Source: an uncultured Pelagibacteraceae bacterium (GTDB lineage Bacteria > Pseudomonadota > Alphaproteobacteria > Pelagibacterales > Pelagibacteraceae). Taken from it: a stretch of DNA of 64,000 bases. Positions 1 through 64,000 of this stretch are shown piece after piece. A model generated the notes under the pieces. It saw nothing but the letters and a program-made list of their open reading frames with translations, had not been told where the DNA came from and made no database searches. The stretch spans positions 1 to 64,000 of the forward strand of contig CACPEZ010000001.1 in assembly GCA_902633125.1 (NCBI GenBank). Direction: 5' to 3'. A program made the translations under genes and the position numbers. Within the stretch, counting starts at the first letter, position 1. Each line of letters begins with the position of its first letter.

Positions 1-1181
1 GAAGCCATTTTGATTATTCAGCAGATGAAAAGAAAATGGAAGAACAGATTGCAATAATTAATCATAAAGATGTTGTGGGTTACAGAAATTTACTTAAATT
101 TACAAAAAAAATATTTGATAAGGGTTATTCAGAATTATCAGATGTGCCATTTGATAAACCTTCATTTATGTTTAAGCAAATTCCTGCATTGCTAAGTTTA
201 AAAAGTTATAAATCTGTTTATTCATTGGTTAGCGGTTTTATTGAAAATGAAAAACTAAGAAGGCTATTTAGTATGCACCCATTATTGGTGGGTGGAAACC
301 CTTTTACTACAACCTCTATTTATGGATTAATTTTGTATTTAGAAAAAAAATGGGGAATTCATTATTCTATGGGAGGAACGGGACAAATCATAAAAGGTTT
401 TGAGAAATTGATGTTAGAAGAAGATGTTACAATTATTAAAGGTAAAGAAGTTAAAAACTTGCTTACAGAAAATAAAAGAGTTGTCGGGGTTATGACAAGT
501 GAAGATGAGGAAATTAAAGCAGATAACGTAGTTTGTAATGCAGATCCTCCCGGTGTTTATTCAAAAATGCTAAATAATCAAAAATATAACTCCTTATTTA
601 ATTGGAAGATAAATAGAATGGAATATTCAATGGGATTGTTTGTTTATTATTTTGGAACAAAGAAAAAATACGAAAATGTTGAACATCATACTATAAAGTT
701 TGGCGATAAGTACAAAGAACACTTGGATGATATATTTGTAAACAAAAAATTAAATAACGATATAAGCTATTACCTACATAGGCCTACTGCGACTGACTCG
801 AGTATGGCACCAAAAGACCATGATTGCTTTTATGTATTAGTGCCTGTGCCTAATAATAAATCAGGAATAAACTGGTCAATCGAAGGTGAGAATCTAAAAA
901 AACTTGTGATAGATAAAATGGAAAAAAGTTTATTACCTAACCTAAGAGAAAATATTGTAGATGATTTTTATTTAACTCCTGATTATTTTGAGAATGAATT
1001 AAACACAAAATATGGCTCTGGTTTTTCAATTCAGCCAAAATTTTCTCAATCAGCATACTTTAGATTTCATAATAAATCTGAGGTTTATGACGGTTTATAT
1101 TTTGTTGGAGCGGGCACTCATCCTGGAGCTGGTGTTCCAGGGGTCCTATCATCCGCAAAGGTCTTAGATAAAATTTTGTAA
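1..1181 (+). CDS. crtI: Phytoene desaturase CrtI (5' partial)
   Basis: This FAD-dependent desaturase converts phytoene to lycopene in carotenoid synthesis. The reading frame is open to the left edge of the window (in frame from base 3), so the N-terminal dinucleotide-binding part lies outside; about 392 residues are present, against roughly 490 to 500 for the family. The C-terminal signature FVGAGTHPGAGVPGVL, which closes the FAD-binding fold in CrtI proteins, is intact near the end. An internal ATG at 36 is not the real start. The TAA stop shares one base with the crtB start, so the two are translationally coupled in a crt operon. The family call is secure. The desaturation number (lycopene as product) is inferred from crtB and crtY next to it. 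Confidence 0.93.
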   Translation, partial: SHFDYSADEKKMEEQIAIINHKDVVGYRNLLKFTKKIFDKGYSELSDVPFDKPSFMFKQIPALLSLKSYKSVYSLVSGFIENEKLRRLFSMHPLLVGGNPFTTTSIYGLILYLEKKWGIHYSMGGTGQIIKGFEKLMLEEDVTIIKGKEVKNLLTENKRVVGVMTSEDEEIKADNVVCNADPPGVYSKMLNNQKYNSLFNWKINRMEYSMGLFVYYFGTKKKYENVEHHTIKFGDKYKEHLDDIFVNKKLNNDISYYLHRPTATDSSMAPKDHDCFYVLVPVPNNKSGINWSIEGENLKKLVIDKMEKSLLPNLRENIVDDFYLTPDYFENELNTKYGSGFSIQPKFSQSAYFRFHNKSEVYDGLYFVGAGTHPGAGVPGVLSSAKVLDKIL

Positions 1182-2032
1182 TGAACGAACAAAATTATTT
1201 GTCGATATACGCTAAATCTTTTAATTGGGCAGGTTTCTTTTTACCAAAACAAGTCTACTCTGATTGCTCTAATTTGTACGATTTTTGTAGATATATAGAC
1301 AATATAGCAGATGAAAAAGGTGAGCTTGATACGAAATTAAAAAATTTCAATACTTTCAAAGAAGATTTCAAATTAAAAAATGAAAATAACCAAATAATTA
1401 AAAATATGTGGGCTTTAATAAATAAATTTGGAATATCACAAAAAATAATTAATGATTTATTCGATGGTGTCGAGGCTGATATAAAATCAAAAGTAGAAAT
1501 CAACACTGACAAAGATCTATATGTTTATTCATATAGAGTGGCTGGAACAGTTGGATTGATGATGGCAAAAATTTTAAATGTCAAAGAAAGATCAGCACTT
1601 TTAGGAGCGATTGACTTAGGTATTGCAATGCAATTAACTAATATTTCAAGAGATGTTATTGAAGATGAAAGCAATAATAGGTTTTATATAAAAAAGAATT
1701 TTGATGAAATTAAAAGAATTCTAAAAATCGCTGACAAATTTTATAATAATTCTTTTATATCAATTAAAAAAATTCCTTTCTTTTTAAGATTTTCGATTTT
1801 GGTTGCAAGACGAGTATATAGACAAATTGGAAATGAAATCTTAAAAAAAGGAAACTTAGAAAATTATAATAAATCAGGAAAAATTTATGTAAACAATTTA
1901 GGAAAAGTCTTACATACAGTGCTATCTATTGGTGATTTAATTAAATTATATTTTGTAAAAGAAGATAAAAAACTTACAATAAAAGAGCATGAGATAATAA
2001 TGCAAGATATTGAGTATAATGAAAGATTTTGA
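1181..2032 (+). CDS. crtB: Phytoene synthase CrtB
   Basis: This enzyme condenses two geranylgeranyl diphosphates to phytoene, the first committed carotenoid step. The 283 residues carry both Asp-rich Mg-diphosphate motifs of the squalene/phytoene synthase family: YDFCRYIDNIAD near residue 36 and LTNISRDVIED near residue 152. Length is usual for bacterial CrtB (about 280 to 310). The start ATG overlaps the last base of crtI, and the stop lies inside the start region of crtY, consistent with one tightly packed operon. The C-terminal third is rich in Lys and Asn, as expected from AT-rich codon use. No membrane segment is evident; the family works as a membrane-associated enzyme. Confidence 0.95.
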   Translation: MNEQNYLSIYAKSFNWAGFFLPKQVYSDCSNLYDFCRYIDNIADEKGELDTKLKNFNTFKEDFKLKNENNQIIKNMWALINKFGISQKIINDLFDGVEADIKSKVEINTDKDLYVYSYRVAGTVGLMMAKILNVKERSALLGAIDLGIAMQLTNISRDVIEDESNNRFYIKKNFDEIKRILKIADKFYNNSFISIKKIPFFLRFSILVARRVYRQIGNEILKKGNLENYNKSGKIYVNNLGKVLHTVLSIGDLIKLYFVKEDKKLTIKEHEIIMQDIEYNERF

Positions 2033-3086
2033 TTACATAATTATTGGAGGTGGCTGTGCAGGTTTAACATTGGCTTATGAGTTAGAGTATCACGATAAAC
2101 TTAAAAATAAGACTTTAGCAATTATTGAAAAAAGAGATGAATATAAAAGAGATAAAACTTGGTCATATTGGAAAACTGTACCTCACAAGTTTGATGACTG
2201 TGTAAGAAAAAGATGGAAAGATTATACAATCAATTTTAAAGGAAATGTTGAATATAAAGATTGTAAAGAAACTCCTTACGAAAGTATTGATAGTGGACTA
2301 TTCTACAAAAAAATTTTAAATAAAATCAATAAAAATCCTAATATTCAATTTTTTAAAGATATTAGTGAAGTAAATACAGAAAACGCAATTTTATTTAACA
2401 GTTTGCCAAATCTTGATAATAAAGATTCCAATTTATGGCAACACTTTCAAGGTGTTGAGATTGAAACTGAAAAAGATTTTTTTGATGATCAAATAATGAA
2501 TTTAATGGACTTTGATTGTGATCAAAAAAAAAGTGTTCATTTTTTCTATACACTACCCTATTCAAAAAAATCAGCTTTAATCGAAACTACGTGGCTTTCA
2601 AAAATGGAAGATGATAGTGAAAAAGATTATGATAAACAAATTACTGATTACATCGAAAACACATTAAAATTAAAAAAATATAAAATTAATTATAAAGAGG
2701 TTGGGGCCATACCATTATTTTATCCAAAATTTAAAAACGACAAAAATACGATTAATATTGGAACTGCTGGAGGTATGACGCGTTTAAGTACTGGCTATAC
2801 TTTCCTAAATATTCAAGAACAAGCAGAATATATTACCCAAAACATTGATAAAATAACCCAAACTAGAGCTTTCAATATAAAAAGTAAGTATAAGTTTTTA
2901 GATAATGTTTTTTTGAAAGTCCTAGCTGAAAAGCCAGAGATCATGCCAAATATTTTCTTCAAAATGTTTAAAAGCAAGTCAAAAACAGTGATAAATTTCC
3001 TTTCCAATAAAAGTAATATCTTCGAGGACTTATCCATTATATTAAAGATGCCAAAATGGATTTTTATTAAGGCTGTATTTAAATAA
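2019..3086 (+). CDS. crtY: Lycopene beta-cyclase CrtY
   Basis: This flavoprotein cyclises both ends of lycopene to give beta-carotene. The N-terminus DYIIIGGGCAGLTLAYELE is the Rossmann dinucleotide-binding motif of the CrtY/CrtL family, and the mid-region IGTAGGMTRLSTGYTF matches the conserved cyclase segment. I chose the ATG at 2019 (protein begins MKDFDYI) because it places the Rossmann motif at the usual distance from the N-terminus. An in-frame ATG at 2010 would add three residues. The gene overlaps the 3' end of crtB by 14 bases and its stop overlaps the blh start. Together with blh it implies that beta-carotene is made for cleavage to retinal. Confidence 0.93.
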   Translation: MKDFDYIIIGGGCAGLTLAYELEYHDKLKNKTLAIIEKRDEYKRDKTWSYWKTVPHKFDDCVRKRWKDYTINFKGNVEYKDCKETPYESIDSGLFYKKILNKINKNPNIQFFKDISEVNTENAILFNSLPNLDNKDSNLWQHFQGVEIETEKDFFDDQIMNLMDFDCDQKKSVHFFYTLPYSKKSALIETTWLSKMEDDSEKDYDKQITDYIENTLKLKKYKINYKEVGAIPLFYPKFKNDKNTINIGTAGGMTRLSTGYTFLNIQEQAEYITQNIDKITQTRAFNIKSKYKFLDNVFLKVLAEKPEIMPNIFFKMFKSKSKTVINFLSNKSNIFEDLSIILKMPKWIFIKAVFK

Positions 3087-3979
3087 TGATCAATAAAATA
3101 AATTTTTTTCATTCTATTATTTTTTTTAATATCTGTATTTTTTTTTCTGCCTTTGAGGTATTGAGAGATAATTCGTTTATACTTTTTAGTTTTTTTTTAA
3201 TTCTTACAATTGGTATCTCTCACGGTGCGCTGGATCATGAAAAGGGTAAAAAACTTTTAAAAATTTATAAAATTAAAAATACAGAAGTGTTCTATATAAC
3301 TTATATAGGTATAGCTATTTTTGTTATTTTAATTTGGATTTTAAGTCCAATATTTTTGCTTTCACTTTTTTTAATAGTTGCAGCATATCATTTTGGCAAA
3401 GAGGATAGTGACTTTATCGAAACAAAAAATATTAATTTTTTAGAAATTTTTTATTTTATTAAAGGATCATTAGTTATTTCATCGCCCTTGCTGTTTCATA
3501 AAGCTGAGACAATCGAAATTTTTAAAATATTAAATTTTTCAATAAACGAAAATATTGTGGCTAATAATTTTTTAATTCTTTTAATTTTATTATCAGTGCT
3601 AAGTAATTTTGTTATATATAGAGGTAATAATAATGATTTAAGATCAATTCTTTTTTTAGATAGTTTTTCAATAATTATTTTAAACTATTTTTTAAATCCT
3701 ATATTAGCTTTTACAATTTATTTCTGCTTTCTTCATTCTATAAGACACTCACTAAGTTTAATTAGTGAAATAAATAAAAATTTGATGAAAGGATTTCCTA
3801 TTTTTTTACGAAAAATTATTCCACTTACAGTAATTACAGCAATAATGTATTTAATAGTTTTTTATTTTATTTTAGAAAAATTTGGTATAGATGAAAGTAT
3901 TATTAAAATAATATTTGTTGGATTGGCTTCATTGACCTTTCCTCATATTTTACTTGAATTCATGGTAGAAAAAAAATGA
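3086..3979 (+). CDS. blh: Beta-carotene 15,15'-dioxygenase, Brp/Blh family
   Basis: This integral-membrane iron oxygenase cleaves beta-carotene into two retinals, the chromophore of rhodopsins. The protein has 297 residues, is strongly hydrophobic with about seven or more membrane segments, and keeps the conserved His-containing motifs of the Brp/Blh family: SHGALDHE near residue 46, AYHFGKED near residue 100, FLHSIRHS near residue 214 and FPHILLEF near the C-terminus. It follows crtY with a one-base overlap. No rhodopsin gene is in this window, so a proteorhodopsin elsewhere in the genome is inferred. Confidence 0.93.
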   Translation: MINKINFFHSIIFFNICIFFSAFEVLRDNSFILFSFFLILTIGISHGALDHEKGKKLLKIYKIKNTEVFYITYIGIAIFVILIWILSPIFLLSLFLIVAAYHFGKEDSDFIETKNINFLEIFYFIKGSLVISSPLLFHKAETIEIFKILNFSINENIVANNFLILLILLSVLSNFVIYRGNNNDLRSILFLDSFSIIILNYFLNPILAFTIYFCFLHSIRHSLSLISEINKNLMKGFPIFLRKIIPLTVITAIMYLIVFYFILEKFGIDESIIKIIFVGLASLTFPHILLEFMVEKK

Positions 3980-4146
3980 AAAATAAAACTATAAATCTAG
4001 TTGGATGGATATTGTTCATTATATCTTCAATTGGTTTCATCATCTCAAGTATAGGAAGTTTTTGGGCTATGTTCGGAAGCCTGTTTTTTTTTATTGCTTG
4101 TATAGTATTTTTAATTCCATTTTTTAAAAAGGATGAAAATGACTAA
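3976..4146 (+). CDS. Small two-helix membrane protein, unknown
   Basis: This 56-residue ORF starts with ATG at 3976, overlapping the blh stop by four bases (ATGA), and ends at TAA 4144-4146, overlapping the ispH start. The protein has two hydrophobic stretches (about residues 8-27 and 30-50) separated by a short Ser/Gly turn, and a charged C-terminus KKDEND. The coupling at both ends argues for a translated gene that bridges the retinal and isoprenoid genes. I recognise no family, and the function is unknown. The alternative is a chance ORF in AT-rich sequence, but the precise overlaps make that less likely. Confidence 0.6.
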   Translation: MKNKTINLVGWILFIISSIGFIISSIGSFWAMFGSLFFFIACIVFLIPFFKKDEND

Positions 4147-5083
4147 CAAAAATTTAAAAATTTATTTAGCTGCACCAAGAGGATTTTGTGCAGGAGTTGA
4201 TAGAGCAATTGAAATTGTAAAAAAGAGTATAGGTAAATTTGGTGCTCCAGTTTATGTGAGACACGAAATTGTACATAACAAACATGTTGTAGAAAGTTTA
4301 AAAAAAATAGGAGCGATATTTGTTGAAGAACTAGATGAAATCAAAGATAAGTCTAGACCAGTTATATTCTCAGCACATGGAGTGCCAAAATCTGTCCCAG
4401 AGAAAGCTTCTAATTTAAATATGATGTTTGTAGATGCAACGTGTCCTCTGGTATCAAAAGTCCATAGAGAGGCTGAAAACTTAAATAAACAAGGACATCA
4501 TATTTTATTAATAGGACACAAAAACCATCCAGAAGTCATTGGAACTATGGGTCAATTACCAAAAGGTTCAATAGATTTGATTGAAAATATTGAGGACGCA
4601 AATAAGTATGAAAATATCTCAAATAAACAGCTATCTTTCATAACTCAAACAACACTTTCTGTAGATGATACCAAAGACATAATTGCAGCTCTAAAATCTA
4701 AATATCCAGATATTAAAGAGCCTAAAAAAGAGGACATATGTTATGCAACAACAAATAGACAATCGGCAGTTAAAGAAATAGCAGATAAATGTGATATGTT
4801 TTTTGTAATAGGAAGTAGAAATTCATCTAACTCTGTAAGATTAGTTGAGGTTGCTAAAAAATCTGGTTGCAATTCTGCTGAGTTAATACACTCAGAAAGT
4901 CCAGTGCCAATAGATAAGATTAAAGAATGTAACACAATTGGAATTTCATCAGGTGCTTCGGCGCCAGAAATACTTGTTGAAAAATTTATAGCAGAGTTAA
5001 AAGATCAATTTACAGTTAACATTGAAGAAGTTGAAATCGTAAAAGAAAATATTACTTTTAAAATTCCTGGAAAATTAAATTAA
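4139..5083 (+). CDS. ispH: 4-hydroxy-3-methylbut-2-enyl diphosphate reductase
   Basis: IspH (LytB) is the last enzyme of the non-mevalonate pathway; it reduces HMBPP to IPP and DMAPP, the precursors of carotenoids, quinone tails and undecaprenyl lipids. The three Fe-S cluster cysteines are visible in GFCAGVDRA, DATCPLVSKVH and DICYATTNRQ, and the substrate-binding motif SHSES is represented by LIHSESPVP. I prefer ATG 4139 (MTNKNLK) because AAAAAGG at 4126-4132 sits at a good distance from it. ATG 4133 is the alternative and adds two residues. The gene ends one base into thrB. Its place right after crt/blh fits isoprenoid supply, although ispH-thrB-rnhA is also an old alphaproteobacterial gene order. 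Confidence 0.96.
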   Translation: MTNKNLKIYLAAPRGFCAGVDRAIEIVKKSIGKFGAPVYVRHEIVHNKHVVESLKKIGAIFVEELDEIKDKSRPVIFSAHGVPKSVPEKASNLNMMFVDATCPLVSKVHREAENLNKQGHHILLIGHKNHPEVIGTMGQLPKGSIDLIENIEDANKYENISNKQLSFITQTTLSVDDTKDIIAALKSKYPDIKEPKKEDICYATTNRQSAVKEIADKCDMFFVIGSRNSSNSVRLVEVAKKSGCNSAELIHSESPVPIDKIKECNTIGISSGASAPEILVEKFIAELKDQFTVNIEEVEIVKENITFKIPGKLN

Positions 5084-6048
5084 TGGCTGTTTATACTAAA
5101 ATTAATAATAAGCAGATAAAATTTATCGAGAAGAAATATAATATTGGGAAAATTATAAATTATTCAGGCATAAAAAAAGGTATAGAGAATACCAACTTCC
5201 TTTTGAAGACAAAGGAAAATAAATATATTTTAACTATTTACGAAAAAAGAGTTCAGAAAAAAGATCTTCCATTTTTTATTAATCTTATGTCTGGTCTATC
5301 TAGATTAGAAGTAAAATGTCCAGTTCCTATAAAAGACAAAAATGGCAAATATTTATTTAATTTAAAAAATAAAAAAGCTTGTATTGTAAGTTTCTTAGAA
5401 GGAAAAGATAAAGATCAACTAAATAGTAAAGATTGTTTTATAGTTGGAAAAAATGCAGCACTTCTTCATAAGGCTTCAAAAAAATTAAAATTATATAGAA
5501 AAAATTCTCTATCGATTAATTCATGGGGATCAATTCTGAATCAAATAGACAATAAAATTAATAAATTGTCAAAAAACTTAAAAGATTTAATGAAAGATGA
5601 TTTGAAAGATATCAAAAAAAAATGGCCTAAAAAAATGCCAAATGGAATAATTCATAACGATTTATTTATTGATAATTTTTTTTTCGAAAAAGGTAAATTT
5701 AATGGATTTATAGACTTTTACTTTTCAGCTAATGATTTCCTATCTTATGAATTAGCAACTTGCATTAATGCTTTATGCTTTAAAAAAAAAAATAGAAAAT
5801 TTGTATTAGATAAAAAAAGATCTTCAAGTTTATTAAAGGGCTATCAATCTGTTAGAAAATTAAGTGAAATTGAAAAAAGAAATTTAAATACATTATGTAG
5901 AGGATCAGCTTTAAGATATCTTTTGACTAGATCTTATGATTATTTAAATACTCCTAAAAATGCTATCATTAAAATTAAAGATCCAAAGGAGTATATAGAT
6001 AAGTTAAACTTTCATAGAAATCTTAGCACATTTAAGGATTATTCTTGA
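5083..6048 (+). CDS. thrB: Homoserine kinase, ThrB2 (APH-fold) type
   Basis: This enzyme phosphorylates homoserine on the way to threonine. The 321-residue protein belongs to the aminoglycoside-phosphotransferase fold rather than the GHMP kinase fold. The N-lobe has the ENTNFLL motif, the catalytic loop reads IIHNDLFIDNFF (His-Asn-Asp, near residue 190) and the metal-binding Asp follows in GFIDFYFS. Length and motifs match alphaproteobacterial ThrB. The start overlaps the ispH stop by one base, and the stop overlaps the rnhA start by one base. Threonine synthase (thrC) lies 0.9 kb away on the other strand, so both last steps of threonine synthesis are local. Confidence 0.92.
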   Translation: MAVYTKINNKQIKFIEKKYNIGKIINYSGIKKGIENTNFLLKTKENKYILTIYEKRVQKKDLPFFINLMSGLSRLEVKCPVPIKDKNGKYLFNLKNKKACIVSFLEGKDKDQLNSKDCFIVGKNAALLHKASKKLKLYRKNSLSINSWGSILNQIDNKINKLSKNLKDLMKDDLKDIKKKWPKKMPNGIIHNDLFIDNFFFEKGKFNGFIDFYFSANDFLSYELATCINALCFKKKNRKFVLDKKRSSSLLKGYQSVRKLSEIEKRNLNTLCRGSALRYLLTRSYDYLNTPKNAIIKIKDPKEYIDKLNFHRNLSTFKDYS

Positions 6049-6470
6049 TGATTAAAATCTACACAGATGGTTCATGCATTGGAAATCCAGGAAATGGTGG
6101 TTGGGCTGCAATTATTATTGATAATGGAAAGAAAACTCAAATTAAGGGAAGCAAAAAAGAAACAACAAATAATCAAATGGAATTACTTGCTCCTATTAAA
6201 GCTTTAAAAAAAATTCAAAAAGGAAGCAAAGTTCAAATATTTACAGACTCTAAATATGTAAAATCTGGGATAACTGAATGGATACATAGTTGGAAAAAAA
6301 ATGGCTGGAAAACAGCTAACAAAAAAGAAGTTAAGAACAAAGAACTTTGGACCGAATTAGATAATCTTTCAAATACATTTGAGATTAAATGGACCTGGGT
6401 AAAGGCACATTCAACAGATAAACTTAATAATGAAGTGGATTTATTGGCAAGGTCCTCTGCCGCAATGTAG
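6048..6470 (+). CDS. rnhA: Ribonuclease HI
   Basis: This enzyme cuts the RNA strand of RNA-DNA hybrids (R-loops, Okazaki primers). The 140-residue protein has all four acidic catalytic positions: Asp in YTDGSCIGNPG, Glu in NNQMELLAP, Asp in FTDSKYV and Asp in NNEVDLLA. The basic handle region SWKKNGWKTANKK is present, as in E. coli RNase HI. I chose ATG 6048, with an AAGGA Shine-Dalgarno element at about 6034-6038, over an upstream in-frame TTG at 6045. The stop is followed by 30 bases and then the convergent peroxiredoxin gene. Confidence 0.95.
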   Translation: MIKIYTDGSCIGNPGNGGWAAIIIDNGKKTQIKGSKKETTNNQMELLAPIKALKKIQKGSKVQIFTDSKYVKSGITEWIHSWKKNGWKTANKKEVKNKELWTELDNLSNTFEIKWTWVKAHSTDKLNNEVDLLARSSAAM

Positions 6471-6500
6471 GTGCACCTGGCAACAGAACTGCCCTACTAA

Positions 6501-6986
6501 TTATAATAAATCTAAAACACCCTCTGCTGAAGATAGACCGCATTGTTTAGTCTCTTTCTCAACTTGAATATTAATGACTTCTAGATTTTCAATAACCATC
6601 GCATAACGATTTGATCTGATACCCATTCCTTTTGAATTTCTATCTACTTCAGCGCCAATTGCTCTCGTAAATAATAGATACGGATCTGATAACATTGTAA
6701 TTCTGCCTCCAGCATTATTCGCTTCTCCCCAGGCATTCATAACAAATGGATCATTCACAGATAAACAAAATATTTTTTCTATTCCTTTTGATTTAATTTT
6801 ATCTGCATTACCTACATATCCAGGAAGATGGAGTTTTGAACAAGTTGAGGTAAAGGCGCCAGGTAATCCAAACAACACTACTTTACCATTTCCTAAAATA
6901 TCTCTAATTTTACTAATTTGTGGCTCACCATCTATTAGATGGAAAATTTCTATGTCTGGAATTTGATCTTTTATTTTTAATTTCAT
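6501..6986 (-). CDS. Peroxiredoxin, Prx5/AhpE-like redoxin
   Basis: This thiol peroxidase is likely to reduce hydrogen peroxide or alkyl hydroperoxides. The 161 residues show the Prx5 peroxidatic motif PGAFTSTCSKLHLPGY, with the active Cys near residue 49 preceded by Pro and Thr, and the typical downstream FCLSVNDPFVMNAWG segment. The start overlaps the thrC stop by four bases, so it is probably translated from the thrC message. In many alphaproteobacteria a gene of this family follows rnhA. Here it is next to rnhA but inverted. The electron donor cannot be told from sequence. Confidence 0.9.
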   Translation of the reverse strand: MKLKIKDQIPDIEIFHLIDGEPQISKIRDILGNGKVVLFGLPGAFTSTCSKLHLPGYVGNADKIKSKGIEKIFCLSVNDPFVMNAWGEANNAGGRITMLSDPYLLFTRAIGAEVDRNSKGMGIRSNRYAMVIENLEVINIQVEKETKQCGLSSAEGVLDLL

Positions 6987-8356
6987 ATTGAGTTAATTAC
7001 GTAATCTTTAACTTTATTTATATCATTTGATAAAACTTCAAATTTTTCTTCTCTATCATAAACATATTTAAGACTATCTGGTAATTCCTCAGTTTTTGAG
7101 ATTGCATCTTCTATTGCTTTTGGGAACTTGCATGGGTGTGCAGTAGATAAAACAACGCAATTTTCTTTTAGTCCAAGTTTTTTTGCAGCACCAATTCCAA
7201 CTGCAGTATGTGGATCCACCACAACTTTATATTCTTCATTTATATCTTTTATCATTTGGATAGTTTCGTTTTCATCTAACATTTCAGATGTGAAATTCTT
7301 TTTTATTTCATCTAAATCACTATTATCGATTTGATAAGTATTATTTTTTATTTTACCCATTACATCTTTTGTAACCTCTGAATTACAGTCTTTTACATCG
7401 TATAAAAGTCTCTCAAAGTTACTTGCTATCTGGATATCCATGCTAGGAGTATTTGTTTCCTCAACTTTCTTTTGAGTATAATCCCCACCAGAAATTGCCC
7501 TATGAAGGATGTCATTTTTGTTAGTAGCTACAATAAGTTTATCAATTGGAAGTCCAAGTTTTTTTGCTAAATAACCAGCATAAATGTCTCCAAAATTTCC
7601 AGTCGGAACGGAAAAAGACAGTGGCTGTACACTTCCTAATTTAAAATAAGCATAAAAATAATAAACTGCTTGAGCAACAATTCTTGCCCAATTAATTGAA
7701 TTAACACCTGACATATTTATTGAGCTGGAAAATTTTACATCATTAAACATGGCTTTAACTAAATTTTGACAGTCATCAAAGTTACCCTCAATAGCAATAT
7801 TGAATACATTTTTTTCTTCATGGATTGTCATCAGTCTTCTTTGCACTGGTGAAATCCTGTTATTTGGATGTAATACAAAAACATTTAAATTTTTTTTACC
7901 TTTTAAAGCATCAATAGCAGCTGCACCTGTGTCTCCTGAAGTTGCTACAATAATATTAATTTTTTTTTGCTCATTTCCTAAGTGATATTGATAGAAATTT
8001 CCTATTAATTGCATTGCAATATCTTTAAAAGCAAGAGTTGGGCCATGATAGAGTTCTAAGACTTTTAAATTTCCTAAATCAGAGATTTTTACAACATCTT
8101 CTGCTCTAAAATTTGAGTAAGATTTTGATACTGTGGAAATTAACTCTTCCTTAGTCATAAAATCACCGATAAATGGGAAAATTATTTCGGCTGCTAATTC
8201 ATTGTAATTAAGACTACTTAGTTTGTTTAGTTCATCTTTGCTAAATGGTTTAATTGACTTTGGAACAAAAAGGCCTCCATCATCAGCTAAGCCTTTCAGA
8301 AATACGTTTTTAAATGAAAAATGATCTGAATTATTTCTAGTGCTTATATATTCCAT
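6983..8356 (-). CDS. thrC: Threonine synthase
   Basis: This PLP-dependent enzyme converts O-phosphohomoserine to threonine. The 457 residues begin with the typical MEYISTRN segment, carry the PLP-Lys motif HGPTLAFKDIAMQ near residue 105 and the phosphate-binding ATSGDTGAAAI stretch. Length agrees with the proteobacterial 430 to 470 residue class. The start shares one base with the SURF1 stop, so it is translationally coupled to the cytochrome oxidase genes. The substrate comes from ThrB, encoded by the convergent gene at 5083-6048. Confidence 0.95.
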   Translation of the reverse strand: MEYISTRNNSDHFSFKNVFLKGLADDGGLFVPKSIKPFSKDELNKLSSLNYNELAAEIIFPFIGDFMTKEELISTVSKSYSNFRAEDVVKISDLGNLKVLELYHGPTLAFKDIAMQLIGNFYQYHLGNEQKKINIIVATSGDTGAAAIDALKGKKNLNVFVLHPNNRISPVQRRLMTIHEEKNVFNIAIEGNFDDCQNLVKAMFNDVKFSSSINMSGVNSINWARIVAQAVYYFYAYFKLGSVQPLSFSVPTGNFGDIYAGYLAKKLGLPIDKLIVATNKNDILHRAISGGDYTQKKVEETNTPSMDIQIASNFERLLYDVKDCNSEVTKDVMGKIKNNTYQIDNSDLDEIKKNFTSEMLDENETIQMIKDINEEYKVVVDPHTAVGIGAAKKLGLKENCVVLSTAHPCKFPKAIEDAISKTEELPDSLKYVYDREEKFEVLSNDINKVKDYVINSI

Positions 8357-9009
8357 CAGTAATTTTTTTTTCTAAAATATAAATATATTAAAAAAATGGA
8401 AACAGCTAATGAAAACCATGTTAGAGCATACTTTAAGTGGTTGTTTGAAATATTGGCTCCAATTTGTTTTGACTGAGGATAAATTCCTTCCTGCTTGCTA
8501 ATATTGTTGATAATGAATGGAGAAAATTCTTTACCTGTATAGGTCAATAAATCTTCATCTTTAAGGGTGAACCAGTAATTCTTATTAACGTCATTATCCG
8601 GCTTAAAATAGTTAAATTTGCTTTTTAATTTTAAAACTCCCTCGAATTTACTTTCATTTGAAACATACTTTTTAGATTTAAGGTCTCTTGGAACCCAACC
8701 CCGATTTATTAAATAGCTTTTATTGTTAATACTAACTGGATTTACAATATCAAATCCTGGCTCTCCTTTTTCATTTAAAGAATATAAATAAATTATTTTT
8801 GAATTATCTAATATTCCCTCAAATTTGATTTTTTTAAAGTTAATTGGATTACTTCCATTAAATTCTACTGGATCACTTTTTAAAGATTGGTCGATTGAAT
8901 TTATTAAATCAAGCTTCCAATTTAGTCTAACTATTTGCCAAGTACCTAATGCCAAAAAAACTAAAATAAAAAAGTATACAAAGATTGAAAAAGATAGCTT
9001 ATTTTTCAA
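8356..9009 (-). CDS. SURF1 family cytochrome oxidase assembly protein
   Basis: SURF1/Shy1 proteins help insert heme a into subunit I of cytochrome c oxidase. The 217-residue protein has the family architecture: an N-terminal membrane helix (about residues 8-24) ending in LGTWQIVRLNWK, a periplasmic domain with YLINRGWVPRD, and a second C-terminal helix near residues 188-210. The gene lies seven bases after ctaE and overlaps thrC by one base, as expected for the last assembly gene of the cox operon. Confidence 0.92.
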   Translation of the reverse strand: MKNKLSFSIFVYFFILVFLALGTWQIVRLNWKLDLINSIDQSLKSDPVEFNGSNPINFKKIKFEGILDNSKIIYLYSLNEKGEPGFDIVNPVSINNKSYLINRGWVPRDLKSKKYVSNESKFEGVLKLKSKFNYFKPDNDVNKNYWFTLKDEDLLTYTGKEFSPFIINNISKQEGIYPQSKQIGANISNNHLKYALTWFSLAVSIFLIYLYFRKKNY

Positions 9010-9015
9010 GAACTA

Positions 9016-9807
9016 TTAACTTCCCCAAATGTAAATAGCTGCAAATAAGAACAACCAGACAACGTCAACAAAGTGCCAGTACCAAGCAGCAGCCTCGAAA
9101 CCAAAGTGATGTTCTTTAGTAAAATGTCCTAATTTACCTCTCCATAAGCAAACCGCTAAGAAAATAGTCCCAACTAAAACATGGAAACCATGAAAGCCTG
9201 TGGCCATATAGAATGTAGCTCCATAAATATGACCTGAAAAACTAAATGTAGCGTGTTGGTATTCGTATATTTGCAATAACGTAAAAAATGCTCCTAAAAT
9301 TACTGTACAGATTAGACCATTTATAAATCCTTTTCTATCATCCTCTAATAAAGAATGGTGTGCCCAAGTTACTGTTGTACCAGATAAAAGTAGGACAAGA
9401 GTATTTATAAGTGGGATGTCCCATGGATCAAAAGTTTCAATATCTTTTGGTGGCCACACATTTCCCATGAATTCATTTGGAAACAAACTTGCATCAAAGT
9501 ATGCCCAAAACCATGCAACAAAAAACATTACTTCAGAAGCAATAAATAATGTCATTCCATATCTATGATGAATTTGAACAACAGGTGTATGATGACCTTT
9601 GTGCTCAGCTTCGATTACAACATCTCTGAACCACATAAAGGCACAATAAATTATAAGTAAAAAACCTAAAACCATTGCCCACATAACTTTACTGTGAAAA
9701 TAATAAACAGATCCAACAGCTGTAACTAGTGTTGCTATAGATGTAGCTAAAGGCCAAGGACTAGGGTCAACTAAATGATAATCATGTTTTTGACCTGATG
9801 CAGACAT
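9016..9807 (-). CDS. ctaE: Cytochrome c oxidase subunit III
   Basis: This is a structural subunit of the aa3-type terminal oxidase, which stabilises subunit I and its proton uptake. The 263-residue protein has seven hydrophobic segments and typical motifs: HDYHLVDPSPWPL at the start, the Glu-containing FIASEVMFFVAWFWAYF, and FHGFHVLVGTIFL followed by EAAAWYWHFVDVVWLFLF. It is preceded by ctaG with a five-base gap. The sequence is highly conserved, so the assignment is firm. Confidence 0.97.
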   Translation of the reverse strand: MSASGQKHDYHLVDPSPWPLATSIATLVTAVGSVYYFHSKVMWAMVLGFLLIIYCAFMWFRDVVIEAEHKGHHTPVVQIHHRYGMTLFIASEVMFFVAWFWAYFDASLFPNEFMGNVWPPKDIETFDPWDIPLINTLVLLLSGTTVTWAHHSLLEDDRKGFINGLICTVILGAFFTLLQIYEYQHATFSFSGHIYGATFYMATGFHGFHVLVGTIFLAVCLWRGKLGHFTKEHHFGFEAAAWYWHFVDVVWLFLFAAIYIWGS

Positions 9808-9812
9808 TTATT

Positions 9813-10361
9813 TTAACTCTCTTTTTTTTCGTTTTTATAATATTCAGATGAGAAAAAAGTATATGACATAGTAACATCTTCAACTCTAGATGTTTTTGGA
9901 TCATTTACTAATTCTGGATCTAGGTAAAAAACCAGGGTGTAACTTGCTTTTTCCCCCGGATCTAATGTTTGTTTTTCAAAGCAAAAACAGCCTAATTTAT
10001 TAAAATATGCTCCAAATGATGATGGAGAAACATTATATGTAGCTACAGCAGATGAAATTTCATCTCCTTTGTTTTCCACTTCAAATTTAATTCTGTATAC
10101 CTTGCCTGGCTGAACATCCATTGTTTTTTGATCAACATCAAAATTCCAATCAAGAGCACTATTAACGTTAGTATCTAATCTTACATTTATTTTTTTATCT
10201 AAAACTATATTAGGAGCCTCTTTAGATATTTGTGTTGTTCCACCAAAGCCAGTTACTCTGCAAAATAAATCATACAAAGGCACTGCTGCAAAAGATAATC
10301 CCAACATAAAGACAAAAATTCCTGCAAGAATTAGTGGAGTTAAAGTATTTTTTTTAATCAT
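9813..10361 (-). CDS. ctaG: Cytochrome c oxidase assembly protein CtaG/Cox11
   Basis: Cox11 delivers copper to the CuB site of subunit I. The 182 residues contain one N-terminal membrane helix (about residues 9-30), then YDLFCRVTGFGGTTQ and the copper-binding LGCFCFEKQTLDPGE motif with its Cys-x-Cys pair. The family's conserved VDPEL-like segment is present as YLDPELV. The start overlaps the stop of the preceding mini-gene by four bases (ATGA type), consistent with coupled translation. Confidence 0.95.
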   Translation of the reverse strand: MIKKNTLTPLILAGIFVFMLGLSFAAVPLYDLFCRVTGFGGTTQISKEAPNIVLDKKINVRLDTNVNSALDWNFDVDQKTMDVQPGKVYRIKFEVENKGDEISSAVATYNVSPSSFGAYFNKLGCFCFEKQTLDPGEKASYTLVFYLDPELVNDPKTSRVEDVTMSYTFFSSEYYKNEKKES

Positions 10362-10483
10362 AGAGGTCTTTCAAATACTCCAATATTAAATAGTGTAAAA
10401 ATGAATAAGAAAATTATAAATGCAACCAAACCAACTGCTGTCCATAAATTTTTCTTTTTTAATTTCTGATCTTTGACTATCAT
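10358..10483 (-). CDS. CoxF-like single-helix mini-protein
   Basis: This 41-residue ORF fits exactly between ctaB and ctaG, with four-base overlaps at both ends. The protein has a basic N-terminus (MIVKDQKLKKKNLW), one hydrophobic helix (about residues 14-35) and a short tail FERPL. Position and architecture match the small CoxF-type proteins found between ctaB and ctaG in alphaproteobacterial oxidase operons. The role is probably in oxidase assembly, but that rests on context and not on a recognisable catalytic motif. Confidence 0.75.
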   Translation of the reverse strand: MIVKDQKLKKKNLWTAVGLVAFIIFLFIFTLFNIGVFERPL

Positions 10484-11388
10484 AAAACTTTATCCACTAA
10501 GAAAAAAACAAATATTAAAAATAAGTAAATAATTGAATAGCTGAAAATATGTCTAGCTTTCTTTATGTTAAATTTTCCAACTTTATAGTTGTAAAGCTGG
10601 TAGCAAATTAAATTATAATAAAATGTAAGTAGTAAGCTAAGTGTTAAGAATACTTCACCAACAAATCCAATGTAATATGGGAAAACAATTGTAGGTATCA
10701 TTAACAAAGAATAAATTAGAATATTCTTTTTAGTATCTTGAATTCCATTAGTTACTGGAAGCATTGGAATGCCTGCTTTTTTATAATCATCAGCTTTGTA
10801 TAAGCTTAATGCCCAAAAGTGTGATGGTGTCCAAAAGAAAATTATAAAGAAAAAAGCAATCGACTCCAACGAAATAGAATTTGTTGCTATTGCCCATCCA
10901 ATTACTGGTGGTAAAGCTCCTGATGCTCCACCTATAACAATATTTTGTGGAGTTTTTCTTTTTAACCAGATTGTATAAACAAATACGTAAAATAAGATCG
11001 TAAACAATAATAGAAATGCTGATAAAGCATTTGTAACAAAGTATAAGCTTACAACTGAAATAACTGAGAGAGATGTTCCAAAATATAATGCTTGGTTTCT
11101 GTTCAGCTTTCCTCTTGGAATTGGACGTAAGCACGTTCTAGACATTAATTTATCTAAGTCAGCTTCATACCACATGTTAAGTGCTCCTGCTGCTCCAGCA
11201 CCAAAGGCTACAATTAATATCCCAATCACTGATTGTTGAAACGAAACTGAAGTAGGAGCTGTTAATAGACCAACTGCACAAGTGAAGATAACAAGAGACA
11301 TTACCCTTGGTTTCATTAATTTTAATAATTCAGGAATTATACCTAATTCGTAATATGATTTTTTTACTTTAGAATACGTCGTAGCCAT
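10480..11388 (-). CDS. ctaB: Protoheme IX farnesyltransferase (heme O synthase)
   Basis: CtaB transfers a farnesyl group to heme b to give heme O, the precursor of heme a in the oxidase. The 302-residue polytopic membrane protein has the two Asp-rich UbiA-superfamily motifs: NMWYEADLDKLMSRT near residue 72 and YKADDYKKAGIPMLPV near residue 197. About nine membrane helices are visible. It lies 26 bases after ctaD and overlaps the CoxF-like gene. The call is firm because of the motifs and the operon position. Confidence 0.96.
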   Translation of the reverse strand: MATTYSKVKKSYYELGIIPELLKLMKPRVMSLVIFTCAVGLLTAPTSVSFQQSVIGILIVAFGAGAAGALNMWYEADLDKLMSRTCLRPIPRGKLNRNQALYFGTSLSVISVVSLYFVTNALSAFLLLFTILFYVFVYTIWLKRKTPQNIVIGGASGALPPVIGWAIATNSISLESIAFFFIIFFWTPSHFWALSLYKADDYKKAGIPMLPVTNGIQDTKKNILIYSLLMIPTIVFPYYIGFVGEVFLTLSLLLTFYYNLICYQLYNYKVGKFNIKKARHIFSYSIIYLFLIFVFFLVDKVL

Positions 11389-11414
11389 TTTAATTTTTAT
11401 ATCTTAAGACGTTA

Positions 11415-13864
<2,450 letters not shown>

Positions 13865-13923
13865 TTGTTTTCTATATAGATCGAAAATATTATAAAAAAT
13901 ACTAGAGAATTCGCGACAATTTA

Positions 13924-14622
13924 TCAATTTTGCAAATAATTGATCACAGATAACGCCGATATAACCGCAGTTTCAGACCTTAAAATGTTATCGCTTAGTT
14001 TTATCGATTGAGACCCTTTAAAGTTTAGAATCTTTTTAATTTCTTCAGCTGAATAATCCCCTTCAGGACCAATTAAAAGACAATTTGGTTTTGAATTTGA
14101 AATTTTAATTTTTTTATTATTCGTATTTAAATCTCCAAAAATTAAATTGATATCTGAATTGTTAGACAGGAATTTATCTAATGATTGAGGTTTTTCAATT
14201 GAAGGAATATTTATTCTATTACTTTGCTCACACGATTCTATAACTATTTTATTTAGTCTCTCATTATTTATTTTTCTAACAATTGTCCTTTCAGAAATAA
14301 TTGGTACAAATTTTGTTACACCAAGCTCAGTTGCTTTTTGTATCATGAAGTTAAAATAATTTGATTTAATGGGTGAGAAGGCCAACCAAATATCTTGCTC
14401 TTTATCTTTTTGTCTTAACTGTTCAATAACCTTGAAATTTAAGCTGCTTTTTGAAATTTCAGTTACAATTGACTTCCATTCTCCAAATTTATTAAAAACG
14501 GAAAAAGTTTCTCCTTGTTTAATCCTCATTACTTTCAATAAATAATGTGACTGAGACTTAGTTAAATTAGTTTCTAAATTAATTGATAATTTTTCTGGAT
14601 AAAATATTCTAATATTGCTCAT
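13924..14622 (-). CDS. rsmE: 16S rRNA m3U1498 methyltransferase RsmE
   Basis: RsmE methylates N3 of U1498 in 16S rRNA using SAM. The 232-residue protein has the N-terminal PUA-like domain (SHYLLKVMRIKQGE) and the SPOUT C-terminal domain with the trefoil-knot motifs LLIGPEGDYSAEE and IKLSDNILRSETAVISAL, the latter being the family signature (LG.RILR.ETA). It is the only gene between the oxidase operon and the divergent HAD gene, with an 17-base gap to the latter's start. Confidence 0.93.
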   Translation of the reverse strand: MSNIRIFYPEKLSINLETNLTKSQSHYLLKVMRIKQGETFSVFNKFGEWKSIVTEISKSSLNFKVIEQLRQKDKEQDIWLAFSPIKSNYFNFMIQKATELGVTKFVPIISERTIVRKINNERLNKIVIESCEQSNRINIPSIEKPQSLDKFLSNNSDINLIFGDLNTNNKKIKISNSKPNCLLIGPEGDYSAEEIKKILNFKGSQSIKLSDNILRSETAVISALSVINYLQN

Positions 14623-14639
14623 TATATTTAAATTAATTT

Positions 14640-15302
14640 ATGAAAAAAATTAAAGCAATCATATTTGATGCATACGGCACCCTATTTGATGTTAATTCTG
14701 CAGCTGAAAAATGTAAGGAAAAATTAGGAGATAAATGGGAAGGATTTGCTAATTATTGGAGAACTACACAGCTTGAATATACTTGGCTTAGAAGTTTAAT
14801 GAGAAGACACAAAGATTTTTGGCAAATCACTGAAGATAGTTTGGATAAATCTATGAATTTTTACAATATTGATAATTCAATGAGATCAGAACTATTAAAT
14901 TTATATAAAGTGCTTTCACCATTTACAGAAGTAAGGGATACTTTAAAAAAATTAAAACAATCAAATTATAAATTAGCAATTCTATCAAATGGTACACCTG
15001 ACCTTTTAAATGAACTTGTAGTTAGCAATCAATTAAAAGATATTTTTGATGATATTTTTTCTGTAGAAGAAGCTGGTATTTTTAAACCAGATTCAAAAGT
15101 ATATGATCTTCCAATAAATAAATACAATATTGAAAAGAATGAAGTTTTATTCTTAAGTGCAAATACATGGGATGTATCTGGCGCAGGGAATTATGGATAC
15201 AACACTGTTTGGGTGAACAGAAACAATAATATTTTTGATAAATTAGATTTTGAACCTAACCAACAGATAAGTAATTTATCAGAATTGCTTGATTTAATTT
15301 AG
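14640..15302 (+). CDS. Haloacid dehalogenase type II (HAD, L-2-haloacid type)
   Basis: This is a HAD-fold hydrolase of the L-2-haloacid dehalogenase branch, 220 residues. The residues known to be catalytic in the characterised L-DEX enzymes all appear in place: Asp10 and Thr14 in FDAYGTLFD, Arg41 in NYWRTTQ, Ser116-Asn117 in LSNGTPD, Lys149 and Tyr155 in IFKPDSKVYD, and Ser173, Asn175, Asp178 in SANTWDVSGA. That supports real dehalogenation of 2-haloacids, but the substrate in the cell is unknown. It is followed 11 bases later by a pirin and then a quinone oxidoreductase on the same strand. Confidence 0.88.
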   Translation: MKKIKAIIFDAYGTLFDVNSAAEKCKEKLGDKWEGFANYWRTTQLEYTWLRSLMRRHKDFWQITEDSLDKSMNFYNIDNSMRSELLNLYKVLSPFTEVRDTLKKLKQSNYKLAILSNGTPDLLNELVVSNQLKDIFDDIFSVEEAGIFKPDSKVYDLPINKYNIEKNEVLFLSANTWDVSGAGNYGYNTVWVNRNNNIFDKLDFEPNQQISNLSELLDLI

Positions 15303-15313
15303 ATATATCCTAT

Positions 15314-16159
15314 ATGAACAACATGATAAATATCGAAGTAGAAAAAATTATAGATCCAACACCAGCATCAGATGGTGCAGGAGTTAAATTGAAAAGAAGT
15401 ATTGGTGTTGAACCAAATTATTATGATCCATTTTTAATGTTAGATGAATTTGGATCAGAAAATAAAGATGATTATATTGCAGGCTTTCCTCCTCATCCAC
15501 ACAGAGGAATTGAAACAGTTACATACATGTTAGCTGGGAGTTTTGAACATAAAGATAGTACAGGTGGTCAAGGAAAAATGACTGCAGGAGATGTGCAATG
15601 GATGAAAACTGGTAGTGGAATAATTCATTCTGAAATGCCAGCTATGAACGATGGAAAACTTCATGGTTTTCAATTATGGATTAATATGCCTGCTAGCGAA
15701 AAGATGAGCAAACCAGAATACCATTATATTGACTCTGATAAAATGAGCACACATAAGGACGAAGATAAATTTATAAAAGTAATAGCTGGAAAGTTTGAAA
15801 ATTCAGAAGGTCCAATAAAAAAACACAATGTCGATCCAATTTATTTTGATGTAGAATTAAATGAAAGTAAAATTTTTAATCATCAAGTTCCATCCACACA
15901 CAATTCATTCATATATTTAATTGAAGGTGAGATAGAAATTGGAAACAATAAACATGAAAATGTTAAAGACTCTACTTTAATTTTATTATCTAAAGGTGAA
16001 AACTTAAAAGTAACTGCTTTAACAAACGCTAAATTTTTACTAATATCTGGAAAACCAATAGGAGAACAGATTGCAAGAGGTGGTCCATTCGTCATGAATA
16101 CTAAACAAGAAATACTTCAAGCAATTGATGATTACCATAACGGTAATTTCGTAAAGTAA
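15314..16159 (+). CDS. Pirin family protein
   Basis: Pirins are bicupin proteins that bind a metal; some act as quercetin 2,3-dioxygenases and others as redox-sensing regulators. The 281 residues carry the N-terminal cupin metal-site motifs PHPHRGIETVTYML (near residue 56) and KTGSGIIHSEMP (near residue 97), followed by the C-terminal pirin domain ending with GGPFVMNT. Length is normal for the family. It sits between the HAD enzyme and the quinone oxidoreductase with gaps of 11 and 2 bases, so they likely share a transcript. The substrate is unknown. Confidence 0.92.
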   Translation: MNNMINIEVEKIIDPTPASDGAGVKLKRSIGVEPNYYDPFLMLDEFGSENKDDYIAGFPPHPHRGIETVTYMLAGSFEHKDSTGGQGKMTAGDVQWMKTGSGIIHSEMPAMNDGKLHGFQLWINMPASEKMSKPEYHYIDSDKMSTHKDEDKFIKVIAGKFENSEGPIKKHNVDPIYFDVELNESKIFNHQVPSTHNSFIYLIEGEIEIGNNKHENVKDSTLILLSKGENLKVTALTNAKFLLISGKPIGEQIARGGPFVMNTKQEILQAIDDYHNGNFVK

Positions 16160-16161
16160 AT

Positions 16162-17133
16162 ATGAAAGCTATAAGATTTGAAAAGTTTGGTGGTCCAGAA
16201 GTCTTAGAATACAAGGATATTGAAATCGGTAAACCTGGTCCAAAGGAAGTTCTTGTTAAAAATTTGTCAGTCGGACTTAATTATATTGATGTTTACCATC
16301 GTACAGGTTTATATCCGATTGAATTACCAAGTGGACTTGGATTAGAAGCATCTGGAGTAGTTGAAGAAATTGGCTCTGAAGTAAGTCTTTTTAAAATTGG
16401 AGATCGAGTAAGTCATGCATCTGCTCCAATAAGTGGATACTCAGAAAAACAAATAATGCCCGAAGAAAAATTAGTTGCGGTGCCAGAAGGTATTTCGGAT
16501 GAAATAGCTTCATGTATTTTATTGAAAGGCATAACATCAGAATATTTATTACATAGGTCATATGCCGTAAAAAAAGGAGATAAAGTTTTATTTCATGCTG
16601 CAGCTGGTGGTGTTGGTCAAATATTATGCCAGTGGGCTAATGCATTAGGATGTGAAGTCATTGGAACAGTCGGATCTAAAGAAAAAGTTGAAATAGCAAA
16701 AAAAAATGGGTGTCATCATGTAATTAATTATACAGATCATAATTTTGTGGAAGAAGTTGAAAAAATAGTAGGTAAAAACGGAGTAGATGTTGTCTATGAT
16801 GGTGTTGGAGCAAAAACTTTTGAGGGATCAATAGAGTGTTTAAAAATTAGAGGGATGATGGTAGCATTTGGAAATGCATCTGGATATGTTCACACTATAG
16901 ATGTCAAAAAACATATAAATACAAAAGGTCTTTTTTTTACAAGACCGTCAATAATGCATTATACAATTACAAGAGATGAATTAGAAAATTCTGCTAAATT
17001 AGTTTTCGATGCATTTCTGTCAGGGAAAATAAAAATTGAAGTTTCTAAAAAATATAAATTAAGTGAAGCTAAACAAGCTCACATAGATTTAGAGAATAGG
17101 GTTTTAACAGGACCAGCAGTTATTATTCCTTAA
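16162..17133 (+). CDS. NADPH:quinone oxidoreductase, Qor/zeta-crystallin type
   Basis: This is a zinc-independent medium-chain dehydrogenase, 323 residues, likely to reduce quinones or alpha,beta-unsaturated carbonyls with NADPH. Motifs include the N-terminal GLNYIDVYHRTGLYP, LPSGLGLEASGVVEEIG, and the nucleotide-binding HAAAGGVGQILCQWA near residue 147. The zinc-binding cysteines of alcohol dehydrogenases are absent, as expected. The 3' end overlaps the convergent DUF2721 gene by 11 bases. The exact substrate is not determinable. Confidence 0.9.
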   Translation: MKAIRFEKFGGPEVLEYKDIEIGKPGPKEVLVKNLSVGLNYIDVYHRTGLYPIELPSGLGLEASGVVEEIGSEVSLFKIGDRVSHASAPISGYSEKQIMPEEKLVAVPEGISDEIASCILLKGITSEYLLHRSYAVKKGDKVLFHAAAGGVGQILCQWANALGCEVIGTVGSKEKVEIAKKNGCHHVINYTDHNFVEEVEKIVGKNGVDVVYDGVGAKTFEGSIECLKIRGMMVAFGNASGYVHTIDVKKHINTKGLFFTRPSIMHYTITRDELENSAKLVFDAFLSGKIKIEVSKKYKLSEAKQAHIDLENRVLTGPAVIIP

Positions 17134-17530
17134 ATTGATCATCCATATCTGAAAGATGAAGTCTTAACGCTCTAGTGGAGATTTGTATTTCTCTTATAAA
17201 AAATATTATTGATACCATCATGGATAAACAACAAGAGCCAAAAATTATTCTAGCTAAAAAATATGTCTCTAAATAAAGGGCAAAAACTGTAAGCATATTA
17301 AATAAGAAACCAAATGCTGCAAAAAGTATAGTAATTCTTAAATTTTTTACTCTATCATTTAAATTAATTAGCTGCTGCTTCCACTCTGGTGGAGTATGCT
17401 TTTCAAAAACATATTCGTCGTGTATTTTTCTAATCAAACCGCTTAATGTATGAAATCTATTACTATAGACAGCCATAATCAAAGGAATGGCGGGAAACAT
17501 TAATGCGGTAACAGTGTAATCAATATTCAT
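17123..17530 (-). CDS. DUF2721 membrane protein
   Basis: This 135-residue protein has three hydrophobic segments (about residues 5-22, 70-90 and 93-113) and matches the general layout of DUF2721 proteins: an N-terminal MFPAIPLIMAVYSNRFHTL segment followed by a charged linker with EWKQQLINLNDRVKNLR and two helices. Function is unknown. It is transcribed toward qor and away from ubiA, with a 49-base divergent gap to ubiA. Confidence 0.8.
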   Translation of the reverse strand: MNIDYTVTALMFPAIPLIMAVYSNRFHTLSGLIRKIHDEYVFEKHTPPEWKQQLINLNDRVKNLRITILFAAFGFLFNMLTVFALYLETYFLARIIFGSCCLSMMVSIIFFIREIQISTRALRLHLSDMDDQFKE

Positions 17531-17579
17531 GCGAATCAGTTTGATTATGAATCTACGCTTTGTTATTTACAAGTAAATT

Positions 17580-18449
17580 ATGTCTGAAAAGGTCAAAATT
17601 TTTATTGAATTAACAAGACTTAATAAACCAATTGGTTTCATGCTTCTATTTTGGCCATGTGTTTGGGGTTTAACAATTTCATATGATTTTTCTCTTTCTT
17701 TAAATACTTATTTTATTTATGCTTTTTTATTTTTTTCTGGATCTGTCCTAATGAGATCAGCAGGATGTATTGTTAACGATATAAGTGATAGAAAAATTGA
17801 CAAGTTAGTCGAAAGAACAAAAAATAGACCAATAGCGTCAGAAAAAATTTCCGTATTTAATGCTGCAATATATGCTGCAATCTTATGTTTAATCGCGTTT
17901 TTAGTTTTGATAAATTTTAATAAATTTACCATTTATATGGCTCTTCTTTCAATGCCCCTGGCTTTTACATACCCATTAATGAAAAGATTTACTTACTGGC
18001 CTCAACTTTTTTTAGGTATTACTTTTAATTACGGTCTAGTTTTGGCATGGATATCCATTCAAAATGAAGTTTCTATAGTACCAATTATATTTTATTTAGG
18101 AGCCACATTTTGGACATTAGGTTACGACACAATATATGGATATCAAGATATTAATGATGATGAAATAATTGGAGTTAAATCAACATCGATTAAATTTAAA
18201 AATAACCCAAAAAAATTTATATCGTTTTGTTACATTATATTTTTAATATCATTGTTTCTTGTTGGTTATAAAATGAATTTTAATTATTTATATTACATAG
18301 CTTTAATAGTGCCTTTAACTCATTTGTTAATTTTTCAATCTCTCAAATTAAAAACTGAAAGTGGGAATGACTGCTTAGCAAAATTTAAAAGTAACAATCT
18401 TTTGGGTCTTATTATTTTAATAATTTTGCTAGTAGGAAAATTAACTTAA
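17580..18449 (+). CDS. ubiA: 4-hydroxybenzoate polyprenyltransferase
   Basis: UbiA attaches the polyprenyl tail to 4-hydroxybenzoate in ubiquinone synthesis. The 289-residue membrane protein has the two Asp-rich motifs: NDISDRKIDKLVERTKNRP (near residue 66) and YDTIYGYQDINDDEIIGVKS (near residue 182). Several membrane helices separate them, and the N-terminal LTRLNKPIGFMLLFWP is typical. The stop overlaps the msbA start by one base, an odd operon partner functionally. Ubiquinol feeds the respiratory chain that ends in the oxidase encoded at 9016-13864. Confidence 0.94.
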   Translation: MSEKVKIFIELTRLNKPIGFMLLFWPCVWGLTISYDFSLSLNTYFIYAFLFFSGSVLMRSAGCIVNDISDRKIDKLVERTKNRPIASEKISVFNAAIYAAILCLIAFLVLINFNKFTIYMALLSMPLAFTYPLMKRFTYWPQLFLGITFNYGLVLAWISIQNEVSIVPIIFYLGATFWTLGYDTIYGYQDINDDEIIGVKSTSIKFKNNPKKFISFCYIIFLISLFLVGYKMNFNYLYYIALIVPLTHLLIFQSLKLKTESGNDCLAKFKSNNLLGLIILIILLVGKLT

Positions 18450-20191
18450 TGAAAAATATTGATATTATAAAAAGATTGTACAATGATTATACAACAAAAC
18501 ATATAAGTAAAATAATTCTTGCTATAGTGTTTTCTATTTTGGTTGCTGGCGCCACATCAGCAACAGCATGGTTACTCGACCCTGCAATAGAAAAAATTTT
18601 TATAAAAAAAGATCAAAGTTTAATTTTCATAATTCCACTTTTAATCATAATAGCTTTTGCTACAAAAGGCATATCTCTATATTTAGCAAAAGTTTTAATG
18701 ATAAAAACTGCAGAAGAAGTGAAAAAAAATATTCAAATCGATATGTTATCTTCTTTCATAAAAGCTGATACTGAAAAAATTGAAGATAAACATTCAGGAA
18801 AATATATTTCAAATCTTAACTTTGATGTAAATCAAATAACTGGGATGCTAAGTAATGCAGTTTTAAACCTATTCAAGGATGGCTTAACGCTTATTGGCTT
18901 GTTATTTGTGATGTTCTTTCAAAATTGGAGACTTTCTCTTATAGCTTTAATTATGCTTCCAATAGCTACGATAACTGCAAAAAAATTAGGAAAACGTATT
19001 ATTAAAGTTGCCACAGAAGCACAAGAAAAGTCAGGCGACTTAAATAAATATTTAATTGATCTTTTTAAAAATCATAAAATTATAAAAATTTTTCAAAGAG
19101 AGAATTATGAACATGAAAGATCAGAAAAATTCGTCAATGATCTAAAAGAAAAATCAATAAAAATTGCAACTGTTTTTATAAGATCCACTCCAATAATGGA
19201 AGTTGTAACTGGAATAATGATTGCAATATTAATTTTTTACTCAGGAAAATTAATTATGAATGACCAGCTTAGTATAAACAATTTTTTCTCTTTTTTGGCT
19301 GCTATGATGCTTGCTTATCAACCAGTAAAGTCTTTAGCAACAGTTAATGTTGCTTTTGGCCAAGGACTATCGGCAGGAAAAAGAATATTACCTATTATTG
19401 ATCAACAAAATAAAATTTCAACAAATGAAAATGGAGAAATATTAGATATAAGTAATGCATCAATAAAATTTCAAAATATTAATTTTAGTTACAAATCAAA
19501 TCTTAACAATATAGTCCTTAAAGATATTAATATTGATATAGCTGGCAAAAAAATGACAGCTTTAGTAGGCCACAGCGGATCGGGAAAATCTACAATATTA
19601 AATTTAATACCAAGAATTTATGATGCAGACTCTGGGGAAATTCTAATTGATAATCAAAAAGTACAAAAACTTAATCTTAAATCATTAAGGAAAGAAATAT
19701 CTATTGTTGATCAAAATACAACACTTTTTGATGATACTATTTTTAATAATATTAAATATGCTAAGCCAGACGCGAGTGAAGAAGAAATTTTTACAGCTGC
19801 AAAAATATCAATGTGTACAGATTTTATAGAAAAATTAGAAAATAAATTTCAGACTGTTATAGGAGAAAATGGGGTAAAATTATCGGGCGGTGAAAAGCAA
19901 AGACTTTCGATAGCGAGAGCTTTGTTAAAGGATAGCAAAATAATTCTTCTAGACGAAGCAACTTCATCTCTCGACTCTGAAACAGAAGAAAAAATACAAA
20001 AAGCTATTGAGGAATTAACAAAAAATAAAACGACAGTAGTTATTGCTCATAGACTATCAACTATTCTTAATTCAGAAAAAATTTATGTTGTTGATAAAGG
20101 TTCTGTGGAATCATCAGGGAAACATGATGATCTAATCAAAAATTCATTGCTTTATAAAAACTTCTACGAAAGACAAATAAAAAATAACTAA
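18449..20191 (+). CDS. msbA: Lipid A export ABC transporter, MsbA type
   Basis: This 580-residue half-transporter has six membrane helices in its N-terminal half (about residues 20-310) and one ATPase domain. The ATPase motifs are Walker A GHSGSGKST near residue 375, the signature LSGGEKQRLSIARALL and Walker B IILLDEATSSLD, with the H-loop VVIAHRLST. MsbA flips lipid A-core across the inner membrane. The assignment over a generic exporter rests on the run of waaA, lpxK and lpxL genes directly after it, each overlapping or abutting the next. Confidence 0.9.
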   Translation: MKNIDIIKRLYNDYTTKHISKIILAIVFSILVAGATSATAWLLDPAIEKIFIKKDQSLIFIIPLLIIIAFATKGISLYLAKVLMIKTAEEVKKNIQIDMLSSFIKADTEKIEDKHSGKYISNLNFDVNQITGMLSNAVLNLFKDGLTLIGLLFVMFFQNWRLSLIALIMLPIATITAKKLGKRIIKVATEAQEKSGDLNKYLIDLFKNHKIIKIFQRENYEHERSEKFVNDLKEKSIKIATVFIRSTPIMEVVTGIMIAILIFYSGKLIMNDQLSINNFFSFLAAMMLAYQPVKSLATVNVAFGQGLSAGKRILPIIDQQNKISTNENGEILDISNASIKFQNINFSYKSNLNNIVLKDINIDIAGKKMTALVGHSGSGKSTILNLIPRIYDADSGEILIDNQKVQKLNLKSLRKEISIVDQNTTLFDDTIFNNIKYAKPDASEEEIFTAAKISMCTDFIEKLENKFQTVIGENGVKLSGGEKQRLSIARALLKDSKIILLDEATSSLDSETEEKIQKAIEELTKNKTTVVIAHRLSTILNSEKIYVVDKGSVESSGKHDDLIKNSLLYKNFYERQIKNN

Positions 20192-21420
20192 TGTATTTTT
20201 TGTATAATATATTAGGAATTATTTTTTTTTTAATCTCACCATTTATATTATTTTTTAGAGTGATTAATGGAAAGGAAGATTGGAAAAGAATCTTAGAAAA
20301 ATATGCTTATTATAATTTAAAAAAGACTGATACAACTGTATGGTTTCATGGTGCAAGTGTTGGGGAAATCATGAGCATTCTTCCTTTGATAAATAAGTTT
20401 GAAAAAGACAAATCTATAAAAAAAATTTTACTTACTTCATCTACTTTAAGTTCTGCATCAATAATTGCAAAAAAACCATTAAAGAAAACAACTCATATTT
20501 ACTATCCATTTGATATTGGATTTATATGTAATAACTTTTTAAATTATTGGGAACCAAAAATCGCAATATTTGTAGATTCTGAAATCTGGCCGAATATGTA
20601 TGAAAAAATAAATTCAAAAAAAATACCTCTTATTTTAATCAATGCTAGAATTACGAGTAAAAGTTTCAAAAGATGGCAAATCTTTTCATCTTTTGCAAAG
20701 AATGTTTTCAGTAAAATAACTATAGCTTTACCTCAAAATCAAGAAACCCGAAATTATTTAAAAAAATTGGGTGTTAAAAAGATTAAATTTATTGGAAATT
20801 TAAAGTATTTCAAAAATGATAAACAAAGTTTGAAGAAAAATGTTCAAAATTATTTTAAAAATAAAAAAATATTCTGTGCAGCTAGCACTCATTATAATGA
20901 GGAAAAAATTATTGGAAAATTACATTTAAAATTGAAGAAAAAGTTTAAGAATTTAATTACAATATTGGTTCCGCGTCACATAAATAGATCAGAGGATATA
21001 AAACAAGAACTTAGAAAATTAAAACTGATAGTTACCGAAAGATCAAGCGGACATAAACCGTCTGAAAATTGTGACGTATATATTGTTAATACATATGGAG
21101 AAATGTCAAAATTTTTAAGACTTTCAAATGTAACGTTTATTGGTGGATCTTTAGTAAACCATGGAGGACAAAACCCATTAGAAGCTGTAAGAATGGGTAA
21201 TTACGTGATGCATGGTAAAAAAGTAAATAATTTTAAAGAAATATATAAAGAATTAAATAGTTTAAAAATATCTTCAGAGATTAAAAATATTGATCAAATG
21301 GAAAGGATATTTGTAAAAAATCATAATTACAAAATATCGAATAGTAAACTTAATAAGATTAATTATTTAGGTGCTAAAATTTTTGAAAATAACGTTAAAG
21401 AAATTAAAAATTATTTATAA
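20191..21420 (+). CDS. waaA: Kdo transferase WaaA
   Basis: WaaA adds 3-deoxy-D-manno-octulosonic acid from CMP-Kdo to lipid IVA. The 409-residue protein has an N-terminal membrane anchor (about residues 3-22), the catalytic Glu motif FHGASVGEIMSILPL and the acceptor-side motif FVDSEIWPNMYE, then the GT-B donor domain with GGSLVNHGGQNPLEA near residue 320. Length is near the E. coli 425 residues. Start and stop overlap msbA and lpxK by one base each. The number of Kdo residues added cannot be told from sequence. Confidence 0.94.
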   Translation: MYFLYNILGIIFFLISPFILFFRVINGKEDWKRILEKYAYYNLKKTDTTVWFHGASVGEIMSILPLINKFEKDKSIKKILLTSSTLSSASIIAKKPLKKTTHIYYPFDIGFICNNFLNYWEPKIAIFVDSEIWPNMYEKINSKKIPLILINARITSKSFKRWQIFSSFAKNVFSKITIALPQNQETRNYLKKLGVKKIKFIGNLKYFKNDKQSLKKNVQNYFKNKKIFCAASTHYNEEKIIGKLHLKLKKKFKNLITILVPRHINRSEDIKQELRKLKLIVTERSSGHKPSENCDVYIVNTYGEMSKFLRLSNVTFIGGSLVNHGGQNPLEAVRMGNYVMHGKKVNNFKEIYKELNSLKISSEIKNIDQMERIFVKNHNYKISNSKLNKINYLGAKIFENNVKEIKNYL

Positions 21421-22343
21421 TGAAAGTAAAAAGACCCATTTTTTGGGATAGTTTCAATTTCATATCATTATTACTCTTACCATTTAGTTTGATAACAATT
21501 ATTTTTAATTTTTTTAAATCTTTAAGTCCAAAAAAATATTTCAAAATAAAAACAATCTGTGTTGGAAATATTTACTTAGGTGGAACTGGAAAAACACCTT
21601 TAGTTTTAAAAATAAATGATATGTTAAAATATAAGTTTAAAACTGTGTTTATTAAAAAAAAATATATTGATCAAATTGATGAGCAAAATATTTTGTCAAA
21701 ATATGGAAATCTAATTTGTTTAAGTTTTAGAGATATCGCGCTGAGAATTGCTGAGAGAAAAAAATACCAGTTAGCTATATTAGATGATGGTTTACAAGAT
21801 AAAAGTTTAAATTATGATATTTCCATTGCTTGTTTTAATAGTTCAGAGCTAGTTGGAAATGGGCTAGTTTTGCCTGCTGGGCCATTAAGGGAAAGAATTA
21901 CGAATATTTTAAATTATGATCTTATATTTCTTAATGGTGAAAAAAATAATAAAAGTTTCGAAAAAACTCTAAAGAGATTAAATCCAAATTTAAAAATATT
22001 TAGAGCTAAATACGCTCCTAGAAATCTTGAGTCTTTTAAATTTAAAAATAACTTTCTAGTTTTTTCAGGCATAGGTAATCCTTCAGAATTTCAACAAACA
22101 TTAAAAAAATATAATTTTAAGATAAAAAAAATAATGACTTTTCCAGACCATTATAAATATAAAAATTCTGATATAAATAATATAAAAAATATGGCTAAGA
22201 GTAATAAATTAAAAATTATAACAACCGAAAAAGACTACAATCGATTATCAAATATACAAAAAAAAAATATCCAATTTTTAAAAATAGGATTAAAAATTGA
22301 AAAAGAAAAAGAATTTAAAAATTTTTTATTAAAGAAATTATGA
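21420..22343 (+). CDS. lpxK: Tetraacyldisaccharide 4'-kinase
   Basis: LpxK phosphorylates the 4' position of the lipid A disaccharide. The 307-residue protein has an N-terminal hydrophobic helix, the P-loop CVGNIYLGGTGKTPLV near residue 48, and the conserved LDDGLQDKSL segment with the LpxK DDGxQ motif near residue 122. A C-terminal TTEKDYNRL matches the family's TEKD motif. It overlaps lpxL by four bases. It is a standard part of the lipid A pathway and needs no other partner in this window. Confidence 0.95.
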   Translation: MKVKRPIFWDSFNFISLLLLPFSLITIIFNFFKSLSPKKYFKIKTICVGNIYLGGTGKTPLVLKINDMLKYKFKTVFIKKKYIDQIDEQNILSKYGNLICLSFRDIALRIAERKKYQLAILDDGLQDKSLNYDISIACFNSSELVGNGLVLPAGPLRERITNILNYDLIFLNGEKNNKSFEKTLKRLNPNLKIFRAKYAPRNLESFKFKNNFLVFSGIGNPSEFQQTLKKYNFKIKKIMTFPDHYKYKNSDINNIKNMAKSNKLKIITTEKDYNRLSNIQKKNIQFLKIGLKIEKEKEFKNFLLKKL

Positions 22344-23200
22344 GGAAGTTTTTTTATTTAATTGAATTTATTTTAATAAAATTGTTTTTTTTTATACTAA
22401 TTATAATTGGTTATAAAAATGGATCTAATTTGGGAGATTTTATTGGACGCTTGTTTGGACCAATATTTAGATCAAAAAAATTAATTAAGAATAATTTGGA
22501 ACAATCTGGCATTGTAGACAAAAAAAATTACAATAAAATTATCAGCAAAATATATGGAAATTATGGAAGAATACTTGCTGAGTATCCTTTTCTTAAAGCA
22601 TTTAGAAATAGCAAATTAAATAAATTTATTGAAATAGATGGGCTTGAAAACCTAAACAAAATTAAGAGAGAAAAAAGACGAGCTGTATTTATATCTGGTC
22701 ATTTCAATAATTTTGAATTAATGGCGCTCCAAATTGAAAAAGCTGGTATAAATTTGTGCGCTATTTATAGACCACTAAATAACGTATTCCTTAACAAAAC
22801 TATGGAAGAAATTAGAGAAAATTTTATATGCAAAAATCAAATTAAAAAAGGAAGATCAGGCACAAGACAGATTATTAAAAATATAAAGAAAGGTAACTCA
22901 GTAGCTCTAATGATAGACCAAAGAGTAAGAGAAGGTATAAAAATTAATTTTTTCGGTAAACCAGCTAGTACTACGACCATACCCGCACAATTAATTAAAA
23001 AATATAAATGTGATCTAGTGCCTATTTATATAGAGAGAAGAAAAAATAATTATTTTAAAATGTTTGTTTCAGAACCGATTAAAATCGGGAACAATAAATC
23101 AATCAAAGAAATCACTGAACATCTAAATAAGATACTTGAAAAAATGATTTTAAAAAATGTAGACCAGTGGATCTGGACTCATGATAGGTGGAAAACATAA
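22340..23200 (+). CDS. lpxL: Lipid A late acyltransferase, LpxL/HtrB family
   Basis: This enzyme of the lysophospholipid acyltransferase superfamily adds a secondary acyl chain to Kdo-lipid IVA. The 286 residues include an N-terminal membrane helix (about residues 6-24) and the catalytic H-x4-E motif in ISGHFNNFELM near residue 120, followed by AIYRPLNN and MIDQRVREG, which match the family's substrate-binding blocks. Only one such gene is present here, so the second late acyltransferase, if there is one, would be elsewhere. The stop directly meets the convergent DUF2093 gene. Confidence 0.9.
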   Translation: MRKFFYLIEFILIKLFFFILIIIGYKNGSNLGDFIGRLFGPIFRSKKLIKNNLEQSGIVDKKNYNKIISKIYGNYGRILAEYPFLKAFRNSKLNKFIEIDGLENLNKIKREKRRAVFISGHFNNFELMALQIEKAGINLCAIYRPLNNVFLNKTMEEIRENFICKNQIKKGRSGTRQIIKNIKKGNSVALMIDQRVREGIKINFFGKPASTTTIPAQLIKKYKCDLVPIYIERRKNNYFKMFVSEPIKIGNNKSIKEITEHLNKILEKMILKNVDQWIWTHDRWKT

Positions 23201-23398
23201 TCAGTTTTTATCTAATAAATCTCTTTTCATTGAGGCCTCAACATACGAAAAGTAGGCTTCCTGTTCTTCAACGTTCCAATAAGCTAAGTTTTCAAGTGGT
23301 ATTTTTTTTTGTGAGATAGCACAAATCACATGATCACCATCTTCAATGATCTCAAAATTATTTGCTAAGTATTTTAATTTAGCTAACTTATTTAACAT
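23201..23398 (-). CDS. DUF2093 small protein
   Basis: This 65-residue soluble protein resembles the DUF2093 family of alphaproteobacteria, with the typical segments GDHVICAISQKKIPLENLAYWNVE and an acidic, aromatic end EAYFSYVEASMKRDL split here by a single residue. It has two Cys-free halves apart from one Cys in VICAIS. It is divergent from purD, with a 22-base gap between starts, and convergent with lpxL. Function is unknown. Confidence 0.8.
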   Translation of the reverse strand: MLNKLAKLKYLANNFEIIEDGDHVICAISQKKIPLENLAYWNVEEQEAYFSYVEASMKRDLLDKN

Positions 23399-23420
23399 AT
23401 TTAAGATATATATTTACTAA

Positions 23421-24686
23421 ATGAAAATTGCAATTATTGGAAGTGGAGGACGAGAACATGCTCTAGTTCATTACTTAAGTAATTCAAAAAAAATAACAAA
23501 AATATATTCAATACCAGGTAATGCTGGTACCGAAGAAATATCTATAAATATTGATTTAAATTTGGAAAATTTTCAAGATTTGTACAATTTTATTAAGAAA
23601 GAGCAAATCGAATTAGTGATTGTTGGTCCAGAAAAACCATTAGTTGAAGGATTAGTAGATTTCCTAGAGTCAAAAAATATTAAAGTTTTTGGTCCTAGAA
23701 AAAAAGTAGCTCAATTAGAAGGCTCAAAAATATTTACAAAACAAATTTGTGAGAAATTTAACATACCAACTGCTAAATTTAAAATTTGTAAATCCAAAGA
23801 AGACTCATTTATATTTTTATCGTCATCTAATTTTCCTCTTGTTGTAAAAGCAGATGTTCTTGCTGCAGGTAAAGGTGTTTATATTTGTCAAAATGTTGAT
23901 GAGGCTAAAACTGCTGTTAATGAAATATTTGACGGTAAATTTGGGAAAGCAGATCAAGTATTAATCGAAGAATTCCTAGATGGTGATGAGATGAGTTTTT
24001 TTATTATTTCAGATGGAATTAGTTATAAAACTTTTAATACAGCTCAAGACCATAAAAGAGTTGGTGAGGGTGACACTGGAAAAAATACAGGAGGAATGGG
24101 AGCTTATTCACCTTCAAGCTTAATTAATGATGATTTAGAGAATAAAATTTTAAACAAAATAATTGAGCCAACGTTAAAAGCTATAAGTGAAATGAATGAG
24201 AAGTACGTCGGTTTTTTATATGCCGGCTTAATGATAAAAAATAATGAACCATACCTAATTGAATATAATGTCAGGATGGGTGATCCTGAATGCCAAACTA
24301 TATTACCTTTGGTTGACAGTGATTTATTGGAAATAATAAATTCTTGTTGTAATTCAAAATTAAAGACCCACGAAATAAAATGGAAAAATAAAAAAAGTAT
24401 GTGCATTGCTTTATGCTCAAAAGGATATCCTGAAAAATATAATAAGAATATTGAAATTAAAAATTTAAAAGAATTCAAATCAACTAAAGATAATTTTATT
24501 TTTCATGCTGGAACAAAAAGTTCTGGAAAAAAAATTGTAGCAGTTGGAGGTAGGGTAATAAATTTTGTGAATATCTCAGATAGTTATTTATCAAGTAGAA
24601 AAGAAATCATCAAACAGATTAATAAATTGAATTGGGAAGATGGTTTTTACAGATCAGATATAGGTCATAAAGTCATAGATAAATGA
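23421..24686 (+). CDS. purD: Phosphoribosylamine-glycine ligase
   Basis: PurD makes glycinamide ribonucleotide, the second step of purine synthesis, in an ATP-grasp reaction. The 421-residue protein begins with KIAIIGSGGREHAL, has the ATP-grasp blocks VVKADVLAAGKGVYI and the family signature VRMGDPECQTILPL near residue 291. Length matches the family (about 420 to 430). The stop overlaps the rsmD start by four bases. Purine synthesis is otherwise not represented here, although a phosphoribosyltransferase sits at the right edge of the window. Confidence 0.97.
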   Translation: MKIAIIGSGGREHALVHYLSNSKKITKIYSIPGNAGTEEISINIDLNLENFQDLYNFIKKEQIELVIVGPEKPLVEGLVDFLESKNIKVFGPRKKVAQLEGSKIFTKQICEKFNIPTAKFKICKSKEDSFIFLSSSNFPLVVKADVLAAGKGVYICQNVDEAKTAVNEIFDGKFGKADQVLIEEFLDGDEMSFFIISDGISYKTFNTAQDHKRVGEGDTGKNTGGMGAYSPSSLINDDLENKILNKIIEPTLKAISEMNEKYVGFLYAGLMIKNNEPYLIEYNVRMGDPECQTILPLVDSDLLEIINSCCNSKLKTHEIKWKNKKSMCIALCSKGYPEKYNKNIEIKNLKEFKSTKDNFIFHAGTKSSGKKIVAVGGRVINFVNISDSYLSSRKEIIKQINKLNWEDGFYRSDIGHKVIDK

Positions 24687-25249
24687 GAGTGATTGGTGGA
24701 AAACTAAGAGGGAAATTAATTCATAATCCTACAGATAAAACAACAAGACCTTTAAAGGATATGGTTAGAGAGTCGATATTTAATATTTTAGAACATTCTA
24801 AGAATGAAAAAATTAAATTCAAAAATGATGTAGTTTTGGATTTATTTTCCGGTTCTGGGTCGTTTGGCATTGAATGTTTGTCTAGAGGGGTAAAAAAAGT
24901 TTTTTTTTTTGAAAATTACAAACCCTCTTTGAAAATTTTAGAAAAAAACATTAAAGAGTTAGAAATTGATAAAGATTCAGTCATTAAGGAAGTAAACGCA
25001 TATGAAATTTCTAAAGAAAATATAGATAATGAAAAAATTAATTTAATTTATTTGGATCCGCCATTTAAAGATAAAAATATAAATAAATTATTAAGGAAAA
25101 TTTTAGACTTAAAAATTGCTAACAAAAGTACATTAATAGTAATACATAGAAATAAGAAATTTAAAGAAAATTTTATAGATGATTTTAAAATTCTTAGAGA
25201 AAAAAAATATGGTTTATCAAAAATAATATTTGGTAAATTACTATTTTAG
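24683..25249 (+). CDS. rsmD: 16S rRNA m2G966 methyltransferase RsmD
   Basis: RsmD methylates N2 of G966 of 16S rRNA. The 188-residue protein starts with the family segment MRVIGGKLRGKLI, has the SAM-binding motif VLDLFSGSGSFGIECLSRG near residue 50 and the catalytic motif YLDPPFKD near residue 122, which is the N6/N2-type [DN]PPY/F block. Overlaps: four bases with purD at its start, nine bases with the convergent pgi gene at its end. Confidence 0.94.
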   Translation: MRVIGGKLRGKLIHNPTDKTTRPLKDMVRESIFNILEHSKNEKIKFKNDVVLDLFSGSGSFGIECLSRGVKKVFFFENYKPSLKILEKNIKELEIDKDSVIKEVNAYEISKENIDNEKINLIYLDPPFKDKNINKLLRKILDLKIANKSTLIVIHRNKKFKENFIDDFKILREKKYGLSKIIFGKLLF

Positions 25250-26413
25250 GATTTTTTTTGTTTCTATTTTAATCAATTCAACAGAAGGTTGGTTAATTGG
25301 ATTTACATTTAATAAGGAGCTTAGCATTAGTGTTTCTAAAATAAAAAATGTAAATAGTTCACCTAAAGTTTCCTCACTTTTATTTTTAATTTCAAAACTT
25401 CTAAATGATAATTTTTTCTTATTAAATACATTTTGCGTAGCTTTTTTTTGAGCATACATTACTTGATCCAAACTTTTCTTTTTTAAATGCTCTAATCCAT
25501 CAATTATAAAAGCATTATTAAATTTAAATTGGTTTCTATCTCTAGAGAAAAAAAAACTAAAAAAATTATTTTTTGGGCCATCTAAATATAGTTGTAAAAG
25601 ACTATGATTGTCCTTTGGCATTGTAGAGATTATAGGAAAGAAGCCCTTACCCTTTTTTCCTAAACTTTCAGCAGATAATTGCTGGTACCATTTCAAAAAG
25701 TTATTTAATTTTTCATCATAATTTAAAATTACACAATTTTTTTTTCCTTTAATAATATTTGAGTAAATCGAAGAGACATTTTCAATTAAAGAATTAATAA
25801 ATGTTTTATTTTTTATTAGATAATTTAATCGTTTAAATTTTTTTTCATTTAAACCCATCAATTCTGCCGGGACCATTCCAACCTCAGATAATACTGAATA
25901 TCTTCCTCCTATGTAATTTTTATGGTCAATTACATCAGATCTCAGTTTATTCGCCATAGCTCTAAGAATATTATTTTTTTTTTCAGTTATTATTAAATTT
26001 TTATTTCTTTTCTGTTTTGATAAAATCAGGTTTAAATTTGATAATGTTTCTAGGGTGTTACCTGATTTTGATATAATTATATTTAAACGTTTTTTGTTTG
26101 TTTTTTTTATTCTTATGTTCTGTAGGTTATTATAAAAGAAAAATTTTTTTTTGATTTTATGACTAAGAAAATCATAAATGGCTTGTGCGCCTAGTATAGA
26201 TCCTCCCATTCCTACTAAATTATACTCATCGTATTTTTTGAAATTTAGTAAATTTTTTTTCTGAAATGAATAATTATAATTATTTGTTAGAGATTTTAAT
26301 AAAGGATATTTTTCAATTAAATTTTTAAACTTTATAAAATTATTAAGTTTTTTTTTATTTAATTGTTTATTTTTATTATTGAAATTTTTGTAAATAATAT
26401 GTTTTGTCTCCAT
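25241..26413 (-). CDS. pgi: Glucose-6-phosphate isomerase, compact form
   Basis: This is a phosphoglucose isomerase (SIS-domain) enzyme that interconverts glucose-6-P and fructose-6-P. The 390 residues are much shorter than the 550 of E. coli Pgi, but the core motifs are present: GMGGSILGAQAIYDFL near residue 69, IISKSGNTLET (the SIS phosphate-binding loop), HKNYIGGRYSVLSEVG, SAESLGKKGKGFFP, and the C-terminal NPINQPSVELIKIETKK corresponding to the family's NPFDQPGVE..K block. I read it as a reduced, functional version and not a fragment. N-terminal residues 1-50 are very Lys/Asn rich. Confidence 0.88.
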   Translation of the reverse strand: METKHIIYKNFNNKNKQLNKKKLNNFIKFKNLIEKYPLLKSLTNNYNYSFQKKNLLNFKKYDEYNLVGMGGSILGAQAIYDFLSHKIKKKFFFYNNLQNIRIKKTNKKRLNIIISKSGNTLETLSNLNLILSKQKRNKNLIITEKKNNILRAMANKLRSDVIDHKNYIGGRYSVLSEVGMVPAELMGLNEKKFKRLNYLIKNKTFINSLIENVSSIYSNIIKGKKNCVILNYDEKLNNFLKWYQQLSAESLGKKGKGFFPIISTMPKDNHSLLQLYLDGPKNNFFSFFFSRDRNQFKFNNAFIIDGLEHLKKKSLDQVMYAQKKATQNVFNKKKLSFRSFEIKNKSEETLGELFTFFILETLMLSSLLNVNPINQPSVELIKIETKKILK

Positions 26414-26416
26414 TAA

Positions 26417-26734
26417 TTACTGGATTTTCTTTTTCATATTATTTAATAAATCTGACCCACTACCAGAGACCTCAGAATTATTATCGTCTTTTATTTTGAG
26501 TAAATCTTTTACTTCTTTATCATCTAATTGACTGCTTACTTCCAAATCATCTCCTGGCATAGGAAGTTTATTCATATCAGGTGGCATTTGGAGAGGATTT
26601 TTTTTTTTTACAAGGAATTCATCACTTTGTTCAGATCTTTTTTTACCTTCTAAAGCATCTCTAACTCCACCACAAAAAGTTAATAATGGCACTAAAGCGA
26701 TTAATAAGATTAAATTTAGTTTAATTTTTTTCAT
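26417..26734 (-). CDS. Small outer-membrane-type lipoprotein (DUF3035-like)
   Basis: I start this at ATG 26732-26734, giving 105 residues with a lipoprotein signal peptide [21 protein letters not shown]. The lipobox is LTFC and the mature protein would begin at that Cys. An ATG farther upstream (26785) gives a poor N-terminus. The mature part has [14 protein letters not shown], a proline-rich segment typical of DUF3035 proteins of alphaproteobacteria, and an acidic linker. It overlaps the lspA 3' end by 14 bases, so a probable substrate of signal peptidase II is encoded right behind the enzyme. Function is unknown; an envelope role is inferred. Confidence 0.75.
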
Positions 26735-27218
26735 TTTTTTTTTTATAGAATATAAATTCAGATAAAATAAGGCATATAATACCAATTGTTATAAATATGT
26801 CAGCTACATTAAAGATAAACCAATGATATCCTGCATAATTTAAATCTATAAAGTCTGGGACAGCTCTGTAATAAACTCGGTCAAATAAGTTTCCTAAAGA
26901 GCCTCCTAATATTATCATTAAAAAAAATGATTTAATTTTTGACTCGATGAAAGCGAAATACAATATTATTAAGTTTATAATGACTATAATTGCAGTAAAG
27001 ATATTATAGAAAAGTTTATCTTCTGATGAAAACAAACCAAATCCTATTCCTGTATTCCAAACTAAATAGATATTTAAAAATTGATTTATATAAAAATCAA
27101 CTTGTCCTTCATTATTTAAAATATTTAGAATATAAATTTTTGATAGTCTATCTAAAGCAAAGCAAATAACTATAAATATAAAACCAATAAGAAGTTTATT
27201 TATTTTTTCATTGCCCAT
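26721..27218 (-). CDS. lspA: Lipoprotein signal peptidase (signal peptidase II)
   Basis: LspA is the aspartyl protease that removes the signal peptide of prolipoproteins at the inner membrane. The 165 residues have four membrane helices and both catalytic Asp regions: [13 protein letters not shown] near residue 106 and [11 protein letters not shown] near residue 135, matching the family's N..DR and F..AD motifs. The start overlaps the ileS 3' end by 11 bases. The order ileS-lspA is conserved in many proteobacteria, supporting the calls on both. Confidence 0.95.
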
Positions 27219-29955
27219 TTAAATTAAGATGTCCATGCCTTTCACAACTTGACTCAAAAATTTTCCAACAAACTGGGCATTTTGTTCCCCGAGCTTTTTT
27301 TGCAACTACATCAATGCTATTTTTTAAATTTTCTTCTTTAATTACAGAAGCAGATGAAGTTATACAAATTTCAGCAAAATTTATATTTTTTGCTATATCA
27401 TAAAATTCTTTATTTAACTTTATCTCAATCATTGCCTCTAAACTTGAGCCAATTGATTTTTCAGCTCTCATGTTCTCAATAGAAATATTTGCCTCGTCTC
27501 TAATTTTTTTTACATATTCCCAATCTGAGCTTATTTTTTTATTTTTCCAAGAATTTGGAACGGAAACAAAATTTTGCAAATGTATACTTTGTCTATCTTC
27601 TTCTTTTTTAATCAATTGATAAATTTCTTCAGTTGTAAATGATAATATTGGGGCAAACCATTTTAGGAGACATTGTAAAATAATATTTAAAAGAGTTATG
27701 CAGTTCTTTCTTTTTTCAGAATTCAAATCCTCACAATATAAAGTGTCTTTCCTGATATCAAAATAAAAGGCTGAAAGCTCAACTGTACAAAAATTAAGTA
27801 ATTCTTTATATAAGTTGTGAAAGTTATAAACTTTAAAATTATTTTTAAAATTCTCATTTATTATATAAATTCTGTGAAGCATAAATTTTTCAAGTGAATC
27901 AAAGTTTTCAAACTTAACTTTTTCGAAATCAAGATTTTCATATTGATCTTGAGTATTTCCTAAAAGATATCTGAACGTGTTTCTAATTTTTCTATAAGAC
28001 TCTGCGTGTTGATCTAAAATTGAATAATCTATTCTAAGATCCTCAGCATAATTTGAAGATGCAACCCAAATTCTTAATATATCAGCTCCGTATTTTTTAA
28101 GTATATCTTGTGGAGCAATTACGTTACCTGTTGATTTTGACATTTTTAGACCTTTTCCATCTACGACAAAACCATGAGAAAGAATGCTTTCAAATGGAGC
28201 AACACCTCTTGTTCCGCATGACTCTAGTAATGAAGAATGAAACCATCCTCTATGTTGATCTGAACCCTCTAAATACATCGATGCAGGCCATTTAAGGTCA
28301 TCTCTTTTTTCTAAGACAAAAGAATGAGTGGATCCACTATCAAACCAAACCTCAACTATATCTGATAATTTTTCATAATCTTCTGCTTTATACTTATATC
28401 CAAGAAATATCTGATAATCTTCATTAAACCAACAATCAGAACCTTCTTTTTCGTAAATTTTTGCGATATTTTCAAAAACTTCATCATCAACTAAAACTTC
28501 ACCTGTTTTTTTTGAAATAAAAATCGGTAGCGGTACGCCCCAAACTCTCTGTCTTGATACACACCAATCAGGTCTAGTTTCAATCATTGATTTTATTCTT
28601 TCTTTTCCTTTGGAAGGATAAAAATCTGTATTATCGATGGCTTTTAATGCTTTATCTCTTAATCCATGGCTTTCCATAGAAATAAACCATTGTGGAGTTG
28701 CTCTATGAACTAGTGGAGCTTTTGATCTCCAAGAATGGGGATAAGAGTGAGTAAGTTTTCCGTTTGTTACTAAATTTTTTTGCTCATTTAATTTTTCAAT
28801 AATTAAGTTATTGGCCTTAAAAATATGTAAACCTTCAAAATGTTTAATTTCATTTGTATATTTTCCGTCACCATCAACTGTTTCAATTGCTTTAATATTA
28901 TTATTTAAACAAAGATTGAAATCATCTGGTCCATGACTAGGGGCGCAGTGCACAATACCCGTACCTTGTTCAGTAGTAACAAAATTAGCTTCTAGCATTG
29001 GTATATCATAATCATATCCCATGTTAGAAAATGGATGGCTACAAATTGTCCCTTTTAAATCTTTTCCTAAAAATTCGTTTAAAACTTTTATATTTTCAAT
29101 AGAAGTATCTTTTTTAAAAGGTTCTAGTAGGTCCTTTGCAATTATTATTTTTCTATCAATAAAATTTTTGTTATCGTTTATTTCAAGTAAAACATACTTT
29201 AGACTAGCATTGTAAGCTAAAGCTTTATTTGCAGGAATAGTCCATGGAGTTGTCGTCCAAATTATTACATCAGCACCATTAATTATATCTAAATTTGAAA
29301 CTTTCACTTTGAATGCTGCATAAATCGTATCTGAAACATGATCCATGTATTCAACCTCTGCATCCGCTAAAGCTGTTTTTTCAACAGTTGACCATAGAAC
29401 TGGCTTGTAACCTCTATAAAGGCTTCCTTCTTTAAGAAATTTTCCAAGTTCTCTAACTATTTGAGCTTCCGCATCAAATGACATTGTTGAATAGTAATTT
29501 TCCCAATCACCTATTACCCCAAGTCTTGTAAATTCTCCCTTATGAACTTCTATCCATTTGTTTGCAAAATCCCTGCATTCTTTTCTGAATTCAATTATTG
29601 GAACATCATTTTTGTTTTTTTTATTCTTTTTGTATTGTTCTTCAATTTTCCACTCAATAGGTAACCCATGACAATCCCAACCCGGAACATAAACTGAGTC
29701 CTTGCCATCCATTTGATGAAATTTTGTAATTATGTCTTTTAAAATTTTATTCAAAGCGGTCCCCATGTGAATGTTGCCATTGGCATATGGAGGCCCATCA
29801 TGGAGTACAAATTTTTCTTGCCCTTTACTTTTTTGTCTTAACAAATTGTAAAGGTCAATTTTCTTCCAAAATTCAATGTAATTTGGCTCCTTGTTTGGCA
29901 AATTTGCCTTCATTGAGAATTTTGTTTTAGGTAAATTTATATGTTCCTTGCTCAT
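27208..29955 (-). CDS. ileS: Isoleucyl-tRNA synthetase
   Basis: This 915-residue class I synthetase charges tRNA-Ile. The HIGH-type motif is [16 protein letters not shown] near residue 56, the KMSKS loop is [14 protein letters not shown] near residue 594, and the editing (CP1) domain has [14 protein letters not shown] with [16 protein letters not shown]. The C-terminal zinc region has one CxxC pair in [10 protein letters not shown], while the second pair is reduced to Cys-Glu-Arg-His near the C-terminus, which could still supply one Cys and one His ligand. It is followed by lspA and preceded by ribF at a six-base gap. Confidence 0.97.
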
Positions 29956-29961
29956 GATATT

Positions 29962-30888
29962 TTATCTTTTAGCAACTTTAATATCTTTCTTTATCTGTTT
30001 TTTTAAAGCATCAATATTTTTAAATTTTGTTTCTCCTCTAATAAATTTTGTAAAATTAATAGTTAGATTTTTATTATAAAGATTTCCAGAAAATTTAAAT
30101 AAATTTACCTCTAATAATAATTTTTTTTGATTAAAAGTAGGTCTATAACCGATATTTGCTATTCCTTTAATCCTTTTTCTGTTTTTTTCGATATAAACAT
30201 CAACTGCATAAACTCCTACTTTTGGTATTACATAATTTTTTATATTTATGTTACATGTAGGGAAGCCGATTTTTCTACCCATCATTCTACCTTTTTCAAC
30301 AACACCTTCTATTGACCAATTTCTAGATAAAAGTTGATTTGCAATTTTTAAATTACCATTTTCAATTAATTTTCTTATTAATGTTGAGGAAATAATTTTA
30401 TTTTTTTTATATAATGGTTTTGGGTTAATTAATTTGTAATTATATTTTTTTTGAAATCTTTTTAATAGATTTACGTCTCCCTCTCTTTTATTACCAAATC
30501 TAAAATTATTACTAACGAAGATATAATCTGCATTTAACTTTTTGCATAAAATATTTTTAATAAAGTTATGACAAGATATTTTAGAGAATGTTTTATCAAA
30601 TTTTTTATTTATTAAAAAATCTACATTATAATCATTAAAATATTTACTTTTTTGATTAAGATTTGAAAGTCGATAATTCGTAATACCTTTATTAAAATAC
30701 ATTTTTGGTATTGGATCAAAAGTCACTACTCCAATTTTTGAATTATATTTTTTTTTATATTTTTTTGCTTCTTTGAATAATCTCTGATGGCCAAGATGTA
30801 ACCCATCAAAATTGCCAATTAATATCATTGCATTTTGATGTTTTCTTAGAATTTTGAAATTTTTGTAGATTTTAATTTTGTTCACCAT
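29962..30888 (-). CDS. ribF: Bifunctional riboflavin kinase/FAD synthetase
   Basis: RibF makes FMN from riboflavin and then FAD. The 308 residues have the N-terminal nucleotidyltransferase domain with IGNFDGLHLGHQRLF near residue 23 and the ISSTLIRKLIENG segment, then the C-terminal flavokinase domain with GRKIGFPTCNI and GVYAVDVYIE. Length agrees with the 300 to 315 residue family. The N-terminal end overlaps the HAD gene's stop by seven bases. Product FAD serves the crt flavoproteins and many others. Confidence 0.95.
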   Translation of the reverse strand: MVNKIKIYKNFKILRKHQNAMILIGNFDGLHLGHQRLFKEAKKYKKKYNSKIGVVTFDPIPKMYFNKGITNYRLSNLNQKSKYFNDYNVDFLINKKFDKTFSKISCHNFIKNILCKKLNADYIFVSNNFRFGNKREGDVNLLKRFQKKYNYKLINPKPLYKKNKIISSTLIRKLIENGNLKIANQLLSRNWSIEGVVEKGRMMGRKIGFPTCNINIKNYVIPKVGVYAVDVYIEKNRKRIKGIANIGYRPTFNQKKLLLEVNLFKFSGNLYNKNLTINFTKFIRGETKFKNIDALKKQIKKDIKVAKR

Positions 30889-31697
30889 TTTAATTTTGTT
30901 TGAGTGTAATTCACGCTCACTCCATATTTTTTTTCTAATTTATCAATATTAAAACTACTTAATTCTTTTTTATGTATACCACTCGTTATTAGCAGATTAT
31001 CAAAATTTTGAATATTAGCTCCTTTTATATCTGTGTTCATATTATCTCCGATACATAAAACATTTTTACCATTTATGTTAGCAGATAAATTATAAACCGG
31101 AGGATAAGGTTTTCCAAAGTAAATTACTTTTCCACCAATTTCTTCAAATATTTTTGCAACTGATCCAGCACAAAACTCCCTAACATCTCCTCTATCAACA
31201 ATTAAATCTGGATTGGTACACACAAATTTTTTATTTGAAAATTTCTTAAGTAAATCTTTATAATATTCAAGTTTTGTCTCATGATCTTCAAATAACCCTG
31301 TGCAAATAAAATAATCAGCTTGATTAATATTGCTAACTTTATTTTGTTCAAATCTTTTAAATAAGTCAAAATCTCTTGGTGGTCCTATATGATAAAATTT
31401 TGAATTTAGAAAATTTTGCATTAAATATTTTAATGAAGCTTCTCCGGAGGTGTATACATCTTCATAAAATTTCTTAAGTCCCATTTTTTTCAAAAAATCA
31501 ATAACTGTAGAATTCGGTCGTGGCGCATTGGTAAGTAATACAAACTCTTTATTATTTTTTTTTAAATTTTCTAATACTTCAATAGAATCCTCAAAAATTT
31601 GTAATCCGTTGTGGATCACTCCCCATATGTCGATAAAAAATAATTCGTACCTGTTGATTAAAGACTTTAATCCATCTTTATCTAAGTTTTGGGGCAT
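30882..31697 (-). CDS. HAD-IIA family hydrolase (TIGR01459-like)
   Basis: This 271-residue HAD phosphatase has the first catalytic motif FFIDIWGVIHNGLQIF near residue 20, the capping and motif II block FVLLTNAPRP, and motif III/IV in VIYFGKPYPPVY and LCIGDNMNTDIKGA. The pattern (DIWGVIHNG) is that of the TIGR01459 subgroup of HAD-IIA enzymes common in alphaproteobacteria. The substrate is unknown. It is the first gene of the ribF-ileS-lspA run and diverges from groES, with a 122-base gap that holds the heat-shock promoter. Confidence 0.87.
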   Translation of the reverse strand: MPQNLDKDGLKSLINRYELFFIDIWGVIHNGLQIFEDSIEVLENLKKNNKEFVLLTNAPRPNSTVIDFLKKMGLKKFYEDVYTSGEASLKYLMQNFLNSKFYHIGPPRDFDLFKRFEQNKVSNINQADYFICTGLFEDHETKLEYYKDLLKKFSNKKFVCTNPDLIVDRGDVREFCAGSVAKIFEEIGGKVIYFGKPYPPVYNLSANINGKNVLCIGDNMNTDIKGANIQNFDNLLITSGIHKKELSSFNIDKLEKKYGVSVNYTQTKLKW

Positions 31698-31764
31698 ACC
31701 TGAGGTATAGCTTAAAAATAACCTTAATTCTTGAGTTTTTTAGACCATAATTTTTATTCAAGAT

Positions 31765-31793
31765 CTTGAAAATTATTAAATATATCTCTATAT
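31765..31793 (+). promoter_or_regulatory. Candidate RpoH (heat-shock) promoter of groESL
   Basis: A -35-like CTTGAAA lies at 31765-31771 and a -10-like CTATAT at 31788-31793, separated by 16 bases, in the gap upstream of groES. This resembles the alphaproteobacterial RpoH consensus. A very similar pair (CTTGAAA, 15 bases, CCATATAA) precedes the hsp20 gene. No CIRCE inverted repeat is visible. Promoter use is inferred from sequence. Confidence 0.6.
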
Positions 31794-31819
31794 GACTGCT
31801 AATTTAAAGGAGAATTCGT

Positions 31820-32113
31820 ATGAAGTTTAAACCGTTACATGACCGTGTTTTAATAGAAGTTTTAGATAGCAGCGAAAAAACTGCAGGTGGCATAATAATT
31901 CCAGATACAGCTCAAGAAAAACCTCAAGAAGGTAAAGTTGTTGCTGTCGGCGGAGGTGCAAAAACTGAAGATGGAAAACTAATACCTATGGACGTGAAAG
32001 TAGGTGACAAAGTTTTATTTGGTAAGTGGTCAGGAACAGAAGTTAAAATTGATGGTAAAGAGTACAGCATAATGAAAGAATCTGACATTATGGGTATTGC
32101 AACAGGTAAATAA
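31820..32113 (+). CDS. groES: Co-chaperonin GroES
   Basis: GroES is the heptameric lid of the GroEL chamber. The 97-residue protein begins [20 protein letters not shown] and has the mobile-loop and core motifs [20 protein letters not shown] and [20 protein letters not shown] strong Shine-Dalgarno sequence, AAAGGAG at 31806-31812, precedes the start. groEL follows after 19 bases, and the pair is transcribed from the candidate heat-shock promoter at 31765. Confidence 0.98.
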
Positions 32114-32120
32114 ATAATAA

Positions 32121-33788
<1,668 letters not shown>

Positions 33789-33833
33789 TACGGTTTCCCG
33801 ACCATAACGCTCTTTTAGAGTTAAAAAAATTAG

Positions 33834-33869
33834 AAACCCTCAGGAAGAGATTTTTGAGGGTTTTTTTTT
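33834..33869 (+). terminator. Rho-independent terminator of groESL
   Basis: AAACCCTCA (33834-33842) pairs with TGAGGGTTT (33855-33863) around a 12-base loop, and a T run continues to 33869. The position 46 bases after the groEL stop and the strand orientation fit the end of the groESL message. Confidence 0.85.
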
Positions 33870-33894
33870 AATTTTATAATAAAATAAACCCTAT

Positions 33895-35163
33895 ATGCCT
33901 TATAAAATAAAAAAAATACAATTTTTTTTTTTAATTTTCCTCATCAGTACTATGGGTTTAGTTGCGTTCAAAAGCTACAAATTAATAAAACAAAAAAATG
34001 ATAAATTAAATTATGCTTACAATTCTATAGATTATTTAAAATTAGAAATTGAAAAAACACATTTAGAATCAGGCTATATAAGAAATATTTATGATGAAAA
34101 ATACAATTTTAGAAAACTAAATCTAAGGTATATTTTAAATTATGATGCTGATAGTTATGAGAGACCTTTTGGATTTATAGATTTTTTTAATAAAAAAATC
34201 ATTTTTGTAAGTGGAAAAGGTAAAATTTTTATTTCAAATGATTTTAATGGAGAAATAGAAAAGCTCGAATTTATTGAAATAAAAACAAATTTAAATAATG
34301 AATATGATTTTATAAATGAATATACTTATAAAAGAAATTATATACGCGATATACTTATAGATGATGAAGAACTATATCTCGTAATACTAGATATATTCAA
34401 AATTAACGATAAAATTAAGTATTCTACTAAAATAATTAAATCAAACTTAATAAATAATAATAACCTACAATTTGATGTTTTTTTTAATATTGAGGAATAT
34501 GGAAATGAGGGGTCTGTAGATTTAACACATGGCGGTGGAAGGTTAATAAAATACAAAAATGATCAGTATTTATTATCAATTCCTGATTTTGGATTTGCTG
34601 ATAAAGCGCAAATAAAAAAATCACCCTTTGGAAAAATTGTAACTATAAAAAAAAAAACTCGAAAATATGATGTGTTCTCTTTAGGCCATAGAAATCCTCA
34701 AGGACTTTATTGGGATATTGAAAAAGATATTATTATATCCTCGGAGCATGGTCCAACAGGAGGTGATGAGATTAATATTATAGAAAAAAATAAAAATTAT
34801 GGTTGGCCTTTAGCATCTTATGGAGATGGTGATGAAAGAATACAATCAAAAAATCATTCTAAATACAACTTCAAAGAGCCTGCCTATTATTTTAATGATT
34901 TTAATTGTGGCCCATCAGAAATAATTAAAATACCAGAAAATCTTTTAAACGAAAAAAAAGATAGTTTTTTACTTGCATGCTTAAGTGGAGCCGATCCTTT
35001 ATATGGTCAAGCTTTATATAATTTTACTCTTAATAAAAATAAACTAAATAAAATTCAAAAAATTTTTATTAATGACAGAATTAGAGACCTAAAAATATTT
35101 AATAAGAAGATTTTAGTTATGACTTTAGAAAAAAGCCATTCATTAGGTTTTATTTATAAGTAA
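33895..35163 (+). CDS. Membrane-anchored glucose/sorbosone dehydrogenase-like protein
   Basis: This 422-residue protein has an N-terminal membrane helix (about residues 10-26) and a domain that resembles the six-bladed propeller of soluble aldose/sorbosone dehydrogenases. The characteristic segments are FSLGHRNPQGLYWD, SSEHGPTGGDEINIIEKNKN and YGWPLASYGDGDE in order near residues 262-315. Members of that family bind PQQ and oxidise sugars, but other propellers share the fold, and no PQQ synthesis genes are in the window. The active role on the periplasmic side is inferred from the N-terminal anchor. No close operon partner is visible. Confidence 0.75.
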   Translation: MPYKIKKIQFFFLIFLISTMGLVAFKSYKLIKQKNDKLNYAYNSIDYLKLEIEKTHLESGYIRNIYDEKYNFRKLNLRYILNYDADSYERPFGFIDFFNKKIIFVSGKGKIFISNDFNGEIEKLEFIEIKTNLNNEYDFINEYTYKRNYIRDILIDDEELYLVILDIFKINDKIKYSTKIIKSNLINNNNLQFDVFFNIEEYGNEGSVDLTHGGGRLIKYKNDQYLLSIPDFGFADKAQIKKSPFGKIVTIKKKTRKYDVFSLGHRNPQGLYWDIEKDIIISSEHGPTGGDEINIIEKNKNYGWPLASYGDGDERIQSKNHSKYNFKEPAYYFNDFNCGPSEIIKIPENLLNEKKDSFLLACLSGADPLYGQALYNFTLNKNKLNKIQKIFINDRIRDLKIFNKKILVMTLEKSHSLGFIYK

Positions 35164-35193
35164 TAAATTTTAACTACTGTCCCGAATGAAGTG

Positions 35194-35320
35194 ATCTTTT
35201 GAATTGCTTTAAATGATGATAATGAGTGATAAAAGATTTTCAGCTATGTTAGGTAAAGCAATACTTATCCAATACCAGAATGAGAATTTAATCCCCATTA
35301 ATCTCAAATAAAAACTCAAA
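35194..35320 (+). ncRNA. Candidate structured intergenic RNA
   Basis: The 187-base gap between convergent genes has three matching pairs. ATCTTTT (35194-35200) complements AAAAGAT (35231-35237). ATTGCTTTA (35203-35211) complements TAAAGCAAT (35254-35262). TGAGA..TTAAT (35281-35292) pairs with ATTAATCTCA (35297-35306) around a CCCC loop with a two-base bulge. The first two pairs interleave, so they are either mutually exclusive or a pseudoknot. A terminator follows at once. I recognise no known RNA family; it may be only a structured 3' UTR. Confidence 0.35.
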
Positions 35321-35349
35321 AAGGCGAGTTTTTACTCGCCTTTTTTTTT
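35321..35349 (+). terminator. Bidirectional rho-independent terminator
   Basis: GGCGAGT (35323-35329) pairs with ACTCGCC (35334-35340) around TTTT. A run of nine T follows on the plus strand, and A-rich sequence precedes it, giving a T run on the minus strand too. It can stop both the sugar-dehydrogenase-like gene (or the RNA candidate) from the left and the FkbM gene from the right. Confidence 0.9.
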
Positions 35350-35350
35350 G

Positions 35351-36094
35351 CTATTTTCTAAACAAGAATATTTCGCAAGTATTTTGATATTGTCTTAATA
35401 ATCTTTGGATATTATCACCCTCAAAGTTGTTTTTAAACTCAAATTCAAATTTTCCTTCTTGTCTCAAGTTTATTAAGTAGTTAAATTTTGTCACTAAATT
35501 GTCGATAATTCTAACTGTTGCGTCATAGAATTTTGGTAAATTAGCTTCAAAACTTATAATATCGATTTGGTAATCAAGATTTTTAAGAATTAATTCTTCA
35601 GCACCTTCACAATCAATTTTAATATAGTGAGGCGCACCATATAATTTAATTTCATTATTTAAATTAGTAGAAATTTTGGATTTTTTTGTGACTACCCTTT
35701 TTTTAAGGTGTGGATGTCCTAATGAATAATTTTCTAAAATACTTGAATAGGCTTCATCATCTTTAACAGAATAAAAATTTATATTTCCTTTTCTATCACT
35801 GACAACTTTATTTTCAATTACGATCGACCTATAATTTCTGTATCTAAACTTTAATTTTTCACACAATATTTCTTCAGGCTCGTATAATATAATCTTACTG
35901 GAAAAAAAAGTGAATACATGAGTTTTGTCACCTATGTTTGCTCCTAAGTCAAAAATCAATTGATCTTTTTTTAGAAAGCTCTTATAAAAATTAACTTCTT
36001 TTTCAATCCAACTTGTCCAAGAAGGATTTTTAAATCTAAGGTAAAAATAATGTAATCTTGTATACCTTACATAATTTTTTATTTTTTGAAGCAT
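35351..36094 (-). CDS. FkbM family SAM-dependent methyltransferase
   Basis: The 247-residue protein matches the FkbM methyltransferase layout: the SAM-binding motif QLIFDLGANIGDKTHVF near residue 46, an acidic loop YEPEEILCEKLK, and the substrate-side motif YIKIDCEGAEELILKNL near residue 158, which is the strongest family mark. FkbM enzymes O-methylate sugars or polyketides, and in this context a surface glycan is plausible. No glycan genes adjoin it, so the substrate is open. The gene stands alone between two intergenic gaps. Confidence 0.88.
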   Translation of the reverse strand: MLQKIKNYVRYTRLHYFYLRFKNPSWTSWIEKEVNFYKSFLKKDQLIFDLGANIGDKTHVFTFFSSKIILYEPEEILCEKLKFRYRNYRSIVIENKVVSDRKGNINFYSVKDDEAYSSILENYSLGHPHLKKRVVTKKSKISTNLNNEIKLYGAPHYIKIDCEGAEELILKNLDYQIDIISFEANLPKFYDATVRIIDNLVTKFNYLINLRQEGKFEFEFKNNFEGDNIQRLLRQYQNTCEIFLFRK

Positions 36095-36223
36095 TAATAT
36101 AAATTAAAATTTAATAATAAATTTAATTCTAATCATATTTTAATTATTATTTCTATAAAATGGCTACAAACAAAGACTTTTTAAGGTTTAAAAATTACTT
36201 TTTTAATATATAAGAACGCGCAA

Positions 36224-38047
36224 ATGACGAGATCAATAAGAAACATCACTATCATTGCCCATGTAGACCATGGAAAAACTACTTTGATTGATAATTTAAT
36301 GAAACAGAGTGGTTCATTTAGAGAAAACGAAGTTATTGATGAAAGATTGATGGACTCCGGCGAACTTGAAAAGGAGAGAGGTATTACAATTCTTGCTAAA
36401 CCAGCTTCGATAAATTGGAAAGATTCTAGAATAAATATTATTGATACGCCTGGACACAGGGATTTTGCTGCAGAAGTTGAAAGAGTTCTTAGTATGGCTG
36501 ATGGTGCATTATTGTTAATAGATTCAGCCGAAGGAGTAATGCCTCAAACTAAATTTGTATTAGCTAAAGCACTTAAACAAGGCCTTAAACCAATAGTAGT
36601 CATTAATAAATTAGACAAGGCTGACCAAAGAGCCGATGAAGTTTTAAATGAGACTTTTGACTTGTTTGTCAGCTTAGATGCCAACGAGGAACAATTAGAC
36701 TTTCCAGTTATTTACGCAAGTGGAAGATCTGGTTGGGCATCTAAAGAAATAGATGGCCCAAGAAAAAATTTAAACCCATTACTAGATTTAGTAATAGATC
36801 ATGTTAAGACAGCAGAATTTGACAAGACCAAGCCTTTTGCAATGCTTTCGACTCTTTTATACGCAGACAGTTTTTTGGGTAGAAGTTTAGTAGGTAGAAT
36901 TTCTCAAGGTACTGCAAAAGCAAACCAACAAATCAAAGCAATTAATCTTGATGGAAAAAAAGTTGATGAGGGAAGATTGACTAAAATATTTAGATACGAA
37001 GGGACAAAGAAAGTACCAATAGAAGTTGGCGAAGCTGGAGATATTGTAGTTATCGCTGGATTAGAAAAAGCAAATGTTGCTGATACCATATGTGATCCTG
37101 AGGTAGATATACCAATACAAGCAACCCCAATTGATCCACCAACGATGTCTATCAAAATAACAGTTAATAGTTCTCCATTAGCTGGTACTGAAGGTAAAAA
37201 ACTTACAAGTACTCAAATTAGAGAGAGGTTAGTTCAGGAGGCTCAGAATAATGTCGGAATTTCTTTTTCAGAAAATGAAAATAAAGACTCATTTGAAATA
37301 AGTGGAAGAGGCGAATTAATGTTAGAAATATTATTAACACAAATGAGACGTGAAGGATTTGAAATGACAGTAAGCCCTCCTAGAGTTTTATTTCAAAAAA
37401 ATGAAAATGGTGAAAAATTAGAACCTATTGAAGAAATTACTATGGATCTTGACGAAGAGTTCTCTTCGAAAGTTATAGACTCCATGAATAAAAGAAAAGG
37501 AAAATTAATAGATCTTAAAGATACAGGAAAAAATAAAAAACGATTAATCTTTCATGCACCAACTAGAGGTTTAATGGGGTACACCAGTAGATTTCTTACT
37601 CTAACTAAAGGAACAGGAGTAATAAACAGAATATTCCATTCTTATGGAAAATTTGAGGGAGATATGGAAGGCAGAAGAAATGGTGCATTAATTTCTATGG
37701 AACAAGGAAAAGCAGTAGCATTTGCAATTTATAATCTACAGGCAAGAGGAGAAATGTTTGTTACTCATAATGATCCAGTTTATTCGGGTATGATTGTAGG
37801 ATTGTCACCTAAACCTGGTGATATGATTATAAATGTCATGAAAGGCAAAAAACTTACAAATATGAGGACACAAGGAACAGACGAAAATGTTGTCTTAACT
37901 CCCGTAAGAAAGATGTCTATTGCTGAACAATTGAGCATGTTAAATTCTGATGAAGCATTAGAGATTACACCAAATTCATGCAGATTAAGGAAAGCTGTGC
38001 TTGATCCGCATGTTAGGAAGAGGCTAGCAAAGAACACTGAAATTTAA
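36224..38047 (+). CDS. typA: Ribosome-associated GTPase TypA/BipA
   Basis: TypA is a translational GTPase that acts in ribosome assembly and stress. The 607 residues have G1 AHVDHGKTT at residue 12, G2 RGITILAKP, G3 DTPGHRDF, G4 NKLDKADQ, then domain II and the EF-G-like domains III and V, ending in the TypA-specific C-terminal region with the conserved SMLNSDEALEITPNSCRLRK. Length agrees with the 600 to 615 residue family. ATG 36224 is used because the motif positions fit. The convergent repeat-protein gene ends 12 bases away. Confidence 0.97.
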   Translation: MTRSIRNITIIAHVDHGKTTLIDNLMKQSGSFRENEVIDERLMDSGELEKERGITILAKPASINWKDSRINIIDTPGHRDFAAEVERVLSMADGALLLIDSAEGVMPQTKFVLAKALKQGLKPIVVINKLDKADQRADEVLNETFDLFVSLDANEEQLDFPVIYASGRSGWASKEIDGPRKNLNPLLDLVIDHVKTAEFDKTKPFAMLSTLLYADSFLGRSLVGRISQGTAKANQQIKAINLDGKKVDEGRLTKIFRYEGTKKVPIEVGEAGDIVVIAGLEKANVADTICDPEVDIPIQATPIDPPTMSIKITVNSSPLAGTEGKKLTSTQIRERLVQEAQNNVGISFSENENKDSFEISGRGELMLEILLTQMRREGFEMTVSPPRVLFQKNENGEKLEPIEEITMDLDEEFSSKVIDSMNKRKGKLIDLKDTGKNKKRLIFHAPTRGLMGYTSRFLTLTKGTGVINRIFHSYGKFEGDMEGRRNGALISMEQGKAVAFAIYNLQARGEMFVTHNDPVYSGMIVGLSPKPGDMIINVMKGKKLTNMRTQGTDENVVLTPVRKMSIAEQLSMLNSDEALEITPNSCRLRKAVLDPHVRKRLAKNTEI

Positions 38048-38059
38048 TTAAACTATTTT

Positions 38060-41000
38060 TTAATTCTTTATAGATAAATTTAAGACTCTAATTATTTGAT
38101 CGTAATCCATAGTTAAAAAATAAGGTGATACTTCTGCAATTGAAAGTGGGTTCTTAGGAGAAATTTGTATAACTATTTTTTTTGAACCATTTATAAATTT
38201 TACAACCGATTTTTTGTATTGATTAAACAAATTTGTTTGGGTTGCGCTAGCAGTATAAGCATTTATTTGATTTATAATTTCTCTTTTAAATTCGGGCGTA
38301 GTCATTTTTGATTCAGCTGCTGCTAATTTGAAAATATTATCTCTCAAAGAATTGTCTACTAATGATAAACTCAAATTATTAAGTTTAAAATTGCTTAAAA
38401 GATAAGCGCCTAGCGCGGCTTCATTTTGTATATTAAGAGCTTCCGCGGATAATCCCGAAAAAGTCGTTTTTAATTCTAAATCAGCTGCCTTGGTTATTCC
38501 TAAATTTATATCAAAATTTAACATATTTTTTGTAGTAACCCATTTTAATGACGTCCCGAAATCAAATTTAATGTTATCATAGCCCATTAGAGTAAAATAA
38601 TTTGAAAATTCAGGAGATACTTCATTTACACTTAAATCAAGCCCTGTAAAATTTATATCAAATTCTGTAAGTGATTTTTGAATCCTATCATTATCAATGT
38701 AGTCAAATTTTAAACTATTTAAACTGATACTAGAAGCTGTAACAATCTTATTATTTGTAGATAAATCTTTTACAACAATATTTCTTGTCACGCCACTTCC
38801 TAGAGAATTTATAAAATTTAAAAAAACTTTATAATCATTATCAAAATTGAAAGTTTCTGGATTATAACTTTGGGCATATTTCATAATTTCAGACTTATCA
38901 AATATTACATTTTTTAAATCTGAATATTCATAATAAACTTCTGTATTAGTATTTTTATCTTGATCCTTGTAATTTTTTACAGTCCATCTTCCCCAGTCAA
39001 ATAAACTAAAATTTTTTATATCAAATGATTCGAAAGAAAATTTCCTGTTATTATTTTTATCATTAAATAATAAATCTTTAAAAATAACTTCTTTTAATGA
39101 CATGCTCATTAAAGCTGCAACTCCAATTTCAGTATTTTTATCTGCATAATAAATTTCTTTAGAAATCTTTGTAATAAATTGTAAATTCTTTGAAAATTCT
39201 ACAAATTCTAAATTTTTTAAATTTATTGATGAATTAAAAGTTGAGCCATCAATGTTATATGAAAAATTATCTACACTTATTTGATCAAACCATTTTTTTT
39301 CTTCAAATAGTGAAGGCTCTACATCTAATCTTTCAAGAGATTTTACTAACTTATAAAAAACATTTTTATTTAAATTATTTAATTGAAGCCCAGAAATACC
39401 AATGAAATCATCAAGAATTTTTATTGAGAAGTCTGCTTCAATCAATCTATCTCCTCTTGAAAATTTAATATTTTCTAAATTAATTCCAGGTATTTTGAGC
39501 AAAGTTCTTACTAAATCTTTCTGAAATTGATTATTAGCTTTATATTTTTTGAAGGTGTCTTGTAGCTTAATTTCTTCTTCTTTACGTTTTTCTTCTGCTA
39601 ATCTTTCTTCTTCTTTACGTTTTTCTTCTGCTAATCTTTCCTCTTCTTTACGTTTTTCTTCTGCTAATCTTTCTTCTTCTTTACGTTTTTCCTCTGCTAA
39701 TCTTTCCTGTTCGTCTGCTAACTTGGTCTGATATGAAGAAATTACATCTTCATAAAATTTATCTAATTCTGATATTGCTAATTTTATTTTATCAGGCTCG
39801 TTATCTTTTAAAATTTTTTCGATTAATTCAATCTGAACAATGATTGATTCGGATATCTCAGTAGAGATATATTGCGCTAAATAATCTTTTAATTTATTAA
39901 GTTCGGTTTCAAGACTTTGATAATTTTCTTGATATTCACTTATTTCAATGCCTAATTTTTTAATATTATTATATGAATTTTTTACATTTTCTAAACTGTC
40001 AATGTTTTGAAGTGTGTTTTCAGAAAACTCTATAATTTCTATAAGTTGAGATGCATATGGTGAGTCAAAGTTTTTTTGTAAATAATTTTTAGCATCTTTA
40101 ACAACATTTTCTAGTTTGTTAATTTCTTCATCTATTATAGTTAATTTTTTATTCTCCTCTATTTTTAAAATATTTTCATGATATTTTTTAAATTTAGGTG
40201 AGGCATATACAAAATTTTTAAGTTCTGCTAAATCTTTTTTATTTTGCTCTGTATAACTTCCATCCAATATAGTTTCTACCTTGATCATGTATTTTGCTAA
40301 CTCAACTATTTCAAAAACATTTGGATTTGTTTGAATAAATGATTTTATATCTTTAATAAGATTTTGACTTTGTTCTAATTCACTTGTTTTTAATAAAGCT
40401 AATTTTTTTTCTAAAGTGGCTTTTTTTCTCTCTTCTTCCTGTTTACGTCTTTCCTCTGCTAATCTCTCTTCTTCTTTACGTTTTTCTTCTGCTAATCTCT
40501 CTTCTTCCTTACGTCTTTCTTCTGCTAATCTTTCTTCTTCTTTACGTTTTTCTTCTGCTAATCTTTCTTCTTTTTTTCTTTTCTCTTCTTTTTGTTTTTT
40601 ATCAGCCAATCTTTTTCTTCTTTTTTTGGCATCATCTTTATTTTCATACTCTAGAAAATATGGAACAGCTTTATTATTTCCTTTTTTTATCGATAAAGCT
40701 AAAAAATTTTTTGAAATTCTCCATGTTGTTTTTTCTCCATCCATGAATACTCTTAATGTTTTTAATTTACTAAATCTCCATCCATCACTACCTATTTTTT
40801 TTCCATTTTTAAATTTTTCATAACCGTTGTTATTAAAAACGTATGTAACTTTGCCATTTCCAGTACCATCATCAAATGTTAGCTCATTATTCAAAATAAA
40901 TTCTTCAATTTGTGTTGATTGTAAGCTATTTACTGCAGGAATCGGTTTGATTTTCTGGAGAATATTCTCGTAAGTACAGTTTAAAAATTCTTTTTCTTTT

Positions 41001-41221
41001 TGGTGTTCTAATACTTTTTCACCTTTATTATTTGTTGTTACCTTTATGTTATTTTTTCCAAACTTATTTACACATTTGTTAATTATATTTTGGGCAACAT
41101 CTCTATTGTTAATTTCATATTTGCTAAAAATTGAAACATAATCTTTTTCTAAAATGGCTGAATTTGTGACAGATGCTGAAAATAATATTGTAGAAATAAT
41201 TAAGATAAAAATCTTTCTCAT
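38060..41221 (-). CDS. Large secreted coiled-coil protein with 11-residue repeats
   Basis: This 1053-residue protein begins with a signal peptide, MRKIFILIISTILFSASVTN, so it is exported. The first 200 residues include a repeated TYVFNNNGYEKFKNG-type segment of unknown fold. Residues about 205-264 and 503-551 are highly charged heptad-like tracts made of an 11-residue unit, RLAEEKRKEEE. Between them is more predicted coiled coil (KNLENVVKDAKNYLQ-like segments). Residues 552-1053 form a long domain with alternating beta-like hydrophobic strands and no recognised family. It may be an envelope structural protein, but that is inference. It is convergent with typA and followed upstream by a membrane protein gene. 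Confidence 0.75.
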   Translation of the reverse strand: MRKIFILIISTILFSASVTNSAILEKDYVSIFSKYEINNRDVAQNIINKCVNKFGKNNIKVTTNNKGEKVLEHQKEKEFLNCTYENILQKIKPIPAVNSLQSTQIEEFILNNELTFDDGTGNGKVTYVFNNNGYEKFKNGKKIGSDGWRFSKLKTLRVFMDGEKTTWRISKNFLALSIKKGNNKAVPYFLEYENKDDAKKRRKRLADKKQKEEKRKKEERLAEEKRKEEERLAEERRKEEERLAEEKRKEEERLAEERRKQEEERKKATLEKKLALLKTSELEQSQNLIKDIKSFIQTNPNVFEIVELAKYMIKVETILDGSYTEQNKKDLAELKNFVYASPKFKKYHENILKIEENKKLTIIDEEINKLENVVKDAKNYLQKNFDSPYASQLIEIIEFSENTLQNIDSLENVKNSYNNIKKLGIEISEYQENYQSLETELNKLKDYLAQYISTEISESIIVQIELIEKILKDNEPDKIKLAISELDKFYEDVISSYQTKLADEQERLAEEKRKEEERLAEEKRKEEERLAEEKRKEEERLAEEKRKEEEIKLQDTFKKYKANNQFQKDLVRTLLKIPGINLENIKFSRGDRLIEADFSIKILDDFIGISGLQLNNLNKNVFYKLVKSLERLDVEPSLFEEKKWFDQISVDNFSYNIDGSTFNSSINLKNLEFVEFSKNLQFITKISKEIYYADKNTEIGVAALMSMSLKEVIFKDLLFNDKNNNRKFSFESFDIKNFSLFDWGRWTVKNYKDQDKNTNTEVYYEYSDLKNVIFDKSEIMKYAQSYNPETFNFDNDYKVFLNFINSLGSGVTRNIVVKDLSTNNKIVTASSISLNSLKFDYIDNDRIQKSLTEFDINFTGLDLSVNEVSPEFSNYFTLMGYDNIKFDFGTSLKWVTTKNMLNFDINLGITKAADLELKTTFSGLSAEALNIQNEAALGAYLLSNFKLNNLSLSLVDNSLRDNIFKLAAAESKMTTPEFKREIINQINAYTASATQTNLFNQYKKSVVKFINGSKKIVIQISPKNPLSIAEVSPYFLTMDYDQIIRVLNLSIKN
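39571..39716 (-). repeat. 33-base tandem repeat, block 2 (about 4 copies)
   Basis: Four near-identical copies of a 33-base unit encode RLAEEKRKEEE in the large secreted protein. The plus-strand marker ACGTTTTTC appears at 39584, 39617, 39650 and 39683, exactly 33 bases apart. The copies differ only at a few synonymous positions. Confidence 0.9.
40431..40610 (-). repeat. 33-base tandem repeat, block 1 (about 4 copies)
   Basis: The same 33-base unit recurs in the N-terminal half of the same gene. The marker ACGT[T/C]TTTC occurs at 40445, 40478, 40511 and 40544. The distance to the matching marker of block 2 (39584) is 861 bases, a multiple of three, so recombination between the blocks would keep the reading frame. 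Confidence 0.9.
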
Positions 41222-41296
41222 GATTTTTATATTACTTAAATATAAGATAAAAAAAATTGTTATAGTGATAAAATCACTTGTAAGTTGTAATATTTA

Positions 41297-41749
41297 TTAA
41301 TTATTTTTTTTTGTAAATGGTAGCCACTTTTCAAATGCTGATTTACTAGGTCCGTCGTATGGAATTGAGTAAGAGTTTGTTCTTGTCAATACTTCAATAC
41401 CTTTAGAGAAAACAAAAATAAAAACTATAACAAAAACAATTGTCATGATTTTAAATGGATCAAAGTTTTTTGTCTTAAAAACACTAACAGCTTTTGCTTC
41501 AGCTCTATGAAATTGTTTAAACGTATAATAAACAGCAAATATTAAACCTATATGAGCAACATATGTCCCCGCCCAACCAAATGCAAAAGTGGCATATGAG
41601 AATACATATAAACTAAATACTGTCGTCCATATAAAACTCAAAACTAATAATATTTGTAGTCTCACAGTTTTGGGAAGTGCTCTTAAATCATTTTTACTAT
41701 CGTCAAATAGTATATTTGCAGATTCTTTCATCCAATTTTTTATAGACAT
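41297..41749 (-). CDS. Three-helix membrane protein, unknown
   Basis: This 150-residue protein has three hydrophobic stretches: about residues 33-50, 62-79 and 101-117. Between helices two and three is a charged segment, FKQFHRAEAKAVSVFKTKNFD. The C-terminus KWLPFTKKNN is basic, and YDGPSKSAFEKW suggests a soluble tail. I recognise no family. It lies 75 bases upstream of the start of the large secreted protein, on the same strand, so co-transcription is possible. Confidence 0.7.
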   Translation of the reverse strand: MSIKNWMKESANILFDDSKNDLRALPKTVRLQILLVLSFIWTTVFSLYVFSYATFAFGWAGTYVAHIGLIFAVYYTFKQFHRAEAKAVSVFKTKNFDPFKIMTIVFVIVFIFVFSKGIEVLTRTNSYSIPYDGPSKSAFEKWLPFTKKNN

Positions 41750-41809
41750 AATTTATATTTACAATTTTTATTCAATATTAACAATCGACTAATTGTCCAC
41801 TAAAAACAT

Positions 41810-42457
41810 TTACTTCGTAACTTTATCCACAATATAAATTCCTAAAGCTACAGCAGGACCTATCCCAAATGCAAATATTATAGTGCCCAAACCAACAGTT
41901 CCTCCCAAATACCAACCAGATATAACAGCTGAAATTTCCAAAGTAGCTCGAATTAAAGCAATAGGAAGTTGAGTTTTTTTTGTTAGACCCGTCATCAATC
42001 CATCTCTAGGACCAGGACCTAAATTTGCAATTAAGTATATCCCGCTTCCTAGACCGACAAGCAAAACAGAAAATACAGCAAGAATATATTTTGAAAAAGT
42101 AGCTAAAGGGGGATCAAAAAGAAAAAGCGTCAAGTCGATTATCGCTGCTATAATTAAAATATTTAGAATTGTACCAATTCCTGGTTTTTGTTTTAGTGGA
42201 AACCAAAACCCTAAAACAATAATACTTATTATAAATGTAGATAATCCGATCGAAATATTTAATATGTTTGATAACCCTTCTGCAAGAACAGACCATGGAG
42301 AATTACCAGTAGTAGAAACTAATAAAAGACCCTCTCCCAATCCAAACAAAGATAAACCAACACATAAAAGTAAAAAAGTTGTAAATTTAGGTTTTAAATT
42401 TAAAGGTTTTTCTGAGCTCCAAGATTTTGAAGGGATATTTTTAATGGTTAAAAACAT
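41810..42457 (-). CDS. YczE/YitT-like integral membrane protein
   Basis: The 215-residue protein has about five membrane helices and the pattern GLGEGLLLVSTTGNSPWSVL followed by LGSGIYLIANLGPGPRDGLM, which I associate with the YczE/YyaS/YitT group of membrane proteins. The Gly/Pro-rich motif GPGPRDGLMTGL is repeated in spirit near residue 35 (GNSPWSVLAEGL). Function in that group is not established. It is divergent from the exported protein gene at 42537, with a 79-base gap. Confidence 0.8.
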   Translation of the reverse strand: MFLTIKNIPSKSWSSEKPLNLKPKFTTFLLLCVGLSLFGLGEGLLLVSTTGNSPWSVLAEGLSNILNISIGLSTFIISIIVLGFWFPLKQKPGIGTILNILIIAAIIDLTLFLFDPPLATFSKYILAVFSVLLVGLGSGIYLIANLGPGPRDGLMTGLTKKTQLPIALIRATLEISAVISGWYLGGTVGLGTIIFAFGIGPAVALGIYIVDKVTK

Positions 42458-42536
42458 AATTCTTTAGACTATTTATCTTTTAAACATAAAAATTCTATAT
42501 AAAGTTCAAACAAGTTAATTAAAATAATATGAAATA

Positions 42537-43214
42537 ATGAGAAAATTCTTAATAATATTGTTGGTTTTATCTCCTGTTTTTTTGCAAGCACATACTGATC
42601 ACTATAAAAATTATTCAAACATAGAAATGGAGATATTTAAAGATGATGAAAAAATTGGAGAAAGTATTTTTACATTTAAAAAAGAAGAAAATAAATTTAT
42701 TGTTAAAAATAAGACTAATTTCAATGTAAAATTATTGGGTGTTACAGTGTTCTCTATAAATAGTAGAGGTACTGAAGAATATATTGGAGACCAATTAATT
42801 TCATTTAACTCAGAAACATTTCAAAACAATAAGAGAAAATATGTAAATTTAATTTTTGATGAAAAAAAAGAGAAGTTTATAATTAATGGGTCATCATATA
42901 AAGGAGAGGCGGATAAAGAAAATATCATTGGTCATTGGTGGAATCATAGAATTTTGCAAACTGAGACACAAATAAGTCCATTATCTGGAAGTGTAAAAAA
43001 ACAAAACATAGAATTTTTAGGAAAAGAAAAAATTAAACTTTATAATAAAGAATATGATGTAGAACATTTTAGACTATTTTCTACTGACCCAAATCTACCT
43101 GATGATAAAAAATTAAATTTTGAAATATGGTATGATAAGAAAAAAGCATTAATTATAAAAGTAGCTTATAAGAGAATGGGTTTATGGGAATATAGACTAA
43201 AAAAAATACAATAA
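42537..43214 (+). CDS. Exported DUF6134-like protein, unknown
   Basis: This 225-residue protein starts with a signal peptide, MRKFLIILLVLSPVFLQAHT, and the rest is soluble and beta-rich. The mature part has an acidic N-terminal segment, a region FNVKLLGVTVFSINSRGTEEY, a GHWWNHRILQTETQIS stretch and a final WYDKKKALIIKVAYKRMG, a layout I associate with DUF6134/DUF3108-type periplasmic proteins. Function is unknown. The gene is convergent with pmbA, whose stop lies at the very next base. Confidence 0.65.
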   Translation: MRKFLIILLVLSPVFLQAHTDHYKNYSNIEMEIFKDDEKIGESIFTFKKEENKFIVKNKTNFNVKLLGVTVFSINSRGTEEYIGDQLISFNSETFQNNKRKYVNLIFDEKKEKFIINGSSYKGEADKENIIGHWWNHRILQTETQISPLSGSVKKQNIEFLGKEKIKLYNKEYDVEHFRLFSTDPNLPDDKKLNFEIWYDKKKALIIKVAYKRMGLWEYRLKKIQ

Positions 43215-44531
43215 TTATTTTCCCGCTACAGTCATTTGATTAATCAAAAGAGTAGGTGCATTTGTAGAGTACTTCATCTCTAGATCGTTTGCCAAAGTAA
43301 TATTCTTAAACATTTCCTTAAAATTTCCAGCAATAGTTATTTCACTTACTGGGTAAGTTAATTCTCCATCCTCAACCATAAATCCTGACGCTCCAACTGA
43401 GTAATCTCCTGTAATAATATTACCTCCATGGCCTATAGTCTCTGTTATGTATAGAAATTTCTTTTCTGAATTTAGCAAATCCTTAAAACTTAAGGTACCG
43501 TTTTCAAAGTATAAGTTTGTTGTTCCTCCAGACCTACCATTAGATTTTAAATTTAACTTTTTACCATAATAAGTATCAATTAAATAATTTTTTAAAATGC
43601 CATTCTCAACTAGTTTCAGAGAATTTGTTTCAACGCCCTCGCTATCAAAGTTTTGAGAACCTAATCCTTTTTCAATTTTTGGATCATCGATGATATTAAT
43701 TGAATTTGGAAAAACTTCAGAATTTATTTGATCTTTTAAAAAAGAAGTTCCTCTTGCAATAGCACTCGCACTTATTGCACTTGCTAGTGTGCTTAATATT
43801 CCTTTGGAAATTCTTTTATCGAATATAACGCCAATTTTTTCACTCTTGATTTTTTTTGGACCTAACTTTTTGATTGCTTTGTCGGCAGCTATTTTTCCAA
43901 TTTCTTCTGGTTTCATCATATCTTGTAAGAATCTTGTACTACCAAACTCATAATCTCTTTCCATTGCACCATTAATTCTTGATACGGCTACACATGAGGA
44001 TGAAAAATTTGAGGTTTTGTATCCACCTAAAAAACCATTACTGTTTGCGAGTATAAAATTATTTTTATTTTCAGTAAAACCAGCTTCAGTATTAACTATT
44101 TTTTCTTCCGTTGATGCTGTTTCTTCAACATTTTTTAAAAATTCAATCTTTTTATCATTTGGATAATGTGTTTCATCATAGAGATTAAGGTCTCTTATCT
44201 CTTTAGACATTAAATCTTTATCTGGTAACGAATTATTTTCATCTGATGGAGTAATTTTTGTAGCATCAATACAACGTTCTATTAGTTTTTCTAAGTTTGA
44301 TTTAGATAAATCTGATGAATTAATGCTTGATTTTTTTTTCTCTATATAAGTAGTTAAATTGACAGCAAAACTATCTGCTCTATTTGACTCGTCTAATTTT
44401 TTATTTCTAAAACTAACATTTTCTGAAACAGAGTGAATTACTTTTACACCCACATCCGTAGCTCCTAGTTTTTTAGAGTTTTCAATACAATAAAACGCTA
44501 TATCACTTAAAAATTCCTGATCCCTTATCAT
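43215..44531 (-). CDS. pmbA: TldE/PmbA-family metalloprotease subunit
   Basis: The 438 residues match the TldE (PmbA) half of the heterodimeric TldD/TldE protease, which processes peptide precursors and degrades unfolded peptides. Segments such as GLGSQNFDSEGVETNSLKLV and GGTTNLYFENGTLSF are typical of the C-terminal beta domain, as is FMVEDGELTYPVSEITIAGN. As in other TldE subunits, the catalytic HExxxH motif is absent; that is carried by TldD next to it. The genes are separated by five bases. Confidence 0.92.
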   Translation of the reverse strand: MIRDQEFLSDIAFYCIENSKKLGATDVGVKVIHSVSENVSFRNKKLDESNRADSFAVNLTTYIEKKKSSINSSDLSKSNLEKLIERCIDATKITPSDENNSLPDKDLMSKEIRDLNLYDETHYPNDKKIEFLKNVEETASTEEKIVNTEAGFTENKNNFILANSNGFLGGYKTSNFSSSCVAVSRINGAMERDYEFGSTRFLQDMMKPEEIGKIAADKAIKKLGPKKIKSEKIGVIFDKRISKGILSTLASAISASAIARGTSFLKDQINSEVFPNSINIIDDPKIEKGLGSQNFDSEGVETNSLKLVENGILKNYLIDTYYGKKLNLKSNGRSGGTTNLYFENGTLSFKDLLNSEKKFLYITETIGHGGNIITGDYSVGASGFMVEDGELTYPVSEITIAGNFKEMFKNITLANDLEMKYSTNAPTLLINQMTVAGK

Positions 44532-44536
44532 TTAGA

Positions 44537-45949
44537 TTAAAGTTTTGTTCCACCAACAGTCATCTTATTTATAAGAATTGATGGCTGAGCTACTCCTACT
44601 GGAACACCCTGTCCAGCTTTCCCACATGTTCCAATACCTGGATCTAATTTCATATCATTACCCACTAATGAAACTTCTTTTAAAATTGATGGTCCATCTC
44701 CAATTAATGTAGCGCCTTTGATTGGTGATCCAATTTTACCATTATTAATTTCGTATGCTTCTGTGCAGTTAAAGACAAATTTTCCTGAAGTTATGTCTAC
44801 TTGCCCTCCTCCAAAACTTACAGCAAAAATACCTTTGTCAACTGAACTTATCATTTCATCTTGTGAATATTTACCTGACAGCATCATTGTGTTTCTCATT
44901 CTTGGTAAAACCACATGTTTATAACTTTCTCTTCTTCCGCTACCTGTTGACTTAGTTCCCATCAAACGAGCGTTTAAACGGTCTTGCATATAATTTTTTA
45001 AAATTCCATTTTCTATTAAAACTGTATTTTCAGTAGGCGTTCCTTCATCATCTATCGTTAAACTTCCTCTTCTTTGATGTAAGGTGCCGTCATCTACAAT
45101 CGTAACTCCTTCGCTAGCTACTTGCTGCCCCATTAAATTATGAAAAGCTGAAGTTTTTTTTCTATTGAAATCACCCTCAAGACCATGGCCGATTGCTTCG
45201 TGAATTAAAATTGCTGGCCATCCAGGACCTAAAACAACTTTCATTTCTCCTGCTGGCGCTGGTTTGCTTTCTAAATTCACATTTGCGATTCTAAAAGCTT
45301 CATCACAAACATCTTTCCAGCTTCCATCTTTTAGATAATCATCATAACTTTGTCTTCCTCCAACTCCATAAACACCTGTTTCTTTTTTTCCATCTTTCTC
45401 TAGTACGACAGAAACGTTGAATCTGACTAATGGTCTATCATCTTTCAAGACTTGATTATCAGACCTAATAATTTCTATTGATTTATGTTCACCTAAAAAA
45501 TTTGCAGTTACTTGATTTACAATTGAGCCTTTTGATCTTAAATAGTTATTAACACTGTTCAGCAAATCTATCTTTGAGTCGAAAGTCTTGCTTTCAATAG
45601 GATTAATATTTTCGTAATATTTGTTGTTAGTTTTAGGAATTTCATGATTATAGGTTCCTTTTTTTGACTTTAATGTATCTTTTAAATTATCGCTTGATTT
45701 TCTTAATGATTCCTTTGAAATATCATTAGAATGAGAGTAGGCAACAACCTCTCCTGTCACAGCTCTGAAACCATATCCTAGATCAGAATTATAAGTTGAA
45801 CTCTTTATTTTATTATCGTCTAAAACAATAGACTCAGATTTATGATTTTCTAAATATAATTCTCCGTCATCACAATTTTTTAAGGTTTCAGTAACAATTG
45901 CTTCAGCTTGCGATGTATCTATATCTGTTTCTTTGAAGAAATTTGACAT
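44537..45949 (-). CDS. tldD: TldD metalloprotease
   Basis: TldD is the catalytic subunit of the TldD/TldE protease. The 470 residues contain the metal motif ILIHEAIGHGLEGDF near residue 249, whose HExxxH supplies two zinc ligands, with the C-terminal Cys in LDPGIGTCGKAGQGVPVG probably contributing another ligand region. The beta-domain segments TPTENTVLIENGILKNYM and GSGRRESYKHVVLPRM are typical. It is the first gene of the tldD-pmbA pair, and the divergent DCC protein gene starts 85 bases upstream. Confidence 0.95.
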   Translation of the reverse strand: MSNFFKETDIDTSQAEAIVTETLKNCDDGELYLENHKSESIVLDDNKIKSSTYNSDLGYGFRAVTGEVVAYSHSNDISKESLRKSSDNLKDTLKSKKGTYNHEIPKTNNKYYENINPIESKTFDSKIDLLNSVNNYLRSKGSIVNQVTANFLGEHKSIEIIRSDNQVLKDDRPLVRFNVSVVLEKDGKKETGVYGVGGRQSYDDYLKDGSWKDVCDEAFRIANVNLESKPAPAGEMKVVLGPGWPAILIHEAIGHGLEGDFNRKKTSAFHNLMGQQVASEGVTIVDDGTLHQRRGSLTIDDEGTPTENTVLIENGILKNYMQDRLNARLMGTKSTGSGRRESYKHVVLPRMRNTMMLSGKYSQDEMISSVDKGIFAVSFGGGQVDITSGKFVFNCTEAYEINNGKIGSPIKGATLIGDGPSILKEVSLVGNDMKLDPGIGTCGKAGQGVPVGVAQPSILINKMTVGGTKL

Positions 45950-46034
45950 TTGAAGAATGTAGTAGTGATTATTAATATATCAACTGCTTATTTGGCACAT
46001 TTGTAAAAATAAAATATTCAAATATAGTTTGAAT

Positions 46035-46379
46035 ATGAAGGTTTTTTTTAACAATTCATGCAAAATCTGCAGAGCAGAAATTAATATTTATAAGAAAGAA
46101 AACATAGAAAATTTGAATTGGATAGACATAACTAAAAATAAAAATGCTGAATTAGAAACAAAAAAAACTGATAAAGAGCTTCTAAGACGACTTCATGTAG
46201 AACAAGATGGAAAAATCTATGTAGGTATTGATGCTTTTTTACTTATTTGGAAAAGTATTCCAAAATACAAGTTTCTTTATAAATTTTTTAAACTCCCGGT
46301 CATTTACCAATTATTTTATGTCGGATATGAAATTGTAGCGTTTTTTTTGTATTTAAAAAATAGACATCAACTAAACTAA
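46035..46379 (+). CDS. DCC-family thiol-disulfide oxidoreductase (DUF393)
   Basis: This 114-residue protein has the DUF393 signature: an N-terminal KVFFNNSCKICRAEINIY with a CxxC pair, then DKELLRRLHVEQDGKIYVGIDAFLLIW, where the conserved R.H and G..A motifs lie. The start at ATG 46035 is preferred over the in-frame TTG at 46029. A hydrophobic C-terminal region (residues about 80-105) suggests membrane contact. The gene is convergent with the next one, overlapping by four bases. Redox partner unknown. Confidence 0.82.
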   Translation: MKVFFNNSCKICRAEINIYKKENIENLNWIDITKNKNAELETKKTDKELLRRLHVEQDGKIYVGIDAFLLIWKSIPKYKFLYKFFKLPVIYQLFYVGYEIVAFFLYLKNRHQLN

Positions 46380-46669
46380 TGTTGAATAGCGTATAAAATC
46401 TGGGTTACAAAAGATAAAAATATAAAAAAAGAGAAAAATAAAATAAAATACATAACTGTAACCGCTCTATTCCTCTTTCTTCTTAAAATAACGAATTTTT
46501 TATCATCGAGAAAAGAAATATCTCTATCACCTGGCACTGGATAATCATAACTCCATCTCCATAAAGATGAACCAAATCTTTTATCTAGTTTATTGTAATA
46601 ATTTACCCAAGCCAGAGACCACATAAATATTAAAAATAAAAATGTTAAAGCTAAAAAAGTTGAGAACAT
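46376..46669 (-). CDS. Two-helix membrane protein, unknown
   Basis: The 97-residue protein has an N-terminal hydrophobic helix (about residues 2-22) and a C-terminal helix (about residues 70-94) around a soluble central part rich in aromatic and charged residues (RFGSSLWRWSYDYPVPGD then DDKKFVILRRKRNR). I recognise no family. It is divergent from the TerB-DnaJ gene, with 31 bases between the starts, so it may share a promoter region with it. Confidence 0.65.
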   Translation of the reverse strand: MFSTFLALTFLFLIFMWSLAWVNYYNKLDKRFGSSLWRWSYDYPVPGDRDISFLDDKKFVILRRKRNRAVTVMYFILFFSFFIFLSFVTQILYAIQH

Positions 46670-46700
46670 AAATATATTAAATTATATTAAATTTTTTTAT

Positions 46701-47420
46701 ATGTCTATCTGGGGAAGTTTAATTGGTGGTATGATCGGTTTTTCTTTAGGAGGGCCGTTTGGAATGCTATTAGGTTCCTTAATTGGTGGAAAAGTATCAA
46801 GATCAAGATCATCATTTAAATCTTTTGCACAACCTCAACAAGTTTTTGCATTGGCTCTTATAGTTTTATCGGCGAAACTGAGTAAAGCAGACGGTCAGGT
46901 TAGTAGAGAGGAATTAATAGCAGTAAAAGATAAACTCAAAATTCCAGAAAATGAATTAGATCAAGTTGGAAAAATTTTTAATAAAGCTAAAGAAGAAAGC
47001 ACTGGTTACGAGCCATATGCAAAACAAATAGCTCAGATTTATCAAGGAAATATAAATGTATTGGAAGAAGTCATTAATATATTATTTTATATTGCAGAAG
47101 CTGATGGAAATATAAGTGATCAAGAATTTAGAATGATACAACATGTTTCTCAATTATTTGGTCTTAGTAACGCCCAGTTCAATGGAATAGTTGAGGGTAG
47201 AAAATCATCAGATAAACTCAACCCATATGTGGTATTAGAGAGCAAACCTGATGATAATCTTGCAGATATTAGAAAAAGATATTTAAAATTAAGTAAAGAA
47301 CATCATCCTGACTTACTTCTAAGTAAAGGAGTTCCTCAGGAAGTTATTGAGGAAAGTAAAAAGAAAATGAGAGCTATTAATTCAGCCTGGGATCAAATTC
47401 AAAAGCTAAAGAGTAATTAA
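46701..47420 (+). CDS. TerB-DnaJ (DjlA-like) co-chaperone
   Basis: This 239-residue protein has a hydrophobic, glycine-zipper N-terminus ([17 protein letters not shown], about residues 4-33), a TerB-like central domain with two DxN/DG-type acidic turns ([10 protein letters not shown] and [11 protein letters not shown]), and a C-terminal J domain with the HPD motif in KEHHPDLLL near residue 214. The J domain should stimulate DnaK ATPase. This is the DjlA arrangement, membrane-tethered. The 3' end overlaps aceA by four bases, convergently. Confidence 0.9.
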
Positions 47421-48691
47421 AATTGCTCAGATTCTGTTGAGCCTTCCATTGCTGTTGTGGAGCTCTTTCCAGAACTTATTGTATTGGAAACTGCATCAAA
47501 ATAAGAAGTGCCAACTTCTCGTTGGTGTTTAACACTGGTATATCCGTCTTTTTCTCTAGCAAATTCATTTTGTTGTATTCTAGAGTAAGCAGTCATACCT
47601 TCCTTTTTATATTTTTCTGCTAGCTCGAAAATAGCAATATTTTGCGTATGGAAACCTGCTAAAGTTATAAATTGAAATTTATACCCCATCATTCCAATTT
47701 TAGTTTGAAATGTTGCAATCTCGTCATCAGATAAATGTTTCTTCCAATTAAATGATGGAGAACAATTATAAGCTAACATCTTGCCAGGAAATTTTGCATG
47801 TATTGCATCAGCAAACTTTTTTGCTTCTTCTAAATTAGGTGTTGCGGTTTCACACCATATTAAATCCGCGTAAGGAGCATAAGCTAACCCTCTTGAGATT
47901 GCTTGATCAATACCATCTTTTACATAATAAAAGCCTTCAGGTGATCTTTCTCCTGTTAAAAACGGTTTGTCATTTTCATCAAAATCGTTTGTTATTAGTT
48001 TCGCAGCGTTGGCATCTGTTCTTGCAAGAATAATGAGAGGAACGTCGGCAATATCAGCTGCCAATCTTGCTGCTTTTAGATTTCGGACCATGGTTCCAGT
48101 AGGAACAAGTACCTTACCACCCATATGTCCGCATTTTTTTTCACTAGCTAGTTGGTCTTCAAAATGAACCCCGGCTGCGCCAGCTTTTATAAATTTTTTT
48201 GTTAGCTCAAATACATTTAGAGGACCGCCAAATCCTGCTTCGCCATCTGCAATAATTGGCAACATGTAATCAGTTCTTTCGCTGCTTTTCATATCTCCAT
48301 CTGCTATTTCCATATGCTGAATTTGATCAGCTCTAATTAAAGAATTATTCATAGACTCAACTAATTTAGGTGCGCTGTCGTAAGGATATAAAGATTGATC
48401 AGGATACATTTCACCAGCACTGTTTGCGTCTGCTGCAACTTGCCAACCACTTAAATAGATCGCTTTTAAACCTGCTTTTGCATGTTGAACAGCTTGATTT
48501 CCTGATAAAGAACCAAGTGTGTTTACATATGGCTCTGTATTCAACAATCTCCAGAGTTTTTGAGATTGCTGTTTACACATTGAATACTCAATTCTAATAG
48601 ATCCTCTTAGCCTTTCTACTTCATCTGGCTTATAATCCCTTTGTATTCCTGCAAATCTTTTCAACTCGTACGAGATTTTCTCGGCTGACAT
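47417..48691 (-). CDS. aceA: Isocitrate lyase
   Basis: AceA splits isocitrate to glyoxylate and succinate, the first step of the glyoxylate shunt, which allows growth on acetate and other C2 units. The 424 residues carry the family signature [14 protein letters not shown] near residue 186, the phosphate/metal region [19 protein letters not shown], and an N-terminal segment beginning with [15 protein letters not shown]. Length is that of the bacterial 430-residue class. A strong AAAGGGGG Shine-Dalgarno region precedes the start. The upstream small ORF and the divergent regulator at 48992 suggest regulation by carbon source. Confidence 0.97.
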
Positions 48692-48720
48692 TATTCCCCC
48701 TTTAAAAAAACTAATTCTTT

Positions 48721-48882
48721 TTACTTTTCGTTATATTCTTCTGTAAACTCATTCATTCCACTTGATCCCCAATCGCAGTGGTCATCTCTTAAATAAACCC
48801 CTCTGCTTCTATGCTCTTGGTGCTCTTGGTGATTTGTAGTTTGAGAACTAGTTTCAATGTTTTTTATAGTATTTTTGTCCAT
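48721..48882 (-). CDS. Small unknown protein upstream of aceA
   Basis: The 53-residue ORF starts at ATG 48880-48882 and ends 29 bases before aceA, on the same strand. Its first half is polar, with [11 protein letters not shown], and the second half, [21 protein letters not shown], is acidic with a single Cys-Asp-Trp. A longer version from 48918 exists, but that would run through the box array, so I prefer the shorter start. No family recognised. It may be a real gene, co-transcribed with aceA, or a leader ORF; there is no clear Shine-Dalgarno site. Confidence 0.5.
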
Positions 48883-48992
48883 GTAAACTTTATAATTTAC
48901 AATATTTACAAAATCCACTAAAAATGTTAAAATTCTAGTAAATACAATAAATTTTTTGTAAATAATAATTTACAAAGTTTACAATTAGTAAA
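48883..48992. promoter_or_regulatory. Array of GTAAA/TTTAC operator-like boxes
   Basis: The gap between the aceA-side ORF and the regulator holds eight GTAAA or TTTAC pentamers: TTTAC at 48896, 48905, 48969 and 48978; GTAAA at 48883, 48938, 48958 and 48988. ATTTACAA occurs at 48895, 48904 and 48968, with GTTTACAA at 48977, so two pairs are spaced exactly nine bases apart. An inverted TTGTAAAT lies at 48956. It is a likely binding region for the regulator encoded at 48992, overlapping both promoters. Binding is inference. Confidence 0.6.
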
Positions 48993-50416
48993 TGAGTCAA
49001 GTAGAATTAAACATTGGTCCAAAAATAAAAGCTTTTAGAAGACAGCTAGGTATGCAGGCAAACAAACTAGCCTCACAACTTAACATTTCACCAAGTTATT
49101 TAGCTTTAATCGAGGGTGGTAAAAGAAAAATTGACGGCGAATTACTTTTAAAAATTTGTGAGGAGTTAAGCATCAACATTAGCGATCTAACAAATAAATC
49201 AGATATCAATATGGTCAACACAATTTCAGAATTGCTTGATGATCAACTTTTTGAAGATTTGGATATAGTTGGCCCAGAGGTTAAAGATCTAGCAAATAGT
49301 AATCCAAAAATTGGTAAAGCTCTAATAAGATTAGGAGACATTTTGAAAAAAAAAGATCATGAATTGGTTAACAAAATTGAAAAGCTTTCAGGAAAAATTG
49401 TTGATAATAGAAAAAACTCATTTCCTGGAGAAGTAATTTCAGATTTTTTGCAAGAAAATAGAAATTTTTTTCCAAAACTAGAGGAATTTGCAAATCAAAT
49501 CTTTGAACAAATAAAACAAAATAATAGAACAAGATATATTGCTTTATGTGATTATTTAAAATCAGAGTATAAAATTGAAGTACAAGATATAATTCCTGAG
49601 GAAGGAAAACCCTTTTCAAAAATTTATGATAACAAAAATAGAAAGTTGCTATTGTCTGATTATTTGTCTTTGGAAACAAAGAAATTACATGCTGCAGCTC
49701 AAATTGCACAAGAGGGGGCTAGTGACATAATAAATTCTTATCTTGATACTTTTAATTATCCAAATGAAGAATCGAAAAAATTAACAAAAGTTGCTTTATT
49801 AAATTATTGTGGTGCAGCGATTTTAATGCCCTACAAATTATTTCATTATGAATGTAAAAAACTTAAATATGATTTAGAGTTATTGCAAAATACTTTTGCA
49901 ACTTCGTTCGAACAAGTCACGCATAGAGTAACATGTTTGAATGATCCAAAATTACCTGGGGTTCCATTTCATTTTTTGAGAGTTGATGTAGCTGGTAATA
50001 TTTCAAAAAGATTTTCATTGTCAGGTATAGAAATACCACGATATGGTGGTGCTTGTCCTCGATGGAATGTATATTCAGCTTTTTCTAGACCTGGTGTTAT
50101 ACAGGCTGCAGTGAGTAAAATGACTAATGGTGAAAAGTATGTATGTATAGCAAGAACTGTTGAAAAAGGTATAGGAAGATATGGACAAAAAAAAAGTATG
50201 TTATCTATTGGACTTGGATGTGAAGCCAAATATGCAAGAGATTTTGTTTATACGGAAAACTTAGATTTGAATGATAAAAAATCAGAGATACCTGTAGGGG
50301 TTTCATGTAGAACTTGTGATAGACTGGATTGTTCTCAAAGAGCTTTTCCACCATTGCATAAAAAATTTGATGTAGACATTAATTCTAGAGGAGTATCTGT
50401 ATATGTCAGTGATTAA
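48992..50416 (+). CDS. XRE-IrrE regulator, ScfR/RamB-like
   Basis: The 474-residue protein has an N-terminal XRE helix-turn-helix (LGMQANKLASQLNISPSYLALIEGG, split here as residues 17-32 and 33-41), then an IrrE/ImmA-like region near residues 235-300 (KLHAAAQIAQEG and FNYPNEESKKL), and a C-terminal DUF2083 domain with conserved cysteines in VSCRTCDRLDCSQRAFPP. This is the architecture of short-chain fatty acyl-CoA regulators, including RamB of actinobacteria, which controls isocitrate lyase. It is divergent from aceA across the box array, so control of the glyoxylate shunt is the natural inference. The zinc peptidase motif of true IrrE proteins is not evident. Confidence 0.85.
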   Translation: MSQVELNIGPKIKAFRRQLGMQANKLASQLNISPSYLALIEGGKRKIDGELLLKICEELSINISDLTNKSDINMVNTISELLDDQLFEDLDIVGPEVKDLANSNPKIGKALIRLGDILKKKDHELVNKIEKLSGKIVDNRKNSFPGEVISDFLQENRNFFPKLEEFANQIFEQIKQNNRTRYIALCDYLKSEYKIEVQDIIPEEGKPFSKIYDNKNRKLLLSDYLSLETKKLHAAAQIAQEGASDIINSYLDTFNYPNEESKKLTKVALLNYCGAAILMPYKLFHYECKKLKYDLELLQNTFATSFEQVTHRVTCLNDPKLPGVPFHFLRVDVAGNISKRFSLSGIEIPRYGGACPRWNVYSAFSRPGVIQAAVSKMTNGEKYVCIARTVEKGIGRYGQKKSMLSIGLGCEAKYARDFVYTENLDLNDKKSEIPVGVSCRTCDRLDCSQRAFPPLHKKFDVDINSRGVSVYVSD

Positions 50417-50951
50417 AAAATATGTAAGTTTTATAATTATATTTTTATTTGTAAGTACAAATAATGTGTATTCAGACAATTTAAATATATTGTTTAAAGA
50501 ATTGCTTAATGCAAAAAATTTACAACAAGCAGAAAAGCTAGAGGATCAAATTTGGAATAAATGGACAAGACACCCAAACAATGATTATCTGACAAACAAA
50601 TTAGAGAACGGAACTTATTCCATGTACCATCAGCAGTATAGAATGGCATTAAAACTATTTACAGATGTGATTAATGAGGACCCAAAATGGGCGGAGGGTT
50701 GGAATAAGAGAGCAACATTACTATTTATATTGGGGGATTATGAGAAATCGTTAGATGATATTGAAAAAGTTTTAGATCTAGAGCCAAGACATTTTGGAGC
50801 ATTATCAGGACGAGCGCAAATATACTTAAGCTTAAAGGAATATGAAAAAGCAGTTGATGACTTGAGAAAAGCAAAATCTATTTATCCATTAATCAAAAGT
50901 GGAGAAAATATAAAGTTAATAGAAGAAATTATCAAAGACCAACAAATTTAA
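50403..50951 (+). CDS. Exported TPR protein
   Basis: This 182-residue protein starts with a signal peptide (VSFIIIFLFVSTNNVYSDN near residues 8-26) and carries tetratricopeptide repeats near residues 80-165: AEGWNKRATLLFILGDYEKS followed by LDDIEKVLDLEP and ALSGRAQIYLSLKEYEKA. TPR modules mediate protein contacts. The start lies inside the regulator gene, overlapping by 14 bases, so the two are co-translated; a role in the same response is possible but not shown. It ends four bases into the convergent Lys-rich gene. Confidence 0.85.
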   Translation: MSVIKKYVSFIIIFLFVSTNNVYSDNLNILFKELLNAKNLQQAEKLEDQIWNKWTRHPNNDYLTNKLENGTYSMYHQQYRMALKLFTDVINEDPKWAEGWNKRATLLFILGDYEKSLDDIEKVLDLEPRHFGALSGRAQIYLSLKEYEKAVDDLRKAKSIYPLIKSGENIKLIEEIIKDQQI

Positions 50952-52126
50952 TTGTTCTTAGATCTTTTTTTTGCAATCAGCTGGGTTAATGAATCTACCA
51001 TTAAATCTGAGGCTTTAAAAATTTCACTTGGTTTAAATTCATGTGAAATATTTTTTTCTTCATTTGTTTTATCTTCAATGACTATACCTTCATCTGGAGA
51101 ATTATTTTTAATATAAATTAGTATTAACCACTCATCATCAATTGTCTCATCCCATTTTATAAATATCTCTCCAGTTTCGAATCTTCTGTCTATGCATCTC
51201 AAGATAGACATATGTTTAGTTATATATCTTTTATTAAGTTGAAAAACTAAACTATTCGCACTTCTGTAAAAGCTTTCAAGTGCAAACTCAATTTTTTGCC
51301 TAGCTAAAGTATACTCCCTTTCTCTTTGAAGTAATTTTGCTCTATCGTCTCCTTCTTGTGTTTTTACGCCTAACGCTTCAACTCGTTCTCTTATTTTCTG
51401 ATCTCTTAATTGTTGATATTTTAATTTTAGTTTTTCGATACGCTCTTGTAATCCTGAATAATCCTCTCTCTTTTCTCTTAACGCTAATTTTTCTAGTTGT
51501 TCTAATTCTTTTACTTCTCTTATTCTAAACTTTTCTATTTGCTTTTCTAATTTTAATTCTTGTAAAAATTTCTTTTGTCTCTCCGCCTGCTCTTTTCTTA
51601 GTATAGCCTGTTCTTTTCTTAAGAATAATTTTATATCTTTTGCTCTTTCTCTTTCTAATTTTTGTTCTTGTTTTAACTGGATTTCTTTTTCTTTTAAAAA
51701 AGCTTCCTCATCTGCTTTCTTTTGTTTTTCAATTTCGATTTTTTCCTTTTCTGCTTGCTCAATTTTCTCAAGTTTAATTTGTCTTTTTTCCTCAGCTCTT
51801 ATTTCTTTAAAACGAATTAATCTAAATTCTATAATTTGAAAAAATTTTTGTATTAATTTATCAATTGCTAATAAATTAAAACTAAATTTGAAAGAAAACT
51901 TATTTTTTAAATCTTCCTCAAGTCTGACCGTTCTTGAAATAATACCCTTTTCAGTACTTGTCTTTAACTTAACTTTTTTTATTTTTTTTCTTCGATTTAA
52001 TCTTTTTGTTATTTTTTTTTTTAATTTTGGTCTTTTTTTCTTTATTTTTGACTTGGATTTATTTTTTGATTTTTTAACCTTTGTTTTTAAATTTTTTTTT
52101 TTAGGTTTTTTTTTCTTTTTTTTCAT
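50948..52126 (-). CDS. Lys-rich coiled-coil protein, unknown
   Basis: This 392-residue protein has an extraordinary N-terminus: 35 of the first 56 residues are Lys or Arg. Residues about 105-260 are a long Glu/Lys/Arg coiled coil with heptad-like repeats, and residues about 290-392 form a small globular domain including MSILRCIDRRFETGEIFIKW and ILIYIKNNSPDEGIVIED. The basic tail could bind RNA, DNA or acidic lipids; none is proven. There is no signal peptide and no membrane helix. The gene lies 29 bases from cfa on the same strand. No family recognised. Confidence 0.75.
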   Translation of the reverse strand: MKKKKKKPKKKNLKTKVKKSKNKSKSKIKKKRPKLKKKITKRLNRRKKIKKVKLKTSTEKGIISRTVRLEEDLKNKFSFKFSFNLLAIDKLIQKFFQIIEFRLIRFKEIRAEEKRQIKLEKIEQAEKEKIEIEKQKKADEEAFLKEKEIQLKQEQKLERERAKDIKLFLRKEQAILRKEQAERQKKFLQELKLEKQIEKFRIREVKELEQLEKLALREKREDYSGLQERIEKLKLKYQQLRDQKIRERVEALGVKTQEGDDRAKLLQREREYTLARQKIEFALESFYRSANSLVFQLNKRYITKHMSILRCIDRRFETGEIFIKWDETIDDEWLILIYIKNNSPDEGIVIEDKTNEEKNISHEFKPSEIFKASDLMVDSLTQLIAKKRSKNN

Positions 52127-52155
52127 TTAAGAAATACAGCTTTATCAGCTAATTT

Positions 52156-53343
52156 TTAATAAATATAGTCTCTAGTATTAGGAACAGATCTAATATCTTT
52201 AGTTAGCTGAAGTTGAAATACAACTTGATCTCCCCATTTAAAAGCCATTTCACAACTTGTAAGATAAAATTCCCACATCCTTAAAAATTTTTCATCAAAC
52301 ATTTCTAAAACTTGATCTTTTTTTGATAGAAATCTTTCTCTCCAATTTCTTAATGTGTGAGCATAGTGCATCCTTAAAATCTCTATATCTGTAGCTATAA
52401 GTCCAGAATCCTCTATTGGCCTCGCTATTTCGCTTAAACTAGGGGTATATCCACCAGGAAATATATATTTTGTTATCCAAGGCTGTGGGTCTCTAGGTGG
52501 TAGATTTGATCCAATTGTGTGTATCAAAGCTACTCCATCCTTTTTTAACATTTGAGACACTCTATTAAAATAGGTTTCATAGAATTTTTTTCCAACATGT
52601 TCAAACATTCCAACACTAACTATCCTATCAAATTTTTCATTCAATTGTCTGTAATCTATTAATTTAAATTCAACTTGATTATCTAAATTTAATTCTTTGG
52701 CTTTTTCTTGGCTATATTTTAATTGATTTTCTGAAAGTGTAATTCCGGTAACTGAAGCTTTTGTTTTTTTTGCAATGTCAATTGCAAGTGTTCCCCAACC
52801 AGATCCAATATCTAAAACTTTTTGGTTAGGTTGTATATGAAGTTTTTTAATTATGTGATCAATTTTATTTTCTTGAGCCGTTTCCAAGCTATCATTCTCA
52901 TTTTTGAAGTATGCACATGAATATTGTCTTTTTTTATCAAGAAACAAATCATATAATTTTTCTGAAATATCATAATGGTGTGCAACATTTTGTTTAGATT
53001 TAACAATTTTATTAAAACTTGTTAAATATTTTAAAGTTCCCTTTATTTTATTTAATATCTTTCCATATATATTAATATCTGCTCTTCCAATATTTTTAAA
53101 AGCTATATCAAGAAATTCCGTCAAAGTTCCATTTTTTAATCTTAAAGAGCCATTGGTATATGCTTCACCAAAATATAAATCAGGATGAAACAGTAATTTT
53201 TGGTGCAAGCTTTTATCTAGTAATTGCAACTCTATTGGAGTTTCTTTCAAAGGCTTTCCTATAACATATCTGTTAGAATTATAATCTATTAAGATAAAGC
53301 CATCTTCTTTGAATAAATCATTTAAAAAATTTATAAGTTTCAT
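52156..53343 (-). CDS. cfa: Cyclopropane-fatty-acyl-phospholipid synthase
   Basis: The enzyme uses SAM to add a methylene across the double bond of membrane phospholipid acyl chains. The 395-residue protein has the SAM-binding motif VLDIGSGWGTLAIDIAKK near residue 175, the family block AHHYDISEKLYDLFLDKKRQ near residue 121, and the downstream FEHVGKKFYETYF. The N-terminal domain (residues 1-110) resembles the extended CFA synthase class. It overlaps the neighbouring DapA-family gene by one base, so they are co-translated. Alternatives in the mycolic acid methyltransferase family are unlikely here. Confidence 0.9.
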   Translation of the reverse strand: MKLINFLNDLFKEDGFILIDYNSNRYVIGKPLKETPIELQLLDKSLHQKLLFHPDLYFGEAYTNGSLRLKNGTLTEFLDIAFKNIGRADINIYGKILNKIKGTLKYLTSFNKIVKSKQNVAHHYDISEKLYDLFLDKKRQYSCAYFKNENDSLETAQENKIDHIIKKLHIQPNQKVLDIGSGWGTLAIDIAKKTKASVTGITLSENQLKYSQEKAKELNLDNQVEFKLIDYRQLNEKFDRIVSVGMFEHVGKKFYETYFNRVSQMLKKDGVALIHTIGSNLPPRDPQPWITKYIFPGGYTPSLSEIARPIEDSGLIATDIEILRMHYAHTLRNWRERFLSKKDQVLEMFDEKFLRMWEFYLTSCEMAFKWGDQVVFQLQLTKDIRSVPNTRDYIY

Positions 53344-54221
53344 TATGCTGCTTTTAAGTGCTTAAAGTCAAAATCAAGCTTTTGAAATTCATCAAAAAAT
53401 ATTTTTTTTTCGTTTTCATTTAATAACTTTAATGGTGGAATTAAATTCTGGTAGTCCTGATCAATTTGCGCCATAAAAGTATGTAATCCAGAGATTAAAT
53501 TAAATTTATCGAAAATGCTTCTTACTAAACACAACTTTTCGTTTGAAGATTGATCTGATCCATTTTGAAATTTATCGTAAACATCTCTTGCTAAAACTGA
53601 AGTAACATTTGTTGTTGCTGTAATTATTCCAGAGCAACCTAGTTCAAGTCCTTTCAATAATTTTGACTCTGAACCTGGCATTACTGAAAAATTATCTATT
53701 TTCAAATTTTCATACAAATTATAAGAACTGTCTTTTACTCCAACTATTTGACTTGGAAATTTTTTTACTAGCTCTTCAACACAATCAATACTAAATTTAT
53801 ATCCTGAGAGTTTTTCGAAATTATATAAAATTATTTTACATTCATTAATTTCATCTATTATTCTTGAGTAAAAATTAATCACATCGTGATCGCTATACTT
53901 ATAATAGGCAGGGGGCATAATTAGAAATTTATTAAACCCATTTGATTTGGCTATTTTTATCAAATTAATATTATCAACTAGCGAATTAAGACCGGTTCCA
54001 ATTATAAATTTATCCCTATAATTACTTTTTGGTAACAAATTGATTAATTGAATTTTTTCCGAAAGAGATATGAGTTGTGATTGTCCAGTACTTCCAAAAA
54101 AAACTACTCCATGGCAACCTTTGTCGATTAGATTTTCAGCATATTTAATCGTTTTTTCACTATTTAACGCCAGATTTTTATCTAATACTGACAATGTAGC
54201 TGCATATATTCCATTAATCAT
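53343..54221 (-). CDS. Dihydrodipicolinate synthase/N-acetylneuraminate lyase family protein
   Basis: This 292-residue class I aldolase has the fold motifs of the DapA/NanA superfamily: VVFFGSTGQSQLISLSEK near residue 39 (the GTTGE-like loop), the Tyr of IILYNFEK near residue 133 and the Schiff-base Lys in IVGVKDSSYNLY near residue 160. The Tyr-Asn-Phe variant differs from the usual YN.P of DapA, so lysine synthesis is not secure. Substrate unknown; other members cleave 2-keto-3-deoxy acids. It shares a junction with cfa. Confidence 0.85.
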   Translation of the reverse strand: MINGIYAATLSVLDKNLALNSEKTIKYAENLIDKGCHGVVFFGSTGQSQLISLSEKIQLINLLPKSNYRDKFIIGTGLNSLVDNINLIKIAKSNGFNKFLIMPPAYYKYSDHDVINFYSRIIDEINECKIILYNFEKLSGYKFSIDCVEELVKKFPSQIVGVKDSSYNLYENLKIDNFSVMPGSESKLLKGLELGCSGIITATTNVTSVLARDVYDKFQNGSDQSSNEKLCLVRSIFDKFNLISGLHTFMAQIDQDYQNLIPPLKLLNENEKKIFFDEFQKLDFDFKHLKAA

Positions 54222-54294
54222 AACTTAATTATATGACTATAATTATAGAATAGATTTAAGAAAAAAATAATAAAAAAATATATTCTAAATACTT

Positions 54295-55230
54295 ATGAAA
54301 GTTTGTGTTTATCTTAGCTATATAGGTCTTGGAGCAAATTTGTTACATCTAAGTTATGTGCATCAGTTATCTGAAAAGTTTGGACCTATAACAGTTTTTA
54401 CATTATGCAATAATTTGTCGGATGCATTAGAGGATGATCCTAAGATTAAAGAAGTCATAGTAATAGATAAAAAATATAATAAATTTAAGAATATATTTAG
54501 TTTTTCATCGGAATTAAAAAAATACAATTTTGATAAAATATTTATTTATTATCCAAGTCCAAGAATATTCATCGCGTGTAAGTTAGCTGGAATAAAAGAT
54601 ATTTATCACTATCCTTTATTTAAAAAGAAAAATCTTCATTTAATCAACGCAGCACAAAAGTTTACTGCGAGTGTATTAAACACAGAGAAATGTCAAACCT
54701 ACACAAAAATTCACATAAATGAAAATAAACTTAAAAGTGTCTCAACTTATTTTGATAAATCAAAATTTAATATTGTAATAGGAGCTGGATCTTCAGGTCC
54801 AACAACAAAATGGGGCACTGATAATTACTCAAATCTAATAAATGAGTTAAATAAACTAAATAAATTTAATTTTTTTATTTTGTGTGGTCCTAATGAAAAA
54901 TTAATTGCTCAAGAAATAATGGATAAGGTTGAAGGAGATAATATTACAGATCTTAGTAATAAAAATATCTCAGAAGTAATACCTTTTATAGCCTCTGCAG
55001 ATATGTATGTGGGGAATGACTCATTTGGTTCACATATTTCATCACAGTCTGGCAAACCAAGCCTTGTAATTTTATTGGACTCACCAAAAGCATATACGGA
55101 TTATACTCCTAATCATATTAGAATTATTCCTGAAGGATATAATGTTAATAATATTACACATGGAAGTGAAATTGATCCAAATTTAATTAAGGTCGAACAA
55201 GTGTACAAATCAATACTAAGTTATACTTAA
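54295..55230 (+). CDS. Glycosyltransferase family 9 (heptosyltransferase-like)
   Basis: The 311-residue GT-B protein resembles family 9 enzymes: VIGAGSSGPTTKWGTDNYSNL near residue 163 (split over GAG and the K-W-G-T-D block), FFILCGPNEKLIAQEI, and the C-terminal VGNDSFGSHISSQSGKPSLVIL with the family's G-N-D-S-G...A motif. Such enzymes usually add heptose to the LPS core. The acceptor here is unknown. The gene is divergent from the DapA-family gene (73-base gap) and convergent with the DnaJ protein. Confidence 0.85.
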   Translation: MKVCVYLSYIGLGANLLHLSYVHQLSEKFGPITVFTLCNNLSDALEDDPKIKEVIVIDKKYNKFKNIFSFSSELKKYNFDKIFIYYPSPRIFIACKLAGIKDIYHYPLFKKKNLHLINAAQKFTASVLNTEKCQTYTKIHINENKLKSVSTYFDKSKFNIVIGAGSSGPTTKWGTDNYSNLINELNKLNKFNFFILCGPNEKLIAQEIMDKVEGDNITDLSNKNISEVIPFIASADMYVGNDSFGSHISSQSGKPSLVILLDSPKAYTDYTPNHIRIIPEGYNVNNITHGSEIDPNLIKVEQVYKSILSYT

Positions 55231-55736
55231 ACAACCGATTTTAAGACTGTGTCTTTGGCTTGGTTCACTAAAGTAGCAATATTATTTAATTCTGGGCTTC
55301 TATCTGGATGAATTTTTTTCATAATTTTTTTATAAGAATTCATCACTTCATCTTTTGTATATTTTTTTTTGGGATCTAAATTTAAAATTCTATATGCTTC
55401 ATCTAAACTCATATTCTGAGATGACATATTTTGATTAAATTGATTAAAATTAAATCTGCCAGAATTTTTTAAAACTCTAAAAAGTCCCCATAATCTAAAT
55501 AGCTGAAATAAAGAAATACCTGCTTTCGTTTTAATTAAAGGCAAAATAGCCAACATAAATGGTAAGGAAAATATATATCTTCCTGCATATGCCATTATTA
55601 CCGCTAACAATATTGAAGAAATTATAATAAATGTTCTTACAAATTTTGATATTTTTTTTGTTGAGGTTTTGGCAAACCAATTGAGTAAAATATAAAGAAT
55701 TATAAAGATTATTAGTATTGCAAAAAAAATATTCAT
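55227..55736 (-). CDS. Membrane-anchored J-domain protein
   Basis: The 169-residue protein has two N-terminal membrane segments (about residues 2-20 and 35-65) and a C-terminal J domain with LDEAYRILNLDPKKKYTKDE followed by KKIMKKIHPDRSPE, in which the His-Pro-Asp motif is visible. This layout (membrane part first, J domain last) is like mitochondrial Tim14 and alphaproteobacterial relatives. It would recruit DnaK to the membrane. It lies 17 bases from the start of the oligopeptidase gene, divergently. Confidence 0.87.
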   Translation of the reverse strand: MNIFFAILIIFIILYILLNWFAKTSTKKISKFVRTFIIISSILLAVIMAYAGRYIFSLPFMLAILPLIKTKAGISLFQLFRLWGLFRVLKNSGRFNFNQFNQNMSSQNMSLDEAYRILNLDPKKKYTKDEVMNSYKKIMKKIHPDRSPELNNIATLVNQAKDTVLKSVV

Positions 55737-55753
55737 AAATTAATTAAATTTAA

Positions 55754-57835
55754 ATGAAAATACCACAGCTTAAAAAAAAACCAGAATTAAAATCTTGTCA
55801 CAACGTAACTTGGGAAGACGATTATAGTTGGATACATCAGGAAAATATACTTGAAGTATTGAAAGATGGTTCAAAATTATTGCCAGAGGTGAGAAAATAT
55901 CTTGAAGATGAAAATGATTATTTTAGTCATCAAATGTCAGATACAAAAGAAATTCAAAAAGTTTTATTCGATGAAATTAAAGGAAGAATTAAACTTGATG
56001 ATGAATCTCTTCCGTTTAAAGATGTAAGATATAGTTACTGGACAAAAACAACAACAAAAGGAAATTATTCTATAAAGTTAAGAAAAAAAATTGATTCTGA
56101 TGAAATAGAAGAAATTTGGAATGGTGATTTAGAAAAAGCAAAGCTTAAAACAGAATATTTTGGGCTTGGAGACTTAGAAGTTAGCTATAACGATAAATTA
56201 CTAGCTTATTCATTAGATTTAAAAGGATCTGAATATTACACCATACATATAAGAGATATTAAAAGTCGAGAGCAAGTTGGTGAAAAAATTGAAAATACAA
56301 GTGGTGGAATAACATTTAGCTTAGATGACAAATATATTTTTTACTCTAAGCTTGATGACAATCACAGACCAAGAGAAATTTACAGGCATGAAATTGGAAC
56401 TCCTACTAGTAAAGATATTCTTATATTTAAAGAAGAAAGTGAAGCATTTACTGTAGGAATAGGTCTTAGCTCTGACGAAAAGTATTTTTTTATTACGTCA
56501 TCTGATCATAATACGTCCGAACAGTATTATTTTAAAGCAGATGAAATAATTCCAAAACCAAAATTAATTGATAAAAGAAAAAGAGGGATAATATATTCTG
56601 TTAATTCATGGAATGGTAATTTCTATAAACATACAAATGAAGATGCAGAAGATTTTAAGATCGAAAAGACAAATGATTTAGAAAAAAAGGAGTGGGAAAC
56701 ATTTATACCTGCACGAGAAGAGGTTTTAATTGGAGGATTAATTTTTTTAAATGATTGGATTATAAGATCTGAAACTTCTAATGCATTATCAAAATTAATA
56801 TTAAGAAATCCAAAAAATGATGAAGAAGAAGAAATATTTTTTTCAGATGAAAAAGTTATTGTTCCTGGTGTGTCGTTAACCCAAAGAGATAGAAATACTG
56901 ATACCGTTTATTTATCATATTCATCACCAAAAACTCCCGGAAGGACTTACCTATACAATCTTAAAACAAAAGAGAAAAAATTAGTTAAAGAACAAGAGAT
57001 TCCTAGTGGCCATAATTCTGATGACTACATAGTTGAAAGATTAGAGTGTACCTCTCATGACGGAAGAATGGTTCCTATAACTATAACAAGACATAAAAAA
57101 ACTAAATTAGATGGATCTGCAAAATTATTATTATATGGGTATGGATCTTATGGTAGTTCTATGTCACCAAGTTTTTCCTCAACCAGAATAAGTTTAATAG
57201 AGCGAGATATTATATGGGTAACTTCTCATATTAGAGGCGGTATGGAAAAAGGAATGAAATGGTGGAAAGAAGGAAAGTTATTAAACAAGAAAAATACTTT
57301 TGAAGATTACATTGCTTCTGCAAAATTTTTAATTGAAAAAAAGTTTACGTCTAAAGGTAATATTATTGGAATGGGTGGATCTGCTGGAGGTCTTTTAATG
57401 GGAGCCGTTGTTAACAAAGCGCCTGAATTATTTTTGGGTATTGTTATGGCTGTTCCTTTCGTTGACTCGTTGACCACGAACTTAGACCATTCGTTACCAT
57501 TAACAGTCGGCGAATTTGATGAATTTGGAAATGCTAAAGATAAAAAAGAACACTTTGATTACATATTTTCATATGCACCTTATAACAATATTAAAAAGAT
57601 GGATTACCCAAACATTTTGATAACAACAAGTTTAAGTGATAACAGGGTATTATTTGATGAGCCAGCAAAATTTACTGCAAAATTAAGGGATTACAAAACG
57701 GATAACAATTTACTTTTATTAAAAACAGAAATGAATGCAGGTCATGGAGGAAAATCTGGGAGAGATGGAGCAATTGAGGAGATTGCAGTTGACTACGCGT
57801 TCGCTTTGAAAATAGCTGGAAAACTAAACACTTGA
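55754..57835 (+). CDS. ptrB: S9 prolyl oligopeptidase family (oligopeptidase B-like)
   Basis: This 693-residue serine peptidase has an N-terminal propeller domain and a C-terminal alpha/beta hydrolase domain. The nucleophile Ser lies in IIGMGGSAGGLLMG near residue 540, the Asp in TSLSDNRVLFDEPAK near residue 620 and the His in NAGHGGKSGRDG near residue 663. The family motif VPITITRHKK precedes the hydrolase domain. It likely cuts peptides after basic residues like PtrB, but specificity is inferred. No signal peptide is present, so it acts in the cytoplasm. Confidence 0.9.
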   Translation: MKIPQLKKKPELKSCHNVTWEDDYSWIHQENILEVLKDGSKLLPEVRKYLEDENDYFSHQMSDTKEIQKVLFDEIKGRIKLDDESLPFKDVRYSYWTKTTTKGNYSIKLRKKIDSDEIEEIWNGDLEKAKLKTEYFGLGDLEVSYNDKLLAYSLDLKGSEYYTIHIRDIKSREQVGEKIENTSGGITFSLDDKYIFYSKLDDNHRPREIYRHEIGTPTSKDILIFKEESEAFTVGIGLSSDEKYFFITSSDHNTSEQYYFKADEIIPKPKLIDKRKRGIIYSVNSWNGNFYKHTNEDAEDFKIEKTNDLEKKEWETFIPAREEVLIGGLIFLNDWIIRSETSNALSKLILRNPKNDEEEEIFFSDEKVIVPGVSLTQRDRNTDTVYLSYSSPKTPGRTYLYNLKTKEKKLVKEQEIPSGHNSDDYIVERLECTSHDGRMVPITITRHKKTKLDGSAKLLLYGYGSYGSSMSPSFSSTRISLIERDIIWVTSHIRGGMEKGMKWWKEGKLLNKKNTFEDYIASAKFLIEKKFTSKGNIIGMGGSAGGLLMGAVVNKAPELFLGIVMAVPFVDSLTTNLDHSLPLTVGEFDEFGNAKDKKEHFDYIFSYAPYNNIKKMDYPNILITTSLSDNRVLFDEPAKFTAKLRDYKTDNNLLLLKTEMNAGHGGKSGRDGAIEEIAVDYAFALKIAGKLNT

Positions 57836-57836
57836 T

Positions 57837-57866
57837 CTTGAAATATCAAAATTAATTACCATATAA
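57837..57866 (+). promoter_or_regulatory. Candidate RpoH (heat-shock) promoter of hsp20
   Basis: A -35-like CTTGAAA at 57837-57843 and a -10-like CCATATAA at 57859-57866 are 15 bases apart, near the alphaproteobacterial RpoH consensus. A similar pair occurs before groES. Transcription would begin near 57871, giving an approximately 58-base 5' UTR that contains the ROSE-like element. Confidence 0.65.
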
Positions 57867-57869
57867 ACA

Positions 57870-57925
57870 TTGTTAGTCGCCTAATGGGGCTAGCAATAAA
57901 TAAACTTGCTTAATTAAAGGAGGAT
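57870..57925 (+). promoter_or_regulatory. ROSE-like RNA thermometer in the hsp20 leader
   Basis: The leader can form two hairpins. The first pairs 57870-57881 with 57886-57896 (TTGTTAGTC with GGCTAGCAA, then CC with GG after a bulged G) around TAAT. The second pairs CTTGCT (57905-57910) with AGGAGG (57918-57923), burying the Shine-Dalgarno site: U10-A18, C9-G19, a G8/G20 mismatch, U7-A21, U6/G22, C5-G23 (offsets from 57900). The UUGCU-to-AGGA pairing with a G-G mismatch is the hallmark of ROSE elements. Function is inferred. Confidence 0.65.
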
Positions 57926-57928
57926 AAT

Positions 57929-58375
57929 ATGACAAGTAAGGATCTATCAATTTTCAACTCACTTCGGCCTTTCTCAATTGGTTTTGACGATATGTTTGAC
58001 CAATTCGAAAGTATGTTGGGCAATGGTGGTTTAAGTATGCAATCAAACTACCCGCCTTACAACATAAGAAGAACTGGCAAAGATAACTACTCAATTGAAG
58101 TTGCTTTAGCTGGTTTTAACAAAAAAGATGTTGAGGTAGAGTTTGAAGATAATCTATTAACTGTAAGAACTAAACAAGTTGATAGAAGTGAAAACAAAAA
58201 CCAAGATGGAGAGATAATCCACAAAGGTATATCGCAAAGACATTTTGCGAGATCATTTACAATTGCTGATGATGTAAAAGTGAATGGTGCAGAGTTAAAA
58301 GATGGTCTTTTAACAATTGCATGTGAAAGGATTATCCCGGAACATAAAAAAAAGAAACTTATTGAAATTAAATAA
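57929..58375 (+). CDS. Small heat-shock protein, Hsp20/IbpA family
   Basis: This 148-residue alpha-crystallin-type chaperone holds unfolding proteins. The N-terminus RPFSIGFDDMFDQFESML is typical of the IbpA-like alphaproteobacterial group, followed by the alpha-crystallin domain (NIRRTGKDNYSIEVALAGF and EVEFEDNLLTVRTKQ) and a final GLLTIACERIIPE block. It is expressed from an RpoH-like promoter with the ROSE-like leader. A strong AGGAGG site lies at 57918-57923. A stable hairpin follows the stop. Confidence 0.95.
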   Translation: MTSKDLSIFNSLRPFSIGFDDMFDQFESMLGNGGLSMQSNYPPYNIRRTGKDNYSIEVALAGFNKKDVEVEFEDNLLTVRTKQVDRSENKNQDGEIIHKGISQRHFARSFTIADDVKVNGAELKDGLLTIACERIIPEHKKKKLIEIK

Positions 58376-58383
58376 GTACCTTG

Positions 58384-58406
58384 CTTGTGGGGCTAGTCCC
58401 CACAAG
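58384..58406 (+). terminator. GC-rich hairpin after hsp20
   Basis: CTTGTGGGG (58384-58392) pairs with CCCCACAAG (58398-58406) around CTAGT, a very strong nine-base stem. No T run follows on the plus strand. It may protect the message end or block read-through into the convergent lipoprotein gene, whose stop lies two bases on. Confidence 0.6.
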
Positions 58407-58407
58407 G

Positions 58408-58740
58408 CTAAATACATCCACTAGAGCTAAATCCGATAATAATCCCTGATGCATTCACCTCAAATTTTCTTTCACAAGGAATTCCATATTTTTTTGTTTT
58501 GTAGATAAGCATTTCATTTCCAAGTTCATTGACAAAATCTTCTGAAGGTGAGCCTAATTCTAATCTCATCTCATTAACTTCTTTTCCAACGAATTGACCA
58601 AATTTTTCATTCTCTTTTTCAGCCACCTCATCAGATTTCTTTTTAATTGTTTGGCATCCAGTTAAAAAAATTATTGTTAATGTGATAAACAGAGCAATAA
58701 ATTTTTTTGATAAAGTATTATTTTTAAAAGCAATAATCAT
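58408..58740 (-). CDS. Small lipoprotein, BamE/SmpA-like
   Basis: The 110-residue protein has a lipoprotein signal region with a hydrophobic segment (about residues 13-27) ending in the lipobox LTGC at residue 29. The mature domain has VGKEVNEMRLELGSPSEDF, the small conserved helix-turn that resembles BamE/SmpA-type proteins, and a Cys pair, one in GIPCERKF and one at the C-terminus in SSSGCI, which could form a disulfide. It is probably an envelope lipoprotein; a role in outer-membrane assembly is possible only by family analogy. It is divergent from the ABC operon. Confidence 0.7.
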   Translation of the reverse strand: MIIAFKNNTLSKKFIALFITLTIIFLTGCQTIKKKSDEVAEKENEKFGQFVGKEVNEMRLELGSPSEDFVNELGNEMLIYKTKKYGIPCERKFEVNASGIIIGFSSSGCI

Positions 58741-58789
58741 TAATACATACCTAAAGTTGAATTATGTTAACAATTTGTTCAAAACTTTC

Positions 58790-58810
58790 ATTAAATTGTT
58801 TGAATTTAAT
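58790..58810. promoter_or_regulatory. Inverted repeat upstream of the BMP ABC operon
   Basis: ATTAAATT (58790-58797) and AATTTAAT (58803-58810) form a perfect eight-base inverted repeat with a GTTTG spacer, 69 bases before the ABC ATPase start. It could be an operator in the divergent region. The AT-rich composition makes chance plausible. Confidence 0.3.
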
Positions 58811-58878
58811 ACAAATTTGAAAAGATAGGAAATTTTAAAGATTATTGAGTTATTGATTTATTATATTAAAGAAATGTT

Positions 58879-60378
58879 ATGGCAACAGACTTAAGAATAT
58901 CAAATATATCAAAAATATATCCAGGGTGTATAGCTAATGATAACGTATCTCTTCAATTTAAAAGTGGAAAAATATATGCGCTATTAGGAGAGAACGGAGC
59001 TGGAAAATCTACATTAGTAAAAATTCTGTCTGGTGTAATAAGCCCAGATAATGGTGAGGTTCTTTTAAATGAAAAAAATTTAAAATTAAGCTCTCCACTC
59101 GATGCCAAAAAAAATAAAATTGGAATGGTTTTTCAGCATTTCAATTTATTTGAAACTTTATCAGTATTTGAAAACTTAAGTATAGATGCAACTGAAGATA
59201 ACAAAAGTTTAAGGTTAAGAATAAACGAAATATTAAAAAAATATAACTTTAGTATTGATCTTGATGTTCCCGTATTAAATTTATCAGCAGGGCAAAAGCA
59301 AAAAGTTGAGATTATAAGATGTCTTTTAAGAAGCCCTAAAGTTCTAATCATGGACGAGCCTACATCTGTTTTGACTGAGCAGGAAACAGAGGAATTATTT
59401 ATATCTTTAAAAAAATTCTGTGATGAAGGAATATTAATTATTTACATTACTCACAAGTTAAAAGAAGTTTTGTCTTTATGTGATGAGGTTGCTGTAATGC
59501 GAAAAGGTAAGGTTGTATCGGTTAGCCAAACACAAAATGAAAGAGTTGAAACTCTCGCAAATAAGATGGTTGGTCAAAAACTAGCGAAAATTAAGAAAAA
59601 AATTAATATTTCCAAAAATAAAGATGAAATATTTAAAGTAAAACATTTAAATTTTTATAGCGATGATCCTTTTGAAACAAATTTAGTTAATCTAAATTTT
59701 TCTGTAAAGAAAGGAGAATGCTTAGGTATAGCGGGTATTTCTGGCAATGGTCAAAACGAACTCTTTCAAATTTTGAGTGGGGAAATAATTACACCAGATA
59801 CATCAATCATTTTTCGAAATAAGGAAATTGCTAAATTAAATCCAAAGCAAAGACGGGAGTATTTAATGGCTTTTTCTCCTGAAGATAGAATATCTCAAGC
59901 GGCTGTACCTGAATTAAAAATATATGAAAATGTAGCTTTAAATAACTTTAAGTCATCAAATTTTTTTGAAAAAGGTTTGGTAAATGAAAAAAAAATTAAA
60001 GAGCATTCAAAGAAAATATTATCTGACTTCTCAGTAAATACAGACAATGTTGAATTAAAAAGTCAATTTCTATCGGGTGGAAATTTACAAAAACTTATTT
60101 TAGGGAGAGAGTTAATTACAGCTCCGGAATTATTAATTTGTTACAATCCAACATGGGGGCTCGATGTGGGTGCAATCAATTATATTCATGAAACACTTAT
60201 AAAAATTAACGATCAAGAAAAATCAACGATTTTAATTTCTACAGATACGGAGGAGTTATTAAAACTCAGTGATAGAATTGCAGTTATTTACAAAGGCAAG
60301 CTTTCAAAAATAATGCCTTCAGAGGAAGTCACTCCAGAAAAATTAGGAGTTCTAATGGGAGGAGGTTCCATTGATTAA
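58879..60378 (+). CDS. BMP-type ABC importer, double ATPase
   Basis: This 499-residue protein has two ATPase domains, as in the sugar/nucleoside importers. Domain 1 has Walker A GENGAGKST near residue 37, signature LSAGQKQKVE and Walker B VLIMDEPTS. Domain 2 is degenerate: its P-loop region reads GIAGISGNGQNELF, its signature LSGGNLQKLILGREL, and Walker B-like LLICYNPTWGLDVG. That asymmetry is typical of the YufO/RbsA class. Neighbours are two permeases and a BMP binding protein, so the likely substrate is a nucleoside or related compound. ATG 58879 fits the motif positions. Confidence 0.93.
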   Translation: MATDLRISNISKIYPGCIANDNVSLQFKSGKIYALLGENGAGKSTLVKILSGVISPDNGEVLLNEKNLKLSSPLDAKKNKIGMVFQHFNLFETLSVFENLSIDATEDNKSLRLRINEILKKYNFSIDLDVPVLNLSAGQKQKVEIIRCLLRSPKVLIMDEPTSVLTEQETEELFISLKKFCDEGILIIYITHKLKEVLSLCDEVAVMRKGKVVSVSQTQNERVETLANKMVGQKLAKIKKKINISKNKDEIFKVKHLNFYSDDPFETNLVNLNFSVKKGECLGIAGISGNGQNELFQILSGEIITPDTSIIFRNKEIAKLNPKQRREYLMAFSPEDRISQAAVPELKIYENVALNNFKSSNFFEKGLVNEKKIKEHSKKILSDFSVNTDNVELKSQFLSGGNLQKLILGRELITAPELLICYNPTWGLDVGAINYIHETLIKINDQEKSTILISTDTEELLKLSDRIAVIYKGKLSKIMPSEEVTPEKLGVLMGGGSID

Positions 60379-61450
60379 AATTGAAAAAAGAAATGATGTA
60401 CCAATGGCATTATATTTTTTTACTCCTTTTATTGCAATCATACTTACAATTTTAGGTGGTGGTATAATTTTTTATATTTTAGGTTTTAATCCAATAGAAG
60501 CGCTAAAGTTTTACTTTATAACTCCAATTTCAAATTTATATGGCCTCAGTGAATTGCTACTCAAAGCAACCCCCCTTTGCTTAATTGCTATTGGTTTATC
60601 ATTTTGTTTTAAAAGTAATAATTGGAATATTGGTGCAGAAGGACAATTAACTTTTGGTGCAATTGTAGGAGGAGGAGTTGCTCTTTTATTTTATAATCAA
60701 GAAGGTTTTTATATACTGCCTTTAGTTATACTTGCTGGAGCAATCGGGGGAATGATCTTTGCACTTATCCCAGCAATCCTTAAAACATATTTTAATACAA
60801 ACGAGATTTTAGTTAGTCTTATGTTGGTTTATGTATCAAAGCTACTCTTAGATTACTTAGTAGTTGGGCCATGGAGTAATCCTGAAGGTTTTAATTTTCC
60901 TGAAACAAGACAATTTAGTGACTCATCTAGAATGCCATTATTATTTGAGGGTTTGAGAATTCATGCTGGTATTTTTTTAGCTCTTGCAGCAGTTATGCTG
61001 AGTTGGTTTATTCTTTATAAAACCTATTTAGGCTTTCAGATTAAAGTATCTGGTCTAAGTTTAAAAACTGCTAAGTATGCTGGGTTTAAAGGAAAGACCA
61101 TGATTTTGGTTGTTTTTATGATTAGTGGTGCTTGTGCGGGATTAGCTGGAGTTGGTGAAATTACTGGGCCTATTGGACAACTGCATAGAATGGTATCCCC
61201 CGATTACGGTTTTACAGCAATTATTGTTGCGTTTTTAGGTCGTCTCAATCCTTTTGGCATAATTTTTGCATCTTTGGTTGTTGCATTGACATACCTCGGT
61301 GCTGAAACGGCTCAAATTTTTTTACAAATACCAAAATATACCGGCCAAGTCTTTCAGGGTATGATCCTATTTTTTTTACTCGCATCTGATTATTTGCTTT
61401 TTTTCAAAGTTAAAATTTTAAATTTAAAAAAAAATGAGCTTAGAAATTAG
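60371..61450 (+). CDS. BMP-type ABC importer permease 1
   Basis: The permease begins at TTG 60371; a strong GGGAGGAGG stretch at 60357-60365 sits at a normal distance and decides this start. The 359 residues have about ten hydrophobic segments and the YufP-like family patterns LLLKATPLCLIAIGLSFCFK and NIGAEGQLTFGAIVGGGVA near residues 61-100, plus LAGVGEITGPIGQLH near residue 255. It overlaps the ATPase gene by eight bases and permease 2 by 17 bases. The transported substrate is inferred to be nucleosides, as in characterised relatives. Confidence 0.93.
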   Translation: MIKIEKRNDVPMALYFFTPFIAIILTILGGGIIFYILGFNPIEALKFYFITPISNLYGLSELLLKATPLCLIAIGLSFCFKSNNWNIGAEGQLTFGAIVGGGVALLFYNQEGFYILPLVILAGAIGGMIFALIPAILKTYFNTNEILVSLMLVYVSKLLLDYLVVGPWSNPEGFNFPETRQFSDSSRMPLLFEGLRIHAGIFLALAAVMLSWFILYKTYLGFQIKVSGLSLKTAKYAGFKGKTMILVVFMISGACAGLAGVGEITGPIGQLHRMVSPDYGFTAIIVAFLGRLNPFGIIFASLVVALTYLGAETAQIFLQIPKYTGQVFQGMILFFLLASDYLLFFKVKILNLKKNELRN

Positions 61451-62366
61451 TTTTATAGGAATTCTAATAGGATCAATAATGGCTTCATCAGTGCCATTAA
61501 TACTTGCGGCTTCAGGTGAATTAATTACTGAAAGATCGGGAGTTTTAAATTTAGGTGTCGAAGGAATGATGATAATCGGAGCAATATCTGGTTTTGCTTT
61601 AATGGTAATAACAGACAACCTTTTTATAGCAATCGTAGGTTCTATGTTATCAGGAGTTATAATTTCACTAATCTTTGGATTTTTAACTCAATCTCTTCTT
61701 ACAAACCATGTTGCAACAGGTTTGGCATTAACTATTTTTGGCATTGGTTTATCCGCAATGTTAGGAAAAAATTTTGTTGGTATCCCTGGAAAAGAATTTC
61801 CAATTTTATTTTCAAGTTTAAGAGAAAGTATTCCGTTTTTTGGTCCAATATTATTTGGGCACTCTATAATCTTATATTTTGCTTTTACTTTACCATTTTT
61901 AACTAATTATTTTTTGAAAAAAACTAAATTAGGTTTAGTTGTTAGAGCTGTTGGTGATTCGCCTGTTTCAGCATCTAATCAAGGTATAAATGTTATTCTA
62001 GTTAGATACTGCTGTATACTTTATGGAGGAGCTATGTGTGGCTTAGCAGGTGCATATCTATCTTTAATATACACTCCACAGTGGATTGAAAATATGACAG
62101 CTGGAAGAGGATGGATAGCTTTAGCTTTGGTTGTATTTGCAACCTGGAGTCCTATAAAAGTTTTAATTGGTGCTTTAATTTTTGGTGGTATTACAATTCT
62201 ACAATTACATATGCAAGCAATTGGGTTTAGAATACCAGTTCAATTTTTAAGTGCATTACCTTATCTAATGACAATAATAGTTTTAGTTGTAATCTCTCGT
62301 GACAGTAGAAAAATAAAACTGAATACTCCAACCTCCTTAGGAAGAATATTCTATAAGGAAAAGTAA
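61434..62366 (+). CDS. BMP-type ABC importer permease 2
   Basis: This 310-residue integral membrane protein is the second permease of the importer, with about eight to ten hydrophobic segments. Family patterns are ELITERSGVLNLGVEGMM near residue 23 and RAVGDSPVSASNQGINVILV near residue 177, as in YufQ-like permeases. The start ATG lies inside the end of permease 1. The stop is followed by 88 bases that include a T run before the binding protein gene. Confidence 0.93.
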   Translation: MSLEISFIGILIGSIMASSVPLILAASGELITERSGVLNLGVEGMMIIGAISGFALMVITDNLFIAIVGSMLSGVIISLIFGFLTQSLLTNHVATGLALTIFGIGLSAMLGKNFVGIPGKEFPILFSSLRESIPFFGPILFGHSIILYFAFTLPFLTNYFLKKTKLGLVVRAVGDSPVSASNQGINVILVRYCCILYGGAMCGLAGAYLSLIYTPQWIENMTAGRGWIALALVVFATWSPIKVLIGALIFGGITILQLHMQAIGFRIPVQFLSALPYLMTIIVLVVISRDSRKIKLNTPTSLGRIFYKEK

Positions 62367-62454
62367 TGTTAGCTATTCGAAAATAATTATTTTTTTTTTT
62401 TGAATTTTGATTAACTTAAAGCTTCACAAAAAAAATTTAGAGGGGAAATTCAAA

Positions 62455-63519
62455 ATGTATAAAAACTTTTTTAGATATTTAATTTCTGCAATTTTTCTAC
62501 TTGGGTTTAGTGTAAACTCAAATGCGGATTTTAAAGTTGGTTTTGTCTATGTTGGTCCGACTGGTGACCATGGATGGACATTTCAACATCACGAAGGTAG
62601 AAACGCTGTAGAGGCAGCTGGAATAAAAACAACATTTGTTGAAAGTGTTCCAGAAGGTGCTGATGCAGAAAGAGTAATAAGACAACTGGCTCAATCTGGC
62701 CACGACTTAATTTTTACAACTAGTTTTGGATATATGGATCCAACTAACAAAGTTGCAAAAGATTTTCCAAACGTAAAATTTGAACACGCAACAGGTTATA
62801 AAAGAGAGCACTCAAATGTTTCTACTTATTCTGCACGATTTTACGAAGGAAGAACTCTTTTAGGCCATATTGCTGGAAAAATGACCAAAACTAACACGAT
62901 TGGCTATATTGCATCTTTTCCAATTCCTGAGGTAATAAGAGGAATTAACGCAATGACTCTTGCTGCACAAAAGGTCAATCCAAATATTAAAACTAAGATT
63001 GTATGGGTGTTTACTTGGTACGATCCAGGTAAAGAAGCTGAAGCAGCGCAAGCTTTAATTGATCAAGGTGCAGATGTAATTATGCAACATACAGATAGTA
63101 CAGCACCAGTTCAAACAGCGGAGAAAGCAGGTGTATGGTCATTTGGTCAAGCAAGTGACATGCAGAGATTTGCTCCTAAATCAATTTTGACTTCAATTAT
63201 AGATGATTGGGCACCATATTATGTTGAAAGAGCTATTGCTGCAAGAGACGGCAAATGGAATCAACAAGACACATGGCATGGATTAAAGGAAGGTATGGTA
63301 GCAATGGGACCATATAATTCTGCAATGGGTGCTGACTTAGTTAAAGAAGTAGAGCAGCTTCAAAAAGATTTAGCATCAGGAAAAGTTCATTCGTTCACAG
63401 GTCCTATATATGACCAAAAAGGTAATATATTAGTTGCAGAAGGGAAAGTTGCTGATGATGGAATGTTAGCTGGAATGAGTGTTTATGTAAAAGGTGTTGA
63501 AGGAGATATTCCAAAATAA
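62455..63519 (+). CDS. BMP family substrate-binding protein
   Basis: The periplasmic binding protein of the importer. I start it at ATG 62455, preceded by AGAGGGG at about 62440-62446, rather than at the TTG 62407, because it gives a clean signal peptide (LISAIFLLGFSVNSNA near residues 9-24). The mature part of about 330 residues has the Bmp/PnrA patterns KVGFVYVGPTGDHGWT near the N-terminus, GADAERVIRQLAQSGHDLIF and DVIMQHTDSTAPVQ. As the last gene it follows both permeases. Substrate-binding genes are often highly expressed, and this one has its own leader and a terminator behind it. Confidence 0.95.
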   Translation: MYKNFFRYLISAIFLLGFSVNSNADFKVGFVYVGPTGDHGWTFQHHEGRNAVEAAGIKTTFVESVPEGADAERVIRQLAQSGHDLIFTTSFGYMDPTNKVAKDFPNVKFEHATGYKREHSNVSTYSARFYEGRTLLGHIAGKMTKTNTIGYIASFPIPEVIRGINAMTLAAQKVNPNIKTKIVWVFTWYDPGKEAEAAQALIDQGADVIMQHTDSTAPVQTAEKAGVWSFGQASDMQRFAPKSILTSIIDDWAPYYVERAIAARDGKWNQQDTWHGLKEGMVAMGPYNSAMGADLVKEVEQLQKDLASGKVHSFTGPIYDQKGNILVAEGKVADDGMLAGMSVYVKGVEGDIPK

Positions 63520-63538
63520 TTTTTAAAAAAAAATTAAA

Positions 63539-63569
63539 AAGGCCAACTTATATAGTTGGCCTTTTTTTT
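63539..63569 (+). terminator. Terminator after the BMP importer operon
   Basis: GGCCAACT (63541-63548) pairs with AGTTGGCC (63554-63561) around TATAT, extended by A/T pairs at the base and followed by a run of eight T. It separates the operon from the convergent phosphoribosyltransferase. Preceding As give a weaker T run on the minus strand. Confidence 0.9.
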
Positions 63570-64000
63570 ATGAATGTTTTTTCTTTAAACCGTTAATATC
63601 TATTTCATCATAATATTCTGAAGGTTGAACTATCCATGGATCTCCATCTAGTAAAATTGGACAAAAATCTGGAGTAAAAGAAGAGGATTTTTTTTTCCAA
63701 AGACAAGCTGTTTTTATTTCTTGAATATGGTTTTTTACTGGAGCGTAATTTTTTAACCATTTAATACTTTCATTTAATGTAAGTCCAGTATCGGATAAAT
63801 CATCAACTAATAAAACATTTTTAAAGTCTTCATTTTTAGCTATTGAGCTTATGTCTCTTGCAAAAATAAGTTCGCCCTGTTTATTTTCTACAGTTTCTCC
63901 AGAATAACTTTGAATAACAACATAAGCAGTGGGCAATTTAAATATTCTTGATAGCATATCAATTATAGGTGCCGCACCCCTCATTATTCCGACTAAAACA
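63568..64000 (-). CDS. Purine-type phosphoribosyltransferase (5' partial)
   Basis: This is a type I phosphoribosyltransferase with the PRPP-binding motif VLLVDDLSDTGLTLNES near residue 57 of the visible part. The frame is open to the right edge, with upstream codons reading VLVGI before the internal Met at 63984, so the N-terminus is missing. The C-terminal WIVQPSEYYDE-like ending and the acidic FTPDFCPILLDGDPW segment match xanthine-guanine-type enzymes. Base preference (xanthine, guanine or hypoxanthine) is not determinable. It converges on the nucleoside-type importer, which suggests purine salvage. Confidence 0.85.
   Translation of the reverse strand, partial: VLVGIMRGAAPIIDMLSRIFKLPTAYVVIQSYSGETVENKQGELIFARDISSIAKNEDFKNVLLVDDLSDTGLTLNESIKWLKNYAPVKNHIQEIKTACLWKKKSSSFTPDFCPILLDGDPWIVQPSEYYDEIDINGLKKKHS

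Follow-up and report, generated by a model that had tools for sequence, protein, structure and literature searches.

The analysed window is a stretch of 64,000 nt of DNA from an uncultured Pelagibacteraceae bacterium, and the locus described here comprises the ibpA (hsp20) gene with its leader and 3' flank. The ibpA coding sequence occupies positions 57929..58375 of the plus strand, starts with an ATG codon at 57929-57931 (read from the window sequence) and encodes a product of 148 aa. The product of 57929-58375 matched the Pfam HSP20 family (PF00011) with 64.7 bits at a cut-off of 20.8, which confirms the hsp20 identity proposed in the first-pass annotation. The SAR11 host named there was also correct: the window belongs to a Pelagibacter genome, and the comparison loci are those of Pelagibacteraceae / Ca. 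Pelagibacter. A small convergent gene on the minus strand (58408-58740) gave no Pfam match.

A putative sigma32-type promoter was located at 57837..57866 of the plus strand, with CTTGAAA at 57837-57843 and CCATATAA at 57859-57866; the CTTGAAA / CCCATAT-type pattern is what we take to be the sigma32 consensus. TTGAA was present in 101 of 103 distinct leaders. When the best CCCATAT-like -10 match was sought within a 12-18 nt spacer behind TTGAA, the spacer was 15 nt in 98 of the 101 TTGAA leaders, and the distance from the end of the match to the first hairpin of the leader was 5 nt in 91 of them. A stricter joint promoter pattern fitted 91/103 leaders, and an RpoH gene scoring above the NCBIfam curated cut-off was found in all seven genomes tested, including the window's own. 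Because the promoter ends just 5' of hairpin 1, the transcript should begin at this hairpin, and the ibpA transcription start is predicted at about 57871-57874, the foot of hairpin 1. A start downstream of 57905, which had been named beforehand as evidence against a thermometer, is thus not what the promoter position predicts.

The genus sample had ibpA in 43 of its 44 good genomes and the order sample in 224 of 248, nearly always once. A covariance model of the leader (R1), built from 16 leaders of one loop length, gave one match each in 128 of the order's 148 genomes. Comparison by eye of the first 30 rows with the gene starts showed the match adjoining ibpA in 29; in the 30th (G432) the leader and a gene fragment are on different contigs. 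The 20 genomes without an R1 match belong to the sister family (12) and to Pelagibacteraceae (8). The five of the former whose leaders were inspected have longer ones with UCGCU, and one other is without ibpA; among the latter seven had no ibpA match and one (G190) gave weak partial matches and no HSP20 match, and an intact ibpA was found in none of these eight. Neither an ibpA match nor a leader match was obtained in the Pelagibacteraceae genomes G335, G383, G414, G372, G419, G402 and G086, whose completeness is rated at 90 % or more, so that gene and leader may have been lost together. In the sister family (L154-L160, L029, L030) the leader is longer, contains additional hairpins and carries UCGCU, and codons 2-4 vary. 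The two-hairpin form of the leader combined with the frozen codons described below was seen only within Pelagibacteraceae. The gene sets used, including 80 Pelagibacteraceae / Ca. Pelagibacter loci, are related by descent, and counts on the tree were used where possible. A search of viral_contigs for phage copies of the anti-SD arm, the Shine-Dalgarno sequence (SD) and ATGACAAGTAAGG gave 0 exact matches.

The 78-nt segment 57868-57945 has a folding z-score of -2.84, equalled or bettered by 2 of 200 shuffles, so the leader fold is more than chance. Hairpin 1 spans 57869..57897 of the plus strand. In the window fold 57869-57881 pairs with 57886-57897, leaving a single bulged G at 57879 and giving the core [G]CC-UAAU-GG, and both hairpins, the first of them imperfect, are present as they had been described from the sequence. 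Across 67 representative leaders 96.7 % of the cells of hairpin 1 were paired and 7 of its 9 pairs showed changes on both sides; neither the pairing percentage nor the covariation score was reached in any of 500 shuffles. The covariation check that had been suggested for both hairpins is therefore positive for hairpin 1 (7/9 pairs), and covariation is not demonstrable for hairpin 2, which hardly varies.

The bulged-G form of hairpin 1 (bulged G, then CC-loop-GG) was recognised in 99 of 103 Pelagibacteraceae leaders, in 25 of 30 leaders from other alphaproteobacterial families, taken as the best-matching loci of 192 sampled genomes, and in the ROSE_3 consensus; of 600 mononucleotide shuffles, 64 showed it. 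The ibpA leader of E. coli K-12 (L200) folds with the same bulged-G core, GCC-UGAU-GG. In the sister family a GCA...UG form was seen in three of the four leaders inspected and none in the fourth. The bulged-G hairpin 1 seems, from this distribution, to be an old part of ROSE leaders, and the conservation of its core suggests a bound partner, perhaps IbpA.

The second hairpin is formed by the anti-SD arm CUUGCU (57905..57910, plus strand), which carries the ROSE motif U(U/C)GCU kept in relatives, and the SD AGGAGG (57918..57923, plus strand), with which it pairs with a G.G mismatch; the positions first given for both were exact. The arm reads CUUGCU in 101 and CUCGCU in 2 of the 103 distinct Pelagibacteraceae leaders, a G faces the G of the SD in all 103, and the partner is AGGAG in 102 leaders and UGGAG in one. 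Loss of the UUGCU/AGGA pairing in relatives, which had been considered as possible counter-evidence, was not observed, as U(U/C)GCU faces the SD in 103/103 leaders. Being universal and nearly invariant, this pairing is one that covariation cannot test. The lower C-G pair of the SD core is present in 88 leaders and missing in 15, and the loop-side pair is U-A, not G-C, in 102 of 103. Hairpin 2 and the codon helix discussed below were counted on anchored segments; MAFFT displaced the CUUGCU arm or the SD.

The predicted strength of hairpin 2 depends on the sequence included. The consensus fold of 98 leaders without coding sequence past the AUG gave an anti-SD:SD probability of 0.97 at 15 °C and 0.91 at 37 °C, and the predicted cost of opening the region from SD to AUG, again without further coding sequence, fell from 7.5 kcal/mol at 5 °C to 2.8 kcal/mol at 40 °C. 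With codons 2-5 included, the minimum-energy fold of the window pairs the arm with the codons and does not form the SD hairpin, and with coding sequence the predicted opening cost in the window leader was only 2.2-4.5 kcal/mol at 5 °C. In folds of whole mRNAs anti-SD:SD pairing was 0.30-0.32 at 15, 25 and 37 °C, with no temperature trend.

The number of pairs 5' of UYGCU in hairpin 2 averaged 2.55 in the 103 leaders (1 pair in 50 of them, 5-7 in 34) versus 4.9 in 29 other alphaproteobacterial leaders and 4.8 in ten sister-family leaders, two of which come from the same genome. The predicted energy of hairpin 2 at 20 °C was -5.7 kcal/mol here versus -12.3 kcal/mol in the other alphaproteobacteria and -7.8 kcal/mol in the sister family, groups whose base compositions differ. 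On these predictions the thermometer looks weakened in most of Pelagibacteraceae.

The distance between the foot of hairpin 1 and the AUG is 52-61 nt in the 103 leaders, with a median of 57. The leader had been described as about half the size of classic ROSE elements. It is indeed short and has two hairpins, but it is not half-size as a kind, since the Rfam ROSE_3 model has 69 positions and aligns along its whole length to 57871-57934. The score of the window was 23.3 bits versus a gathering threshold of 43, so that Rfam at gathering returned no match for the window; likewise, 0 of 20 other alphaproteobacterial loci matched any ROSE model at gathering. Searches by E-value on 19 + 9 loci gave one further ROSE_3 match (L013, 28.3 bits), the rest being unrelated.

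The Pelagibacter leader resembles the ROSE elements of Pseudomonas ibpA (PMC3669281, as far as that account was available) in the gene controlled, the sigma32 promoter, the presence of two hairpins only, the stable hairpin 1 and the U(U/C)GCU motif facing the SD with a G out of register. The bulged G of hairpin 1 is shared with the ROSE_3 consensus, and by our reading of this consensus RF02523 stands for the Pseudomonas ibpA thermometers. In the available part of that work hairpin 2 alone confers regulation and the authors' own term for these elements is minimalistic (Krajewski 2013, PMC3669281). The proposal of a new candidate minimal thermometer therefore does not stand, the two-hairpin ROSE of Pseudomonas ibpA having already been published and tested. 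The Pseudomonas SD core is, however, described there as flanked by G-C pairs on both sides. Here the loop-side G-C pair is missing and the ROSE_3 score is below gathering; because that pair is U-A, the leader was filed as ROSE-type and was not assigned to the Pseudomonas short-ROSE subtype. A fourU thermometer was rejected, the arm being CUUGCU or CUCGCU in 103/103 leaders with no four U facing the SD.

With the classical alphaproteobacterial ROSE elements the leader shares UYGCU (29 of the 30 leaders sampled) and the bulged-G hairpin 1 noted above, although it has fewer hairpins. UUGCU with its G bulged, as in a crystal structure, or facing G, as in the NMR structure of the B. japonicum ROSE element, is common to the leader and to these structurally solved elements, which belong to other genes; a latch of the kind proposed below is not mentioned in the parts of those accounts available, and in the same way the available part of the Pseudomonas ibpA work describes no partner downstream of the stop codon. 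The leader, having the motif, the G.G apposition and a stable 5' hairpin in the 5' UTR of a small heat-shock gene, agrees with the first-pass assignment to the ROSE type. It is very probably a ROSE-type RNA thermometer of two hairpins, which would respond to heat.

The start of the coding sequence is unusually constant. Positions 57932..57941 of the plus strand (ACA AGT AAG G, codons 2-4 and the first base of codon 5) form the partner of an element behind the gene, and 57934-57940 are in addition complementary to the anti-SD arm. Nucleotides +4 to +13 read ACAAGTAAGG in 236 of 243 complete distinct genes of Pelagibacter and its nearest genera (g8, g9); these genes, taken from 297 loci, encode proteins more than 75 % identical to the window IbpA. 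On a tree of 121 distinct ORFs codons 2, 3 and 4 underwent 0, 0 and 0 synonymous changes, whereas each of the other 98 conserved degenerate codons underwent at least 2, and the median of all 101 was 10. In the 243-gene set the corresponding numbers were 1, 0 and 1 versus a median of 21 for the conserved codons among codons 5-40. The chance of obtaining this codon triplet from codon usage is 0.012 in one gene. Both AAG and AGT are fixed here, although within ibpA AAG, the rarer of the two Lys codons, accounts for 16 % and AGT, one of the minor Ser codons, for 17 %. The downstream ABC-transporter gene was rejected as a codon control for being too uniform (57 distinct sequences, 9 of 84 codons frozen).

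Synonymous recoding was applied to the folding of the 5' end only, and the native codons barely raised the opening cost: 11.13 versus 11.05 kcal/mol for native and recoded versions at 20 °C (48 leaders), 14.04 versus 13.98 at 10 °C and 6.06 versus 5.57 at 40 °C.

The 3' element, CCUUGCUUGU, lies at 58379..58388 of the plus strand and is complementary to 57932-57941 over 10 nt with one G.U pair. Its consensus, CCUU(G/A)CUUG(U/C), stands directly behind the stop codon; NNUU(G/A)CUUG(U/C) was found there in 241 of the 243 distinct genes, and the CUU of the element begins within about 12 nt of the stop codon in 242 of 243 listed distances. The variants were CCUUGCUUGU in 139 genes, CCUUACUUGC in 42, CCUUGCUUGC in 36, CCUUACUUGU in 17 and ACUUGCUUGU in 5, with ACUUACUUGU and UCUUACUUGU occurring once each and altered forms in L322 and L024. 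The element is complementary to ACAAGUAAGG over 9-10 nt. The pairs at +5 to +8, +10 and +11 are kept in 243/243 genes, that at +9 in 242, +12 in 240, +13 in 237 and +4 in 164. In an earlier set at least 9 consecutive pairs were possible in 76 of 77 distinct flanks, versus 2.1 % of shuffled flanks. At the ibpA 3' end CCTTRCTTGYGG was found in 13 of 16 Pelagibacter genomes scanned, one of which had one extra copy; two of the three genomes without it had no ibpA match and the third was G007, the source of L024. In the sister family CCTTRCTTGYGG was found in 0 of 10 genomes.

The 3' half of the element is also part of a 3' hairpin, CUUGUGGGG-CUAGU-CCCCACAAG (58384..58406, plus strand), the 5' arm of which overlaps the element, so that any pairing with the codons must compete with this hairpin. 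The minimum energy of the 3' flank was below -10 kcal/mol in 88 of 88 distinct flanks, and the stem covaries (160 T-A, 75 C-G and 3 T-G). It is a strong hairpin without a U-run, which in the window fills the gap up to the stop codon of the convergent gene. Its classification as an ordinary intrinsic terminator was rejected, with 0 terminator-like sites found in 57750-58450. The CCUU of the element lies outside the hairpin and is as conserved as the rest of the element (C 234, C 243, U 243 and U 243 of 243), and the bases before it vary. On the tree the base opposite U+9 switched between G and A 28 times. In 191 of the 243 genes the base after the hairpin's 3' arm is U; as G and A would also pair with this U, the switching is not decisive for a helix with the codons.

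Seven of the 243 genes carry other letters at +4 to +13. Two of these show matched changes. In L322 (AAG to AAA) the native pairing was -11.1 kcal/mol versus a mean of -8.0 when its codons were paired with 120 common elements, and in L286 (AAG to AGA) -13.3 versus -7.8 kcal/mol, 0 of the 120 being as good in either case. The altered elements paired with the common codons nearly as well as with their own (L286 -12.9, L322 -10.6 kcal/mol), so the compensation is one-sided; both form additional pairs deeper in codon 5 and past it. In L024 (AGA) stability was not restored (-7.6 kcal/mol, with 89 of 120 common elements as good), and in L308, L310, L023 (AGG) and L290 (ACG) the pairing is kept by wobble, which says little. 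The change to Arg occurred once on the tree, and the neighbours of L322 have unaltered codons and elements. Two compensated lineages are a small number, and they give good but not final support for the helix.

Unconstrained folds of whole mRNAs gave the helix a mean probability of 0.51 (40 of 70 assembled mRNAs). In a further set with different ends (60 of 243) the mean was 0.32 at 20 °C and fell to 0.03 once codons 2-4 had been replaced by synonymous ones. In 12 mRNAs the helix probability was 0.31-0.47 between 5 and 65 °C with no clear fall, and in the window mRNA, where it was 0 at 5-15 °C, it reached 0.98 at 45 °C. A cold lock, by the anti-SD:SD pairing or by the helix, was not seen in folding of complete mRNAs, for which long-range predictions are rough.

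The explanation that we favour, with a rough probability of two in three (0.67) for the whole, is a ROSE leader combined with a selected long-range latch between codons 2-4 and the 3' element. That the helix itself is selected for appears probable from the pattern of conservation; the odds were set slightly lower than at first because the 3' hairpin could also explain the G/A switching. In a cool cell hairpin 2 would mask the SD of an ibpA transcript made by sigma32 mainly under stress, with hairpin 1 serving as a stable 5' cap. The CUUGCU:SD pairing would be weak and open on warming, a step that homology supports. Roughly two thirds of the leaders lack most of the lower stem by which hairpin 2 is stabilised elsewhere in alphaproteobacteria. 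In Pelagibacter and the nearest genera a second interaction, that of codons 2-4 with the element behind the stop codon, may have been added. The finished transcript would close on itself, the helix covering the coding side and the ROSE hairpin the SD side, and as such a helix could form only after the 3' end is made, it would be a latch on finished transcripts. Since the ribosome footprint includes codons 2-4, their pairing should hinder initiation. The latch could be opened by heat or by translating ribosomes, or be used for decay through double-strand cleavage. If the helix forms in the cell, as we infer, it may block initiation or expose the mRNA to such cleavage. That it acts as a translational latch is put at just short of an even chance. 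A messenger held from both sides, in which the earliest ribosomes on nascent transcripts have the advantage and finished transcripts, once heat or translation ends, are closed or tagged for cleavage, is marginally more tentative, and a latch that is itself opened by heat is doubtful, the folding not predicting such opening.

The frozen codons could instead be preserved by pairing with the anti-SD arm, which would then have two partners, the 3' element being incidental. An arm:codon pairing of 7 bp is possible in 95 of 103 leaders and of 6 bp in 5 (94 and 4 without counting the AUG), as opposed to only 3-5 bp in the other alphaproteobacteria (29/29). The consensus fold with 18 nt of coding sequence at 15 °C gave 0.96 for arm:codon versus 0.02 for arm:SD, and with 15-21 nt the arm:codon state was the more stable in 89-95 of 98 leaders. 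This preference weakened with longer coding sequence: at 15 °C the consensus probability of arm:codon pairing was 0.34 with 36 nt and 0.55 with 60 nt, the latter length leaving the arm:codon state the more stable one in only 11-56 of 98 leaders. Moreover, the 7-bp register covers only +6/+7 to +12/+13, yet ACA (+4 to +6) is likewise frozen, including in the 24 leaders of the C..A type, where the arm stops short of ACA in this register. The rare codon variants are unmatched in the arm, whereas two of them are matched in the 3' element. The swap of bases flanking the arm (A..U 74, C..A 24, A..A 3, U..A 2) was rejected as a sign of arm:codon compensation for having too few changes, only 6 on the tree with 2-4 independent pairs. 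The arm as the cause of the freezing is thus the strongest of the competing explanations and still has the odds clearly against it.

Temperature could also act indirectly, IbpA repressing its own mRNA through the bulged-G site of hairpin 1 and being titrated away by aggregates. The E. coli IbpA, in the part of PMC10474464 available, binds and represses its own 5' UTR, a function lost in R93A, and the residues R93, R97 and Y34 of E. coli align with R104, R108 and Y41 of the window IbpA (K98 aligns with S109). The recurrence of the hairpin 1 core in alpha- and gammaproteobacteria also speaks for autorepression, as does the response of P. ubique to sulfur limitation, for which ibpA is given as 3.69-fold in mRNA and 7.63-fold in protein (column CS, in the part of PMC5069961 available). 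A binding site in hairpin 1 was, however, not found in the available part of the E. coli account (PMC10474464). Autorepression by IbpA is in any case compatible with a thermometer and is no replacement for it, and as the explanation of the leader we consider it unlikely.

It is quite improbable that the leader is an ordinary short ROSE element and the frozen codons are unrelated to it, reflecting a structure-free start or codon choice in early elongation. The ROSE part can stand alone, as hairpin 2 alone regulates in Pseudomonas in the available part of PMC3669281, and recoding lowered the predicted unpaired probability of the SD to 0.17-0.24 versus 0.35-0.42 with the native codons. This reading does not fit the fixation of the rarer AAG and the minor AGT. 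AAA changed the predicted 5' fold little, so the 5' fold does not explain AAG, and the conserved element behind the stop codon and the matched changes are left unexplained. A pair of DNA sites for one regulator in opposite orientation, with no RNA helix, is very improbable: read as DNA most copies of both arms fit RCAAGYAAGG, but 180 of 243 genes have G and 62 have A as the partner at +9, precisely the bases that pair with U, and the extra pairs in L286 and L322 extend into codon 5 and beyond.

A ROSE leader combined with a latch has partial counterparts. In the icaR mRNA of Staphylococcus aureus the 3'-UTR pairs with the SD, and this is linked to lower translation or exposure to RNase III, and to decay (PMC3868564, as far as available). 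As in icaR, an element behind the gene is complementary to the translation start of its own mRNA; the partners there are the SD and a long 3'-UTR, whereas here they would be codons 2-4 and an element near the stop codon. In the thermoregulation of fHbp the coding sequence takes part in thermal control of initiation (PMC4999090, in the part available), through anti-ribosome-binding-site sequences in the coding region and not, as proposed here, through codons pairing with a 3' element.

The regulatory device of Pelagibacter ibpA, conserved throughout the genus, would consist of a leader of about 60 nt and 10 nt of 3' flank. With a real latch, two separately known mechanisms would be joined in one messenger, and synonymous codons of a heat-shock gene would be preserved through pairing with the 3' end of their own mRNA. 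Other genes could then be searched by a simple criterion, namely early codons that are frozen and have a short matching element after the stop codon. The frozen codons and their 3' partner are the point that the first-pass annotation missed; the shortness of the leader is not itself new. SAR11 bacteria have relatively few transcriptional regulators, according to the available part of PMC13198564. In the accessible portions of the SAR11 / Pelagibacter literature on RNA thermometers, ROSE and ibpA, a survey concerned with the leader and not with the 3' element, the leader is not named, and this applies to PMC2864753, PMC9111926, PMC5069961 and PMC6429828. The last of these (Stav 2019) lists, in the part available, a 'possible RNA thermometer' in intergenic regions of SAR11 HIMB5 without naming the gene, and the Pelagibacter ibpA leader may already be in its table. 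The available part of Meyer 2009 (PMC2704228) does not mention heat shock or a thermometer.

The 3' element was absent from the 14 flanks seen in genera g5, g6 and g7 and family f2, which are without ACAAGUAAGG. In g7 and g5 (among L149-L153) the genes begin MSK and MSN with AGUAA(G), which allows 7 and 6 nt, respectively, of pairing with the anti-SD arm, counting the G of the AUG, and the hairpins downstream of the gene are different ones; g6, with UCGCU, lacks both partners. In the sister family, genus g4 has three related genes (L029, L154, L157) whose codons 3-6 and 3' flank match over 9 nt, in letters other than those of Pelagibacter; this is either chance or a second version of the latch.
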